From Candidatus Bathyarchaeota archaeon B24 (GTDB lineage Archaea > Thermoproteota > CALKCG01 > B24): DNA of 64,000 nucleotides. Below, piece by piece: positions 1-64,000 of the stretch (the first letter of the stretch is position 1; each line of letters starts with the position of its first letter). Made by a program: the position numbers and the translations under genes. The notes beneath the pieces were generated by a model. It was given only the letters and a program-made list of their open reading frames with translations. It was not told the origin of the DNA and did no database searches. The stretch spans positions 1-64,000 of the forward strand of contig LUCB01000005.1 in the NCBI GenBank assembly GCA_001593865.1. The letters are read 5' to 3'.

Positions 1-83
1 GTCCAGTGGGCGTATGCCACACCGAGCACCGATAGCACTATAACAAGTAGCCCGAATACCCCTATCAAACCCTTGCTTCTCAT
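1..83 (-). CDS. Truncated secreted/pilin-like protein; only the signal peptide MRSKGLIGVFGLLVIVLSVLGVAYAHWT is inside the window (SipW/TasA-type signal peptide candidate)
   Basis: Reverse-strand ATG at 81-83 with an upstream GGAGGTGG ribosome-binding site; the translation is a hydrophobic signal ending in AYAHW; runs off the left edge. Confidence 0.55.
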   Translation of the reverse strand, partial: MRSKGLIGVFGLLVIVLSVLGVAYAHW

Positions 84-381
84 CCTTCCACCTCCTTCCT
101 ACATGCGGGCTATCATCGCCTCAGGGATTGAGTACCCCTCCGGCTTTAACCGGGGCTCCCGTTTAGTCCCCGGGTGAAGAGCACTCCATCTAGACGATGA
201 AGCGTCTTCATCACAGGTTTGAGATAGCCGATGTCCCGATTTAAGACGTGTGAAAGTTAGATTCTTAGCTGGATGTAGGGTTTCAGATCCATATCTTTGC
301 TATGAATCCCAAATTCGTATCTCAGATACATAACAGTTTTAACCCTTAGACGCCTTCGATCGCGATCGAGGAATCAGACCC

Positions 382-1464
382 ATGGGCAAACCCGAGTCAG
401 ATAAGAAGCCAGATAAGAGGGAGAGGCTGTTCCCGGCGATGCTTCTGATCCTACTGATCACGGCTATCCTATCGGCAGCCTCCATGGGATACCTATACAT
501 GGTCAACACCACACCGGTCGAGCTGCGTAGGGAGGAGACCCTAGCCACCTACACGCATCAGGCACGCTACACCTGGAGGGCATACCTCAAACCCAACGTG
601 GTCTACCTGAACGCGTCGAGGATAGAGGACACCACACCCATGTACATGAGGGTCGTGAAGCTCCTCGAGATAAGGCTCAGATACACGTTCACATCCAACC
701 CACAGGGGAACATAACCGTAAGATACCGGCTAGAGACGACCCTACGCTCCCCGAAGGAGGGTGGATGGAGCATACCCATCCGGCTTAACGCATCCTACAA
801 GGGCGAGGAGACGTTCAAGGGGGCGGCTAGGCTAGAGCTTAAACTCACCCTAGACCCAAACGGATACTGGGACCTGATAAAGACAGTCGAGAAGGAGACC
901 GGAACCTACTCCAGCGAATACCACATAGAGGTCAGCCCACACATAGAGGTCGAGGCAGACCTCGGCTCCCGGAAGCTGGAGGAAACCCTAAACCCCAAGC
1001 TCACGGTTAAGCTCCAGCTTAGAACAGACGTAGGAGACGTGATATCCCTCGAAGGGACAGAGTACAGCAAGCCAGGCCAGATAACGGAGACCAAGGTCAT
1101 AACCCAGGAGGAAGTGGTCAGACAAAGAGGATACGCCCTCATAGCCTCGATAACCAGCGTATCCGGCCTGGCTGGCTCGCTGATAGGGGTGGCTAAGACA
1201 AGGCCCCGGAGGAGGGAGGAGCCCATAACAAGGGAGCTGAAGCAGGTCGAAGAAATCCTGGTCGAGACGAAGGGCGAGCCCCACCTCAGGAGGGGACACA
1301 CGGTCGTGAGAGTATCCACGCTGGAAGACCTCTCGAAGCTCTCGGAGCTCCTTATGAAACCAATCCTAGCTTCCAAAGCCCAAGACCAAGCCATCCTATA
1401 CGTCCTAGACGGACAGGTGAAATACATATACAAGCTGGAGAGGAGGGAGGATGAGGCCACGTAG
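382..1464 (+). CDS. Membrane-anchored DUF5305-like protein
   Basis: N-terminal TM segment, beta-rich ectodomain starting YTWRAYLKPNVVY, second TM near residues 250-270, short cytoplasmic tail. Confidence 0.6.
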   Translation: MGKPESDKKPDKRERLFPAMLLILLITAILSAASMGYLYMVNTTPVELRREETLATYTHQARYTWRAYLKPNVVYLNASRIEDTTPMYMRVVKLLEIRLRYTFTSNPQGNITVRYRLETTLRSPKEGGWSIPIRLNASYKGEETFKGAARLELKLTLDPNGYWDLIKTVEKETGTYSSEYHIEVSPHIEVEADLGSRKLEETLNPKLTVKLQLRTDVGDVISLEGTEYSKPGQITETKVITQEEVVRQRGYALIASITSVSGLAGSLIGVAKTRPRRREEPITRELKQVEEILVETKGEPHLRRGHTVVRVSTLEDLSKLSELLMKPILASKAQDQAILYVLDGQVKYIYKLERREDEAT

Positions 1465-1747
1465 GAGAAGCAGGCTAGAGATACTATACCTCATACTCAA
1501 GAGCTGCGAGAAGGGAGCGTCGAAGACCCAGATAACCTACGACGCCAGGATAAACTTCAGGATATCCATGCAATACCTCAACCTTTTAGAAGAGAGAAAC
1601 CTAGTTCAAACCCAGCAGGTGGGAGACCGAAGCATATACAAGCTAACAGAGAAGGGAAGCCTTCTACTACACCACCTGGAGGAGGCTGTGAAGTTGCTTC
1701 AAGCCGACGGCATACCCCTACCGGGAGGCGCCTCTACGGAGGGCTAA
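1451..1747 (+). CDS. Small winged-helix transcriptional regulator (ArnR1/PF14947-like)
   Basis: RSRLEILYLILKSCEKGASKTQITYDARINFRISMQYLNLLEERNLV...YKLTEKG pattern; overlaps the upstream CDS by 14 bp. Confidence 0.7.
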   Translation: MRPRRRSRLEILYLILKSCEKGASKTQITYDARINFRISMQYLNLLEERNLVQTQQVGDRSIYKLTEKGSLLLHHLEEAVKLLQADGIPLPGGASTEG

Positions 1748-1974
1748 GGACCCTCGACGATGAACCCGGCTAAGTCGGGGCTTATCCTAACCACCCCCCT
1801 ACCCTCGTCGTAATCGAGGAAACCTATCGAGGCTAGAAGCCTAACCACCTCCCTAGCGGTGTCTAAACCCACCCCGAGAACCCCGGCACACTCCTCAAGA
1901 GTATGCCAACCCCTATCCACAGCCAAGTACTCCAAGAACCTATCGACCCTCTCCAAACCATCAGAGCGCTCCAA
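1744..1974 (-). CDS. Small winged-helix protein
   Basis: 76-aa HTH-like sequence; convergent with the preceding gene with a 4-bp overlap. Confidence 0.5.
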   Translation of the reverse strand: MERSDGLERVDRFLEYLAVDRGWHTLEECAGVLGVGLDTAREVVRLLASIGFLDYDEGRGVVRISPDLAGFIVEGP

Positions 1975-2108
1975 GCTCCCGACAGATGGCTAAATCTACA
2001 GGATAAGTACTTAAAACTTGTGATACCCAAGACCTTAACAAAGGGACTAGACCGAATATAAGAACACTAATCCTAAGAAAAACTAGGCTGAAGACCTTCG
2101 AACAGCCG

Positions 2109-2369
2109 TCAGGAGAGGAGCTTCCTAAGCTCCCTACACACCTCGAGAAGCCTAACCCCCTTATCCGTCAACTCATACGCGTCGTTATCGTCGGAGTGCT
2201 TGATAAACCCCTTCCTCTCCAGAAAACCCAGGTATCTGCTAAGCTGCTTCCAGTTCAAGTTAGCCGCATACATGATGTGGGTCTTCCTCTTACCCTCCCC
2301 GACGCTGAGAAGAACGCTCTCAGCGATCTCGAGGAAACCCCTCCGCCCGGCTAGCCGCTCATACTCCAA
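2109..2369 (-). CDS. Small winged-helix transcriptional regulator (ArnR1-like)
   Basis: GEGKRKTHIMYAANLNWKQLSRYLGFLERKGFI...YELTDKGVRLL is a classic archaeal wHTH motif. Confidence 0.7.
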   Translation of the reverse strand: MEYERLAGRRGFLEIAESVLLSVGEGKRKTHIMYAANLNWKQLSRYLGFLERKGFIKHSDDNDAYELTDKGVRLLEVCRELRKLLS

Positions 2370-2549
2370 AACAAATCAGCGAATACTTAGTTATTCTACA
2401 TAGAAATTTAAGTTTAGTCGGGAAAAAATGTAAAACCCTATTGGATAAACCTTGTGAAAAGGGAAAAAGCTAAAAGAAAAATACCCCTAAATAGATATAC
2501 AGAGTGGTGTACATATGGGCCCCGGACCTATAGACGACGACCCCATCTT

Positions 2550-3722
2550 CTAAACTGATAGGGTTTTAACATTAAGAACCTCATACAGAAGGTTTAAGTT
2601 AGCTTTAATGCTGAACTTCCATCCACCCTTTTCATCGAACGGCTTCAACGGCAGCATATAGCTTCTGCTACACTCAGGGTCGATGAAGCCGTACCGCATC
2701 TTCCTCTTAAGCCTCGGCAAAGTCTTCCAGATATATTTAAGCATACCTTGAAGATGCTCAGCCGGCACGACCAGGTAGGCTAGGTAAACACCCGAAGCCG
2801 CAGAATATGCGTCAAACCTCGTGAAGGGTATGTCTTGGAAAGCCTCCTTAACCTCCTCGACCTCTTCTGGGCTTAGGTCGTTGAAGACCCCGACCATACG
2901 GACCAGGGGCTTCCTCCATCTACGATCTCCATGCCATTTAACGATATAGCCTTTGACTATCCCCCTCCCGAGGACATGCTCCTTATAATGGTAGAGAAGC
3001 CTCTTATACTCCACGCCCAGCTTTCTAGCAAGCTCCCTCATCGTGATCGAGGAGTTGGCCTGAAGCATACCGGCTATCTGCAGGTCCAGCTTATCTATCC
3101 GAGGCTTCTGGACATCCTCCTCTATCGAGACGGCGACGGGTCTATCAGACCTCGATAAGGTATCCCATTCAAACCGCCACGTGGCGTTCTTGAAATCGTA
3201 GCAGTCGATCCTCATAGAGAAAAATCGAATCCAGTTCATCCTAGTCATACCGTAGCTCTTCAAGACCCCCATGTCGACGAGCTTGTCGAGGAAAATCCTG
3301 TATTTAGCCTCAAACTTAGGCGGTAAAGCCAGTAGGGAAAAGAAGCTTCCCCAAGGGATGACCCTCCCGAAGTACACTATATAGTCGTTCCTAGCCAACC
3401 TATCCAACAGCTCGACAGCCCTACTCTCCCAATCCTCAGAGAACTCCAGGAACATCCAGTACCTAGCCAAACCCAGCGCACCGAAGTTTATGTGGACGTG
3501 AACCCTGATACCCCTCCCCAGCAGGTTCCTCCTAATCTTATACCTAACCGTCTCGACAGGTAGCCCCGTGACCCTAGCTATCGCCGTGTAGTTCCTAGGC
3601 CCGAAAACCCTTATCGCACTAGCCAACAGACGCAGGTCCTCCCCGTCCCTACCCCGCTCACGTATAGTCCAGACAAACCCAGGATCCGGTCTGGCTACTT
3701 CGTAAACTCTCCGAAACCTCAT
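2550..3722 (-). CDS. Tandem Lrp/AsnC-like transcriptional regulator with two HTH modules
   Basis: Two Lrp-type HTH segments (LRLLASAIRVFGPRNYTAIARVTGLPVETVRYKIRR and DKLDLQIAGMLQANSSITMRELARKLGVEYKRLLYHYKEHV) separated by a sensory-like region. Confidence 0.65.
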   Translation of the reverse strand: MRFRRVYEVARPDPGFVWTIRERGRDGEDLRLLASAIRVFGPRNYTAIARVTGLPVETVRYKIRRNLLGRGIRVHVHINFGALGLARYWMFLEFSEDWESRAVELLDRLARNDYIVYFGRVIPWGSFFSLLALPPKFEAKYRIFLDKLVDMGVLKSYGMTRMNWIRFFSMRIDCYDFKNATWRFEWDTLSRSDRPVAVSIEEDVQKPRIDKLDLQIAGMLQANSSITMRELARKLGVEYKRLLYHYKEHVLGRGIVKGYIVKWHGDRRWRKPLVRMVGVFNDLSPEEVEEVKEAFQDIPFTRFDAYSAASGVYLAYLVVPAEHLQGMLKYIWKTLPRLKRKMRYGFIDPECSRSYMLPLKPFDEKGGWKFSIKANLNLLYEVLNVKTLSV

Positions 3723-3862
3723 TACATAACACTAATACTTAACAATGAATATATAAAATTATCCAAAAAACGCTGGAAATACGTGGTTAAACCCACCCAG
3801 TATGGAAAACAAGAAAACGTTAAAGATTTAAACCACCCCTCCCCCAGTTAATATCTCGGGTA

Positions 3863-3978
3863 GCGGGGGTAGCCAAGCCTGGCCTAAGGCGCAGCGCTGA
3901 GGTGGGCTATCCCATGGACAGCCCTCAGAACCGCTGTGGGGTAGCCCTTCGTGGGTTCGAATCCCACCCCCCGCACCA
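3863..3978 (+). tRNA. tRNA-Leu(GAG) with a 28-nt BHB intron at 37/38 (intron about 3903-3930) and encoded CCA
   Basis: Acceptor GCGGGGG/CCCCCGC, T-arm GTGGG-TTCGAAT-CCCAC, anticodon stem CAGCG/CGCTG; intron boundaries GG^T and AA^C flank a 4-bp CTGA/TCAG helix. Confidence 0.9.
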
Positions 3979-4032
3979 ATTGCCCAACCCCACCAAACAG
4001 AAAAAGTTAATTATCCGCAAAGCAACCCAGAC

Positions 4033-5403
4033 GTGAAGGTGGAGTATTTAAATTTGAAAAGAGTTAGAAAACATCGGCGTAGCAGTTTCCAAAAATATAT
4101 TCTGATGGCTTTACTGAAAGAGGGCTCTTTGAGTCTTAAAGAGTTGGAGGAAAGAATATTCGCGTTTGTTTACCATTTTCACGGATTTGGGTACAGCCTA
4201 CATGAGGAAGTTGAGAAAAAGGTATTTAGTTTTCTCTCTTGGTTTGGATATGAGCCAAAAGAGGATTATTCTACAAGGATGAAAAAATGGCGTGAAAAAC
4301 ATGAACAACAAATCAACGTCCAGCTGGAATGCGAAGGTTTAATTGAACAGGGCATGCTAAAGCTAAACGAAGAAAACAAGTATGAGCTAACTAAAAAGGG
4401 GAGAGAAGAAGCTGAAAAAAGCATAAAGGAGACGGAAAAAGCTGCAATTTCATTTAGAGATCGCTTGTTAAGCCCAACGGCAGCCGCAAGAAACACGGTT
4501 ATCGCTGATTTCCTCCTGGCGGTGATGAAACTCTTAGCCGGTTTCCTTAGCGCCAGTGTCGGTTTAATCGCAGACGGTGCAGACGCCGCTGTAGATACGG
4601 TTTCGGCTTCCGTCGTGTGGGCTGGAATAAAGTTCAAAAAGGAATTTTTGGGAACATTGATCATCATCTCGATGATGTTCATAACCTCCATTAGCGTTGG
4701 ATACGAGTCGGTAGGCAAGATCATGGACGCTATAACCGCGGCAATACCGCCGATATCGTTGCCTCACCTAGTTGTCGCAGTCGAAGGGGTAGCGCTCGTA
4801 GCGGCGGCTATTCTGTATTTTTATCAACGTTATGTAGGAAAAAGCAACGGAAGTTTAGCGCTTATTTCGCAGTCGATCGACTCCAAGAACCACATCTATG
4901 TTGCAGCCGCGGTTATCATAGGAGCCGTTTTCTCAGTCTTCGGGATACACTTTGTCGACGCGTTAATCGGCACGTTTGTCGCCGCTAGAATTCTCGTAGA
5001 TGGGTTTGAATTGTCAAAAGAGGCCCTCTCTTCCATGAAGGGGGAGGAAACCGATTTCTCCAAATATGAAATACCACTCGAAAGGCGTTGGCGTCTAAGT
5101 AAGCTAGAGACCTTCAGAACCTGGGTGCTGTACTCGATCAAAGAAGATAATCTGAACACAAAAGAAGAATTAATTAATTCGTTGGAAAGAGCATTCAAAC
5201 CAAAGTATATTCCCATAATAAGCGGGTTCAAATTTGCTCTTGGGAAAGGGTTTGATTTTGAAAAGGAGTTTGAAAATATCATTAAACCGTTACTGGAGGA
5301 AAAATTCATAGTTAAAAAGGGTGAAAACTTTATTTTGACAGAAGATGGTAAAAGACGGGTCTGCAGAATATTCAAAAGCATCAGATATCGTCAAAGTAGA
5401 TAA
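4033..5403 (+). CDS. Cation diffusion facilitator-like transporter with N- and C-terminal winged-helix-like domains
   Basis: Central NTVIADFLLAVMKLLAGFLSASVGLIADGADAAVDT resembles the CDF TM1-2 signature; N-terminal ILMALLKEGSLSLKELEERI...YELTKKGREEAEK; C-terminal PLLEEKFIVKKGENFILTEDGKRRV. Confidence 0.75.
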   Translation: MKVEYLNLKRVRKHRRSSFQKYILMALLKEGSLSLKELEERIFAFVYHFHGFGYSLHEEVEKKVFSFLSWFGYEPKEDYSTRMKKWREKHEQQINVQLECEGLIEQGMLKLNEENKYELTKKGREEAEKSIKETEKAAISFRDRLLSPTAAARNTVIADFLLAVMKLLAGFLSASVGLIADGADAAVDTVSASVVWAGIKFKKEFLGTLIIISMMFITSISVGYESVGKIMDAITAAIPPISLPHLVVAVEGVALVAAAILYFYQRYVGKSNGSLALISQSIDSKNHIYVAAAVIIGAVFSVFGIHFVDALIGTFVAARILVDGFELSKEALSSMKGEETDFSKYEIPLERRWRLSKLETFRTWVLYSIKEDNLNTKEELINSLERAFKPKYIPIISGFKFALGKGFDFEKEFENIIKPLLEEKFIVKKGENFILTEDGKRRVCRIFKSIRYRQSR

Positions 5404-5619
5404 CCACCGAAAGTCCACAGAAACCAATAGAGCCTAGACAACCCTCTGTTTTCGATCTCCGCCGGGAAATTTTTTGTTTAAAAATAGATGAACAAAATTG
5501 TACGTTAACGTTCTATAATCTTATTTAGGATAAGGAATTTGATGAAGCCATAGGAAGCCGTATCAGAATGGGGAAAAATAGATGCCCAGAGAGATGGCTT
5601 TCAAAGACCTCTCTGAGCA

Positions 5620-7791
5620 TCACATCCGGGTTTTTCTGCGCAGCTGGGTTATGAGCGTCTTCGCTACATCGTAGAGTCTAGCTTGTCGAAAGCCGCCGCG
5701 GTTTACCAACATAGCAACAGCAGCCCAGACCGCTATCGGTAAAACAATCCACCAGTAACTTGTCAACGCCTGACGGGCGAGGGAGACGAAGGTCAAAGGC
5801 CTGTTCACAGGTTCAACCTCTCCCCCGACCGGGATCGTTATATAAACCGTTAACGTGTCTACACCCACTCCCCCGTCGTCGTCCGTCACGGTTAGAGTGA
5901 CCGTGTAGGTAATTGCCGCTACACCGCCATACTCGTAAGTATGGGTGGGGGTCAGGGTGCCGGTGGCAGTGGTTCCGTCTCCGAAATCCCAAACTATCGT
6001 GTGGGTGTCTAACACGCCAGGGTCTGTGAAGCTTCCGCTGAAACTGACCGTAGCTTCGTTACACCCACCGATTACCGTTTGGTCAGGACCAGCGTCCACT
6101 GTCGGGTCGACGTTGTAGACGGTTACCGTAGTGCTAGTCTCATTCGTTAGACCATCGTCATCTGTAACCCTTAGGTTGATAGTGCCCGTATAGTCATCGT
6201 TCCACGTATGCGTGACTGTAGGGCTGGTAGTGCTTTCATCATATGTCCCATCGCCGTCCCAGTCCCACTCGTAAAGCGTTATGGTTCCATCTGGGTCGTA
6301 TGAGCCAGACGCGTCGAAGGTTATAGGCGAGCCTTCATAGCCTGTGTAAGGCCCATCGGCATCAGCTACAGGGTAGGTCTGAATCGTTAGGGTTGCCGGG
6401 TCTGTGCACCAGTTGTTCGTCTCGTTATACTCGGGTATATCTTCCCCAGAGTCGACCCAGGCGGTTATCGCGTAGGTTCCGCTGGACACCCCGGTCGTGT
6501 CCCAGTCGAAGACTACGCTCGTAGACCCGCCGGATGCGAGGGTGACGGTTTTCGTCCCGATTGTTATCTCATCTCCTATAACGGATGTATCTAGGTCCGC
6601 ATACAAAGTTACGTCGAAGGTCTCTTGCAGGTCTCCGTTATTACTCACCACGACGGTTATGGATTCAACCGTTCCAGATGGGACCTCGGTATGCGGGTGG
6701 CTTTGGCTATCCGCAGAGACATCCTCAAGCTCGAACTCCACATCGAGGGTCTCCCAGTAGATGCTCCAATACGATGTACCATCGATTACTATCGTACAGT
6801 TATAGTTCATATTCATCTTCACCAAGAATATTCCGTTAGGCCTATTACCCCCAGCCGTACCCCAACTGTTCACCATAATCCAATAATGTTTATCGGGGTC
6901 TGGGTCTGTGTCGTTGTATCCCACGCATAGAACTGCGTGACAACCTCCCTCATCTGTCATCGTCAGTCCGCAATACGGGTCTGGGTCCCAGATAGCGTCT
7001 TCAGGCTCATTCCACCAGAAAGTTCTAAATCCTTCCGTAAAGTTCCAAAGGCAATATACGAAATAGACAGCCCTATTCTGGTGGAGAACGTTCTTTATAT
7101 TGGCGATGGCTTCCTCTCTACTTATACCATGCGTTTCTATAGATTCAGCTACACATTTTTTAATTCCATACCTAGGCACGGTGGATATGGTATTACAAGG
7201 AACTCCTGTACCGGCGGAGCAGGTTCTCCCCCCATCTTGCCAGTGAGCGTTCGTGTTAGACCATGGAATTATGAAACCCTTGCTTGCATACCAGTCTGCA
7301 AACATCTCTAGGTTGCCTCCGCAACAGGCCCATTTACCGGGTGCTCCTGCATTATAACATGAAGTAAAATACTGAACAGATAGCCTGTCGAATATTCCTT
7401 CTTGAACGTCTAGAGCTATCTCTATTGTACCTGTCCCAGCCCAGACCCAGCAATTTCCACAGCTTCCCTGATTGCGTTCCGCCGGAATATAGTTTAAGTG
7501 AGGGAGAAGGCTGAAATATTGCCCAGACGACTGTTTAATCGACTCTTGAAACGAAGGTTCTATCGTTACCCTAGGAATTTTTTCATGCGTCTCCATAAGC
7601 TTCTCCATAATCTCCGGGGTAACTTTCATGATAGCGCAGCATTCCTCAAATTCGTCATCTTGTGAGCCTAGGCTACTGTTTCCATTGCTGAAGCATCCAC
7701 ATTGCGCGGTGTAAATACTTATGGGCGGCATGAGGATCAAAAGAACGGTCAAGATTGTTAACATAGTTATAGAATTCGAGCGTTTTCCCAT
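5620..7791 (-). CDS. Secreted papain-family (C1A) cysteine protease with CARDB-like and two PKD domains and a C-terminal TM anchor
   Basis: Catalytic motifs QGSCGNCWVWAG, GGCHAVLCVGYND and YWIMVNSWGT; two PKD repeats (DADGPYTGYEGSPITFDASGSYDPDG..., DAGPDQTVIGG...WDFGDGT); C-terminal YWWIVLPIAVWAAVAML. Confidence 0.9.
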   Translation of the reverse strand: MGKRSNSITMLTILTVLLILMPPISIYTAQCGCFSNGNSSLGSQDDEFEECCAIMKVTPEIMEKLMETHEKIPRVTIEPSFQESIKQSSGQYFSLLPHLNYIPAERNQGSCGNCWVWAGTGTIEIALDVQEGIFDRLSVQYFTSCYNAGAPGKWACCGGNLEMFADWYASKGFIIPWSNTNAHWQDGGRTCSAGTGVPCNTISTVPRYGIKKCVAESIETHGISREEAIANIKNVLHQNRAVYFVYCLWNFTEGFRTFWWNEPEDAIWDPDPYCGLTMTDEGGCHAVLCVGYNDTDPDPDKHYWIMVNSWGTAGGNRPNGIFLVKMNMNYNCTIVIDGTSYWSIYWETLDVEFELEDVSADSQSHPHTEVPSGTVESITVVVSNNGDLQETFDVTLYADLDTSVIGDEITIGTKTVTLASGGSTSVVFDWDTTGVSSGTYAITAWVDSGEDIPEYNETNNWCTDPATLTIQTYPVADADGPYTGYEGSPITFDASGSYDPDGTITLYEWDWDGDGTYDESTTSPTVTHTWNDDYTGTINLRVTDDDGLTNETSTTVTVYNVDPTVDAGPDQTVIGGCNEATVSFSGSFTDPGVLDTHTIVWDFGDGTTATGTLTPTHTYEYGGVAAITYTVTLTVTDDDGGVGVDTLTVYITIPVGGEVEPVNRPLTFVSLARQALTSYWWIVLPIAVWAAVAMLVNRGGFRQARLYDVAKTLITQLRRKTRM

Positions 7792-7923
7792 ATACCTCTT
7801 TCAACATTCTGTAGGAACGTGTATATAACAATTTCCGCTTAAAAATAGTTTTAGCCAAAGTTTCACATAAAAATGTTCTAACCAATAGAGTAAAATACCT
7901 GTAATACGGAGATACCTAATGAC

Positions 7924-8646
7924 ATGGTTATAAGAGAAGCCTCACGCTCATCTGCAGTCGTGATCTTTGCCATAGCTCTGCTAACACTTACTGTAGGAGC
8001 CTCTATCTTACTATTAGACACCATCAAGGTAAAGATAAATGAGCCGACCGAAAAGGTGAGAAAACTCGTGATAGAGTACATCCGGCAAAAACATCCTGAG
8101 GCTATCGCATTTGTAGGAGAAAACCTAACATGGATTTTAGAAAAACAAATATCCGCTGAAACTGGGGTTGAAGAATATGTCTACATAAACGGGTCTTGTA
8201 AAGTTAAAATTTGCCGAGCATCGTCAATTCACTTGTCGTATGACGTCGAGATGATATACGATGGAGGAATTTTCTGGATAGGGAAAGTAGAAAACGATAA
8301 GGTTATAGAAATGCTTTACAAGTTCAGCATAGGTGGAGAAGGGGAAAAGATGGACGTAAAGATATTGGTTCTGGAATACATAAGACGGCACCATCCTGAT
8401 GCAGCCTCTCTTATAGGTGATCCTTACAAGATAAATTGGACAAAGAAGTCTTCAGAGATCAAAGTGGGATATTCGAAAACTGTCTATGTATACGATGACT
8501 GGGAACTGACCATAGGACATGCTACGACGGCTGAACTCATATATGAGGTGGAGGTCAAGAATGTTAAGGAGGGAATTATCTGGGTGGGGACCGTCTCCAA
8601 TAGAACAGTTAAAGAAACCAGTTACAGCCATTTTAAAAGTCGATAG
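7924..8646 (+). CDS. Membrane-anchored protein with two tandem copies of an about 90-aa domain
   Basis: N-terminal TM; internal duplication of VIEYIRQKHPEA.../VLEYIRRHHPDA... and IFWIGKVENDKVIE/IIWVGTVSNRTVKE. Confidence 0.65.
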   Translation: MVIREASRSSAVVIFAIALLTLTVGASILLLDTIKVKINEPTEKVRKLVIEYIRQKHPEAIAFVGENLTWILEKQISAETGVEEYVYINGSCKVKICRASSIHLSYDVEMIYDGGIFWIGKVENDKVIEMLYKFSIGGEGEKMDVKILVLEYIRRHHPDAASLIGDPYKINWTKKSSEIKVGYSKTVYVYDDWELTIGHATTAELIYEVEVKNVKEGIIWVGTVSNRTVKETSYSHFKSR

Positions 8647-8857
8647 TGGTTTCGCATCGTAAAAACAGAAACGTCTATCATCTAGATTTCCAAGGTATTA
8701 CCTCGGGTAATTTGTCATGGAAAAACCTAGAGGGGAGGAGGGGTCGGATTCACCATACGAGATTACCAGGGCTTATGGGAAGTCGACTTGAGACCTAGCG
8801 AGACCCTGTCTCTGTCGAGAGGCGGCTTTCGGTTTTGAATAATGGAAAATTGTCGAT

Positions 8858-9205
8858 CTAGACGCCTTGTTTAGGTTTTAGAGCGAGTCTTAAAGACCCT
8901 GAGACACCGCTCGGTATTCCGACCGAAACTACTATGCTTATATCCGTTAGGTCGTAGTTTTCCCCAAACTCCCTTTGAACATCCTCTATCTTCTCCCTTA
9001 GCCACTTGACGGGGTTAAACGCCTTAACCTCCCTCGTCTCGAGTATATCAAGCCTAACTTCATCCAAAACATATACACCTCCTAAAGGTAGCTCTGGGCT
9101 AGAGTTAATAAGCCTGTGGGCGGGTCCGGCCAGGCTCAAGCCGGCGACCATCCGCACAACCCTCTTGAACCGATGTAGATCTCCGTGATTTTGCTTAGAA
9201 AACAT
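8858..9205 (-). CDS. Hypothetical protein (doubtful); overlaps a possible tRNA-Val fragment
   Basis: 115-aa ORF with mixed character; the N-terminal part VRMVAGLSLAGPAH resembles readthrough of a tRNA 3' half. Confidence 0.35.
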   Translation of the reverse strand: MFSKQNHGDLHRFKRVVRMVAGLSLAGPAHRLINSSPELPLGGVYVLDEVRLDILETREVKAFNPVKWLREKIEDVQREFGENYDLTDISIVVSVGIPSGVSGSLRLALKPKQGV

Positions 9206-9278
9206 GAAAAACTACTTGTGTTTTAAACATGGTTTTTGATACCGGCTTGGAGACCTAAAGACTAATAGCCTATCGGCT

Positions 9279-11243
9279 ATGTTAGATTTCATGGTGTGTT
9301 TCATGGGTAAACCTGAGAGGCTCGTCTTGATAGGGTTTGACGCGCCGATAGCGTCTAGGGTGTACCGGTATGCGGTGGAGGGGGAGCTTCCGAACATAGG
9401 GAGGCTCATAGAGAACGGCGTGTACTTCGAAAATTGCCTGGTGCCGCATCCGACCATAACGCCGCCGAACTGGACGACCATAGCGACCGGGGCGTGGCCT
9501 GGAACCCACGGGATAACCTGCTTCAACATGCATAAGCCCGGCATGCCTCTTGATGAGACCTATCCAGCGTTTGATTCACGCGACTGCGAGGCTGAGTACC
9601 TCTGGGAGGCTGCGGGGAGGGACGGTGCTTTAAGCATCCTAGTCAACTACCCGTCGACTTGGCCTCCTAGAGGCGATAAGGTCGTCCAGGTTGGCGGTGG
9701 CGGGTTGTCTATGAACGAGTGGAGGATAGGTGTTAAAGGAGGTTACAGGTGTTCCCTATGCGAGTGTATGCTCTTCTCGACCGAGGAGTATCCATTGGCT
9801 TCGGTTTTAAGCCTCAGAGAGGCTGAGGGATGGGTGAACCTGCCTTCGAACGTCGAGAGGGCTTTAGAGGCAGAGGTCAAGCCATACTTTCCCCGGGCTC
9901 TGTATAGGGTTGAACCGGTCTCTTGGTGGCTTCTGCTGCTCGACTATGGTGGAGGCTTTCAGGAGGCTATCCTTTCTGAGCGTAAGGACTTCGAGAAGGC
10001 GTTCGCTAGGCTTCGTAGAGGCGAGTGGAGCAGGCTTATTAAGATGACGTTTAAGACCGAGCGGGGTAGGGTTAAGGCAGCCTTTAAAGCTAAACTCCTA
10101 GAGCTGTCCGAGGACGGGTCTAGGGTTAAGCTCCTCATATCCCCCATAGGTGCCCTGGAAGGCTGGGGGCACCCCGAGGAAGTATGTAGCCTGCTGGAGT
10201 TTGAAGACCTCTATCCCGTCGCTTCTCATGGCTTCTACTCAGCCCTGAACCTGGGCTGGATAGACGTGGACACGTTCCTCGAGGCCGTGGACATGGAGCA
10301 CAGGTGGCTTGCCGAGGCTTCGAGAAGGCTTATGGATAAGTATCCTTGGAAGCTCTTCTTCATGCACGCCCACTGCCCAGACTGGGCTTACCACGCGTTC
10401 ATAAACAGGATAGACCCCTCTACGGCTAAGGATCCGGCTGAGGCTGAGCTCTATGGGAGGGTTGAGCTCGAGTTCTACCGAAGCCTGGATAGGATGGTCG
10501 GACGGATACTTGAGGGGGTTAGCCTAGAGGATACACTTGTGGTTTTGGTTTCAGACCACGGCGCTAAGCCTACGACGAGGAGGTTTGACCCGAGGGTGAT
10601 TCTAGAGAAGGCAGGCCTGCTCGTGTATAAGGTGGAGAACGGTGAGAGAAAGGTGGACTGGTCTAGGACCAAGGCTATACCTCAACGGTCCTCCTACATC
10701 TATGTGAACCTCAAGGGTAGAGACCCGCAGGGCATCGTAGACCCCGGCGAGTACGATAAGGTTAGAGACGAGATAATCAAAGCCCTGTACGATTATACAG
10801 ACCCTGAAACCGGTTTAAAGCCCGTGGTCTTCGCCCTTAAAAAGGAGGACGCTAGGATAATAGGCCTGCACGGCGATAGGGTCGGCGACGTGGTCTACGG
10901 GTTAAGAGCCGAATACGGCGGCCAGCATGGGGTCATAGTCACCACGGCAGAGTATGGTATAGGGTCGCTTAAGGGGTTACTTATAATGGCTGGACCCGGC
11001 GTCAAGAAGGGCGTGGTGATCGATAGGACGGTTTGGCTCACAGACGTGGCTCCAACAGTCTGCCACCTCATGGAGCTCCCGATACCTAGACAGGCCGAGG
11101 GAGGAATAATATATCAGGCTCTAGAAGACCCCGACGAAAAAACCAAGGAGCTTAAAAAGCTCAGAAGAAACTACCAGAGGCTCCTGGAGGCATATAAGAA
11201 AGAAGCCGAACTCACCCACACCTACTTCATGGAGGAAAACTAA
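9279..11243 (+). CDS. Alkaline phosphatase superfamily phosphodiesterase/nucleotide pyrophosphatase
   Basis: LVLIGFDAP...PTITPPNWTTIATGAWPGTHGI, DTLVVLVSDHGA and LHGDRVGDVVYGL motifs. Confidence 0.85.
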   Translation: MLDFMVCFMGKPERLVLIGFDAPIASRVYRYAVEGELPNIGRLIENGVYFENCLVPHPTITPPNWTTIATGAWPGTHGITCFNMHKPGMPLDETYPAFDSRDCEAEYLWEAAGRDGALSILVNYPSTWPPRGDKVVQVGGGGLSMNEWRIGVKGGYRCSLCECMLFSTEEYPLASVLSLREAEGWVNLPSNVERALEAEVKPYFPRALYRVEPVSWWLLLLDYGGGFQEAILSERKDFEKAFARLRRGEWSRLIKMTFKTERGRVKAAFKAKLLELSEDGSRVKLLISPIGALEGWGHPEEVCSLLEFEDLYPVASHGFYSALNLGWIDVDTFLEAVDMEHRWLAEASRRLMDKYPWKLFFMHAHCPDWAYHAFINRIDPSTAKDPAEAELYGRVELEFYRSLDRMVGRILEGVSLEDTLVVLVSDHGAKPTTRRFDPRVILEKAGLLVYKVENGERKVDWSRTKAIPQRSSYIYVNLKGRDPQGIVDPGEYDKVRDEIIKALYDYTDPETGLKPVVFALKKEDARIIGLHGDRVGDVVYGLRAEYGGQHGVIVTTAEYGIGSLKGLLIMAGPGVKKGVVIDRTVWLTDVAPTVCHLMELPIPRQAEGGIIYQALEDPDEKTKELKKLRRNYQRLLEAYKKEAELTHTYFMEEN

Positions 11244-11401
11244 CCAAAGACGACCGTTCATCGAGATCTCCGACGGCGTCTAGGGGGAAAGACTAAGAGA
11301 GGAGCTGAAAACGAGTAGAAAAGCTACTAATAGACATGGGATGTAGCCACCTGTAAACCTTTTTCCCTTTCCAGAAAAACCGAGAGAGAAAGAGAAAGCA
11401 G

Positions 11402-11475
11402 TGGGCCGGGCCGGACTCGAACCGGCGACCATCCGCGCGTCAGGCGGATATCCTAACCAGCTAGACGACCGGCCC
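11402..11475 (-). tRNA. tRNA-Val(GAC)
   Basis: Reverse strand GGGCCGGTCGTCTAGCTGGTTAGGATATCCGCCTGACGCGCGGATGGTCGCCGGTTCGAGTCCGGCCCGGCCCA; anticodon loop CTGACGC. Confidence 0.93.
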
Positions 11476-11589
11476 CTGGTCTGCTCGGTTGAGTTTAGGA
11501 TGTGATGTGGGGTATAAGGTTTACGGTTCATTAGGCTAAAATGTGTTTGGAAGCGTGGTTAACAAAATCCGGGGAAATTCTTGTGGCGG

Positions 11590-12480
11590 TCAGGTGGGTT
11601 TAAGCTTCCTTGCTATGATCGGTGCGGTCGTGATCTTCGAGACCGGGCCCGGTATGGAGTCTGTCCCCACGACCTCCTCTACCCCGGCCGCCTTTAAACG
11701 TTCTAAGGCTCCCTCGGCTAGTAGGGCGTGGGTCACGCCTACGTACACCCTCCTGGCTCCCTGTTTTCTCAGTATCCTAGCCGCGTTAGCCGCCGTCCCA
11801 CCGGTGCTTATTATATCGTCTATGATAACCACGTCTCTACCCGAGGCTTTGAGAGGCTTCTCGACCGTGACTATCTTCCCGGTTTCCCTGTCTCTATGCT
11901 TTTCAAGCCAGTCGTAGTCTGTTCCTATAGCCCTAGCCGCGGTCTCGGCTCTCCGGATGGCATCCTCCTCCCCATCCGGCGCGAGTATAAGCGGGTTCTC
12001 AACCCCCTTGGAGACGAAGTATCGGATTATCTCCTCCGCCGCGGTCAAGTCGTAGGCTGGTATGCGGTAGTAGTCTAGAACCTTGATGTTATGTATATCC
12101 ACCGTGTAGAGCTCTGAGGCGCCGGCCTCCTGTATGAGGTGTGCGAGGATCTTTGAGCTGACAGCCTCACCGGGTAGGTACCGCTCGTCCTGCCGGCTGT
12201 AGGCCAGATACGGCGCGTAGACTATGAGCCTCTTCGCCCCAAGCTCTCTACACGTCTCGAGTATGTATATCAACTCGACTATATGCTGGTCCTGAGGCGG
12301 GTATAGGCTCTGAACCACCAGAAGGTCTTCCCCCTCTACGTCCTCTAAAAGCCTAAAGTAGAACTCGCCGTCGGGGAAGCGTTTGAACTGGGCTTTAACG
12401 CATGGTATACGCATCTCATAGCCTATGTTCTCGGCGAGCTTCACAGAGCTCGGTCCACCTAAAACACGCACCGTAAACAC
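11590..12480 (-). CDS. prs: Ribose-phosphate pyrophosphokinase
   Basis: FPDGEFYFRL, YAPYLAYSRQDERYLPGEAVSSK and DVVIIDDIISTGGTA PRPP-binding loop. Confidence 0.93.
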   Translation of the reverse strand: MFTVRVLGGPSSVKLAENIGYEMRIPCVKAQFKRFPDGEFYFRLLEDVEGEDLLVVQSLYPPQDQHIVELIYILETCRELGAKRLIVYAPYLAYSRQDERYLPGEAVSSKILAHLIQEAGASELYTVDIHNIKVLDYYRIPAYDLTAAEEIIRYFVSKGVENPLILAPDGEEDAIRRAETAARAIGTDYDWLEKHRDRETGKIVTVEKPLKASGRDVVIIDDIISTGGTAANAARILRKQGARRVYVGVTHALLAEGALERLKAAGVEEVVGTDSIPGPVSKITTAPIIARKLKPT

Positions 12481-12637
12481 CTCTAAGCTAGGATTTAGAC
12501 TACGCAGATAGATAAGGTTTTGATACGCTTCCTTCCCGGCGACCCGACGAGAGCCATCCTACACCACGGTGAGCCCCGGCTCATAGAGGGTAGGTTTATA
12601 TCGGAGATTGCTTTCATCCTGTCTGAAAGGTGAGTGG

Positions 12638-12814
12638 ATGGCTGAGGCGGAGATGCCTAGGTGCTTCTGCTGCAACAGGCCCATACCTCCGGGCGACTTA
12701 GCGGTGAGGTTTCCCTGCCCAAACTGCGGTAAGATCATCATATGGCGCTGTAGCACTTGTAGGTCTCTAAGCAGACCATACAAGTGTCCGGTATGCGGGT
12801 TCGCGGGTCCCTAG
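12638..12814 (+). CDS. Small archaeal zinc-ribbon RNA-binding-type protein, adjacent to aEF1B
   Basis: Four Cys pairs (CFCC, CPNC, CSTC, CPVC); ATG at 12638. Confidence 0.8.
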   Translation: MAEAEMPRCFCCNRPIPPGDLAVRFPCPNCGKIIIWRCSTCRSLSRPYKCPVCGFAGP

Positions 12815-12826
12815 GAGGTGTCGAAT

Positions 12827-13099
12827 ATGGCGAGAATAGTCGCTAGGTTCAGGGTTTTCCCCGAAAGCATAGAGGTGGACCTCGGGGAGCTTAGAAACCG
12901 TATAGAGGCTGCCCTACCCGAGGGTTCTAGGGTCGAAGGTAGCGGCGAGGAGCCTATAGCCTTCGGTCTTAAAGCCCTCATAATAGGGGTCTCTATGCCT
13001 GAGGACGCCGAGGGTGTGATGGATAGGGTCGAGGATGCTCTGAGACGTGTCGAAGGAGTCGGGGAGGTTCAGGTTCTAGCGGTTACAAGAGTTAGGTGA
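12827..13099 (+). CDS. Elongation factor 1-beta (aEF-1beta)
   Basis: FRVFPESIEVDLGELRNRIEAALPEG...EEPIAFGLKALIIGVSMPEDAEG...VEGVGEVQVLAVTRV; AGGAGGTG before the ATG at 12827. Confidence 0.92.
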   Translation: MARIVARFRVFPESIEVDLGELRNRIEAALPEGSRVEGSGEEPIAFGLKALIIGVSMPEDAEGVMDRVEDALRRVEGVGEVQVLAVTRVR

Positions 13100-13108
13100 G
13101 TCCTCGAG

Positions 13109-13513
13109 TTGAAACCGAACCCCCTCATAGACGATTACAGGTTGAACTGGTGTTTCAGATATCTGAGGGAGGCGAACGCCGACTACGAGTGCTCGAAGCT
13201 CGTTAAAAACCGGAATACGTGCATAAAACTGTGCTCGACAGCGTTAAGGAAGGCTCAGACCGCGGTCCTCTACGCGCTGGGGGAGCCGACTAATGTATAT
13301 AACAGCATCATAGCGGTGTTGGAGGGAAGGGTCGAGGCGGATGACCCGCTTATACGGACGCTTACTTCTATGGAGAGATTCATAAGAGGGCTCATAGACG
13401 GTGCTCACTCGATCCCGAGGGAGTCCCTCATAAGATTGACCGGGGAGCATATATCCATAGCCGAGAGGCTTGTAGAGAAAATACTCAAAACATACGACGG
13501 GATGAACGTTTAA
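13109..13513 (+). CDS. Small helical protein of unknown function (possibly HEPN-like)
   Basis: 134-aa ORF with good coding character, directly downstream of aEF1B. Confidence 0.55.
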   Translation: MKPNPLIDDYRLNWCFRYLREANADYECSKLVKNRNTCIKLCSTALRKAQTAVLYALGEPTNVYNSIIAVLEGRVEADDPLIRTLTSMERFIRGLIDGAHSIPRESLIRLTGEHISIAERLVEKILKTYDGMNV

Positions 13514-13519
13514 ATCATC

Positions 13520-13635
13520 CCGTCCTCATTCATATACCCCGGGGGATGAGGACACTGACCTGCTCCGACGGTGCAGGATGAAGACGTGGACCTCCCCCGA
13601 CCCCGCTTACCTTTAAAGAAACCTGCTCCGACGGT
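13520..13635. repeat. Intergenic segment with inverted repeat GTCCTCAT/ATGAGGAC and a 15-bp direct repeat ACCTGCTCCGACGGT (13558-13572 and 13621-13635)
   Basis: Read directly from the sequence between the 13109 and 13676 CDSs. Confidence 0.75.
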
Positions 13636-13675
13636 AAACGTCTAAATAGCTCCTCGGTCATCAAGTTTAGGCTGA

Positions 13676-13978
13676 ATGAACCTAGAGATGAAAACTGTGG
13701 AGATACGCGTCAGGCTTTTAGGCTTCCTTGCACGCCTCTACGGCTCAGACGAGATAACCCTACGGTTTGATGAAAACCCGAGGTTGGGAGAACTGCTCGG
13801 GAAGCTGGCTCGACGCAGGAGACGGTTCAGAAAGGCACTATTCGACGAGGACGGAGACCTAAGTTGGAATATACTACTTCTCGTCAACCGGAGAGACGTA
13901 AGCGTGCTAGATGGGCTTGACACCCGGCTTGAGGATGGAGACGAGGTCGTCTTAGCGCCTATATCGCACGGCGGCTGA
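13676..13978 (+). CDS. Ubiquitin-like MoaD/ThiS family protein (SAMP-type) with C-terminal GG
   Basis: VEIRVRLLGFLARLYGSDEITLRF...NRRDVSVLDGLDTRLEDGDEVVLAPISHGG ends in diglycine. Confidence 0.88.
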   Translation: MNLEMKTVEIRVRLLGFLARLYGSDEITLRFDENPRLGELLGKLARRRRRFRKALFDEDGDLSWNILLLVNRRDVSVLDGLDTRLEDGDEVVLAPISHGG

Positions 13979-14093
13979 GGCTCGCAACTTTTCAACGTTC
14001 ATAAACCGGAGCACACCCATCTAGAGGAGCTGTCTCTGAAGCCACCTCTCTCTGCACAGTAGTCAAGTAGGCATAGCTGAAAATCTAGGCGTA

Positions 14094-14113
14094 CCGACGT
14101 TTAGCAACGTCGG
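14094..14113. repeat. Perfect 8-bp hairpin CCGACGTT-TAGC-AACGTCGG spanning the maf stop codon
   Basis: Inverted repeat read from the sequence. Confidence 0.7.
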
Positions 14114-14724
14114 TCTGAGCTTGCCCCTCTAGGACGGATGGATATGTAGTCTAGCAGGTCCACTCCCACCTTTCTCAGAAGCTCATAAAGCCTTCTTACA
14201 GGTAGCCCCACCACGTTGAAGTAGCATCCTTCAACCCTATCTATGAATAGGCTTGCGTAGCCTTGGATCGCATACCCACCTGCCTTTCCGAAAGGCTCAC
14301 CCGTGGCTACGTAGAACTCTACCTCCCTACTGGATAGTCTCTTGAACTTCACACGGGTCTCCTCGACCGATGTGTACTCAAGACGCTCCGGGACCGTTAT
14401 GACCGCCAGACCAGTTAGAACGGTATGCCACCTGCCGCTGAGCATCCTAAGCATGCGTTTGGCGTCTTCCCCGTCTTTAGGTTTGCCTAAAACCGCCCCG
14501 TCTACGGCGACGGTCGTATCGGCAGCTATGATAAACCCCTGGTCGACGGCGTCTACGACGCTCCTGGCCTTGGATAACGCGTTGGATACCGCTACAAACC
14601 TAGGCTCGCCTCGATGAACTTCCACCGCCTTAGGCTTGAGTACCGTGAACTCGACCCCTAGCCGTCTGAGGATCTGGATCCTCCTCTCGGACTCGGAGGC
14701 TAGGTATATCCTCCTAACGGTCAT
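14101..14724 (-). CDS. Maf family nucleotide pyrophosphatase
   Basis: IYLASESERRIQILRRLGVEFTVLKP, IIAADTTVAVDGAVLGKPKDGEDAKRMLRMLSGRWHTVLTGLAV and EPFGKAGGYAIQG. Confidence 0.92.
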   Translation of the reverse strand: MTVRRIYLASESERRIQILRRLGVEFTVLKPKAVEVHRGEPRFVAVSNALSKARSVVDAVDQGFIIAADTTVAVDGAVLGKPKDGEDAKRMLRMLSGRWHTVLTGLAVITVPERLEYTSVEETRVKFKRLSSREVEFYVATGEPFGKAGGYAIQGYASLFIDRVEGCYFNVVGLPVRRLYELLRKVGVDLLDYISIRPRGASSDRRC

Positions 14725-14810
14725 AGACCATCGAGGGAACGATGTTCCGAGCCGTTAGATAAGGTTACGGCTTAAACGAGTCGAAAAGTCTAAGTCGAAG
14801 TACCTCCTCA

Positions 14811-15749
14811 TTGATCGATTCGGATGCTATGGCGGCCATAGAGGCTATCGATTTGTATAAGAGGTTCGGAGACCTGGTGGCGGTTGACGGTGTAAGCTTT
14901 AAAGTCGACTCGGGAGAAGTCTTCGGCTTCCTAGGGCCTAACGGTGCGGGGAAGACCACCACCCTGCGTATGCTGACAGGGATCCTACCTCCAGACAGGG
15001 GTAGGGCTGTTGTCTTAGGTCTTGACGTGTGGGAAAACCCGATAAGGGTCCGGGAGCGCATAGGTATAGTCCCCGAGGCTTCCAACGTATACATAGACCT
15101 GACGGTGTGGCAGAATATGATGCTTATGGCAGAGCTCTACGGCGTCCCCAGAGACGTTAGGGCTTCTAGGGCTAGGTCGCTATTGGAGGCTATGGGTCTT
15201 CTTAAGCGTAAGGACGAGAAGGCTAAACGGTTGTCTAAGGGTTTGCGCCAGAGGCTTCTCATATGTATGGCGTTGATCCACGAGCCCGAGCTTCTTTTCC
15301 TCGACGAGCCGACGACAGGCTTAGATGTGCAGAGCGCCCGTGAGATAAGAGACATGCTCCGTAGGATGAATAGGGAGGAGGGGGTTACGATCTTCTTGAC
15401 CACGCATAACATGTGGGAGGCTGAGGAGCTATGCCATAGGGTCGCTGTCATAAACCATGGGAAAATAGCGGCGATTAGCGGCGTAGAGGAGCTGAAGAAT
15501 ACGGTCAGCCGCCTACATACGATAGAAGCTCGTTTCGAAGAAACGGTCGACCCAAGCGGTTTCTCTGAGGCTTTGGGATGCGACGTAGCCGTTTTAGGAG
15601 GGGGGAGATACCGGGTTCAGGTCGAAGACGTAGACGAGGCTATACGTCGTATAGTCGACTACGCGCGGGAACGGAATTTAAGGATCCTCGGCCTAAACGT
15701 TGTTCAACCCAGTCTAGAAGACGTTTTCCTAGAAATCTTAAAGAGGTGA
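14811..15749 (+). CDS. ABC transporter ATP-binding protein (ABC-2 type)
   Basis: Walker A GPNGAGKTTT, signature-like LSKGLRQRL, Walker B ELLFLDEPTTGL. Confidence 0.92.
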   Translation: MIDSDAMAAIEAIDLYKRFGDLVAVDGVSFKVDSGEVFGFLGPNGAGKTTTLRMLTGILPPDRGRAVVLGLDVWENPIRVRERIGIVPEASNVYIDLTVWQNMMLMAELYGVPRDVRASRARSLLEAMGLLKRKDEKAKRLSKGLRQRLLICMALIHEPELLFLDEPTTGLDVQSAREIRDMLRRMNREEGVTIFLTTHNMWEAEELCHRVAVINHGKIAAISGVEELKNTVSRLHTIEARFEETVDPSGFSEALGCDVAVLGGGRYRVQVEDVDEAIRRIVDYARERNLRILGLNVVQPSLEDVFLEILKR

Positions 15750-15756
15750 GGAGGGA

Positions 15757-16497
15757 GTGTTCAAAACCCTAGAGCGTATATGGGCTATAGCGAAGAAGGA
15801 TATACGCATCTACTACCTCAAAGGGCCGGTTATGATATTTGGCCTTCTGATCCCGCTGTCCCTCTACCTGGCCTACGCCCTAGGTAGAAGCTTAGAGCCT
15901 GAGGAAGCCTTCTCGAGCATAATCTCGATGAGCCTATTCTTCACGGCGACCGCCGTGGGGCCCGTAATAGCGCCATGGGAGACACGTTCGCATACGTTGG
16001 AGAGGCTTATCTCAGCCCCCGTTAGCATGGCCATCATAATCGCAGGCGATGCGTTGGCCTCGGCGGCGTTCGGTTCGGCTATAACGCTCATAGCCACATC
16101 GTTCGGCCTACTGGTGGGTCTTCAGATATTCAACCCAATACTGATGGCTCTTAACCTGCTAATTTCATCCCTATGCTTCTCCTTCTTCGGGCTTCTACTA
16201 TCTTCACCTCCGACAGATATACCGGCTGATGTCATGATGATATCGACCCTGCTTAAATTCCCCATGGCTTTCATAAGCGGAATATTCCTACCCTTAAACC
16301 AGATGCCTGAGCCGCTTAAACACGTGGCGTTGCTTTCACCTTTAACCTACACGACCGAGGTCTTCAGGCACTCGGTCTACGGGGAAGCCACGTTTCTACC
16401 GGTGCAAGTAGAGCTTCTAATACTCACAGGCTACATGCTGTTCTTCATAGCGGCCTCGATAAAGCTTCACGAGAGAAGCCTGCCGAGAAGAATATGA
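15757..16497 (+). CDS. ABC-2 type permease
   Basis: Six-TM-like protein downstream of the ATPase. Confidence 0.82.
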   Translation: MFKTLERIWAIAKKDIRIYYLKGPVMIFGLLIPLSLYLAYALGRSLEPEEAFSSIISMSLFFTATAVGPVIAPWETRSHTLERLISAPVSMAIIIAGDALASAAFGSAITLIATSFGLLVGLQIFNPILMALNLLISSLCFSFFGLLLSSPPTDIPADVMMISTLLKFPMAFISGIFLPLNQMPEPLKHVALLSPLTYTTEVFRHSVYGEATFLPVQVELLILTGYMLFFIAASIKLHERSLPRRI

Positions 16498-16558
16498 CCC
16501 GAATGATTAAACTTTAAACTCATCTCGGTAGGGAGAGATTATCGTAGGAAGGCTTACG

Positions 16559-17500
16559 ATGAATCTCTTAAACACTTTAACTAAGAAGGCTCCCTGGCTA
16601 AATCAGTATGCGACGATGTATATTGGATGGGTAATCGTATTTCTCAGCTTCTCCTCAGCCTCCATATTGGTAGTGCTATCTAACGCGACGGCCGTTTCCT
16701 GCGCCTTCTGGAGGGTTTTCCTAGCCAGTTTAATGTTATGGTCGGCTCGTCTTCTCCGCGGCGGGGTTAGGGGATTTTCAGCCCTAAACAGTGCTACCGC
16801 ATACTCCATATTAGCAGGATTATTTCTAGCCGTACATTTTCTACTCTGGATGGAGTCTCTTTTCCTGGTCCCGGTGGCCGTAAGCACAACAGTCGTGGTA
16901 ACCTATCCCCTGCTCTCGGTTTTGATAGACCGCATGGTCTTTAAGGAAAAACTGCATCCGCTTCAGATAGTAGGGCTCGCCGTCGGCTTCATAGGGGTTC
17001 TCCTGTTCATGCAACCATGGGTTTTGGGCACCTATGACAGCTACGGCGTCCTACTATCCTTCGGAGGCGCTATCGCGGCCGCATGCTATTTCAGCCTAGG
17101 TAGGTCTATCCGTAAAGGGACGAGCTTAACCGGTTACACCCTACCCGCGTACACAAGCGCTTCGGTTTTTCTACTCCTTTACGCCCTGGTCTCAGGAGAA
17201 GAACTGATAAACTATCCTCTTCAAGCGTATCTATGTTTCATATTGCTGGCTTTGATACCGATGGTCGGAGGACATACATTGGTTAACTACATGCTGAGAT
17301 ACGTGAAGACGAGCGTAGCCACTTCGATAGCCTTAGCCGAGCCTATAGGCGCGGCGATACTCGCATATTTCATCCTAGACCAACAACTAGACTTATCTAA
17401 AGCCCTAGTCATGACCATCACTTTATCCTCCGTAGCGGCGGTTATAATTCAAGAAGCCAGGTCGAAGAGCGAACTTGCCTACCAGGGCGGCTCATCATGA
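16559..17500 (+). CDS. EamA/DMT family transporter
   Basis: Ten-TM pattern with the internal duplication typical of the family. Confidence 0.85.
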   Translation: MNLLNTLTKKAPWLNQYATMYIGWVIVFLSFSSASILVVLSNATAVSCAFWRVFLASLMLWSARLLRGGVRGFSALNSATAYSILAGLFLAVHFLLWMESLFLVPVAVSTTVVVTYPLLSVLIDRMVFKEKLHPLQIVGLAVGFIGVLLFMQPWVLGTYDSYGVLLSFGGAIAAACYFSLGRSIRKGTSLTGYTLPAYTSASVFLLLYALVSGEELINYPLQAYLCFILLALIPMVGGHTLVNYMLRYVKTSVATSIALAEPIGAAILAYFILDQQLDLSKALVMTITLSSVAAVIIQEARSKSELAYQGGSS

Positions 17501-17512
17501 GAGGGCCGCCGG

Positions 17513-17965
17513 CTAGATGTAAACCCTTGGGTCTTCTTTCACGACCTTAAGGATCAAGTGCGTTATCGTCCGCTCGACATAGTCCATAGCCAACATGGAT
17601 TTGACAAATTTGCTCAGCTCACCCCGGTTTCTGAACCTCACGAGTATCATGGCGTCGCAGGTTCCGGTCACGTCGTAGACCGCATAGACGTGTGGGTTTT
17701 TGGCGAGCTGCTCCTCCACCTCTCTAAGCCTACCTTTCGATATGATGATCTCTATGACGGCGGAGACGTCGTAGCCGAGCTTATCGGGGTCCAGAATCAC
17801 CGTGTAGCCCTTTATCACACCGAGTCTTTGAAGCTTCTCCACCCTAGCCTTAACCGTGGCTACCGAAAGGTTGACACGCCTAGATATCTCCCTATAGGAG
17901 AGCCTGGCATCGGTAAGGAGTTCCCTCAGGATCTTCAGGTCCTTCTCATCTATACGATTGTCCAT
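17513..17965 (-). CDS. Lrp/AsnC family transcriptional regulator
   Basis: DEKDLKILRELLTDARLSYREISRRVNLSVATVKARVEKLQRLGVIKGYT plus RAM domain. Confidence 0.92.
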   Translation of the reverse strand: MDNRIDEKDLKILRELLTDARLSYREISRRVNLSVATVKARVEKLQRLGVIKGYTVILDPDKLGYDVSAVIEIIISKGRLREVEEQLAKNPHVYAVYDVTGTCDAMILVRFRNRGELSKFVKSMLAMDYVERTITHLILKVVKEDPRVYI

Positions 17966-17994
17966 CTAGATCCCTGTTGAACTGAACATTTGTA

Positions 17995-18030
17995 AATAAA
18001 AAATATAAATATTACTGTGTTTGTTAAAGA
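17995..18030 (+). promoter_or_regulatory. glnA promoter: TATA box AAATATAAATATT with TTTGTAAA/TTTGTTAA flanking motifs, divergent to the Lrp gene
   Basis: AT-rich element about 26 nt ahead of the expected start; ATG at 18037. Confidence 0.5.
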
Positions 18031-18036
18031 AAAGCT

Positions 18037-19500
18037 ATGAAAGAAGAAGCGGTAAAGAAAGCCATAGAGATCCTTGAGAAGAACCGGGTGAGATGGGTAC
18101 ACTCGACATTTGTCGACATAAGAGGTTTGATGCAGGACGTGGTGGTCCCGGCTAGGGCGTACGTCGAAGGAGATGCGTTCACCCATGGAATAGGGTTCGA
18201 CGGCTCCTCTGTAAGAGGGTTCAAGCCTATAGACGAGTCGGATATGGTGCTTAAGCCAGACCCGGAGACCCTGGCTATAATCCCTTGGACACAGGACGAC
18301 GCTCAGAGAAGCGCGATAGTGATCGGAGACATCTATGAAGCCTACGGTAGCACCGAGCCTTCTGAGGTTTGTCCGAGAGGCTATGTCGCGAAGAGGGCTG
18401 TGAAAGAGGCCGAGGCGATGGGATACACCGGGTGCTTCGGCCCAGAGCTTGAATACTTCGTCTTTTCATCCATAGACCCGACCAAGCTAGTCTGGGACCC
18501 TTGGGTCAGCCCGAACGGGGGCAGAGGCGACTCATGGGGTCCGCCAAGGGTTCTACCCGAGTCCCCGGAGATAAAGCCTGGGGGATACTTCTTGAGACCT
18601 AAGGAGGCCTACTTCAGACCCCCACCTGAGGATACGACGTTGGAGTATCGTAACGAGGTTGCTTCCATACTCGAAGACTACTTCGGGTTTAGGGTCGAGA
18701 TGCATCACCACGAGGTTGCGACAGCCGGTCAGCTTGAGATAGACTTCCAATACGGCGAATTGGTTAAAACAGCCGATAGGACTATATACTATAAGTTCGT
18801 GGCTAAGAACGTCGCCAAGAGGCATGGGATGCTTGCGACTTTCATGCCTAAACCCGTTTACCTCGACAACGCCAGCGGCATGCACATCCACGTCTCTCTC
18901 TGGAGAGACGGGAGGAACGTCATGTACGACGAGGACGACGAATACGCCGAGATCAGTCAAACCGCCAGATACTTCATAGGCGGGCTTTTAGAGCATGCAA
19001 GGGCCTTAACGGCCATATGCTGCCCGACCGTCAACTCGTATAAGAGGCTGGTTCCGGGGTTCGAGGCACCGATCTACGTGATGTGGTCCCGCCGTAACAG
19101 GTCGGCTCTAGTTAGGATCCCGGTATACTTCAAAGGCCCAGAGTTCGCCTCGGTGAAGAGGGTTGAATTCAGGGCGGCCGACCCATCTTGTAACCCGTAT
19201 CTAGCGTTTTCATGCATCCTCATGGCTGGGCTGGACGGGGTTAGGAGGAAGATAGACCCCGGCGACCCTGTGGATGAGAACGTCTACGAGCTGACTCCTG
19301 AGAGACGGCGTGCGCTCGGTATAAAGGAGCTGCCTACTACCTTGAAGGACGCCTTGGAGGAGATGGAGAGCGACGAACTCATACGTCGAACCCTGGGAGA
19401 TCACCTCTTCGACGCGTTCATAGAGTATAAGACAAACGACTGGAACCAGTACTGCCTATACGTGACGCCGTGGGAGATAATGAAGTATCTCGACTACTAG
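18037..19500 (+). CDS. glnA: Glutamine synthetase type I
   Basis: GFDGSSVRGF, MHHHEVATAGQLEIDF, NASGMHIHVSLW and FEAPIYVMWSRRNRSALVRIP. Confidence 0.95.
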   Translation: MKEEAVKKAIEILEKNRVRWVHSTFVDIRGLMQDVVVPARAYVEGDAFTHGIGFDGSSVRGFKPIDESDMVLKPDPETLAIIPWTQDDAQRSAIVIGDIYEAYGSTEPSEVCPRGYVAKRAVKEAEAMGYTGCFGPELEYFVFSSIDPTKLVWDPWVSPNGGRGDSWGPPRVLPESPEIKPGGYFLRPKEAYFRPPPEDTTLEYRNEVASILEDYFGFRVEMHHHEVATAGQLEIDFQYGELVKTADRTIYYKFVAKNVAKRHGMLATFMPKPVYLDNASGMHIHVSLWRDGRNVMYDEDDEYAEISQTARYFIGGLLEHARALTAICCPTVNSYKRLVPGFEAPIYVMWSRRNRSALVRIPVYFKGPEFASVKRVEFRAADPSCNPYLAFSCILMAGLDGVRRKIDPGDPVDENVYELTPERRRALGIKELPTTLKDALEEMESDELIRRTLGDHLFDAFIEYKTNDWNQYCLYVTPWEIMKYLDY

Positions 19501-19703
19501 CCTCCTATCGCTTCGTCACCAACCTATGATATCTGGAAACCCCAGGCTCACCCCCTCACCTAGAGAGCCTATGACTAGGTCGTATGAGGCTACGTCTGAA
19601 AAGGCTGTGAAATATGCGTCTCCTCCCGTAGAATTTTTTGTTTATATACTGGCGATCAAAGTTGTTCGTTGAGGAGCTAATAGCGGTGGGTTCTTTATGT
19701 TGA

Positions 19704-19808
19704 TGCGGGGGGTGGGATTCGAACCCACGTAGGGCCTACGCCCACGAGGTGGCTCATCTCTTGCTGATCTTGAGCCTCGCGCATTTAACCTGGCTCTGCC
19801 ACCCCCGC
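19704..19808 (-). tRNA. tRNA-Leu(CAA) with an 18-nt BHB intron at 37/38 (intron about 19751-19768)
   Basis: Acceptor GCGGGGG/CCCCCGC, T-arm GTGGG-TTCGAAT-CCCAC, anticodon stem CGAGG/CCTCG; bulges AG^A and CC^A around a 4-bp CTCA/TGAG helix. Confidence 0.9.
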
Positions 19809-19865
19809 TGTTTAACAGTTTTCGGGTTTGTTTCAGATAAACTTTAAGCTTCAGGGTTTATTGGT

Positions 19866-20942
19866 ATGTTTGGCATGCTTTACATAGTCTTCACGACCGG
19901 GCGCTGTAACCTTAGATGCTCCTACTGCGGCGGCAGCTTCCCGAGGCGTCTGGTTCCATGGGAGGTTAAGTACCGCGTCGAGGAGCTTGCGGATTTCCTA
20001 TCCCAAGACCCCAGCCCCATAGTCGCCTTCTACGGCGGTGAGCCGTTGCTGAACCCGGTTTTCATGATGGAGGTCATGGATAGGGTGGAGGCCACCTACG
20101 TGATCCAGACCAACGGTCTCTTGGTGGATAGGCTTGGTCCAGAGTATTGGAGACGCTTCGATACGGTGCTTCTTTCGATAGACGGGGTCGAATCGGTCAC
20201 GGATATGCACAGGGGTAGAGGCGTCTACAGGAGGGTTTTAAAGTCTGCCAGATGGCTGAGGGATATAGGGTTCGGAGGAGACCTAGTGGCTAGGATGACG
20301 GTCACCGAGGTAAGCGACATATGGAGGGACGTAACCCACCTCTTAAGCTTAAACCTGTTCGACCATGTACACTGGCAGCTAAACGTGGTCTGGAGCCCCA
20401 GGTGGAGGGACTTTAAAGGATGGCTTAGGTCGAGTTATAAACCGGGTTTAGATAGGATTAGGGAGCTTTGGGTTAGGAACCTTCTTGAAGGCCGGGTCTT
20501 AGGGTTAGCACCCTTCCAAGGTGTGTTGAGAAGGCTCTTCTATGGGGGGCCGAATCCTCCATGCGGGGCGGGGGTTGAAAGCTTCTCCATACTGACCGAC
20601 GGTAGGATTCTCGCCTGCCCCATAGCCGTGGACGTGCCTTGGGCTAGGCTTGGGCACATCCGCGACACCTCCCCCGAGGAGTTGACGGGTAAAATATCGA
20701 TAGGCGAGCCTTGTACGGGCTGCGATATCCTCCAGGCTTGCGGCGGCAGATGTCTATACGCTCATATGGAGAGGCTCTGGGGGATGGACGGCTTCAGAGA
20801 TGTATGCATGGCTACCCGCTATCTAGTCGAAGAAGTCATGGGGGTTAAGCCTCTGGCCGAAAAGCTCATAGCCGACGGCGTGGTAAACCCAGACGAGCTC
20901 CTATATCCGACATACAACAACACGGTCGAGATAATACCGTGA
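19866..20942 (+). CDS. Radical SAM/SPASM-like protein, putative peptide-modifying (resembles the archaeal TIGR04084 group)
   Basis: CNLRCSYC 4Fe-4S motif, FYGGEPLLNP, C-terminal CTGCDILQACGGRCLY SPASM-like cysteines. Confidence 0.82.
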   Translation: MFGMLYIVFTTGRCNLRCSYCGGSFPRRLVPWEVKYRVEELADFLSQDPSPIVAFYGGEPLLNPVFMMEVMDRVEATYVIQTNGLLVDRLGPEYWRRFDTVLLSIDGVESVTDMHRGRGVYRRVLKSARWLRDIGFGGDLVARMTVTEVSDIWRDVTHLLSLNLFDHVHWQLNVVWSPRWRDFKGWLRSSYKPGLDRIRELWVRNLLEGRVLGLAPFQGVLRRLFYGGPNPPCGAGVESFSILTDGRILACPIAVDVPWARLGHIRDTSPEELTGKISIGEPCTGCDILQACGGRCLYAHMERLWGMDGFRDVCMATRYLVEEVMGVKPLAEKLIADGVVNPDELLYPTYNNTVEIIP

Positions 20943-20949
20943 AGTCTAT

Positions 20950-21939
20950 CTACTCCATCTCGACACGCTTCCTCAAAAGACCGATCTTCTCTATGTAAGC
21001 CTCCACCACGTCACCCGGCCTCAGATATATACCCCTAGCCATCCCGACACCAGACGGAGTACCCGTCGAGATTATATCCCCAGGCTCCAGGGTGACGAAG
21101 CTCGATATGAACTCTATGAGTTCGGCCACCGTGAAAACCATCCTAGATGTCGAAGAGTCCTGCATAACCACCCCGTTAACCTTAAGCCTCAGCCTCAAGC
21201 TCTGCGGGTTCCCTATGTAGTCTGAAGAGGCTATGCAGGGCCCTATTGGCGCGAAGCTGTCATGCCACTTACCGTGGAGCCAGTCGAAGAACCTGTCCTT
21301 AGGCCTAGGCTTTCTCATGGGGTTAAGCCTGAGACACCTATCTGACACGTCTATCAGAATCGTGTAACCCGCTACGTGGCTTAAGGCATCCTCCGCCCTT
21401 ATGTGCTTCCCACCCCTACCTACCACGGCCGCCAGCTCGACCTCCCAGTCCACGCAGCTCGGCGAGGTCTTAGGGATGAGTATGGGGTCGTCTGGGTCGG
21501 TCAGGGTCGTGGAAGGCGGTTTCATGAAGAAGTAGGGGTAAGTGAACCTTTTATCAGGTATCTCGTCACCGCTCTCCGCGACGTGCTCTGCGTAGTTCCC
21601 GGCCAGAAGGATCAGCTTCTTAGGCTCGAGAACCGGTTTCAGCAGCTTAACGGTCTTTACGTCGAGGGTTATAGGCGGCGAGTCGAGCTTATCGAGATTC
21701 GACTCGTAGAACCCTTTAAGCCTCCTAGCCATCGCATAGCCGGCGCCGTCTGGCGGTAGGTAAAACAAGGGGTCTACCGGGAGCCTCTCCAAATCTCCGG
21801 CTAACCTCTCACCGCCTAGGGACCTATACGCCATGTATAGAGCCTCTAAGTCGACAACCCTCTCATCGTAGTAGAACCCTATACGCGTCTCACCGTCCAA
21901 CCTGTAACGGCAGACCCTCATGAAAGAAACACTAGCCAT
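20950..21939 (-). CDS. Fumarylacetoacetate hydrolase family protein
   Basis: SCVDWEVELAAVVGRGGKHI, GYTILIDVSDR and LEPGDIISTGTPSGVG. Confidence 0.9.
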   Translation of the reverse strand: MASVSFMRVCRYRLDGETRIGFYYDERVVDLEALYMAYRSLGGERLAGDLERLPVDPLFYLPPDGAGYAMARRLKGFYESNLDKLDSPPITLDVKTVKLLKPVLEPKKLILLAGNYAEHVAESGDEIPDKRFTYPYFFMKPPSTTLTDPDDPILIPKTSPSCVDWEVELAAVVGRGGKHIRAEDALSHVAGYTILIDVSDRCLRLNPMRKPRPKDRFFDWLHGKWHDSFAPIGPCIASSDYIGNPQSLRLRLKVNGVVMQDSSTSRMVFTVAELIEFISSFVTLEPGDIISTGTPSGVGMARGIYLRPGDVVEAYIEKIGLLRKRVEME

Positions 21940-22010
21940 TATTGGGGATTTAAAGCTTGCTCGACCGGGTCGTCTAAAAAATGAGGACGCTTAAACCGCT
22001 AAACCCGGTT

Positions 22011-22901
22011 CTAGCGGCTACCCAAGCCTATCTTCTCAAGAATCTCTATGAGTTTTTTCATGCATATCCTCGACGCTTCGAAGCCTAGGCTGGAGTATTT
22101 GGAGCCACCGGGCATAAGGACTTCTTTTTCCTCAAGCTTAACCTTAGGTCTCCAGTGGGTTTCGAGAGATAAATACCCCCTATAGCCGTCCAACGCTAGG
22201 GCTTTAAACTGGCCCCTGTAGTCGACGTCACCGTCTCCGACCGGTGTAAACTCGTGGGCTCCACCCGGGCCTTTCCTCACACCGTCTTTTATATGGACGT
22301 GAACCACGTAGTCTCTGACGTATCCATATCCGTCTGGGTACGGTGTCTCACCTTCGGGATCCCATATATCGTTTCCAGGGTCCCAGGTCGCTCTGACCAC
22401 CCTGGAGCCTACCTTTCTGAGGAACTTGGAGAGTTTGAGACCGTTGCTCGCATACGTAGACGGCTCGTTTTCGACGGCGAGTATCACACCCTCCTCCTTG
22501 GCCATGTCTATCGCCTCCTGGTAGAGCTCGACGATCCTATCCATCACAGCCTCTATGTGGTTCCTCTTCCAGAACGTGAAGACCCTGATTATGTCTGTGT
22601 CGAGCGTTTTACCCAGCTCTATACACTTCCTGAGTATGTCCAAGTGTTGCCTATACTCCCTCTCGTCGTATAGCTCGGATTTGAAGACCGGAGAAGCAAT
22701 TGCCGCGGTCTCCAACCCATGCCTCTTGAGCGTGCTCCTTATGGAGCCTGCGATGTCCACGAGTTCATGCGGCTTTTTATCGAATAACGTTCTGATTTCT
22801 AAACCGTCTAGGTTAAACTCTTCGGCGAATTTTACGAGGTCGTCTAGGCTCTGTGAGACCTCATCCGATATCACAGATAGCTTAAACCTCAACAAGCCCA
22901 C
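22011..22901 (-). CDS. Sugar phosphate isomerase/epimerase (xylose isomerase-like TIM barrel)
   Basis: LAVENEPSTYASNG, ATWDPGNDIWD, HVHIKDG and YLSLETHW. Confidence 0.88.
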   Translation of the reverse strand: MGLLRFKLSVISDEVSQSLDDLVKFAEEFNLDGLEIRTLFDKKPHELVDIAGSIRSTLKRHGLETAAIASPVFKSELYDEREYRQHLDILRKCIELGKTLDTDIIRVFTFWKRNHIEAVMDRIVELYQEAIDMAKEEGVILAVENEPSTYASNGLKLSKFLRKVGSRVVRATWDPGNDIWDPEGETPYPDGYGYVRDYVVHVHIKDGVRKGPGGAHEFTPVGDGDVDYRGQFKALALDGYRGYLSLETHWRPKVKLEEKEVLMPGGSKYSSLGFEASRICMKKLIEILEKIGLGSR

Positions 22902-22944
22902 CTGTCTATACGTATCGTCTCGAGCTCTCTTATATCTTAGCTCC

Positions 22945-23487
22945 CTAGGAGCCTAGTCTAAGCCTCTCGACGTGAAGGAAGTCCCTATACCCTCTCCTAG
23001 GCGGTCTAACGGGTTTCTCGGCGGGATACCCCACGGGGATTATGGCTATAGGTCTCACGTAACCCGGCGCCCCTATGATCCTCGCAACCTCCTCGTCTCT
23101 GAAAGCCCCGACCCAGCAGGAGCCTAACCCCAACGCCGCGGCGGCGAGCTCCAGGTAGGCGGCCGCTATGCTCGAATCGTTTATCGAGTAGAGTTCCTCG
23201 CCTCTTCTACCGTACCTCATAGCCGACCTTCGTCTATTAGCGCATACGACGAACACGACGGGTGCCTCGGCTATAAAGTACTGTCCCCAAGCCGCCCTAG
23301 CCAACGCCTCCTTACGCCTCTGATCCTTAACGAGCACGATCTCGTAGGCCTGCAGGTCCCCGGCGGACGGCGCCAGGTTCACGGTCTCAAGGATCTTAAC
23401 GATCTTATCCTCTTCGACGGGTTTAGGTTGATAACTCCTTATGGACCTGCGCCTCTCAACCGTTTCGAAGAAGCTTAACTCGGTCAT
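22945..23487 (-). CDS. Nitroreductase family protein
   Basis: ERRRSIRSYQPKPV, NLAPSAGDLQAYEIVLV and LGLGSCWVGAFRDEEV. Confidence 0.9.
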   Translation of the reverse strand: MTELSFFETVERRRSIRSYQPKPVEEDKIVKILETVNLAPSAGDLQAYEIVLVKDQRRKEALARAAWGQYFIAEAPVVFVVCANRRRSAMRYGRRGEELYSINDSSIAAAYLELAAAALGLGSCWVGAFRDEEVARIIGAPGYVRPIAIIPVGYPAEKPVRPPRRGYRDFLHVERLRLGS

Positions 23488-23588
23488 CGAACTGATATAT
23501 CCTGAAAACCGGTATAAAACCTACTTCACGAGTTGGCGGGTTAAAGATATATCCGCGTCCACGTCATAGCTTATGGCGGTGGAGTTTC

Positions 23589-25049
23589 TTGAGCGGCGAA
23601 GGCTACAACGTGATCGTGATAATCTCAGACACGTTCAGATACGACCTTCTGAGGGGGAGGTTCGAGGTTAAACCCGGCGTATACGCTAGGACGCCCAGCT
23701 TGGATAGGCTTGCGGAAGACGGCGTCTTCTTCACGAGGGCTTACCACGCGTCTTTCCCGACCGTTCCGAACAGGCACGACCTCATGACTGGACGCTTTAC
23801 GTTCACATACTCCGACTGGGCGCCTCTTCCTAGGGACGAACCGGTCATCCAGGAGGTTCTACGTAAGAAGGGGTATACGACGATGATGATAGCCGACACA
23901 CCGCATATCCTTAAGGATGGTTATCATTACGACAGAGGTTTCAGCGGATGGGTCTGGATAAGGGGACAGGAGAACGATAGATACCGTACGGACCCGTTAG
24001 AGGTCGAGCTTCCATGCAAGCCTGAGAAGCTCAGAAACGTCGAGACCACGGTTCAGCATATGCGTAACAATGCTCTAAGGCGTTTTGAGGAGGACTGGAT
24101 ACCCGCCAGGACGGCTACCGAAGCCATCAGGTGGCTTGAGGGAAATCACGATAGGAGGTTTATGCTGTATGTCGACTTCTTCGACCCGCATGAGCCCTGG
24201 GATCCGCCTAGATGGTACGTCGACATGTACGACCCCGGCTATGAAGGCGAGGAGGTCGTCTACCCGGCTTACGGTCCATGCAGCTACTTGACCGAGGAAG
24301 AGCTTAGACACTGCAGAGCCATGTACGCGGGTGAGGCCTCGCTCGTAGATAGATGGGTCGGGCGTATAGTCGAGAAGGTCGAGGAGCTTGGTTTATGGGA
24401 TAGAACAGCCCTGTTTTTCACCAGCGACCACGGCTTCTACCTCGGCGAACACGGGCTTATAGGTAAGTCGATAATAATGGGTGGATACCATGGTTTGACG
24501 CCGCTCTACGAGGAGGTTGCGCATGTACCCCTGATCCTCAGGCTTCCAGATGGTTTAAACGCGAAGATGGAGTCAGACGCCCTGGTGCAAACACCCGATA
24601 TAACCGCTACGATACTCGAATTAACCGGTGCGGTTAAGGGTTTCCCCGCTGAAGGAGAGTCTCTTATGCGGATAGTCCGGGGTGAAGAGTGGACTCGAGA
24701 CCTGGCGGTGTCGTCTCCTTCGATCATAAGGGGTGTCAGGGCTGGTTTGAGGGCTACGATAACGTCTGGGAGGTGGAGCCTCATCCTAGCCCCGGAGGGC
24801 AGACCGGAGGTCGAGAAAGCCGAGTACACCGTGATAGTCGACGGGGAGCCTAGAGTTCTGAAACCGTTCGGTAAGGTTCAGACCGAGCTGTACGACCTCG
24901 AGAGAGACCCTAGGCAGAGCGTAAACGTCTTAGAGGAGCATAAGGAGGTAGCGGTTAAGCTCAGAGATGCGTTTTTAAACATGCTTAAACGGTTGGGCAC
25001 GGACGAGCGGTACATCAAGCCTTGGAGACGTTGTAAGGGGCTCGAGTAG
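23589..25049 (+). CDS. Sulfatase (alkaline phosphatase superfamily)
   Basis: NVIVIISDTFRYDLLRG, PTVPNRHDLMTGRF, FTSDHGFYLGEHGLIGK. Confidence 0.88.
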   Translation: MSGEGYNVIVIISDTFRYDLLRGRFEVKPGVYARTPSLDRLAEDGVFFTRAYHASFPTVPNRHDLMTGRFTFTYSDWAPLPRDEPVIQEVLRKKGYTTMMIADTPHILKDGYHYDRGFSGWVWIRGQENDRYRTDPLEVELPCKPEKLRNVETTVQHMRNNALRRFEEDWIPARTATEAIRWLEGNHDRRFMLYVDFFDPHEPWDPPRWYVDMYDPGYEGEEVVYPAYGPCSYLTEEELRHCRAMYAGEASLVDRWVGRIVEKVEELGLWDRTALFFTSDHGFYLGEHGLIGKSIIMGGYHGLTPLYEEVAHVPLILRLPDGLNAKMESDALVQTPDITATILELTGAVKGFPAEGESLMRIVRGEEWTRDLAVSSPSIIRGVRAGLRATITSGRWSLILAPEGRPEVEKAEYTVIVDGEPRVLKPFGKVQTELYDLERDPRQSVNVLEEHKEVAVKLRDAFLNMLKRLGTDERYIKPWRRCKGLE

Positions 25050-25200
25050 AACGTAGCTGGTCTTCAGTGATGCGAAGTATGCCTCGCTATCCTCGACTAT
25101 GTTAGGTTAAAAACGTTAACTATCGTAATTCACGTTTGACTAGTATGTTGAGTAATAAAGTTTAAATGTGGGTTATCTTCTTCTTCTCGAAGATCGAGGC

Positions 25201-27321
25201 ATGGACGATAAGGATTTCAAGAGGGTGCTTGAGGACGGGGAGAAGCTTCTAGCATACTTCGAGAGCGACCTGACAAGGGATGGACGGTTCGGCTGTAGCT
25301 ATCTCCTCGTTACCGATAAACGAGCCGTCGTCTGCGACGCCGATTTAAAGGTCGAGGTCTCTGTAAACTTAAAGGATATCCGCTCGGTTTCGGTGAAGGA
25401 TTACATCGGAAACGCGGAGCTTATGGTAACTCTGAAAGACGAATCCGTGGTCATATTGACTAGGTTTTCGAGGGCTCTCCGAAAGAGGTTCGGAGACGCT
25501 AGTAGGCTTTTAGAGAACTTAGCCTTCCTTAGAAGGGTGAGGCGTGAGCAGGTCTATGAGGAAGAGGAGGTTACGGCTAAGTCCGGTACCCTACGCTCGA
25601 TCCTGAGGTTCGTCCTACCGTATAAATGGGTCTTAGCCGCCGGGATGGTGGCTGGTGTATGCGGCATATTCCTCGGTTTGCTCCCCCCATACTTCATGAA
25701 GATGCTGATAGACGACGTGATCCTAGGTCGTAAAGAGGAGCTCCTAGCCCAGGTGATACTGGCGATCATAGCGACCCAGGCTACGAGCTCCCTGCTCGGG
25801 GTCATACGCAGCTACAGCCTATCCTACGTGAGTCTAAAGGCGATGTATAGCATAAGGATTCATCTATTCAAGCACATCATGCGTTTCCAGCCTAGCATCC
25901 TAGATAGATACGAGGCCGGGAGGCTCATATCTAGGATAACGGACGACGTCGGCAGGGTTAACTGGTTCCTCTCATGGGGTCTTGAACAGCTTCTGAGAAG
26001 CAGCATATCGCTCATATCCGTATCTGCTATGATTCTTCTGCTCGAGCCTAGGCTAAGCCTCATAGCCTTGATACCCATGCCCATACTAGGGCTCGGCGTC
26101 TTCCTGTTCAGAAGGAAGGCCCGGTGGGTGTACCATTATGAATGGAGGAGGTGGGCTGACGTATCGGCTCTGCTCGTCGACGTGATACCAGGTTTTCCGA
26201 CGGTTAAAGCCTACTCCATGGAAGACCACGAAGCGAAGAAGCTGAAGCTTAAGCTCAGCGACGTTATAAAGGCTAGTTTGAGGTCTACCAAGCTTAGCCT
26301 CCAGTTCTTCCCGATGCTTGGCTTCGTGATCTCCGCCGGGACGGCTATAATATGGTGGCTAGGCGGGCTTGAAGTGTTAAACGGGACTCTGACGCTCGGA
26401 ACACTCTCGGCGTTCATCTCGTATGTCAGCCAGTTCTACGGCCCGATATGGACGCTCGTAAGCATGGTCGAGCCCATGAAGAGGTCTAGCACGGCGGCTG
26501 AGAGGATCTACAACCTCATGCGTATGAGGCCGGAGATAAGAGACACCGAGGATAGCGTCGACTTGAAGATCAAGGGGAGGATAACCTTCGAGAACGTGTC
26601 CTTCGGCTATCTCCCCTACACATACGTGTTGAAGAACATAAGCTTCGACATAAAACCCGGTGAAAAGATCGGTATAGTCGGGCCTACCGGAAGCGGGAAG
26701 ACCACCTTGGCCAAGCTGATCCTGAGGTTCTACGACGTGGACGAGGGTAGGATACTCATAGACGGCGTCGACATAAGACGGATAAAGCTTAGGAGTCTTA
26801 GGAAGCAGATCGGCTTGGTGAGCCAGGAGCCTAGGCTCTTCAACGATACGATAGCGAACAACATACGCTACGGCAAGCCCGACGCGTCGCTAGACGAGAT
26901 AATAGCGGCTGCCAAGATCGCCGCTGCCCACGACTTTATACTTCAGAAACCTCTCTGCTACGATACCCCCTGCGGCGAAAGCGGAAGTAGGCTTTCAGGC
27001 GGCGAGAGGCAGAGGGTTGCCATAGCTAGAACCGTGATATCCGACCCTCAGATACTCGTCTTAGACGAAGCCACCAGCAGTGTCGATACCATCACGGAGG
27101 ACGCTATAAAGAAGTCTCTGGACGAGATCGCTAAGGGACGTACGACGATCATAATAGCCCACAGGCTTAGCACGGTTAAGGACGCAGATAGGCTTATAGT
27201 CATAGACAAGGGCCGGCTTGTGGAGATGGGAACCCACGAGGAGCTGCTTCGGAAAGGTGGACTGTATGCTAAGCTCTGGAACACCCAGTTCCTAGAACAA
27301 CCGGCTGAGGCTAAGGTGTAG
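25201..27321 (+). CDS. ABC exporter (fused permease/ATPase) with an about 100-aa N-terminal extension, possibly PH-like
   Basis: GPTGSGKTTLAKLILRF, LSGGERQRVAIAR, LVLDEATSSVD; ATG at 25201 favoured over 25168. Confidence 0.88.
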   Translation: MDDKDFKRVLEDGEKLLAYFESDLTRDGRFGCSYLLVTDKRAVVCDADLKVEVSVNLKDIRSVSVKDYIGNAELMVTLKDESVVILTRFSRALRKRFGDASRLLENLAFLRRVRREQVYEEEEVTAKSGTLRSILRFVLPYKWVLAAGMVAGVCGIFLGLLPPYFMKMLIDDVILGRKEELLAQVILAIIATQATSSLLGVIRSYSLSYVSLKAMYSIRIHLFKHIMRFQPSILDRYEAGRLISRITDDVGRVNWFLSWGLEQLLRSSISLISVSAMILLLEPRLSLIALIPMPILGLGVFLFRRKARWVYHYEWRRWADVSALLVDVIPGFPTVKAYSMEDHEAKKLKLKLSDVIKASLRSTKLSLQFFPMLGFVISAGTAIIWWLGGLEVLNGTLTLGTLSAFISYVSQFYGPIWTLVSMVEPMKRSSTAAERIYNLMRMRPEIRDTEDSVDLKIKGRITFENVSFGYLPYTYVLKNISFDIKPGEKIGIVGPTGSGKTTLAKLILRFYDVDEGRILIDGVDIRRIKLRSLRKQIGLVSQEPRLFNDTIANNIRYGKPDASLDEIIAAAKIAAAHDFILQKPLCYDTPCGESGSRLSGGERQRVAIARTVISDPQILVLDEATSSVDTITEDAIKKSLDEIAKGRTTIIIAHRLSTVKDADRLIVIDKGRLVEMGTHEELLRKGGLYAKLWNTQFLEQPAEAKV

Positions 27322-27325
27322 CCGT

Positions 27326-27835
27326 ATGACGAGCATAAGGGAGTTTGTCAAAACATCCCTCAGGTTCGCCGACCCGAGGAAGGTCAGGTTCGAGTACGAT
27401 AGGTTCCATGATTCCTTAAACTTCTACGTCGACGGTATGGTCTATAAGAACGTCGAGCCGGTTAAGCCGTTTCCCCTCTCGGCTCCTTACTACGTGATCC
27501 TGAGGGTGGAGTCGGGTAAGGACCTTTGTGTGATAAGAGATATCCGTGGGCTCGACGAGTCTTCGCGTAAAGCCTTGGAGTACGTCCTAGACAGGAAGTA
27601 TTTCATACCTGTTATCCGTAGGGTTCTCGATATCACGTATACTGGAGAGTTTTTCGTGTGTAAGGTCGAGACCGATAAGGGTGTTAGGACGTTTAAGTTA
27701 CGTGGTAGGAGGCGAAGCGTCTTCAAAATGGACGATAAGATAGTGCTATTCGATATGGACGAGAACATATACCTTATAGAAAGCTATGAGAAGCTGGACC
27801 CGAAGAGCAAGGAGGAGCTTATGAAGCTGCTCTAA
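27326..27835 (+). CDS. DUF1854-like protein, partner of the ABC exporter
   Basis: CVIRDIRGLDESSRKALEYVLDRKYFIPVIRRVLDI...FVCKVETDKGVRTFKLRGR...IVLFDMDENIYLIESYEKLDPKSKEELMKLL; 4-bp gap to the exporter. Confidence 0.7.
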   Translation: MTSIREFVKTSLRFADPRKVRFEYDRFHDSLNFYVDGMVYKNVEPVKPFPLSAPYYVILRVESGKDLCVIRDIRGLDESSRKALEYVLDRKYFIPVIRRVLDITYTGEFFVCKVETDKGVRTFKLRGRRRSVFKMDDKIVLFDMDENIYLIESYEKLDPKSKEELMKLL

Positions 27836-27876
27836 ACCCTTCTCTCTCAGTAACTCTTTAATCTTTTCGCTTCAGT

Positions 27877-29079
27877 TTGATCGATGTGGAGCCCTTCGAC
27901 TATAGACGCTACTATCGTCTCGTCGAGGAGAGTAGGAGACGGGTCGAGGCTGTCCGGGATTTCGAGGAACCCGATAGGGTGCCGGTCATCATAGGTCTGG
28001 GCGGACCCTATTATGCTAAGCTTTTCGGCTACACGTTCGCAGAGTACTACGGCGACTTTAAGGTGATGTTAGAGGTCCAGGTGAAAGGTATCAAGTGGAG
28101 GATCCATTGGCTGAAGGACGACTTCACATCCATCGGCGTGGGCTTCGACCTAGGCTCCATAGCCGAAGGCATAGTCTTCGACTGCGATATCCGCATGCCC
28201 GATGAGAGAAACCCCTGGATGAGTCCCTGGATCGTGCCTTCGATACGGAGGCTTGAGGATATAGACCGGCTTGAGGTCCCCGACCCCGCGAAACATAAGG
28301 GGATCCAGGAGTACTATCGAAAGTTCGAAGAGTTCAGGCTGTTAGCTAAGAGGAATTACGGCGATATACCTGTCTGGGGTGGTCTTGGAATACATCCCCC
28401 AGTTTCGGCCGCAGGCTCTCTGATGGGTCCGCGGCGGCTCTACTCTTGGCTTCTAAAGTACCCTTGTGAGATGCATAAGCTCTTCAGGAAGCTCGAGGAG
28501 ACGTTCGTGGTTCTACGGGAGTATTACTTCGAGGTCACGGGGGCCGATGGAGGTTATCTGGGTCTATGCGACGACCACGCGGGATACCTGAACCGAGATA
28601 TGTATAAACGCTTCGCTCTTCCCTACAACCTGAGGCTTTACGAGCGTTTCGGGCATAAGGGTAGAAGCCTTCACATGGATTCCCACATGGACCACATAGC
28701 AGATATACTAGTCGATGTTTATAAGGTCGGGGACGTGGACGTAGGTGTCGAGAACGACATAAGAGTGCTGGCGGAGGCGTTTAGGGGTAAGGTGGTCTTC
28801 AACGGTAACGCTAACTGGAGGGTGCTTCTGAAGTGCTCTCCGGAGGCTGCGGAGATGGAGGTCGAAAGGTGCATATACTATGCGGCTCCGTCACGCGGCT
28901 ACATATTCGACAACGGTGGAGAAACATACGCGAACATACCGGCGGAGATGCTGAAGTACGAGGTCGAGTACGCGAAGAAGGTCGGAAGATACCCGATAAA
29001 GCGGAGTCGATTTAAGCATCTAGACGTGGTCGAGAAGAGGTCTCGGGAGACCCATAGGTTCTGGGAGATATGCCTTTAG
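27877..29079 (+). CDS. Uroporphyrinogen decarboxylase-like (methyltransferase) family protein
   Basis: Overall URO-D-like barrel pattern; MDSHMDHIADILVDVYKVGDVDVGVENDIRVLAEAFRGKVVFNGNAN. Confidence 0.78.
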   Translation: MIDVEPFDYRRYYRLVEESRRRVEAVRDFEEPDRVPVIIGLGGPYYAKLFGYTFAEYYGDFKVMLEVQVKGIKWRIHWLKDDFTSIGVGFDLGSIAEGIVFDCDIRMPDERNPWMSPWIVPSIRRLEDIDRLEVPDPAKHKGIQEYYRKFEEFRLLAKRNYGDIPVWGGLGIHPPVSAAGSLMGPRRLYSWLLKYPCEMHKLFRKLEETFVVLREYYFEVTGADGGYLGLCDDHAGYLNRDMYKRFALPYNLRLYERFGHKGRSLHMDSHMDHIADILVDVYKVGDVDVGVENDIRVLAEAFRGKVVFNGNANWRVLLKCSPEAAEMEVERCIYYAAPSRGYIFDNGGETYANIPAEMLKYEVEYAKKVGRYPIKRSRFKHLDVVEKRSRETHRFWEICL

Positions 29080-29141
29080 AAAGGCTACCTGGATATTTAT
29101 TCGGATAAACGTTTTAATCGGCGGAAATCATATAACTCTTA

Positions 29142-29846
29142 GTGCGTTTCATGGAAGACTACGTCATCGAGGTCAAAGACGTTAGCAAGGTCTACAGAAG
29201 CGAAGGCGGCGTGGAGACATGGGCTTTACGAGACGTGAATCTGAACCTTCGCAGAGGAGACCTCGCCGCCATAATGGGTCCATCGGGCCACGGTAAGTCT
29301 ACGCTTTTGCACATAATGGGTCTGCTGGATAGACCGTCTAAGGGAACGGTTGTGATAGACGGGGTAGATACGAGTAGGCTTTCGGATGCCGAGCTAGCCT
29401 ACATAAGAGGCGTGAAAATAGGGTTCGTATTCCAGATGTACAACCTGATAAACCGTATAACCGTTTTGGAGAACATCGAGCTTCCCCTAGTGGCTAGGGG
29501 GGTTCCTAGGGCTAAACGGATCGCCATGGCCCGTGAAGCCCTGTTGAAGGTCGAGGGCGACGAGTCTTGGCTCGATAAACGTCCTACCCAGCTAAGCGGC
29601 GGTCAGCAGCAGAGGGTCGCCTTGGCTAGGGCTATAGTGCATAACCCGTCGATAATACTAGCGGATGAGCCGACCGGGGCCTTAGACTCCAAGACGAGCA
29701 TAGAGATACTTAGGCTTTTCCAGAAGCTGAACCGGGAGGGATGCACCATAGTCATAGTTACTCATAGTCCCGAAGTTGCCTCCTATACTAGGAGGGTAAT
29801 TTTCTTAAGAGATGGTAGGATAGTAGGTGAGGAGGAGAGAGGTTGA
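29142..29846 (+). CDS. ABC transporter ATP-binding protein (MacB/LolD type)
   Basis: MGPSGHGKSTLLHIMGLLDRPSKG, LSGGQQQRVALARAI, LADEPTGALD. Confidence 0.93.
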   Translation: MRFMEDYVIEVKDVSKVYRSEGGVETWALRDVNLNLRRGDLAAIMGPSGHGKSTLLHIMGLLDRPSKGTVVIDGVDTSRLSDAELAYIRGVKIGFVFQMYNLINRITVLENIELPLVARGVPRAKRIAMAREALLKVEGDESWLDKRPTQLSGGQQQRVALARAIVHNPSIILADEPTGALDSKTSIEILRLFQKLNREGCTIVIVTHSPEVASYTRRVIFLRDGRIVGEEERG

Positions 29847-32800
29847 CCGTGGACGAGTTTAGACGGCTTGAATCCTTAATCCTCGTCCTGATTCTGCTTC
29901 TAGGCTCGACCTATGTATGTATGGATGAGGCTTATCCACGTCCAGGCGGTTTAGCGGTCGTAGACTCTTTCTGGGGTACGAGGGGTCAGCCTAGAAAAGC
30001 ATATCCTGGAACCCGGGACAACCTTTTAACGGTTCTACTTCGAAACGACATGGATGAGAACGTAACGAGTTTAACGGGTTATCTCGCTCTCCCAGGAGGC
30101 TTTACAGACTTCTACGGCCGTAAAACCCCGGTCGATACGTGGAGCGGCTCTCTAGAGCCTGGAGATACCGTTAGCCTAAGCTATCACATAGACATAGACT
30201 CCTCGGTCGAGCCTGGGACGTATTATGCGTCGTTAACGGTCGAGTATATCTTGGAAGACGGCTCAGAGGGGGAGGTCGACCTAAACGTCGCGCTCCACGT
30301 GGATCCCACACCGGTTCTGAGGATAGAGGTGGTCAACATCTACTGGGGTTCCCCTGGAAACCCGTACATAGCTGTGCCTGGCTCTAGAGACGTAGACCTA
30401 GTGGTCGAGGTCTTAAACCTAGACAACTACCCGATCAGGGAACTCACGGCATACCTCGACCTACCCGGGGATATAAAAGACCTTTACGGTTCTGACGAAG
30501 TGGTCTGCACGGTGTCCGGGGTCGGAGCTGGGGGAGGCTTAGCTAGGCTGGTCTTCAGAAGCCTACAGGTCTCCGAGGACGCTAGTCCAGGGTCTTACCT
30601 ATGCCGGCTTGACCTAGAATACCTGTTCGACCTCGAAGGCTCGACTGTCGAACAGAGTAGAGGCTTCGATATATACGTTAAGATATCGGGGAAACCCGAA
30701 GCCCCCGTGGAGCTTGCCTCTGCCTATTGGAGCTATGGAGGCGAGCCGACTGTGGCTTTCCCAGGCTCAATGGGTATAAGCCTACACCTAACACTCGTGA
30801 ACCTAGGCTCTTACGACGTTTCGGCGTCTAAAGTCGAGGTCAAGACGCCTAAGGGCTTCAGGCTTCTGAGGGCTTCCGGCAGCATCTTCAACCCGACCCC
30901 AAGCGGCTCCTCCGCGTCTCTGAACTTAGACTTCAACATAACAGAGGAAACCGCGCCTGGGAAATATATACTACATCTGACTCTTTGGTACGTAATCCAC
31001 TGTGGTGGTAAAGGCACGGAGGCTAAGGCCAGCCTCCGGATACCTGTCGAAGTCGAAGACCCCTCCGGGGTCGACACGGAGCTTGAAGTGGTCTCCGCAT
31101 ACTGGGGTTCCCCTGGAAACCTTAGGGTCGCTACACCAGGTTCGAGGCTTATGCCCTTAACCTTAGAGATAATGAACCGGGGTGTTTACCAAGCGTCCTC
31201 CCTCGTCATAGACTTTGCGCTTCCAGACGGGTTTAAACCATCCTACGGCTTTGCTAGGGCATCGGTAAGAAGCCTGATAGCATCCGGCGGGTCGGCTTCC
31301 GTGACCATATACCTCGACTTAGACCTAGGGGTAGCCCCCGGCCTCCACACGTTTCAGGTGAACATAAGCTATAGGGTCAGCGTCGGGGGAGCGGTCTTCG
31401 ACCGGTTTAAGACGTTCAACATAACCCTGCCAGTGGAGGAGGCGGCTGGGAGCTCGTATCTCGAAGTGTCTTCTGTGGATTGGGCTGATGGTAGACCCGT
31501 GTATCCAGGCGACGAGGATGTCGAACTGACCGTGGGTTTAGTCAACAGGGCGGCGTATCCGATATCCGGTGTACACGCCATACTGTATCTACCTGAGGGC
31601 TTCGAGGGAGACTACGGCTCATCGACCGTCGAGCTTTACGAGCAAGGCTCCATACGTAGATGGGGAGGTTTCACGCTTAGCTTTAAGATGAGCATCGATA
31701 AGGGTCTAAGCCCAGGCATATACGAGATGGTTCTTCAGCTAAACTACATCCTCGAAAGCGGTGGTCTGGGTGTGAAGTGTGAGGAAACCCATGTGCTGAA
31801 AGTTGAGGTCAGCCGGTTAGAGGGAGTCGAATTTGTACAGAGCCTATGGTATGGGAGCAGCGCAGGACCGGGGGATACAGGTGTACGGCTTTTGACTGTT
31901 TTGAGGAACACGGGTATACCTAGTATGAGCGGCATAGTCGGTTATGTCGAGATGCCTAGGGGCTTCACCATAGTCCTTACCGGCAATAGGACCGCCAAGC
32001 TCATACCTTCGAGTTTGAGGGCCACGACCTCCATCCCGACCCTCGGAGCCGGGGTCATACCGTCTGAGATACCACTCCAGCTTCAGCCTATGAGCTCCGC
32101 CTCCAAGGGAGACGACATATACTTCATGATCCCGCTTAACATAAGCCTAGACGTGCCGACCGGAAACTACCGGTTCAACATAACCCTGAGTTTCCTAGAC
32201 CAGTGGGGTAGTCTCCAGGAGATACCCGTCAGATGCACGCTCCCGCTGCTCGGCTCCATAAAGCTCATACGCGTCGAGGCTGTCTCCACCCTCCTCACAA
32301 TCGGGGAGCCTGATAACAGGCTCTCGCTTAAGCTTGTGAATCAGGGGACCGCTCCGGCGTATGACGTGTATCTGGGCATACTGGGTCTCCCACCAGGCCT
32401 ATCGGTCGAGCAGAGCATGTTCTACATACCGTCCATACCGGCCGGGGGAGAAGCTGTCGTCGAGACAAACGTCTACATAAACCCAGATATCCAGTATAAA
32501 GGCCCCATGACCGGTCTCGCCTTGATAATGTTTAAAGACGTCTACGGCACGTTACAGAAGTACAACCAGACGTTTCCCCTGATGGTAAGGGGGAACATAG
32601 AGTTTCAGGTGATGTCCGTGACCTCTACGCCATCACCGGCCTATAAGGGTGCTTTGCTCATGGTGTCCGGTATAATACTTAACCGGGGCCGCGAAACCGC
32701 AAAGCATGTCTCCGTATATCTGTTGAAGAGTTCGGCCATAGAGCTTACAGAGGGCTCCAGCCAATACATAGGCGATATAGACCCCGACGCCCAGGTCCCG

Positions 32801-33064
32801 TTCACGATAGAGGCCGAGGTGGTCGGTGAAGAGGGATTCTACAACCTAACGCTGATAGTCGAATACTTCGACAACTACGGCGGAAGCTACTCTAAAATTT
32901 ACCAGTTCCCCCTTGAAGTAGGACCTCCTCCTAAAGCCGAGGCTCCCCCCTTAGAGGAGCAGTTCTACCGGTTTCTACCGGCTATACTCACAGGGGTGTT
33001 CTTAGTGGTCATAGGCTATCTGGTCCTACGCTATGTCCGTAGAACCATGGGGCGAGGGGGATAG
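29843..33064 (+). CDS. Giant secreted/membrane-anchored repeat protein (about eight CARDB/COG1361-like beta repeats, C-terminal TM)
   Basis: Recurrent V.S.YWGSPG.P..A.PGSR...L.V...N......LTxYLxLPxGF...YG units; C-terminal FLPAILTGVFLVVIGYLVLRYVRR. Confidence 0.8.
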   Translation: MTVDEFRRLESLILVLILLLGSTYVCMDEAYPRPGGLAVVDSFWGTRGQPRKAYPGTRDNLLTVLLRNDMDENVTSLTGYLALPGGFTDFYGRKTPVDTWSGSLEPGDTVSLSYHIDIDSSVEPGTYYASLTVEYILEDGSEGEVDLNVALHVDPTPVLRIEVVNIYWGSPGNPYIAVPGSRDVDLVVEVLNLDNYPIRELTAYLDLPGDIKDLYGSDEVVCTVSGVGAGGGLARLVFRSLQVSEDASPGSYLCRLDLEYLFDLEGSTVEQSRGFDIYVKISGKPEAPVELASAYWSYGGEPTVAFPGSMGISLHLTLVNLGSYDVSASKVEVKTPKGFRLLRASGSIFNPTPSGSSASLNLDFNITEETAPGKYILHLTLWYVIHCGGKGTEAKASLRIPVEVEDPSGVDTELEVVSAYWGSPGNLRVATPGSRLMPLTLEIMNRGVYQASSLVIDFALPDGFKPSYGFARASVRSLIASGGSASVTIYLDLDLGVAPGLHTFQVNISYRVSVGGAVFDRFKTFNITLPVEEAAGSSYLEVSSVDWADGRPVYPGDEDVELTVGLVNRAAYPISGVHAILYLPEGFEGDYGSSTVELYEQGSIRRWGGFTLSFKMSIDKGLSPGIYEMVLQLNYILESGGLGVKCEETHVLKVEVSRLEGVEFVQSLWYGSSAGPGDTGVRLLTVLRNTGIPSMSGIVGYVEMPRGFTIVLTGNRTAKLIPSSLRATTSIPTLGAGVIPSEIPLQLQPMSSASKGDDIYFMIPLNISLDVPTGNYRFNITLSFLDQWGSLQEIPVRCTLPLLGSIKLIRVEAVSTLLTIGEPDNRLSLKLVNQGTAPAYDVYLGILGLPPGLSVEQSMFYIPSIPAGGEAVVETNVYINPDIQYKGPMTGLALIMFKDVYGTLQKYNQTFPLMVRGNIEFQVMSVTSTPSPAYKGALLMVSGIILNRGRETAKHVSVYLLKSSAIELTEGSSQYIGDIDPDAQVPFTIEAEVVGEEGFYNLTLIVEYFDNYGGSYSKIYQFPLEVGPPPKAEAPPLEEQFYRFLPAILTGVFLVVIGYLVLRYVRRTMGRGG

Positions 33065-33067
33065 CGG

Positions 33068-34276
33068 TTGAACCCCTCAGACATCCTCAGGCTGGTCGTG
33101 AGGGCGGTGACCGAGCGTAGACTACGTTCGACCCTGACGATCCTAGGGATAGTCATAGGCCCTGCGGCTATGATCGCCATAATCGGGGCCACCAAAGGCT
33201 TCACTCATGTGATCACGGAGCAGCTAACCTCTCTAGGTCAGAACACGGTCATAGTGTTCCCCGCTAAAGACTACAAGCTAACCTACTCAGATGTCCTTAG
33301 GATCAGGCGTATACCGTTCATATCGCATGTGACGCCTTTCTACCAGGCGTCGGGGGAGCTCAGAAAACCCGACGGTGAAAAGGTTAGGGTGACGATCTAC
33401 GCGTTCGACCTAGTGATTCTAACAAGAGTTATCGCCGGTCTAGAGGTCGAGGAGGGTAGGATACCTCCCGCTAAGGCCTATGCGTCTTGCGTCTTAGGCT
33501 CCGATATCGCGTCCTCGGAGAAAACGGGTGCGAGGCTTTACAAGCCAGGCGCGGCTCTAACGGTCAAGGTGCCGGTCATAGAGGACGACTCGATAACGGT
33601 GAAGAATCTCAACTTCATAGTCTCCGCGGTCTTGAAGCCCTACGGGACGATGATGCTCGTCAACCCGGATAAGTCTATATTTCTACCCCTTGACGCCGGT
33701 AAGGCTCTGCTGGCTCAGCAATACTACACCGGGGTCTTCATAGTGGTCAGGGATGTCGACAGGGTCGAGGACGTGGTCAGCAGGGTTAGGGATATGTACG
33801 GAGACTACGTCGAGGTCGTATCGATCAAGCAGATCGCTAAAACAGTCAGCAACATCATACACGTGTTAGACGTTCTACTGTTCTCCACTTCGTCGATAAG
33901 CTTCGCCGTGGCCGTTACCGGGATAATGGCTACGATGTTCACCTCTGTTATGGAGAGGACGCGGGAGATAGGTATCATGAAGGCCGTCGGCTTCACGAGC
34001 CGGCAGATCATGATACTCATGCTTTCTGAAAGCCTCTTCATGAGCGTAGTAGGAGGGGTGACGGGTGTAGCCGTCGGAGCGGTCGGAGCGTATATACTGA
34101 CCGGTAGAACCCTCGCCTTCGCAGAGAATATAACCTTCACGGCTAAGCCGGCTATAACACCTGACCTCGTGGCCGAGGCCCTGCTCATGGCCGTCTCCGT
34201 CGGCGTGGTCGGAGGGATACTCCCCGCCTTCAGAGCCTCAAGGCTTCCGCCTGTAGAAGCGCTCAGGTATGAGTAA
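33068..34276 (+). CDS. ABC transporter permease (MacB/FtsX family)
   Basis: RRLRSTLTILGIVIGPAAMIAIIGATKG and MERTREIGIMKAVGFTSRQIMILMLSESL. Confidence 0.92.
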   Translation: MNPSDILRLVVRAVTERRLRSTLTILGIVIGPAAMIAIIGATKGFTHVITEQLTSLGQNTVIVFPAKDYKLTYSDVLRIRRIPFISHVTPFYQASGELRKPDGEKVRVTIYAFDLVILTRVIAGLEVEEGRIPPAKAYASCVLGSDIASSEKTGARLYKPGAALTVKVPVIEDDSITVKNLNFIVSAVLKPYGTMMLVNPDKSIFLPLDAGKALLAQQYYTGVFIVVRDVDRVEDVVSRVRDMYGDYVEVVSIKQIAKTVSNIIHVLDVLLFSTSSISFAVAVTGIMATMFTSVMERTREIGIMKAVGFTSRQIMILMLSESLFMSVVGGVTGVAVGAVGAYILTGRTLAFAENITFTAKPAITPDLVAEALLMAVSVGVVGGILPAFRASRLPPVEALRYE

Positions 34277-34321
34277 AACCTTAAAACTCCATCGTCTTCT
34301 AGATTCCCAGGTGTCCACGGT

Positions 34322-35296
34322 TTGGTAGGCTTAGCTATCGTAGGTTTCGGGTCTATAGGGAGAGAACACGCGTCGAGTATAGTAAAGCTATCTGAAGCCG
34401 AGCTTGTAGGAGTCTACGATGTCTCGTATGAGGCTAGACGATTCGCCCGTGAAAAATATGGGGTTAAGTCTTATGGAAAGTTGGAGGAGCTTCTTCGGGA
34501 CCCAAGCGTCGACGGCGTGGTGGTATGCACTCCACCCTACATCCACGCAGAGGTATGCTCCAAGGCGGCGCAAGCCGGTAAGCATGTATTCTGCGAGAAA
34601 CCCTTGACCGCCTCATGGGATGATGCGTTGAAGCTAAGAGATGTCGTAAGGTCTTCCGGTATCAAGTTCATGACAGGCTTCGTCCTCAGATACTTCCCGG
34701 TCTACGTCGAGGTCGAGAAGCTCCTATCCACGGGTAAACTAGGTAAGGTATACAGCGTACTGCTAACCGACGCAGGCGGCCTATATCCCTTAGGCGCCGG
34801 CGATTTCCGGAGGTTTAAGCGTTTGAACGCGGGGATAGGTGAGCAGCTGATTCACGAGGTCGATGCGCTCAGGTTTCTAGCCGGAGACGCGGCTAAGGTC
34901 TATGCTAGAGGTGGGAGGTTTAAACACGAGGTCTTAGACTACGAGGATAACATCGTAATCCTGGCGACGATGGAGAACGGGGCGATAGGGACAATTCTCG
35001 GAAGCCTGACGGCTAAACTGTATCGGCGAGACGGCTACTTGATATGCGAGAATGGGACCGTGGCATTCGACCTGAGAAACTCGACTGTGGAGGCTAGAAT
35101 AGACGGTGAAGAGTTCAAGGTTAAACCGGAGAGAAACAACCCATTCCTTGATGAGATGAGGGACTTTGTATCATGGTTGAAAACTGGTAAAAAGCCTAAA
35201 GCGACGTTCGAAGATGGGTTTAAAGCTCAGGAGATACTCGAAGCCGCCTACAGGTCTATCGAGGAGTCCAGAGAGGTTATACTGCCTTTGAGCTGA
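34322..35296 (+). CDS. Gfo/Idh/MocA family oxidoreductase
   Basis: LAIVGFGSIGREHASSI, VVCTPPYIHAEV, AGKHVFCEKPLT. Confidence 0.93.
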   Translation: MVGLAIVGFGSIGREHASSIVKLSEAELVGVYDVSYEARRFAREKYGVKSYGKLEELLRDPSVDGVVVCTPPYIHAEVCSKAAQAGKHVFCEKPLTASWDDALKLRDVVRSSGIKFMTGFVLRYFPVYVEVEKLLSTGKLGKVYSVLLTDAGGLYPLGAGDFRRFKRLNAGIGEQLIHEVDALRFLAGDAAKVYARGGRFKHEVLDYEDNIVILATMENGAIGTILGSLTAKLYRRDGYLICENGTVAFDLRNSTVEARIDGEEFKVKPERNNPFLDEMRDFVSWLKTGKKPKATFEDGFKAQEILEAAYRSIEESREVILPLS

Positions 35297-35304
35297 GCGA
35301 CCGT

Positions 35305-35637
35305 TTAAACCGCCATATACCCAGGCCCTTCGGCTCGCCGTGGTTTTTCAGGAAGCTTTATCTCACCGAATTTTCTCTCGTAGGCTTCTACGTGCTCCTT
35401 AAGCCACATGAGCAGAGCCTTCGCTTGGAAGGGATTCATGAGCAGCCTACACTGTATGGTACGTTTCACCGCTACCTTAGAGGAGTCTGGTGGCTGGGTT
35501 TCTAAAGCCCTATCCGCCATGAGCTCGTCTGTATAGACTATGGCCTCGAAGAAGCCCGGCCTATGCCCTCCGAAAACACCTGAGACGACTATGGTCCTAT
35601 AACATGGGCTACGTTCAACCTCAAACCTCACAGACAA
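35305..35637 (-). CDS. DUF3467-like protein
   Basis: VSGVFGGHRPGFFEAIVYTDELM...RLLMNPFQAKALLMWLKEHVEAYERKFGEI. Confidence 0.65.
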   Translation of the reverse strand: MSVRFEVERSPCYRTIVVSGVFGGHRPGFFEAIVYTDELMADRALETQPPDSSKVAVKRTIQCRLLMNPFQAKALLMWLKEHVEAYERKFGEIKLPEKPRRAEGPGYMAV

Positions 35638-36875
35638 GCTTCATCAACCTCCCTGGGAAATGGTGTATGATCCTTGATAAGGGTATCCGTCTGGCTTCTA
35701 AATCGAACGTAGGTGAAAGCTTAAGCAGAGGAAGGGGCTTAAGGGTAAGTTGGATGAACCGTTTTATCGAGCTTAAAGTCGGTTCCTACACCGTGGCGTT
35801 TAGACGGGATTCCCTAGAGAGATATCTGAAGAAACGTTTCTCCGGTGAGGTAAAGCTTGTCGATGTACGTAAGCTCGGTGAGGGCTTCCATAACGCAGGT
35901 TTCATGCTCGACTTCAAGCTGAACGGAAAACCGAGAAGCCTCGTCATGAGGGTCGTCCGAGGCGACACCGGTTGGGGTCACGACTACCCAAGCGATAGGG
36001 CTTCCGTGCTTCTGCTACAGCATATGCTCTACAACTCCGCCCCCGAGGGGACGTGCATCCCGTCTATAGACGTCCTAGCCGTTATGAAGGACGGGTCTCT
36101 AACCTCGCTTGGAGAATCGGTGGAGTTCATACACCTAGTAGAGCCTCTCACAGAAGAACACGGCCGGCCCTACGTAGACTACCTAGTCGATGTAGCGGAA
36201 AGAGGATGCTTGACGGATATGGATAGACGTATGTGTCTCAGATGCTCAGAGTACCTGGCGAGCCTACACTCGGAGAAGGTCGAAAACAGGAACCTCTACA
36301 TCAGGCATATAAGAGACCTCGTGGGGCACGGAGAGATGCTCATGGGTGTTATAGACACATATCCGGAGGAGCTGGACTTTATATCGGAAGAGGAGCTGTG
36401 CCGTATAGAGGTCGAAGCCGTGAAGTGGAGGAACCGTCTGAAAAGGAAAACCTACCGGCTCTCTAGGATACACGGAGACTTCCACCCGTTCGGGAACATA
36501 CGGTTCAAAAGAGACGGCTCCATCATGGCCCTAGACCTCTCCAGAGAAATGTACGGTGAACCCGCAGACGACGTCTCGGCTTTGACGATAAACTACATTT
36601 TTATAAGTATATGGAGGCTCGGCTCCCTCGAAGAACCCTTCATACAGCTTCTGAGACTCTTCTACCGTGACTACCTCAACCGAACGGGGGACGAGGAATT
36701 GCTCAAGGTTATACAGCCGTTCTACGCGTTCAGGGGAATGGTCGTAGCTCATCCGCTGTACTATCCAGATATGCGTAGAGAGCAGAGGCGTATGCTCGTC
36801 AACTTCGTCCTCAACGTCCTAGAGACCGAGGAGTTCAACCCCGACGAGGTGGAAAGATACATCAAGCCGCCTTAG
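35604..36875 (+). CDS. Aminoglycoside phosphotransferase-like kinase; true start probably downstream of 35604
   Basis: RIHGDFHPFGNIRFKRDGSIMALDLSREMYGEPADDVSAL (APH catalytic and DFG-like region). Confidence 0.78.
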   Translation: MGYVQPQTSQTSFINLPGKWCMILDKGIRLASKSNVGESLSRGRGLRVSWMNRFIELKVGSYTVAFRRDSLERYLKKRFSGEVKLVDVRKLGEGFHNAGFMLDFKLNGKPRSLVMRVVRGDTGWGHDYPSDRASVLLLQHMLYNSAPEGTCIPSIDVLAVMKDGSLTSLGESVEFIHLVEPLTEEHGRPYVDYLVDVAERGCLTDMDRRMCLRCSEYLASLHSEKVENRNLYIRHIRDLVGHGEMLMGVIDTYPEELDFISEEELCRIEVEAVKWRNRLKRKTYRLSRIHGDFHPFGNIRFKRDGSIMALDLSREMYGEPADDVSALTINYIFISIWRLGSLEEPFIQLLRLFYRDYLNRTGDEELLKVIQPFYAFRGMVVAHPLYYPDMRREQRRMLVNFVLNVLETEEFNPDEVERYIKPP

Positions 36876-38128
36876 AAACCAGCCTTCAAAGGGTCTTGCT
36901 TGAGAAGCTCCCTCAGAAGAACTGTGGCGTATCCGCCTTGAGGCAGTGTGAAGGAGAGAACCGGTTTAGAACCTGGCTGAACCGTTAGCTTAAGCTCTGT
37001 GAACTTCATGAAGACTTCCCTGAAAACAGCCTTACACTTTATACCCAGCTCTTCGACCTTAAACTCCTCAGGTTTAACGTCCTCCTCGGCCATGACCTCC
37101 CTGATGAGTTCTCCAGGTCTCCCTCTAAGCCTCTCGAACCTGACACCTACTCCTGGGGCCACCATGTAGATGACCGATAGACCGCGTCTAACCATCGAGC
37201 TGTCTTTAGCGCCTCTGACTATGTCGCCCTCCATTATGGCCGTCGGGTCGAGCTTCGTCTCTATAAGCCGTCTACTCAGAGCCAGGTTAAACAGGTAAGA
37301 CTGGTATCCGGACACGTAGAGCAGTCGTAGGCTTCTAGGTAAATGTTTGAGAACCTCAAGAGGGCTATGGCCCTCTAGGAGTTTTCTGACGACAAGCCTC
37401 TCGTAGAAGAGGGTTCTGGGATATTTTTCAAGCGCCTCCTTAAGCTTTCCCTCTTCGAAAAGCCTTCTAGCCTCATACGATAGCGGAGGCTCCCATGGAT
37501 ATGGATTTCCGGCTATCTCCCTCACGGCGGCATCCCACATGCGTTTAACTATGAACCTACCGACGACGTGGGTGTTCGGTCTTCTGACACCGAACCTCTG
37601 ATACCCGTAGAAACCAGGTATACCAGATAGCTCTGATAGCTCTTTCAACGCGTCTATGAACTTCTTGAGCTCCCCCTTATCTCGTAGAGACACGGCTATC
37701 TTGAACCTGTTGCCTCTTAAAGCACCGGGTCTAAGCCTCCTGTTGGAGTAGCCGACAAGCCTCAGGCTTACACGTCCATCGTCTAGGTTCTCCTTGACCT
37801 CGGATAGCCTGTCGGCTGGGACAGTGATATACTGTCTAGTAACGGCCACGGTATCCTTCAAACCAGCGTATCTTACGTCCTTGACCGAGACTCCTAGAAG
37901 CCTAGCCACCCTCCTAACGGCGGTGAACGTATCCATACGCCTCTTCTCCATAAGATACACGGCGTATCCCCTCTCCATACGCCGCTCGACTATCCTCAAG
38001 TCCGTGACCTCCTCGACCTCGAAGTCTTCGACCTTCTCCCTTATCCTACCGGCCACAGGTGGGCTTCTAGTCACATAGACCAGCATTCCGACTCTCTTAT
38101 CGATCTCGGGCGGCTCTATGGTCTTCAC
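36872..38128 (-). CDS. truD: tRNA pseudouridine(13) synthase TruD
   Basis: VRYAGLKDTVAVTRQYITV, GYSNRRLRPGALRGNRFKI, IPGFYGYQRFGVRRPNTHVVGR. Confidence 0.95.
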   Translation of the reverse strand: MKTIEPPEIDKRVGMLVYVTRSPPVAGRIREKVEDFEVEEVTDLRIVERRMERGYAVYLMEKRRMDTFTAVRRVARLLGVSVKDVRYAGLKDTVAVTRQYITVPADRLSEVKENLDDGRVSLRLVGYSNRRLRPGALRGNRFKIAVSLRDKGELKKFIDALKELSELSGIPGFYGYQRFGVRRPNTHVVGRFIVKRMWDAAVREIAGNPYPWEPPLSYEARRLFEEGKLKEALEKYPRTLFYERLVVRKLLEGHSPLEVLKHLPRSLRLLYVSGYQSYLFNLALSRRLIETKLDPTAIMEGDIVRGAKDSSMVRRGLSVIYMVAPGVGVRFERLRGRPGELIREVMAEEDVKPEEFKVEELGIKCKAVFREVFMKFTELKLTVQPGSKPVLSFTLPQGGYATVLLRELLKQDPLKAGF

Positions 38129-38146
38129 TCCGACATCACCGCGGCT

Positions 38147-39073
38147 TCAGACCTGTGGTTTGAAGAATGGCTCACGGAGCTCTACGGCCTTCAAGAATAT
38201 CCTTTTAAGCTCCTCGTCTGAAGCCCCCCTGCGTAGGGCCGTTAGGATATCAACGTGGTTATCGCTTCTCAGCAAACACGGTTTTAGGTAGCCGTCTGAA
38301 GTAACCCTCATACGAGTACAGTTTGCGCAGAACTCTGTGTTATGCATGGGTTTAACCACCTCGACCTCTACCCCGTCAGGTAGCACATACCTGCGACGAC
38401 GGTGAAGCCGTCTAACATAGACCTTCGAAGCCCTACGTTCAAGCTCCCTCTCGATCCACGAGATATCCGCATGGAATCTCTTGAAGATATCGTCTGAGAC
38501 GTTGGACGTTTCCAGCTCTATCACCTGAAGTATCGCACCCACCTCGCCGGCGAAGTCGACCATGCTCCAGACCTCGTCTTCGTTGACCCCCTTCAAGACA
38601 ACCATGTTCAGCTTCACGGGGCTTAACCCGGCCTCGACGGCCGCCTCGACTCCGTCTAGAACTTTCCCTAGCCCGTCTAAACCGGTTATCTGTTTAAACA
38701 CCCTAGGCTTGAGAGAAGGTAGGCTAACGTTAACCCTCATCAAACCGGCCTCTCTGAGAGGCTCAGCCAGCTCCCTTAGGAGGTAGCCGTTCGTCGTCAT
38801 ACCCAGATCGTCCAGTGGACCAAGATTGTTTATAGCCGAAACCACGTCGACCACGTCTTCCCTCAGAAGCGGCTCTCCACCGGTTAGCTTAAACTTCCTG
38901 ATATCGAACCTGTAGGCTATTTCAGCTATCTTAGCTATCTCCTCTACGGTCATCTCCCCCCTAGGTGTACCTACCTCGCCCTCTCTATGGCAGAAGAAGC
39001 ATCTAAACATGCACCTTTGGGTTATCGATATCCTAAGCCTATCGACGACCCGTCCATACCTATCGGTAAGCAT
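38147..39073 (-). CDS. moaA: GTP 3',8-cyclase (molybdenum cofactor biosynthesis)
   Basis: RISITQRCMFRCFFCHREGE, FKLTGGEPLLR, NTEFCANCTRMRVTSDGYLKPCLL. Confidence 0.94.
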   Translation of the reverse strand: MLTDRYGRVVDRLRISITQRCMFRCFFCHREGEVGTPRGEMTVEEIAKIAEIAYRFDIRKFKLTGGEPLLREDVVDVVSAINNLGPLDDLGMTTNGYLLRELAEPLREAGLMRVNVSLPSLKPRVFKQITGLDGLGKVLDGVEAAVEAGLSPVKLNMVVLKGVNEDEVWSMVDFAGEVGAILQVIELETSNVSDDIFKRFHADISWIERELERRASKVYVRRLHRRRRYVLPDGVEVEVVKPMHNTEFCANCTRMRVTSDGYLKPCLLRSDNHVDILTALRRGASDEELKRIFLKAVELREPFFKPQV

Positions 39074-39196
39074 ATACGCTCAACTTCCCCACTAAACTAG
39101 CTAAACGCGGTAGTTTAAGAATAGCGGTTAGACGACGTCTAAACCCCGACGCGGGAGGGTTTAAAAGCCTGTTACCGTGTTTAAACCGGTGGAAAG

Positions 39197-40225
39197 GTGT
39201 CCGGCTTGGCGGGTAAGCTTCCTGTAAGGCTTCTGAGAAAATACGTCTTTAGCCGTGTCGGTTTAAGAGACCCAGACGTGATAGTCGGCCCATCCTACGG
39301 GGAGGATGCCTCGGTCATAAAGGTATGCGACGGTAAGGTTCTAGTCGTACACTCCGACCCTATAACAGGCGCTGAGAAGAGGCTTGGATGGCTTGCGGTG
39401 CATATACCGTGCAACGATATAGCAGTCCGTGGGGCTAAACCCAGGTGGCTATTGCCAACACTCCTGCTGCCGGAAAAAACGGGTGAGGATGTCTTAGACG
39501 AGATAACCGCTCAGATGGACGAGGCTGCCTCTGAGATAGGTGTGATGATAGTCGGAGGCCATACGGAGTACACCGTCGGCATAGACCGGCCGCTCGTAGC
39601 CGTAACGGCTATGGGTTTAACAGATGAAGACCGTTATGTGACGACGTCGGGTGCCGAACCGGGCGACCTCGTCGTGATGACCAAAACCGCAGCCGTCGAA
39701 GGTACAGCCATCCTAGCCTCAGACATGGCAGACCTACTATCGTCTAAGGGGGTTCCAGAAGATGTCTTAGCCGAAGCTAGGAGATACTCCGGTTTTATCA
39801 GCGTCGTAGAGGAGGCTCTGACCCTAGCCGAAGTCGGGGTGGACGCTATGCACGACCCCACAGAGGGAGGGCTTCTAGGCGGCTTAGCCGAGATGGCTTA
39901 CGCGTCAGGCGTATTGATAGAGGCGTGGGAGGATAAGATACCGGTCTCGACAGAGACGAGAACCATATGCGGTGCATTAGGTATAGACCCTCTGAAGCTC
40001 ATAAGCTCTGGCGTGGTCGTAGCCGCTATACGTGAGGATAAGGTTGAAGAGGCCTCCAGACGGTTGAAAAAGCTTGGCGGCCGTCTGACGGTGATAGGCA
40101 GGGTTGTCGAGGGAAAGGGGCTTAAACTCTACAGGTCTGATGGCCATGTGGAGTACGTCGGGGAGTTCGTAGAGGACGAGTTGTTCAAACTGCTCTCAAG
40201 GCTAAAGGCGGGTAGGAACCTTTAA
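39197..40225 (+). CDS. AIR synthase-related (ThiL/HypE-type) protein
   Basis: GPSYGEDASVIKV, CNDIAVRGAKPRWLLPTLLLPE, MHDPTEGGLLGGLAEMA. Confidence 0.87.
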   Translation: MSGLAGKLPVRLLRKYVFSRVGLRDPDVIVGPSYGEDASVIKVCDGKVLVVHSDPITGAEKRLGWLAVHIPCNDIAVRGAKPRWLLPTLLLPEKTGEDVLDEITAQMDEAASEIGVMIVGGHTEYTVGIDRPLVAVTAMGLTDEDRYVTTSGAEPGDLVVMTKTAAVEGTAILASDMADLLSSKGVPEDVLAEARRYSGFISVVEEALTLAEVGVDAMHDPTEGGLLGGLAEMAYASGVLIEAWEDKIPVSTETRTICGALGIDPLKLISSGVVVAAIREDKVEEASRRLKKLGGRLTVIGRVVEGKGLKLYRSDGHVEYVGEFVEDELFKLLSRLKAGRNL

Positions 40226-40248
40226 TTCACCCCTCTAAGCTTTACCAG

Positions 40249-41427
40249 TTGAAGATGGGGCTTTCTTGGAACGGTATCCTAGCCGCCTACGGGGAACTGG
40301 CTTTAAAGTCCAAGACCGTTAGGAGACGCTTCGTGAGGAAACTCATCTCCAACATAGAGACCGGGTTATCCAACATAGGTGTGAAAGCCCGCGTCGCCCA
40401 CAGATGGTCTCGGATACTCGTAGAGACCGAGGACGTGGAGCCGGCTCTTAAGGTTTTAAAAAGGGTTTTCGGCCTCGTCTATGTATCGCCCTACTGCTTC
40501 GTCAAGTTAGACCGTCTTGAGGAGTTCATAGCCGAGAACTCTGTCAGACTGGTCGAAGGAGCCGAAAGCTTCGCCGTCAGGGTTAGAAGAACCGGCCGCC
40601 ACGACTTCACGAGTATAGACCTCGAGAGACGTTTAGGCGCCATAGTGAAAGGCAAGACCGGCTTAAGGGTCTCGCTGGATAACCCGGATAGAACGGTTTT
40701 CGTCGAGGTCCATGACGATGAGTGCTACGTCTACACCGAGAAATTCGAAGCCCCTGGGGGGTTGCCGCTAGGCACAGCCGGTAAGGTTGTGGCCTTAGTC
40801 TCCACAGGTATCGATAGCCCCGTGGCTTCGTGGCTTATGATGAGACGTGGTTGCTCGGTAACGGTTTTACACGCCTGGATAAGCGGTATGGATACAGACC
40901 CCTGCGCTCGTAAATTCATCGACCTAGTCGAGGTTTTGAAGAGTTGGCACGTAGGCGTAGATATGCCTGTATATGTATACCGGCACGGCGACGCCTTAAA
41001 AGCCATCCGTGAAGCGGCTTCAAACTACACATGTATACTGTGTAAGAGGCTTATGGTCAGGGTAGCGGAGAAGCTTGCAGAGAGGATAGGGGCCAAAGCT
41101 ATCGTGACGGGGGAGAACCTCGCACAGGTGGCCTCCCAAACCCTAGAAAACCTATATGCAATAGATGCGGCGACCGAGATCCCTGTACTCAGACCGCTGA
41201 TAGGCTTCGACAAAGACGAAACGGTCGAGCTGGCTAAGAAACTAGGGACCTACGAGATAAGCGTAAGGATAGACCCCGGATGCTCGGCCAGGGACGTATG
41301 CTGGGGCAAGCCCCCCAAACCGGTCACAAAGGCTAAGCTCGAGAAGGTGCTGATGCTGGAAGAAACAATTCAAGCCGAGAGGCTCGTAGAGAAAGCTCTC
41401 GATACACTCGAGGAATTACGCGGATAG
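40249..41427 (+). CDS. ThiI-like tRNA sulfurtransferase
   Basis: Ferredoxin-like/THUMP N-terminus; ALVSTGIDSPVASWLMMRRG PP-loop; TCILCKRLMVRVAE; GENLAQVASQTLENL. Confidence 0.9.
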   Translation: MKMGLSWNGILAAYGELALKSKTVRRRFVRKLISNIETGLSNIGVKARVAHRWSRILVETEDVEPALKVLKRVFGLVYVSPYCFVKLDRLEEFIAENSVRLVEGAESFAVRVRRTGRHDFTSIDLERRLGAIVKGKTGLRVSLDNPDRTVFVEVHDDECYVYTEKFEAPGGLPLGTAGKVVALVSTGIDSPVASWLMMRRGCSVTVLHAWISGMDTDPCARKFIDLVEVLKSWHVGVDMPVYVYRHGDALKAIREAASNYTCILCKRLMVRVAEKLAERIGAKAIVTGENLAQVASQTLENLYAIDAATEIPVLRPLIGFDKDETVELAKKLGTYEISVRIDPGCSARDVCWGKPPKPVTKAKLEKVLMLEETIQAERLVEKALDTLEELRG

Positions 41428-41471
41428 GTATAGACATCACTAAGTTCATGATATATTAGGAATAAGGAGTC

Positions 41472-41858
41472 CTATGGTACTACGGTCAACCACGGTACTC
41501 TCCTAAAGTCTTCATCAAGTGAGACGATCGTATCTATTCCATAATATCTACATGTAATCGCTATTAAAGCGTCATTGGGAAGAAGGTTATAGTCTACAAT
41601 TACCTTAACTATTTCTTCGAGACTTATAGGCTCAACAGGTAGTAACGTCACGGCTTGGAAGAATTCCACTATGGGCTCTAAATTTAATCGCATTCCTGTT
41701 CTCAGAAGAGCTCTACGATATACGTGTAAGGTTTCGAGGAAAACTACTATGTTAGAGCAGAGACGTTCATAACCGTCAAGTAGGTTCACGACATCAGGTT
41801 TACCCTTAAGATACCATACCACAGCGTTGGTGTCAACGAATATACTCCCCCTTCTCAA
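41472..41858 (-). CDS. PIN-domain ribonuclease toxin (VapC-like)
   Basis: IFVDTNAVVWYLKG, LPNDALIAITCRYYGIDTIVSLDEDFRRV. Confidence 0.88.
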   Translation of the reverse strand: MRRGSIFVDTNAVVWYLKGKPDVVNLLDGYERLCSNIVVFLETLHVYRRALLRTGMRLNLEPIVEFFQAVTLLPVEPISLEEIVKVIVDYNLLPNDALIAITCRYYGIDTIVSLDEDFRRVPWLTVVP

Positions 41859-42051
41859 CTTCTCTTAGCGCCTCCTTCAAAACATCTTCTGAAATTTTAC
41901 TGTAGGCTCCCTTATGATCTTTCCAACATTTCCCTCTGCCTCTAGGCTTTTTCTCTATCCTAACCAGAACCCTCTCTCCTTCCTTTAAACCAAGCTCTCC
42001 TAAGGGTCTTAATACACCCTTCTCGTACACAGCTTCAACAATCCTAGACAT
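41833..42051 (-). CDS. AF2212-like (DUF104) antitoxin
   Basis: RIVEAVYEKGVLRPLGELGLKEGERVLVRIEK. Confidence 0.88.
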   Translation of the reverse strand: MSRIVEAVYEKGVLRPLGELGLKEGERVLVRIEKKPRGRGKCWKDHKGAYSKISEDVLKEALREVEKGEYIR

Positions 42052-42244
42052 AACATCACCTATCAGAGATTGTAGATGTGTATCATATAAGCATATGGCC
42101 GTATCACCCCTCTTTAGTCAACGATCTATCAACCTAAAGTTTTCTCATACTGGTTAAAGCAAAATAGGGTTCTATAAGAGGGTTATCGACGCTTATGATT
42201 ACGATACATTTAAAGTTGAGCTCCGGTATAGAGCCGTTTTCGAG

Positions 42245-42964
42245 ATGGGTATCGGGGTGAAGGCGGTTTTCTTCGACGCTGGTGGTACGCTTGTAGATTC
42301 TAGGGTAGGTCTGCCGCTGAGGGCTAAGTTTCTCGCCGAGAGGCTTAGAAGCCTAGGCTACGACTACGGTGAGACGGAGGTTCTCAAAGCTTTGAGGGAG
42401 GTCGGCGAGTATGTACGAAGCCTAGGAACGGATATAGAGTATAGCCGCAGATACCTACTGACGCTTATGCTGTTGAAGCTTGGGCTCAGAGGCTGTATCT
42501 ATAGGATCCTGGAGCCCCTGTACGAGGCTTACAAAGAAGCGGTTTTAGCCGATGTCTACATTTATGAGGATTCGGTCTCCGTCCTTGAAACCCTTAAGCG
42601 GAGAGGCTTTCTTCTAGGATTGATTTCTAACACTACTGACTATGAATCGCTTAGAGATATCTTGAAGAAGTTTGGTATGTTCGAGCTTTTCGACTCCATA
42701 GCGGCGTCTGCCCTCACGTTGTGGAGGAAACCTAGGCGAGAGATATTCATGTATGCCTTGAGCCAAGTAGACGTCGAACCGCGTGAAGCCGTGCATATAG
42801 GTGATAGCCTAAAAAACGATGTGGCTGGGGCTAAAAGCGTCGGCATGTATGCGGTGTGGAAGGTTAGGAATAAGCAGAGCCTCGATTCGATGCAGGCACC
42901 GGTTAAACCAGACTTCGTCGTGGAGAAGCTCAGCGAGGTCTTAGACTTTGTGGAGCTTGTTTAA
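42245..42964 (+). CDS. HAD family hydrolase
   Basis: VFFDAGGTLVDSRVG, GLISNTTD, WRKPRREIF, HIGDSLKNDVAGAKSVGM. Confidence 0.92.
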   Translation: MGIGVKAVFFDAGGTLVDSRVGLPLRAKFLAERLRSLGYDYGETEVLKALREVGEYVRSLGTDIEYSRRYLLTLMLLKLGLRGCIYRILEPLYEAYKEAVLADVYIYEDSVSVLETLKRRGFLLGLISNTTDYESLRDILKKFGMFELFDSIAASALTLWRKPRREIFMYALSQVDVEPREAVHIGDSLKNDVAGAKSVGMYAVWKVRNKQSLDSMQAPVKPDFVVEKLSEVLDFVELV

Positions 42965-43012
42965 TGCCGTGGGTTAAACTTAACCGCGTCGTCGACTTAA
43001 GGTTTAACGGGC

Positions 43013-44752
43013 ATGACTCGGTTTGAAGAGCTTGTCGAAGCCGCCCTAGGTAAGAGACCGCTCAGCATCTTGTTCAAGGACGTTAACCTGGTCAACGTAT
43101 ACACAGGCGAGGTTTACAGGGCGGACGTGGGGGTTTTAGGTGATAGGGTGGCTTATGTCGGCGACCATAGCGGTCTAAAGGCTTCTGAAGTCGTCGATGG
43201 AAGTGGAAGATATCTGATACCTGGGCTTATAGATTCACATCTCCACATCGAGAGCAGCATGGTTACACCATGCCGGTTCGCAGAAGCCGTCCTACCCCGG
43301 GGTGTCACCACGGCTGTAGCAGACCCGCATGAGATAGCTAACGTGCTCGGCGTAAGAGGAGTCAAGGCTATGGTCGAGAACTCCAAGGGTCTACCGCTTA
43401 AACTATACTTCTGGGCTCCGACATGTGTCCCTCCTTTACCCGGCTTCGAGACGTCGGGGGCCGAGATAAGGGCTGAAGACGTCGCTGAGATGCTCGGCTG
43501 GGAAGGGGTCATAGGGTTGGGTGAGGTCATGGACTACCACGGCGTGTTGAACCTAGACCCGAGGATCGTGGACATAGTGAATGTAGGTCGGTCTTCAAGA
43601 GTTCTCATCGACGGACATGCCCCCATGCTCAGGGGTAGGATGCTTAACGCATATGTATCGTCTGGGGTCGAGGCTGATCATGAAAACTTCGGCTTGGAAG
43701 AGGTCGTCGAGAAGGCGAGGCTGGGTCTATGGGTGGAGGTCCGTAGAAACCTTGCTGGGTCTAGAGAGTTCATAGAGACGCTCGCGAAGTCTGGGGTTTT
43801 ATCAAGGCTTATACTAACCACAGACGATACCTCACCAGATTTGCTTGTGGAGAAGGGTCACCTAGACGAACTGGTCAGATCTGCCATTGCCAATGGACTA
43901 GACCCTATCGAAGCCGTGCGGTCGGCTACTCTGAGACCTGCACAGCGACTAAGATTATACGACCGTGGTGGTTTAGCTCCAGGCAAACTGGCCGACATGA
44001 TCCTCCTTAAAAGTCTAGAGAGATTCGAGGTCGATAGGGTTTACTCAGACGGTAGATTGGTGGCTAAGGAAGGTAGATTAGTCGCCGAGGTTCCTATAAG
44101 GAGTTTTCCGGATTGGGCTAAACGAACCGTTAAAGCACCCTCTCTGAGGGCTGAGGACTTCAGGGTTAAGGCTCCTATACCTGATGGATGGGTTTATGTG
44201 AACGTGATAGTCGTTAGAGGGTTTGAAACCTTCCTAGCCGAAGCTAGGCTTCCGGTCGAGAATGGCTTCATAAAATCTTCTGAATACGTCTTGGCCGCTG
44301 TCATCGAGAGACACGGTAGAGGCGGGGGTTTTGCTAAGGCTTTCATCGACGGTCTAGGTATGGAAAAGGGTGCCGTGGCGTCGACCGTAGCCCACGATAC
44401 GCATAACATCGTGGTCCTGGGTAAGTCTATGTCTGATATGGCGCTGGCTTATGAGACCCTACGGAGAACCCAGGGTGGCTATGTGGCGGTCTTAGAAGGT
44501 AGGGTTTTAGCCCTATTGAGGCTTCCGGTCGCGGGTCTTATGAGCGAAGAACCTGTCGAAGAGGTCTCTGAGAAGTTTAAAGCCTTCAGAAAAGCCGAGA
44601 AGACGCTTGGGCTATCTGAGGAAACACCTATACCTCTGATCAGCCTTCTGACACTTCCGGTCATACCGCACGTCAGAGTCACGGACAAGGGATTATTCGA
44701 CGTGGATAAGGGGTCGTTTATACCGCTCGTTAAAAGGTTTGAGAAGCGCTGA
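43013..44752 (+). CDS. ade: Adenine deaminase
   Basis: YLIPGLIDSHLHIESSMVTPCRFAEAVLPRGVTTAVADPHEIANV and VASTVAHDTHNIVVLG. Confidence 0.94.
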   Translation: MTRFEELVEAALGKRPLSILFKDVNLVNVYTGEVYRADVGVLGDRVAYVGDHSGLKASEVVDGSGRYLIPGLIDSHLHIESSMVTPCRFAEAVLPRGVTTAVADPHEIANVLGVRGVKAMVENSKGLPLKLYFWAPTCVPPLPGFETSGAEIRAEDVAEMLGWEGVIGLGEVMDYHGVLNLDPRIVDIVNVGRSSRVLIDGHAPMLRGRMLNAYVSSGVEADHENFGLEEVVEKARLGLWVEVRRNLAGSREFIETLAKSGVLSRLILTTDDTSPDLLVEKGHLDELVRSAIANGLDPIEAVRSATLRPAQRLRLYDRGGLAPGKLADMILLKSLERFEVDRVYSDGRLVAKEGRLVAEVPIRSFPDWAKRTVKAPSLRAEDFRVKAPIPDGWVYVNVIVVRGFETFLAEARLPVENGFIKSSEYVLAAVIERHGRGGGFAKAFIDGLGMEKGAVASTVAHDTHNIVVLGKSMSDMALAYETLRRTQGGYVAVLEGRVLALLRLPVAGLMSEEPVEEVSEKFKAFRKAEKTLGLSEETPIPLISLLTLPVIPHVRVTDKGLFDVDKGSFIPLVKRFEKR

Positions 44753-44794
44753 AAGAATAAGTCTTGGAACCTGCTCTGAGTATTCTTGGACCAA

Positions 44795-44835
44795 AATTTT
44801 ATACATCATATGTGTTAACCCTTGTCCGGGAGGTG
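44795..44835 (+). promoter_or_regulatory. mch promoter (TATA AATTTTATAC) and Shine-Dalgarno GGGAGGTG
   Basis: TATA at about 44795-44804; SD at 44828-44835; ATG at 44841. Confidence 0.6.
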
Positions 44836-44840
44836 TTTCC

Positions 44841-45794
44841 ATGTTCAGTGTGAACCAAGGTGCGTTTAAGATAGTCGAGGAGCTTATGTCCAATCCAGAA
44901 TACTACGGTGTCAAGGTGGAGAAGGTCGAAGGCGGAGGTACTATAATAGACGCCGGTGTCAAAGTACGTGGAGGCTACGAAGCCGGCCTGAGGATAACAG
45001 AAATCTGTATGGGAGGCCTAGGTAAGGCTTATCTAACCGTCAGACGATACGAGGACCTTCTTCTACCTACGGTGGTCGTATACAGCGACGAGCCTTGCAT
45101 AGCCACTTTAGGCGCCCAGTTCGCAGGCTGGAGGATAAAGGTCGGAGACTTCTTCGCGCTGGGCTCTGGGCCTGCCAGGGCGTTGTCTCAGCAGCCTAAG
45201 GAGCTTTATGCTAAGATCGGCTACAAAGACGAGTCTGACGTAGCGGTCATAGTGTTCGAGACTGATAAGTATCCCTCAGCCGACGTGTTCAAGTATGTAG
45301 CTGACAAATGCGGCGTCGAGCCTAGCAACGTCTACGCGGTTATAACGCCGACCTCAAGCATAGCCGGTTCAACCCAGATATCAGGCCGCATAGTCGAGAC
45401 CGGCATCCACAAGCTCACAGAGCTAGGGTTCGACCCCAAGAAGGTCGTCTACGGAGCAGGCTCCGCACCTATAGCCCCCATACACCCCAAGTTCACCCGG
45501 GCCATGGGTAGGACGAACGACGTGATAATAGCGTGCGGAGAGGTTTACCTCACCGTCGACTACGACGGGGAAGACCTGGAAGAGTACGTGAAAAAGGCGC
45601 CGTCGTCTGAGTCTAAGATGTACGGTAAACCGTTCTTCCAGATATTCAAAGAGGCCGGGTATGACTTCTATAAGATCGACCCCGGCATATTCAGCCCAGC
45701 CCAGATAACGGTCAACAATTTGAGAGACGGTAAAGTATACACGGCTGGAAAGGTCGATGTACTGCTCCTCAAGAAGTCGCTAGGCCTGGGTTAA
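44841..45794 (+). CDS. mch: Methenyltetrahydromethanopterin cyclohydrolase
   Basis: TIIDAGVKVRGGYEAGLRITEICMGGLGKAYL, GSGPARAL and RIVETGIHKLTELGFDPKKVVYGAGSAPIAPIHPKF; ATG at 44841 preferred over the ORF-track start at 44739. Confidence 0.95.
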   Translation: MFSVNQGAFKIVEELMSNPEYYGVKVEKVEGGGTIIDAGVKVRGGYEAGLRITEICMGGLGKAYLTVRRYEDLLLPTVVVYSDEPCIATLGAQFAGWRIKVGDFFALGSGPARALSQQPKELYAKIGYKDESDVAVIVFETDKYPSADVFKYVADKCGVEPSNVYAVITPTSSIAGSTQISGRIVETGIHKLTELGFDPKKVVYGAGSAPIAPIHPKFTRAMGRTNDVIIACGEVYLTVDYDGEDLEEYVKKAPSSESKMYGKPFFQIFKEAGYDFYKIDPGIFSPAQITVNNLRDGKVYTAGKVDVLLLKKSLGLG

Positions 45795-45843
45795 CCCTCC
45801 TTCTTTTCATACATTTCCGAAAACCTACCGTGGGCGAGTTCGC

Positions 45844-46827
45844 TCAATAACATAGCAACACGCCAAGAACTCTTTCTTTATGCTCCATCAAGAGCCTATA
45901 GGCATCTGGGGCATTCTCGACCGGTAGTTTGAGGCTTATGTAGTCTCTAACCCTCAGTCTCCCATCGGCCATGAGCTTCAGCACGAGCCTCTTATCGTCT
46001 ATATCTGTCCAGTAGTGTGGTAGGGACTCATGGCTCGGCCTGACGTTCGTGTGAGCGCCTATGATGACCAGCCCCCTCCTGTGGACAGGCATGTAGAAGT
46101 TCACGGTCGATACGCCTCTGGGGCTTCCGAGGATGACTACTCTCCCGAGCCTCCCGGCCATGTCGAGAGCCATAGGTATGGCTTCGGGGTTTCCCGTCGC
46201 CTCTATGACCACGTCGGCCCCCTTCCCATCGGTCAAACGTCTAACCTCTTCGACCGCGTCGACCTTAGAGGGGTTTACCACGTGGTCTGCACCGTGTTTA
46301 GCCGAGACTTCAAGCCTCCAGTCCACAAGGTCTACCGCTATCACGGGAAACCCGCCGCTAAGCCTCGCTAGTTGAACGGCGAGCTGACCTATAAGACCTT
46401 GACCCACCACCACTACGGAGTTTCCGAGCTCTATAAACCCCTTCCTAACGCCTTGGAGAGCTATCGAAGCTAGGTTGAAGAAAGAAGCCTCCTCAGCTGA
46501 GAGACCCTCCGGGACTTTGAGAACGCTGCTACTCTGAGCTAGAACATAGCTGCTATGCGGCGCCGACGAGACCACAAGCTCTCCCGGCTTAAACCCCTCG
46601 GCTTTTTCACCGACCTCCTCGACCACGCCGACGTTCGAATAGCCCGGATACTGCGGAAACCTCTTAGGCGTATTTGGCAGCGCCATCAGGAAAGCCGTCT
46701 CGGTCCCCGGGCTTATGAGGCTACAAACGGTTTTAATCAACAGCTGGCCTGCGTTTGGCTTAGAGACGTCGAACTCTTCGACATCTACGACCCCCCTGCT
46801 CCTAAAGACGACCCTCCTACCCTTCAA
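45844..46827 (-). CDS. Zinc-type medium-chain dehydrogenase
   Basis: VVVVGQGLIGQLAVQLARLSGGFPVIAVDLVDWRLEVSAKHGADHVVN. Confidence 0.9.
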   Translation of the reverse strand: MKGRRVVFRSRGVVDVEEFDVSKPNAGQLLIKTVCSLISPGTETAFLMALPNTPKRFPQYPGYSNVGVVEEVGEKAEGFKPGELVVSSAPHSSYVLAQSSSVLKVPEGLSAEEASFFNLASIALQGVRKGFIELGNSVVVVGQGLIGQLAVQLARLSGGFPVIAVDLVDWRLEVSAKHGADHVVNPSKVDAVEEVRRLTDGKGADVVIEATGNPEAIPMALDMAGRLGRVVILGSPRGVSTVNFYMPVHRRGLVIIGAHTNVRPSHESLPHYWTDIDDKRLVLKLMADGRLRVRDYISLKLPVENAPDAYRLLMEHKERVLGVLLCY

Positions 46828-46888
46828 ACCGATGCACCTGTCCCAAAGTATCTGGGAAGCGTGTTTAAAGCTTTCACCGATATCTCCC

Positions 46889-48187
46889 TTAAGCCTCTGC
46901 GTATCTTCTTAGAACGGTTCTATAGGCGAGTATACCCAGTAGGTATACGACCGTCGTCGCCGCCAAGACCTTAAACGTATCCAGTAACACCTCCGCCAGC
47001 CCGGCTTCGAAAACCATTATCGACCTCATAGCGTCTATAGCCCACGTAGCCGGGAATACGTCTCCTAGAAACCTCATCCATTCAGGCATCCAACTCTTAG
47101 GGAACCATATCCCAGCCGTGAAAGACAGCATCATACCGAGCACTGTGCTCAAACCAGACGCCCCCCTAGCGGTCTTGGTCACGAGCGATAGAAGCATACC
47201 GAACCCGATCATGAGAAGAGAGCCCAGCACGAGGAGTAGGGGGACGAGCCAGTGTTCCGGTTTCAAGGGGTTCCACAGGATCTTCGCACCGCACCCGAAT
47301 ATACCCACTATCACGGAAAGCCCGGTCGTGAGGCCTAGGGTGAGAACCCCGGCTAGGGTCTTGCCTATGAGCATGTCGGTCGAAGTGGCGGGGGAGGCGA
47401 GGAGCCTCTTAAGGGTTCCACGCTCCTTCTCGCCTACAGCCATCAAGCTTCCTATGTTCAAGCCTGTATATAGTATGCTCATGCCAGCCGCGCCTAGTGT
47501 ATACCAGCCTATGACCGTGCTCCTAGTCATAAGGGTCTCAGGCTTCACATCTACGAAGGTCGCGTTTATCGGCTCCACCAGCCCGGTCATCCAAACCTCT
47601 AGGAATTCCACCAGTGTCTCGTTGAACCCAGGTATCGTAAGGTTTTCAGGCATATACTGGGAGCCGTACCTCCTCATGTAATAGATCGTCTCGTTCACCT
47701 TCCTATAGGCTATCTCCCTACTCATACCTTCTATAAACCCCCTGAGTATCGCCTCGTTTATCTGGGCGGACTGAAGGTCGCTAGCCCCAACGTATATCCT
47801 AAGCGTAGCTTGCCCCATCATGAGATTCGCACCGAAGCCTCTGGGTATGAGAAACCCTCCGTCGAGCCTTCCACCCTTCAGGTCGTCTACCATGGTAGAC
47901 TCGTTTTCGTACTCAACTACGTCGAAGAGTTTAACTCCCTTATACTCCACCTCGTCGAGGATCTGTACGAAATACGAGCCGTTGAAGGGTGCCGTCGATC
48001 TATTATCGTAGTTCACGACCCCTATCTTCAACGTCTTAGGTTGGTCCACAGAGGGAGGTATGAAGATGTAGCCGGTCATCAATACTAGGATCATGGGCCA
48101 GAAAACGATCCAGAAGAGCTGCTCCCTGCTTCTTAACGTGGTCTTTAGCTCTTTGACCGCAAACGCCTTGATAGCGCTCCACCTCAT
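46889..48187 (-). CDS. ABC-2 type permease
   Basis: N-terminal TM plus large extracytoplasmic loop plus five C-terminal TMs; MAVGEKERGTLKRLLASPATSTDMLIGKTLAG. Confidence 0.9.
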   Translation of the reverse strand: MRWSAIKAFAVKELKTTLRSREQLFWIVFWPMILVLMTGYIFIPPSVDQPKTLKIGVVNYDNRSTAPFNGSYFVQILDEVEYKGVKLFDVVEYENESTMVDDLKGGRLDGGFLIPRGFGANLMMGQATLRIYVGASDLQSAQINEAILRGFIEGMSREIAYRKVNETIYYMRRYGSQYMPENLTIPGFNETLVEFLEVWMTGLVEPINATFVDVKPETLMTRSTVIGWYTLGAAGMSILYTGLNIGSLMAVGEKERGTLKRLLASPATSTDMLIGKTLAGVLTLGLTTGLSVIVGIFGCGAKILWNPLKPEHWLVPLLLVLGSLLMIGFGMLLSLVTKTARGASGLSTVLGMMLSFTAGIWFPKSWMPEWMRFLGDVFPATWAIDAMRSIMVFEAGLAEVLLDTFKVLAATTVVYLLGILAYRTVLRRYAEA

Positions 48188-49167
48188 TCTTCGACCAGCC
48201 TCCTACCTGTCAACTTGAGAAACACGTCTTCAAGAGTCGGCGGGGAGATCCTCATAGCCAGCAGCTTATACCCGTTGTTTAGAAGCCTAGACACGAGCTT
48301 CGGGGCTACCGTATCAGGGTCTTCCACGTAAACCCTTAAGCTGTTTCCGTCGACGTAGACCGCTCTTTCATAAGCATAGGGCTCGACAAGCTTCAACGCT
48401 CCGCCGGCAGGCTCCATCAACTCCAGGTTTATCACGGCCCTTAACCCGCACTCCCTCTTAAGCCTGTCGGGCTCTCCCTCGGCTACGACCCTACCCCTAT
48501 CCATTATCGCAACCCTATCCGATAAAGCCTCGGCTTCCTCCATGTAATGCGTCGCAAGGATCACGGTCTTCCCCAGGCTTCTAAGCTCGGCTATTAAATC
48601 CCACACGGTTCTCCTTATACCGGGGTCCATACCCGTGGTAGGCTCGTCTAGAAGCAGAACCTCGGGGTCACCTATCAAAGCTATCGCGAAGTTCAGTCTC
48701 TTCTTCATACCTCCAGAGTATTTCCCCGCTCTCCTATCGGCGTGTTCAAGAAGTCCGAGCTTATCGAGAAGCTCTCGACACTTTTTCACCGCTTCGCTTC
48801 CGCTTAAACCATGCAACCCAGCGTAGAACATGATGTTCTCAAACCCTGAAAGTTCGTCGTAGACAACCGGTTCTTGAGGACAGAAGCCGACAAGTCCCCT
48901 AGTCTTACTATCTAGAGGACTCGTACCTAGGATTCTGACGGTGCCTGATGTGGGATTGACGACTCCTGCCAATATGCTCAAGAGCGTGGTCTTCCCGGCT
49001 CCGTTGGGTCCCAGTAGACCATAGACCTCGCCCCGCTTCACCTCGAAGCTCACGTCGTCGACCGCGGTTCTGTCCCCAAATCTCTTGGAGACGTTCTTGA
49101 CGGATACCGCGGGCTCATACATAGACCGGTCGTTTGAAAGATTCATCAAATAGCCCCTATCTTTCAA
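48184..49167 (-). CDS. ABC transporter ATP-binding protein
   Basis: GPNGAGKTTLLSILAG, YSGGMKKRLNFAIALIGDPEVLLLDEPTTGMDP. Confidence 0.94.
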   Translation of the reverse strand: MKDRGYLMNLSNDRSMYEPAVSVKNVSKRFGDRTAVDDVSFEVKRGEVYGLLGPNGAGKTTLLSILAGVVNPTSGTVRILGTSPLDSKTRGLVGFCPQEPVVYDELSGFENIMFYAGLHGLSGSEAVKKCRELLDKLGLLEHADRRAGKYSGGMKKRLNFAIALIGDPEVLLLDEPTTGMDPGIRRTVWDLIAELRSLGKTVILATHYMEEAEALSDRVAIMDRGRVVAEGEPDRLKRECGLRAVINLELMEPAGGALKLVEPYAYERAVYVDGNSLRVYVEDPDTVAPKLVSRLLNNGYKLLAMRISPPTLEDVFLKLTGRRLVEE

Positions 49168-49278
49168 AGATAGGATTCGAGGGTTAATAACGTTTCAGAA
49201 GGCGCTCTTAATAAACCCGGCCTTGAATACGTAAAGTTTAACAGGTTTTCATCCTCAATACATCCGGGTTGAGGATTC

Positions 49279-50046
49279 ATGAAAGTAATGGTCTGTGGTA
49301 AGGGCGGGGTCGGTAAAACCGTTTTAACAGTTCTCCTAGCCGAGGCGTTGTCTGAGAAGTATAAGACATACATAGTCGACTCAGACGAGTCTAACATACT
49401 TTTACCCAAGCTTCTAGGCGTCCCCCCTCCGAAACCCCTAGTCGAATACGTGGGTGGAAAAGCCGAAGAAGAGGAGTTCGAGAGGAGAGAGCCGGACATA
49501 GCTAAAGCCTTAGCCAGAGCCGGTCAAGGGGTGAGACTAAGCCTCCTACCGGATGAGTACATCTCCTACTCGGCCGAGGGTATAGGTTTAGTCACGATAG
49601 GTAAGGTTAGGGAATACGGCGAAGGATGCGCCTGCCCGTTCAACATTTTGACGAGGATCCTTCTGAAGAACCTTGTTCTCGAAGAGTCGGAGGTGGTTCT
49701 AGTAGACACAGACGCTGGTATAGAGCATGTCGGTCGGAGGGTCGAGGAAACTGTGGACGGCGTATTGGCGGTCGTAGACCCCACGGCTGAATCCCTCCGG
49801 TCAGCCCTCCTCCTAAGAGACATAGTCTCTAAACTGGGTAAAGGCTTCTGGGTGGTCGCGAACAAGATAACACCCAGGACCTGGGCCTTGATCAGCAGGG
49901 AAGCTGGTCGTCTCGGGCTTAGAATAGATGGGGTCGTAAGGTTCGACGACGACGTCTTCGAGTCCACCCTCCTAGGTGGAAGGCTCAGATATAAAACCGC
50001 GTTGGATGACGTAAAGTCGCTTGCTAAAACCCTGAAGCTACTCTAG
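49279..50046 (+). CDS. CooC/MinD-like P-loop ATPase (CODH maturation type)
   Basis: KVMVCGKGGVGKTVLTVLLAEAL, GEGCACPFNILTRILLKNLV, VDTDAGIEHVGRRVEETVDGVLAVVDPTAES. Confidence 0.85.
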   Translation: MKVMVCGKGGVGKTVLTVLLAEALSEKYKTYIVDSDESNILLPKLLGVPPPKPLVEYVGGKAEEEEFERREPDIAKALARAGQGVRLSLLPDEYISYSAEGIGLVTIGKVREYGEGCACPFNILTRILLKNLVLEESEVVLVDTDAGIEHVGRRVEETVDGVLAVVDPTAESLRSALLLRDIVSKLGKGFWVVANKITPRTWALISREAGRLGLRIDGVVRFDDDVFESTLLGGRLRYKTALDDVKSLAKTLKLL

Positions 50047-50954
50047 CAGCCGCTGAACCTCTCGACTTTTCTGAGCTCAGGCTTATCCATACCGCCGTCT
50101 TGATACGCGTACACGAACTCCTTCAAGCTGTGGGCGGCTCCGACCTCTCCCTTATTGTTCAACGCCAGAACAGCTATGCCCCCATCGAAGTTTCTACGGT
50201 AGAGGGTTTCGGCTATCGCTTTCTCACACGCCTCTTTAGGGTTAAGTCCCGAGGCCATCAGGTCGCATACTCGCTTAGACAAGCAATAGTTTATGGCGAC
50301 CTCTCCCGTACCCGTCGTAACAGCCCCTCCGACCCTGTTATCGACGTAAAGCCCAGCGCCTATTACGGCGGAGTCGCCGACCCTACCCGGCATTTTCATG
50401 AACAAACCGGTCGTGGAGTTCCCAGCCGCCATACATCCCTTAGCATCCAACGCCACAGCGCTCACGGTCTCCTTCCAAAGTCCGCCTACAGCCTTCCAAA
50501 CCCTACCGTAGAAAGACTCCACTTCATACTTCCCCTTTCTAAGGTTCTCAAGCATCTCCTCCCACCTCTCTCTGGAGCCTGGCTTCCAGAAACGTTCCCT
50601 CTTAAACCCGCATCTCAACGCGAACTTCAAAGCCCCCTCCCCTACGAGCAACACGTGGGGCGTAAGCTCCATGACCTTCCTAGCGACCGATATGGGATGT
50701 CTTATGTCTTTAAGGGCGCCTACTGCACCGCATCTTAGGGTTCCACCGTCCATTATAGATGCGTCGAGCTCGACCTCGCCTTCGACGTTCGGAAGTCCAC
50801 CCAAACCTACGCTTAAAACCTCTAGGTCGTCTTCCACGACCTTTATACCCTCTTCGACGGCGTCTAAGGCCGAACCACCTGACAGTAGAATATCCATACC
50901 CTTCGAGACGGCTTTAACCCCGAAATTCCACGTAGCGACCATAACGGGCTTCAT
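50043..50954 (-). CDS. Asparaginase/isoaspartyl peptidase (N-terminal nucleophile type)
   Basis: SGGSALDAVEEGIKVVEDD, TVSAVALDAKGCMAAGNSTTGLFMKMPGRVGDSAVIGAGLYVDNRVGGAVTTGTGE. Confidence 0.9.
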   Translation of the reverse strand: MKPVMVATWNFGVKAVSKGMDILLSGGSALDAVEEGIKVVEDDLEVLSVGLGGLPNVEGEVELDASIMDGGTLRCGAVGALKDIRHPISVARKVMELTPHVLLVGEGALKFALRCGFKRERFWKPGSRERWEEMLENLRKGKYEVESFYGRVWKAVGGLWKETVSAVALDAKGCMAAGNSTTGLFMKMPGRVGDSAVIGAGLYVDNRVGGAVTTGTGEVAINYCLSKRVCDLMASGLNPKEACEKAIAETLYRRNFDGGIAVLALNNKGEVGAAHSLKEFVYAYQDGGMDKPELRKVERFSGC

Positions 50955-50984
50955 GGCTCAGCGAAATCCATTTAAACCGTCTAC

Positions 50985-51959
50985 TTGCTTAAAACTTTTG
51001 ACTTGCCGCTTCGTATTCCACGTCTGATCTTAGGGTCTCAGCCGTTTCTAGGCGAATCCTACCAAGGAGAGGAGAAAAACCGCATATACAGGGATAGGTT
51101 TTCAGACGAATCGTTCACGGCTAGGCTTCTGAGAGAGGCTTACCGGCTTGGTTTGGACACGGTCTCCGTGATGGCTATGCCCGGTAACCCTCTTTTCCAT
51201 AAGCTTTTGAAAGTCTTAAAGAGTCTGAGGGAGGAAAGTCTAGAGTTTAAAGCGGCTCCCTGCGTGAGCATACCTCTTAAAGTCGACGAGACCCCGGTCG
51301 ACGACTATAGGCGATGGTTAACCTACTATGTGTACGAGTCAAAGCTTGTAGGTGAAGAAGCCGTCAGGAGCAAATACCTTCAAGACCCTATACTCCTCAC
51401 CAGACCGGGGTGGAGGAAGAGGTTCTCCGAGCTACTTAAGCATGGTAGACCATACACGAAGGCTGATTTCGAGAGGGTTAGGGTGGACTTTAAAGCCGTG
51501 GTCGACAGGATCCGGCTTTATGAGGGTTTAGGAAGACCCTTCGCGAACATAGGCTCCGAGTCGGATTTCCTAGCGGTAGCCGGTAGGTTCGACCTTCTAG
51601 GCGAAGTAGTCGATAGGTTGAGGGCCGCCGGATATGAGAGCGTGTTAATCTCATCCCATCACGCCGGGTTCACGATACCCCTACTCGAGGATTCCCGGCT
51701 TAGGGTAGACGGGTATGCCACACCCTTAAACCCCCTAGGCGCCCTGATGCTTCCAAGTATGGAATCTGCCCTAAGCGCGATAAGAATGGTCAGAGATAGG
51801 GTCGTGGCTATAAAGCCTATGGCGGGTGGAAGAGTCGACCCATTTAAGGCCTTCAAGTTTCTAGCCGGTGAAGGTGTGAGACACTGCATGGTCGGCGTAG
51901 CCTCCATCGATGAGCTCAAAACCGATGTAGAAGCCTCTAAATATATCTTCAGGTTATAA
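50985..51959 (+). CDS. TIM-barrel protein, aldo/keto reductase-like archaeal family
   Basis: RLILGSQPFLGESYQGEEKN; MVRDRVVAIKPMAGGRVDPFKAFKFLAGEGVRHCMVGVASIDEL. Confidence 0.55.
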   Translation: MLKTFDLPLRIPRLILGSQPFLGESYQGEEKNRIYRDRFSDESFTARLLREAYRLGLDTVSVMAMPGNPLFHKLLKVLKSLREESLEFKAAPCVSIPLKVDETPVDDYRRWLTYYVYESKLVGEEAVRSKYLQDPILLTRPGWRKRFSELLKHGRPYTKADFERVRVDFKAVVDRIRLYEGLGRPFANIGSESDFLAVAGRFDLLGEVVDRLRAAGYESVLISSHHAGFTIPLLEDSRLRVDGYATPLNPLGALMLPSMESALSAIRMVRDRVVAIKPMAGGRVDPFKAFKFLAGEGVRHCMVGVASIDELKTDVEASKYIFRL

Positions 51960-51965
51960 GGTGGT

Positions 51966-52553
51966 TTGAGCGGTTTGTTAAGGAAGCTCCCGAGGAAGCG
52001 TAGGCTTGTCTTGAATACTCTGATATCGTCTGTACTATTCGTGGTTTTCACGGTCTTAGGCTCGACGATAGAGATGTCTGAGAGCATAGGGATCCTAGAA
52101 GAGCTTGAGACCTTATCGGAGTTCCTTAAGGGTCTTCCGACCCCGATACTGGCTCTGGCGATATTCGCGAACAACTTCGTCAAAGCACTTCTCCTGATCC
52201 CATCAGGAGCGGTCTTCGGCCTACCACCCATAGCGTTCATAGCGTTCAACGGCTTGATACTCGGCGTGGTCTTCAACTACAGCGCGGCAAACCTAGGCGT
52301 CTGGACCACCCTGGCAGGGATCCTACCCCATGGTATTTTAGAGATCCCGGCGATACTGATGGCTTCTGGTTTAGCGTTAAACGTGGGCTGGGAGGTTTGG
52401 ATGAAAGTGCTAGGTAGAGACGGGAAACCCAAGGCGACGATTAAAGAGGGTCTGAAGACTTGTCTACGGGTGATCCTACCGCTACTTGTAGTGGCGGCTT
52501 TAATCGAAGTCTACGTCACACCATTGATCGTTATGCTGATAGCTAGGGCTTAG
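51966..52553 (+). CDS. SpoIIM-like (DUF95) membrane protein
   Basis: IFANNFVKALLLIPSGAVFGLPPIAFIAFNGLILG; LPHGILEIPAILMASGLAL. Confidence 0.85.
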   Translation: MSGLLRKLPRKRRLVLNTLISSVLFVVFTVLGSTIEMSESIGILEELETLSEFLKGLPTPILALAIFANNFVKALLLIPSGAVFGLPPIAFIAFNGLILGVVFNYSAANLGVWTTLAGILPHGILEIPAILMASGLALNVGWEVWMKVLGRDGKPKATIKEGLKTCLRVILPLLVVAALIEVYVTPLIVMLIARA

Positions 52554-52721
52554 GAGGTTTTGTTTCACCTAATGATCTAGCGCGTCGGTTGGGAGCGCCG
52601 AGGGCCGTAAATCTATAGGTCAGAAGACCGACTTACAAGATTCACTCCTTAGAGGAGTTGTAAAGATTAACGGTAGCGAAGAGTATGTTAGCCATATATT
52701 TAATAACTCGACTGAACTAAT

Positions 52722-53240
52722 ATGTACATCGGTGGTATGTGGAGCCGTGTGCTTAAGAGGCTCGAGTCCTATCCGGCTAGGATAAAGGTGGCTAAAGCCA
52801 TAATAGAACTCGGCTTCAGGATATCTGAGGACGGTAAGATCTACTGCGGTCCGGTCGAGCAGAGCTACCAGAAGATCGCCCGGGCTCTCGACGTCGATAG
52901 GAGGGTTGTGAAGGAGACTGTCTACACGATTCTCAGGGATCCGGAACTTAGGGAGATATTCAAGTCTCTCAGGCCGTCTGGGCCGCTGTTGTCGGATGTG
53001 GCTAAACACCTAGGCTTCTCGGTTATAGAGATCTATGCGGACTCCAAGAAGGCGGGTATACTCGCTAAGGCGTCTAGTATCGTGGCCTCAGAGGGTATAA
53101 GTATAAGGCAGGCCGTGGCGGAAGACCCAGACCTATCGCCTGAGCCCAAGCTGATTCTCGTCATAGAAAAACCGGTGTCTGGAAACGCTTTGAACAAGAT
53201 ACTCGAAATAGACGGTGTGAAGAAGATTTCAGTATACTGA
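52722..53240 (+). CDS. HTH plus ACT domain amino-acid-responsive regulator
   Basis: ARALDVDRRVVKETVYTILRDPELREIF; C-terminal ACT-like GILAKASSIVASEGISIRQAVAEDPDLSPEPKLILVIEKPVSGNALNKILEIDGVKKISVY. Confidence 0.8.
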   Translation: MYIGGMWSRVLKRLESYPARIKVAKAIIELGFRISEDGKIYCGPVEQSYQKIARALDVDRRVVKETVYTILRDPELREIFKSLRPSGPLLSDVAKHLGFSVIEIYADSKKAGILAKASSIVASEGISIRQAVAEDPDLSPEPKLILVIEKPVSGNALNKILEIDGVKKISVY

Positions 53241-53269
53241 GGAGAAAAAGGAAGAAAAGGGGAGCTAGC

Positions 53270-53971
<702 letters not shown>

Positions 53972-54050
53972 TTATCAGCTCTCTTAAAGTAGAGTTTTTA
54001 TTTAGTGTGCTCCTAGAAAAGTCTTCTTGTTTGAAGACGGAGAGGATGCC

Positions 54051-55679
54051 GTGTTGGTTAAATTCATATTCGTAACCGGAGGCGTGTTGTCGAGTGTAGG
54101 TAAGGGAATAGTCACAGCCTCCATAGGTAAGATCCTCCAGGTCCGAGGCTATAGGGTTTCGGTGATAAAGATCGACCCCTATCTAAACGTAGACTGCGGG
54201 ACGATGAACCCGTATCAACACGGCGAGATATTCGTCACGGAAGATGGGGGTGAGATCGACCTCGACCTCGGACACTACGAGAGGTTTCTGGACATAAACC
54301 TGACTAAAGACCATAATATAACGACCGGGCAGATTTACTGGGAGGTTATACGTAGGGAGCGTAAGGGCGACTACCTGGGTAGATGCGTCCAGATAGTACC
54401 TCATATAACCGACGAGATCAAACGGCGCATATACATGATCGCCGATAGGGAGCCTATAGACGTGCTCCTGACAGAGGTGGGCGGTACGGTAGGCGACATC
54501 GAAGGCCTACCATACCTCGAAGCCATACGTCAGATAAGGCTTGAGAAGGGCTATGAGCATACGATGTTCGTCCATGTAGCCCTCGTCCCGATACTAGACG
54601 TCACCGGAGAGGAGAAGACCAAACCCCTACAGCACAGCGTCAACGAGCTGAGGAGGATAGGTATTCAACCCGACGTCATAGTGGCCCGGTGCGTCAGGAT
54701 GATAGGTAAAGAGGCTAAGGCTAAGATAGCCTTGTTCGGAACCATACCTGAGGAGGCGGTGTTTTGCTCTTACACGCTTCCGTGCATATATCAGGCCCCG
54801 CTCATGCTCGACGAGCAGGGCATGGGGGATTACATAGTCAAGAGGCTCGGTTTAGCCGCTAGAAAACCCGACTGGACCAGGTGGAGACGCATAGTAGAGT
54901 CATTCCTCGACGCCAAGTATGAGGTTAGGGTCGCGATGGTCGGTAAATACGCGGCTCTGGCAGACGCATATGTTAGCATAAACGAGGCGATCAAACATGC
55001 CGCCGCCTACTGTAACGCTAGAGCACATATAGACTGGATAGAGGCTGAGGAGTTTGAGAACCCTGAGAACCTTAAGAGGCTCTCTGACTACGACGGTATT
55101 CTGATACCTCCAGGCTTCGGTGCACGTGGTACGGAGGGTAAAATCATGGCTGCAGACTACGCCAGACGGATGAACATTCCCCTGCTAGGTATATGCTTCG
55201 GCTTCCAGATGTCTATAGTGGCGTTTGCAAGGTACGTATGCGGTCTTAAAGACGCCAACAGTACGGAGAACGACCCTGATACACCTAACCCTGTCATAGA
55301 CCTTATGCCTGAGCAGAAGAACGTGAAGATGCTCGGGGGCACCATGCGGCTCGGGGCTCAGCCTGTAAGGCTTATCCCAGGGACCCTTGCCCATAGGCTT
55401 TACGGCGGTAAGGCTGTAGTCATGGAGAGGCATAGGCATAGGTGGGAGGTTAATCCTAAGTACTGGAGCATCCTCCAGGAGAACGGTATGGTCTTCTCAG
55501 GCTTCACATTAGACGGCACGAGGGTCGAGATATTCGAGCTTCCTGACAGGTACTTCTACATGGGAACCCAGTTCCACCCAGAGTTTAAGAGTAGACCTGG
55601 AAAGCCGTCTCCCCCGTATTACGGTTTTATAAAGGCGTGTTTGGATAGGAGACTTGGTAAACCTAGACCAGAGCTCTAA
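54051..55679 (+). CDS. pyrG: CTP synthase
   Basis: [58 protein letters not shown]; start probably GTG 54051 or TTG 54054. Confidence 0.96.
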
Positions 55680-55730
55680 CCGGGAAAAAAAGGGAATAGT
55701 TGTCAGCCGAGACCTTTAGCCGCCGAGAGT

Positions 55731-55886
55731 CTATGCGACTCTCGTAGCCGTTCGGAACCTCGTCTTACAGTTAGGGCATTCGAAGAGGGATATGCGAACC
55801 CTAGGCCCCTTCTTCCTCTTGGGTTGAATCTCCCATTCCTTTATAGGTTTTTCAACCTCCGTACCACACTTCGGGCACTTAGCCAT
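55731..55886 (-). CDS. Small (51 aa) zinc-ribbon protein, Cren7-like chromatin protein candidate
   Basis: MAKCPKCGTEVEKPIKEWEIQPKRKKGPRVRISLFECPNCKTRFRTATRVA; ATG at 55884-55886; the ORF-track start at 55985 runs through the promoter. Confidence 0.75.
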   Translation of the reverse strand: MAKCPKCGTEVEKPIKEWEIQPKRKKGPRVRISLFECPNCKTRFRTATRVA

Positions 55887-55895
55887 CTTCCATAC

Positions 55896-55980
55896 CTCCA
55901 TGATGGAGATGGAGGTCCATGATATATAAGATTTTCCATGATGGATCGTTGGCCTTAAGGTGTTCGAATATTGTCCATCA
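55896..55980 (-). promoter_or_regulatory. Operator array TCCATGATGGA (palindromes centred 55902 and 55940, half-site centred 55921, distal half-site at 55974) around a TATA box (55921-55930)
   Basis: Direct reading: CTCCATGATGGAG, TCCATGAT, TCCATGATGGA; TCCAT starts at 55897, 55916, 55935 and 55974. Confidence 0.7.
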
Positions 55981-56077
55981 AGCATATCGGTTAAGGAGAC
56001 TCATGTAAATATCGCCTTCCTTCACGAGGCTCTTTATCTTGGTTATGGTAATTTTAAACACCTAAAATACCTAGATG

Positions 56078-57244
56078 TTAGGTGAATTCTTTGATTATCG
56101 ACACGATCTTCTCGACACCGTCGTAGCTTCTAAGCTCCCTAGATGTCTTACGGCATCTATCCACAAACCCCTCGTTCATAACTCTGCCTATAGCCTCCAG
56201 AAGCCTTTCTCTGCTAAGCTCCTCTTGGTTTAGAGCTATCCCCAGCCCCATCTCCTCAACCCTAGACGCGTTACCCATCTGCTCGGTGTGATTCGGCGTA
56301 GGTATCAGAACCATCGGCTTACCATAGTACATACACTGCGTGATCGTCCCATGCCCGGCTCTGGAGACCACTAGGTCGCATGCTTTAAGATACTCGAACC
56401 TATTATCCAACCAGTCGTAGAGGATCAGCGGGCCGTACCGAACCGGCTCAGAATTCCCGTTGGAGTTAGCCCTAGACATGACTATCTGAAACCCGTCAAC
56501 AGTCTTGAATATAGAGGTTAAGACGTCGATCAAATATCTACGTTCTCTGAGGGGGCCGCTTATGGGCGCGAACACAAGAGGCTTGTCGGGGTCGAGGCCG
56601 AGTTTTTCTTTAAGCTCTTCACGGCTCGGAAGCTCATCCGGTTTAACCGAGATCACCGGGCCTACCAGGAAAACCTTCTTAGAGTATGCGGGAGGTATCT
56701 CGAGGTTTCCCAGGGAGACTGTGTAGGGCATAGGGTAATCCGGTATCAGCACGAGGTCGCTTACCGTCCACACCCTTCCGATGAGCGCTAACGCTCCGGC
56801 GTCTACAAGCCTACACAGTCTGAGAAAACGTCTCCTACGGGGGATGATCAGTTTAAACTGGTTCAGTATGGTTATGCACGGTATTCTAAGTATCTTGGCG
56901 GCGACTATGCTCGAAACCCTGCTATCAGACACTACGACCTCTGGCTGGTGCTCGCTTATCGACATGAGCTCGAACGCTATCTGCTTGAGAACCTTTATCG
57001 ACGCTATGAACGGACCCGGGTTCACCGTACTTTGTCTGAAGTCGACCGACCCATCTACTTTGACCGCGAACCCTATGGAGGGTGCCTTCTTGAACCTGAA
57101 CTGGTATCTGCTTACGTACTCCAGTCCATCGCTGTAGGTCGAGAAGACTACGTCGGCCCCCTCCCTTGCGAGTCTCATGGCTATCGGTATACACCGGCCT
57201 GCGTGTCCTAGACCTATCCCGCATACTCCGAAGTAGACCCGCAT
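56078..57244 (-). CDS. UDP-glycosyltransferase/MurG-like glycosyltransferase
   Basis: GVCGIGLGHAGRCIPIAMRL; VSRAGHGTITQCMYYGKPMVLIPTPNHTEQMGNASRVEEMGLG. Confidence 0.9.
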   Translation of the reverse strand: MRVYFGVCGIGLGHAGRCIPIAMRLAREGADVVFSTYSDGLEYVSRYQFRFKKAPSIGFAVKVDGSVDFRQSTVNPGPFIASIKVLKQIAFELMSISEHQPEVVVSDSRVSSIVAAKILRIPCITILNQFKLIIPRRRRFLRLCRLVDAGALALIGRVWTVSDLVLIPDYPMPYTVSLGNLEIPPAYSKKVFLVGPVISVKPDELPSREELKEKLGLDPDKPLVFAPISGPLRERRYLIDVLTSIFKTVDGFQIVMSRANSNGNSEPVRYGPLILYDWLDNRFEYLKACDLVVSRAGHGTITQCMYYGKPMVLIPTPNHTEQMGNASRVEEMGLGIALNQEELSRERLLEAIGRVMNEGFVDRCRKTSRELRSYDGVEKIVSIIKEFT

Positions 57245-57250
57245 AGTCTC

Positions 57251-57877
57251 CTACCCTAACCTTCTCCGTATAACTCTCCCCCTAGGCTCCTCCTCCTCGA
57301 AGACCTCGGCTTGAAACCTGTAGACCCGTGTTCCTGGTACAAGCCAGCTGTCTGGGGGTAAGCCGGCTTTCATACATGCATAGCTTAGAAACTCCTCCTC
57401 GTCCCAGCCCCACTCGACCGGGACTTGTGGAAGCAACAGCCCCCTGTAGTATCCTCTTTCGACGATCAAGCCGTCGACCCCGATTCTGATAGCCTTAGGA
57501 AGCTCCCTAGGGTCTCTCACCTTTATCAGCTCAGGCACTGTTAAAACGCTTACCTCAACCGCTATTTCATCCATTTCCTCGAGCTTTACAGGCGGAAACC
57601 TGGGGTCTCCGACAGCAGCCTCTATGGCGCTCTCTATAGTAGCCTCGACTAAGGGGTGTGTAGGATATGGAAACCCTATACAGCCCCTAAGCTCTCTAGC
57701 ACCTCCCTTAACCGTGTTTAGAGTCACGAACACACCTCTCTTGCCTTTCAGACGCTCAGGCGTATCGTTAGGAGGCTCTATCTTAACCCCGTTTCTAAGA
57801 TACTCCTCTATGCTTCTCCTAGCCAGTCTCACCAGAAACGCGCCCTCCTCGTCTGTTAAAGCAGACAACGCTACCAC
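57251..57877 (-). CDS. AMMECR1 domain protein (TIGR00296 family)
   Basis: [51 protein letters not shown]. Confidence 0.94.
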
Positions 57878-57944
57878 CGCTGAACCGAGAGTCCCGTGCT
57901 AAAAGTAGGTTTAAGGGTAACTTCTTATAGAAGTTTCCCTTAGA

Positions 57945-59294
57945 GTGTCAAGATTGAGAAGCCTAAGGTTGAAGAACTGCAGGGTCTTCTACAGGGGATC
58001 CATAGTCGACGATGCTGAGCTCCTCATAGAAAACGGACGTATAAAAGAAGTCTCGAGGTTAAGTATCCGGAAACCCGTAGACGAGACCTTCGATTTAAAG
58101 GGTTTACTCATCATACCGGGGCTCATAGACGTTCACGTCCATCTCAGAGGGTTGAACCTAGCCTATAAGGAAGACTACGACACGGGCACCATGGCCGCGG
58201 CGTCAGGCGGCGTCACGACGGTTCTCGACATGCCTAACACCGACCCGCCTACGGTAGACTTAGAGTCTCTCGACCTTAGGATAAAAGCCGCCGAGCCTAA
58301 ACTCTATGCTAACGTCGGCTTCTACAGCTTTGTGCCAGAGGAGTTGACAGAGGTCTCCGAACTAGCCGAGGCGGGTGTGTTTGGTTTTAAGCTCTTCATG
58401 CATAGAAGGATGCCTGGTTACAGGTTTGAAACCCTAGAGGACTTGAAGGATATTTTGAAAGCAGTCGGCGAAGTAGGCCTACCGCTCCTCGTGCACGCAG
58501 AAGATAGAGGGCTCCTCGAAACCGTTAGGTCTGAAAACCCTGACGGCGGCTTAGAGACGTTCGAGAAGGCCCTATCTGAAGAGTCTGAAGAGAAGGCCGT
58601 TAAAACCGTTTTAGAAGCTTTGGAGGCTGTTAAAAAAGCTAGGGTACACTTCTGCCACGTAAGCTCCATAGGTGCTCTCAGGCTTATAGAGGCGGCTAAG
58701 GCCTCGGGCTTACCTGTCAGCTGCGAAGCCACCCCTCACCACTTGCTGTTGACCAGAGAAGTCTACGAGAGGCTGGGGTTTTATGGGCTTGTAGACCCAC
58801 CTCTAAGGTCTAAGGAAAGCTCTGAAGCCCTATGGTCAGCCGTCGAACACGGTGTAGTAGACTGCATAGCGACCGACCACGCTCCGCATACGTTGGAGGA
58901 GAAGACCGTCGGAGGGCTTTGGAGTCTCAAAACCGGCTTCCCAGGCCTAGAGACGCTTCTACCGTTGATGCTGGACTGCGTGAATAAGGGCAGTCTCTCC
59001 CTATCTGAGCTTGTCAGGCTCACCGCTCACAACCCGGCTAGGCTCTTCAGGATAGCGGATAGGGGCTGTATCGAGGTGGGGTATTGGGCCGACCTGACGG
59101 CTGTAGACTTGAAGAAGGAGGCGATAATAGATCCGTCAAGCTTTAAGTCTAAGGCTAAGCACAGCCCCTTCGAAGGCTGGAGGGTTAGGGGTGTTCCAGA
59201 GACGGTTTTCGTGAACGGTGAGCTCGTTCTTCTAGACGGCGAGGTCGTATGCGGTCCCGGGGTCGGTAGGGTGCTTAGACCGGGGGTTTCTTAG
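57945..59294 (+). CDS. pyrC: Dihydroorotase
   Basis: LIIPGLIDVHVHLRGLNLAYKEDYDTGTMAAASGGVTTVLDMPNT; CIATDHAPHTLEEK. Confidence 0.93.
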   Translation: MSRLRSLRLKNCRVFYRGSIVDDAELLIENGRIKEVSRLSIRKPVDETFDLKGLLIIPGLIDVHVHLRGLNLAYKEDYDTGTMAAASGGVTTVLDMPNTDPPTVDLESLDLRIKAAEPKLYANVGFYSFVPEELTEVSELAEAGVFGFKLFMHRRMPGYRFETLEDLKDILKAVGEVGLPLLVHAEDRGLLETVRSENPDGGLETFEKALSEESEEKAVKTVLEALEAVKKARVHFCHVSSIGALRLIEAAKASGLPVSCEATPHHLLLTREVYERLGFYGLVDPPLRSKESSEALWSAVEHGVVDCIATDHAPHTLEEKTVGGLWSLKTGFPGLETLLPLMLDCVNKGSLSLSELVRLTAHNPARLFRIADRGCIEVGYWADLTAVDLKKEAIIDPSSFKSKAKHSPFEGWRVRGVPETVFVNGELVLLDGEVVCGPGVGRVLRPGVS

Positions 59295-59296
59295 CT

Positions 59297-59776
59297 TTGG
59301 ATGAGGTTTTCGTGGTGGATGCTATGCTCGGGAGAACTGCTAGATGGCTTCGGATACTTGGCTTGAACGTGCTCTACGACCCTTCCTGGAGCGATGACCG
59401 TCTGCTTGAGGTTGCCTTAAGGCTTAACGCTACGGTGCTTACGAGGGATAGGGAGCTTGCAAGCAGGGCAGCGTCTATGGGTCTAAGCGTCTTAGAAGTC
59501 TCTGGTAAAAGCGAGACCGAGAGGATGCGCTTCCTTATCAAAAAGCTCGGTTTAAGGCCGGTTATAGACCCGTCCAGAAGTAGGTGCCCTGTCTGCAACG
59601 GCTCCCTCAGAGAGGTCTCTAAAGAGGATGTTTCACACCTTGTTCCAGAAGGGGTTTTACGTAGACAAGAGAGGTTCTGGATATGTGTAGAATGTGGGAA
59701 GGTTTACTGGCTCGGCTCCCATTTCAGGAACATGAAGAAGTTCCTCGAAAGATGCGTGAATGAGGCCGGTACGTGA
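59297..59776 (+). CDS. Mut7-C RNase domain protein (PIN-like plus zinc ribbon)
   Basis: FVVDAMLGRTARWLRILGLNVLYD, TVLTRDREL, CPVCNGSL...CVECGKVYWLGSHFRNM. Confidence 0.9.
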   Translation: MDEVFVVDAMLGRTARWLRILGLNVLYDPSWSDDRLLEVALRLNATVLTRDRELASRAASMGLSVLEVSGKSETERMRFLIKKLGLRPVIDPSRSRCPVCNGSLREVSKEDVSHLVPEGVLRRQERFWICVECGKVYWLGSHFRNMKKFLERCVNEAGT

Positions 59777-59791
59777 TCAAGCATGGAAGAC

Positions 59792-60358
59792 CTACTTCTC
59801 CATCTCCTCTAAGCAGTCTCTACACACAAACCTGCCGTTTCTAAAGGTGAGTATGTCGCTCCATTGACCGCATATTTCGCAGTAGCCTACGGCCGTCTGG
59901 GCATACCCAGGTATGACCGTAGCCTCCTCTATACGAGCCTTCTCGTATATCATCTCTATAAGCTCAGGTGTGATGGTGGTTATGTCCCTGGAGGAGACTA
60001 TGCCCACCAGTCTACCCTTATACATGACACCCAATCTCTTAACACCGTATCGGCTCATCAGCTTAGCGGCGTCTGTTATGTTCGCGGTGGGGTCTATGGT
60101 TATCAGCGGCTGGCTCATAACCTCGCCGGCTTTAACCTCATAAGGGTTCAGGTTCTTAGCGACAACCCTCTTGATGATATCCATATCCGTTATTATGCCT
60201 AGGGGTCTACCCCTCCTATCCGTTATGATAACGCTTCCTACGTCGTTGAGGTCCATTATCTTAGCGACCTCAACGATGTTCTCGTCGACCCTAGCCGTTA
60301 TGACAGGGCTAGACATTATCGCCTGAACCTTCATCTTCAAATCCATGATTTCACCCAT
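59792..60358 (-). CDS. CBS domain pair protein with C-terminal zinc ribbon
   Basis: VQAIMSSPVITARVDENIVEVAKIMDLNDVGSVIITDRRGRPLGIITDMDI; C-terminal CEICGQW...CRDC. Confidence 0.92.
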   Translation of the reverse strand: MGEIMDLKMKVQAIMSSPVITARVDENIVEVAKIMDLNDVGSVIITDRRGRPLGIITDMDIIKRVVAKNLNPYEVKAGEVMSQPLITIDPTANITDAAKLMSRYGVKRLGVMYKGRLVGIVSSRDITTITPELIEMIYEKARIEEATVIPGYAQTAVGYCEICGQWSDILTFRNGRFVCRDCLEEMEK

Positions 60359-62326
60359 CTAACCATCCTCCAAAACTCCACCGCTCCCAGGTATAACCCT
60401 ATAAACTTCATCAATAGGTAGCACTACTCTTCTTAAAACCTTTTTCGAAACCATGCGTTCAAGCCTCTTCTTAACCTTCTCGGCTAACCTTCGCTTATCC
60501 ACGTTACCAGGTCTTAAGATGACATATGCGTCAAGCCACCCCTTAACAGCGTCCTCGGAACCGACGAGAATCCTAACCCCGTCCCCTTCGACCCTGACGC
60601 CTAGACACAGCCTCAGTGGAACGTTGTGCAAATAGTTCTTACGTCCTCTAACCATGAAGCTTCCACGAGCTAGGTACTCGCCGGAGGGTGCTTTCTTCGA
60701 AACCTGCTCGGGTTTAACGTAGAAGACGTCTAAGCTAGCTAATCCATCACTCCAAGCCCTACTGTAGCATGCCGTGAAAACCGCGGCCTCTTTCAAAGCC
60801 TCGGCCGTGGCTTCACGCGTTCCTGTCTTAAGAAGGACGAACGGGGAGCCCCTATAGTCGGCGTGAAACACCAAGTCCCTAGGCTCCATATACCTGTTTA
60901 TGAGTAGCTCGTTCGTGGACGCGTCTTTTCCACCCACGATTAGAAACCCCTCTCTCGTGAACGTGTATCTAAACCTCTCGTACCATGCTCCGACCCTCTT
61001 AGGCCGTAAAACCTCCTCTTCGGCTTTAAGCCGCTCGACGCGTTTCTCAACCTCCTTCATGGCCTCTCTTACACGTTTAGCTTTCTCCTCCGCCTCCTTA
61101 GCTAGCCTATAATAGCTCGAAGCGTTTTCGGCCGGGCTTAGCCTCGTATCGAGTTTAAACCTAACCCCCCATCCCTCCACGTGTATGACCTTACCACCCA
61201 TATCGGTTCCAAGAAGCTTAAACCCCTCCCTCTGAAACTCGTCTTTGAGCTTTTCCTCCGCCGCCTCGACCCCTAGGTCTTCCACCATCTCCTTGAACGC
61301 CGGTAGAAGCCTATGAAGGACGTGAAGCTTAGTCATCAAGAGCTCACCGACTCTTCTAAACGTCTCAGCCTGTTTGGTGAGCTTCGAGAGGCTCTCCCTC
61401 TGCTGAGTTAAAATCCTACTAACTCGCTCGGCCTCGGCTTTAAGCCTCCGCTCCTCCTCTAGGGCTTTCTCGTAAAGCTCAAGCTCGGTAAAATACGTAT
61501 CAACGGTCTCCCCGAAGCTTTTGTAGAAGCTGGCCTTAAACCCCTTATACATGGTAAGCGGTACCGGTGAAAAATCCACCAATACACCTTCATCATCTCT
61601 GTAAACCACCGGCTTCAGGGGCTTCTCGAAAACCTCTCTGAGAAACGACTTCAAGTTTTCATAGACCTTCTCCAAAGCATCCTCACCGTCGAATTTGCTT
61701 GGACGTATCGATGGATCCACCCCGGCTCTCAGAAGAACCTCTTCGGCGTACGGCGGAGGTAAGCCCGTGGCCCTCGATAAAGCCCTTTGAAGGTTTCTTG
61801 AACCTATGCCCTTTACTGCACTGAGGTCGTTTAGGGTCACCTCTCTAGGGTCTTTCAACACCGGTGGATACTCGTAAACGGTTTTGGGCTGAACGGTTCT
61901 ATCCTTCGACACGATCCTACGCATCACAGCCCTCACCACGTTGTTCTTATCCGTCAAGATCACGTTTCCAGCTCCGAAAAGCTCGAGGATGAGCTTACTC
62001 TCTCCACGCCCACCTAGGAGATGGATCACCACGATCCTCTCCAACCCCCGTTGCTCGATTCTAGTGATTTTTAAACCAGATACGTGCTTGCGAAGTAGCA
62101 TCGCGAAGGAACGTGGCTTCAGAGGTTTAACCTTCTCGAAACCTGTTAGGTATAATGCCCTCCCAGGTTTAACCACCAGCTCCCTGGATACGCCTGAACG
62201 TTTAAGCTTGAACACGAGCTCATCGTCAAGCATGTAGACGTTATCTACATACGCGTCTTCGACTATATCCCTACTCTCCGCTAGCAGAACCGCTATGTCC
62301 ACTCCGTTCATACGGTCTCTAGGCAT
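60359..62326 (-). CDS. rqcH: RqcH/NFACT ribosome quality-control protein
   Basis: NFACT-N KVKPLKPRSFAMLLRKHVSGLKI, coiled coil, NFACT-R GGKDASTNELLINRYMEPRDLVFHADYRGSPFVLLKTG. Confidence 0.92.
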   Translation of the reverse strand: MPRDRMNGVDIAVLLAESRDIVEDAYVDNVYMLDDELVFKLKRSGVSRELVVKPGRALYLTGFEKVKPLKPRSFAMLLRKHVSGLKITRIEQRGLERIVVIHLLGGRGESKLILELFGAGNVILTDKNNVVRAVMRRIVSKDRTVQPKTVYEYPPVLKDPREVTLNDLSAVKGIGSRNLQRALSRATGLPPPYAEEVLLRAGVDPSIRPSKFDGEDALEKVYENLKSFLREVFEKPLKPVVYRDDEGVLVDFSPVPLTMYKGFKASFYKSFGETVDTYFTELELYEKALEEERRLKAEAERVSRILTQQRESLSKLTKQAETFRRVGELLMTKLHVLHRLLPAFKEMVEDLGVEAAEEKLKDEFQREGFKLLGTDMGGKVIHVEGWGVRFKLDTRLSPAENASSYYRLAKEAEEKAKRVREAMKEVEKRVERLKAEEEVLRPKRVGAWYERFRYTFTREGFLIVGGKDASTNELLINRYMEPRDLVFHADYRGSPFVLLKTGTREATAEALKEAAVFTACYSRAWSDGLASLDVFYVKPEQVSKKAPSGEYLARGSFMVRGRKNYLHNVPLRLCLGVRVEGDGVRILVGSEDAVKGWLDAYVILRPGNVDKRRLAEKVKKRLERMVSKKVLRRVVLPIDEVYRVIPGSGGVLEDG

Positions 62327-62390
62327 CTCTGTTGATGGGAGAGGGAAAGCAATGCTTAAAGGTTTCTACCTGGTTAAAGTCTCCTAGCCG

Positions 62391-62639
62391 ATGAAGCTCA
62401 AGACGATCTACTGGATACGCTTCGGACTTGCATTAGCCGTGGCGTTGTTATCTGGTTTTCTGAGGATATGGGGCTTACCTGGGGTTTCGCTAGCCATACT
62501 AGTCTACGTGCTGAGCCATGGAGTTTTCAGAACCCTAGCCGAGGATGTGGAGCGTAAAAAGGTCTTGCTCGAAGGTATAGGCACGTATTTCCTAGTGTGG
62601 CTTACCGTGTGGACGATCCTCTACAACTTTCTAAGATAG
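62391..62639 (+). CDS. Small membrane protein of unknown function
   Basis: 82 aa with hydrophobic segments; 9-bp convergent overlap with the next gene. Confidence 0.6.
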   Translation: MKLKTIYWIRFGLALAVALLSGFLRIWGLPGVSLAILVYVLSHGVFRTLAEDVERKKVLLEGIGTYFLVWLTVWTILYNFLR

Positions 62640-62999
62640 CTTCTCTCTATCTGCGTTCAGATGTTCCAAAACCGTGTTTAAGAGGTCTAGCCAGCATCTA
62701 AAATACCCCTTCTCGTAATCGTCTAGAAAAGGCTGGTCAAGCTTCAGAACCTCTTTAAACCTAACCTCGTATTTCTTGACGAACCTCTCCTCGAGGAGGC
62801 TTCTATACGCGTAGGGTTTATCTCCTCCCCTCATCGATAGGAGCACACCGTTCATGGCGTTCAGGTAGCCGAGCTCCCACTCAGAGAGCTCAGACTGGCT
62901 CAGCTCCTTGATTATCGGCTCGGCTTTGCTATACTCACCCCTAACCACGTGGTCGAAAAACCTCTTCACAAGCTCGTCGTCTAGGGGCAAGGTAATCAC
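62631..62999 (-). CDS. Conserved-looking helical protein co-oriented and overlapping with radA
   Basis: 122 aa; start codon overlaps the radA stop by 4 bp. Confidence 0.65.
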
Positions 63000-63997
63000 T
63001 TCCTCCTAGGTGGCTCCTCGACATCTTCGACACCGTTCTCCGTGATCTTGAATATCGCTTCTCCCTCTGGAAGATACGGGCTCGATACGAGCCTCGCGAT
63101 CCTAACGTTCCCCTTAGCGGCCTTCTTGAGGTATATTCTCGTGTGGCTTGTATGGGCCACTATATGCCCTCCGACGGCTTGAACAGAGTCTCCGAAGAAA
63201 ACATCTGGTCTCGACATGACTTGGTTAGTGACGACCGCTACGAGGTTGAAGACCCTCGCCAACCTGAAGAGCCGGTGCAGATGCTTGTTAAGCTTCTGCT
63301 GTCTCTCAGCCAGCATCTCCCTCCCTAGGTATTCGCTTCTGAAGTGTGCCGTAAGGGAGTCGACGACTATGAGCTTGACATCGTTCTCCTTGATTATCCT
63401 GTCGCACCGCTCCAGTAGAAGCATCTGGTGGTCTGAGTTGAATGCCTCAGCGTATATTATCCGTTTAACCACCTGTTCAGGGTCTAAACCTCTGAACTTA
63501 GCCATCTGGACGATCCTCTCGGGGCTGAACGTATGCTCCGTGTCTATGTATAAGGCCGCGCCCTCTAGCCCCCCTCTCTCATAAGGGAGCTGGACGTTTA
63601 CGCATAGCTGGTGGCACAGCTGGCTTTTACCGCTACCGTAGGCGCCGAAGAACTCGGTGATCGTCTGGGTGTCCAACCCTCCTCCCAGAAGCTCGTCGAG
63701 GGCTTGGCTACCGGTCGTGAGCTTCTTGACGTTAAGCCTCTCCTTGAGAAGCTCATCCGCTGTGACGAACTGCACAGATATCGAGTCCCTAGCGATCGAT
63801 ATTATCTTAGCCGCCTGCTTCTCACCTAACCCGGCGAGGGTAAGCTCTTTAACCGTGGCCGTGGCCAGAGACTCGACCGTGTGATAGCCGAGCTCCCTGA
63901 GCTTAGAAGCCGTAGCCGGACCTATACCTGGTATATCCTCGATACTCTCGAAGCGTCTCTTAGGGCCTTTAGACAACTCAACCGTCATCTTTCCCAT
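62996..63997 (-). CDS. radA: DNA repair and recombination protein RadA
   Basis: [25 protein letters not shown] Hh[24 protein letters not shown] Walker [36 protein letters not shown]. Confidence 0.97.
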
Positions 63998-64000
63998 GAG

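Follow-up and report, generated by a model that had tools for sequence, protein, structure and literature searches.

The window, a 64,000-nucleotide stretch of the genome of Candidatus Bathyarchaeota archaeon B24, carries on its minus strand a small gene of the Cren7 family (51 aa plus stop, MAKCPKCG...RFRTATRVA), an assignment that draws on Pfam, orthologues and an AlphaFold model. The product scored 29.8 bits against the Pfam Cren7 profile (PF11520; cut-off 25), with orthologues in the sister genus and in family f3 falling slightly under that cut-off, and the solved structures that its profile matched best were Cren7 chains. The AlphaFold model, built on 26 relatives (pLDDT 85), predicts a Cren7 fold: the top 11 PDB matches in Foldseek were all Cren7, with a TM-score of about 0.67 and 40% identity, but with E-values of 0.03-0.2 for this very small protein. 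The four zinc-ligand cysteines are kept, and zinc-ribbon Cren7 proteins of Bathyarchaeota have already been described (PMC5906684). Below the Cren7 chains, Foldseek returned the zinc-ribbon domain of the NrdR repressor (TM-score about 0.7, weak E-value). NrdR binds DNA sequence-specifically, and the resemblance seen in the model is only a lead toward such binding here.

Upstream of the start codon (ATG at 55884-55886, minus strand) lie the parts of an archaeal BRE/TATA promoter, namely a TATA box, a purine-rich BRE and a predicted start some 25-30 bp downstream, which the TATA box at 55923-55930 would place near 55899-55901. Two exact TCCATGATGGA palindromes (55897-55907 and 55935-55945) and a half-site, TCCATGATata, flank this TATA box. 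The features, in the direction of transcription, are:

55974-55978, minus strand: isolated ATGGA word (TCCAT on the plus strand), found in the genus relative only; a doubtful member of the array
55935-55945, minus strand: putative operator site 1, an exact palindrome that reads TCCATCATGGA on the gene's strand and overlaps the upstream BRE edge
55931-55937, minus strand: putative BRE, GGAAAAT, overlapping site 1; assigned from its place directly ahead of the TATA box and from archaeal promoter anatomy
55923-55930, minus strand: TATA box, CTTATATA, read from the sequence and conserved in orthologues
55916-55926, minus strand: putative operator half-site 2, ATATCATGGA, overlapping the downstream TATA edge
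55909-55920, minus strand: inverted repeat ATGGACCTCCAT, between the TATA box and the start site
55897-55907, minus strand: putative operator site 3, TCCATCATGGA; exact palindrome spanning the predicted transcription start
55895-55899, minus strand: Shine-Dalgarno sequence GGAGG, 8 nt before the ATG, overlapping site 3
55889-55893, minus strand: extra ATGGA word between the Shine-Dalgarno sequence and the start codon, retained in the genus relative (L005) and the sister genus (L006)
55731-55886, minus strand: Cren7-family zinc-ribbon gene (55734-55886 without the stop codon)

A preliminary description of this promoter had placed palindromes centred at 55902 and 55940 and a half-site centred at 55921, 19 bp from each, at the start site, at the TATA edge and upstream of the BRE of the reverse-strand gene. 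These centres and spacings are exact, and site 3 does span the predicted start, half-site 2 the TATA edge and site 1 the BRE edge. To that list can be added ATGGA/TCCAT words at 55889 and 55909, the latter making 55909-55920 itself an inverted repeat of the form ATGGAGGTCCAT. The further TCCAT that had been counted at +39 is present at 55974-55978, but it is neither palindromic nor in register. The helical argument was not supported: 19 bp corresponds to 1.8 turns at 10.5 bp per turn instead of the proposed two or so, and the sister genus, with spacings of 21 and 18 bp between mainly ATGG half-sites, departs from a fixed 19-bp phasing on one face of the DNA.

The promoter core is more strictly kept than its surroundings. 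In L005, the only other genus member found (protein 98% identical), the core matches the window at 61 of 61 positions, against 96 of 127 (76%) upstream of it and 73% at third positions of the gene's codons. In L006 the array can still be recognised as ATGGAaaaccTTATATATATcATGGAtaTCCATtttctcATGGAgtgATGGAaaATG, with the outer TCCAT halves absent, mainly ATGG half-sites kept and only the ATGGAG half of site 3 retained; in family f3 it reads ATGGAaagcCTTATATATGGaaaCCATagtaaCCAT. The ATCATGGA part of half-site 2 is kept in genus and family, and the inverted repeat at 55909-55920 becomes ATGGATATCCAT in the sister genus and TATGGAAACCATA in f3. Family f2 retains ATGGAaag ahead of the TATA box, and the ATGGAAA half of site 1 stands at the same place in all members of the order with an orthologue and in most Bathyarchaeia; L010 and L020 are without the BRE-side site. 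The full palindromes and the exact 19-bp phasing are an embellishment at the level of the genus.

The half-sites themselves recur upstream of orthologues, as the preliminary description had led us to expect. Of 136 tetramer pairs, CCAT/ATGG was the one most enriched ahead of 97 distinct Cren7-like genes drawn from several archaeal groups, with a mean of 2.55 per 77 bp compared with 0.39 in 288 control promoters (intergenic promoters on the same contigs as the Cren7-like genes; Mann-Whitney p ~4e-40, relatedness ignored). Among promoters with a good TATA box, 72 of 94 at Cren7-like genes had a half-site at the BRE edge and 61 of 94 had one on the start-site side (controls, 5/110 and 11/110), and half-sites on both sides were found in 49 of the 94 and in a single control of 110. 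The trend at the BRE edge and at the start-site side ran the same way in all three groups. The counts are not independent events, since many of the 97 promoters belong to related Bathyarchaeia, so it is phylogenetic spread and near-uniqueness within genomes that carry the argument.

The element takes a different form in each group: ATGGAAA-(TTTTTTAT)-...-AAACCATGG in Bathyarchaeia, the last part near the start site, and ACCAT 8-13 bp ahead of the TATA box in Methanomethylicia. ATGG and CCAT also swap orientation at the same place (L055 and Methanomethylicia), and both occur, as TCCATCATGGA, in the window's genus. Because spacing varies between groups and the half-sites change from one to the next, the constant feature is the presence of CCAT/ATGG half-sites on the BRE edge and close to the start site; a rigid array with 19-bp steps is not constant. 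Nor does the element follow every Cren7. Most canonical crenarchaeal cren7 promoters are without it, a BRE-side half-site being present in only 5 of 26.

Near-uniqueness was evident from composite patterns. The BRE-TATA composite ATGGAAAnTTnTTTAT had 13 matches in 12 Bathyarchaeia genomes, 12 of which, one per genome, lie by their coordinates at the Cren7-like gene. In the window's order, each of the six genomes had ATGGAAAnYCTTATA at its Cren7-like gene (8 matches in total), and over both groups the ATGGAAA-TATA composite marked the Cren7-like promoter in 18 of 18 genomes, with three other matches. The extra matches, in G002, G006 and G109, were rejected as Cren7-like promoters for want of a Cren7-like gene downstream. 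With the start-site half included (ATGGAAA-TATA-CCATG), 8 matches remained in 12 genomes, all at the Cren7-like gene, while CACCATAAnnnTTTTTA had six matches in eight Methanomethylicia genomes, five of them at Cren7-like genes.

Several other promoter patterns were seen alongside these. Methanomethylicia with two or three Cren7-like paralogues (L057-L073, L118) have two promoter types, which differ in the word upstream of the TATA box: ACCATAA at a distance of 8-9 bp, or ACCATtgagcaag at 13 bp. Many Bathyarchaeia (L075-L100) have a further conserved stretch, roughly TTTTCTATTCGAAAACA, that lies 20-30 bp upstream of the TATA box and precedes the ATGGAAA-TATA composite. A minority of canonical cren7 promoters (L174, L182, L184, L186) carry ATGG(A/G)AA directly ahead of the TATA box, and some Sulfolobales-like cren7 promoters have ctcATGGtattat in common, about 33 bp upstream of it.

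Within the window's own genome the exact motif is rare, as shown by the genome-wide scan that the preliminary description had proposed as a check. TCCATNATGGA occurs at three places in 1,731,399 bases (the 1.73-Mb genome; one for the reversed-pattern control), two of them at the Cren7-like promoter and the third within a HypF-like coding region (product named from its sequence, not by a family search). With one mismatch allowed there were 60 sites and 54 in the control, and the loose motif, being at background level genome-wide, therefore does not mark a genome-wide regulon. Controls here comprised the window, 400 kb of further stretches and pattern searches. The seven TCCAT/ATGGA words within 60 bp form the densest cluster in 464 kb, the best unrelated cluster having three. 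Among 334 promoters, 117 with a TATA box, a half-site stood on the BRE side in 3/117, on the start-site side in 5/117 and on both sides in none. A wider regulon was rejected on these grounds: only three exact palindromes exist, one of them coding; no other sampled promoter has half-sites on both sides of its TATA box; and the few promoters with at least three words share no common function. A six-word cluster at C5:109683 was also set aside, as it lies within a long coding frame.

That a conserved, gene-associated promoter element exists at this locus can be stated with high confidence. Chance clustering of short words might be argued from the one-mismatch matches at background level, but in view of the densest cluster in 464 kb, the core conserved at 61/61 positions and the recurrence at orthologous promoters we consider it negligible. 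The element would also have little chance of being an RNA device, in which ACCTCCAT-CTCCATC-ATGGAGGT would form an 8-bp hairpin hiding the Shine-Dalgarno sequence in the 5' leader. The complementary arms are there, but with the predicted start at about 55899-55901 the 5' arm would stay outside the transcript, the BRE-side site would lie upstream of the RNA, and the hairpin is not kept in orthologues; we rejected it as conflicting with the predicted start and not conserved. It is less improbable, though still unlikely, that the array is a strong-promoter variant, an extended BRE plus a start-site element that raises basal recruitment of TFB and polymerase at a highly expressed gene, with no regulator involved. 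Chromatin proteins are abundant, and ATGGAAA, the most constant word, stands directly against the TATA box and takes in the purines of the BRE. A general signal of this kind should, however, recur at other highly expressed genes, and same-genome controls lack it (5/110 and 3/117 on the BRE side); orientation swaps and an inverted repeat after the TATA box are likewise unexpected of a BRE. The swaps of ATGG and CCAT at the same place fit protein binding in either orientation better than a one-strand signal.

We favour, with a probability of roughly 0.6, the reading that the array is a gene-specific transcriptional operator, probably for a repressor. Archaeal repressors block TFB/TBP or polymerase at sites overlapping the BRE, the TATA edge or the start site. 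At the Cren7-like gene, a sequence-specific DNA-binding protein would recognise CCAT/ATGG half-sites, whichever way round they lie, at three places: the BRE edge, the flank of the TATA box and the start site. Once bound, it would block TFB/TBP and RNA polymerase, and the blocking would set the level of an abundant chromatin protein. What the sequences show is the sites, their enrichment, their placement around the TATA box, their near-restriction to the Cren7-like gene and their conservation across archaeal groups; both the binding and its repressive effect are inferred.

Which protein would read the sites is a more tentative matter. It could be the Cren7-like product itself, acting in negative autoregulation, and the restriction of the element to one gene family, Methanomethylicia paralogues included, fits such a loop. 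Characterised Cren7, from Sulfolobales, is regarded as binding DNA without sequence specificity (PMC12141716), and this counts against the Cren7-like protein as reader. The same point speaks for a separate, dedicated transcription factor, for example of the Lrp, Lrs14 or ribbon-helix-helix type, and classical factors do build such arrays: Ss-LrpB acts through three palindromes set at regular intervals in its own control region (PMC4046817). Against a separate factor, no other promoter with the composite was found in 18 genomes, so that its regulon would be close to a single gene and would not include its own gene by way of this element; nor did a candidate regulator come to light. We give the two readers similar and rather modest odds. 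Slightly more speculative is the full evolutionary scenario, in which zinc-ribbon Cren7 would be a sequence-specific autorepressor acting on ATGG/CCAT around its own TATA box, in an old dosage loop of Bathyarchaeia, Methanomethylicia and their relatives that was lost or degenerated in many crenarchaea in which Cren7 has lost its zinc site. The preliminary description as a whole is thus partly supported: an operator-like array does lie over a Cren7-family promoter, with sites that flank the TATA box, are conserved upstream of orthologues and are not abundant elsewhere, so that neither of the two outcomes it had named as refuting was observed.

Among known systems the closest is the Ss-LrpB operator of Saccharolobus solfataricus, in which several regularly spaced palindromes in one control region are bound cooperatively and serve autoregulation (PMC4046817). 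The array resembles it in its multiple, regularly spaced palindromes (19/19 bp in the window's genus; in the sister genus they are degenerate, with spacings of 21/18 bp). The Ss-LrpB motif, TTGCAAAATTTGCAA, is read by an HTH dimer that has other targets too, whereas the half-site here is ATGG/CCAT, the spacing is not conserved, and the protein is a 51-aa Cren7-fold zinc ribbon without an HTH. The gene thus does not encode an Lrp-family HTH protein bound to TTGCA...TGCAA; its motif is TCCATNATGGA and its product Cren7-like, and the array may be comparable in its working to the Ss-LrpB operator but is not a member of that class. Another likeness is offered by Lrs14/AbfR1 of Sulfolobales, small proteins that organise DNA and are proposed to bind the region of their own promoters (PMC12529230 and references therein); Lrs14 proteins are winged HTH proteins with a motif unrelated to this array, and binding by AbfR1 of Metallosphaera is reported not to be sequence-specific (PMC12529230). 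That a nucleoid-associated protein of archaea can have a defined DNA motif is known from UBP, which binds an origin motif (ucm), protein and site both differing from those described here (PMC12141716).

The literature searched, which included few subscription journals, held nothing relevant on a conserved operator upstream of cren7-type genes, on cren7 regulation or on promoter elements of Bathyarchaeia, and, as far as it shows, control of chromatin-protein dosage in histone-less archaea has not been described for the Cren7 family. That CCAT/ATGG sites mark this one gene in distant lineages, and hardly any other place tested, suggests a dedicated, perhaps self-regulating switch. A cis element that has stayed with a Cren7-like gene across deep archaeal lineages gives the search for the regulator a defined DNA target, and makes it possible to test whether a chromatin protein supposed to be nonspecific is capable of specific autorepression.

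One further observation concerns the start of the gene. At 55887-55901 on the minus strand, the codons ATG GAG GTA TGG AAG run in frame ahead of the annotated ATG, and the predicted start site falls on the first ATG, which makes a leaderless, longer form of the protein conceivable in the window's genus; the sister genus has a stop codon at the position of this extension.
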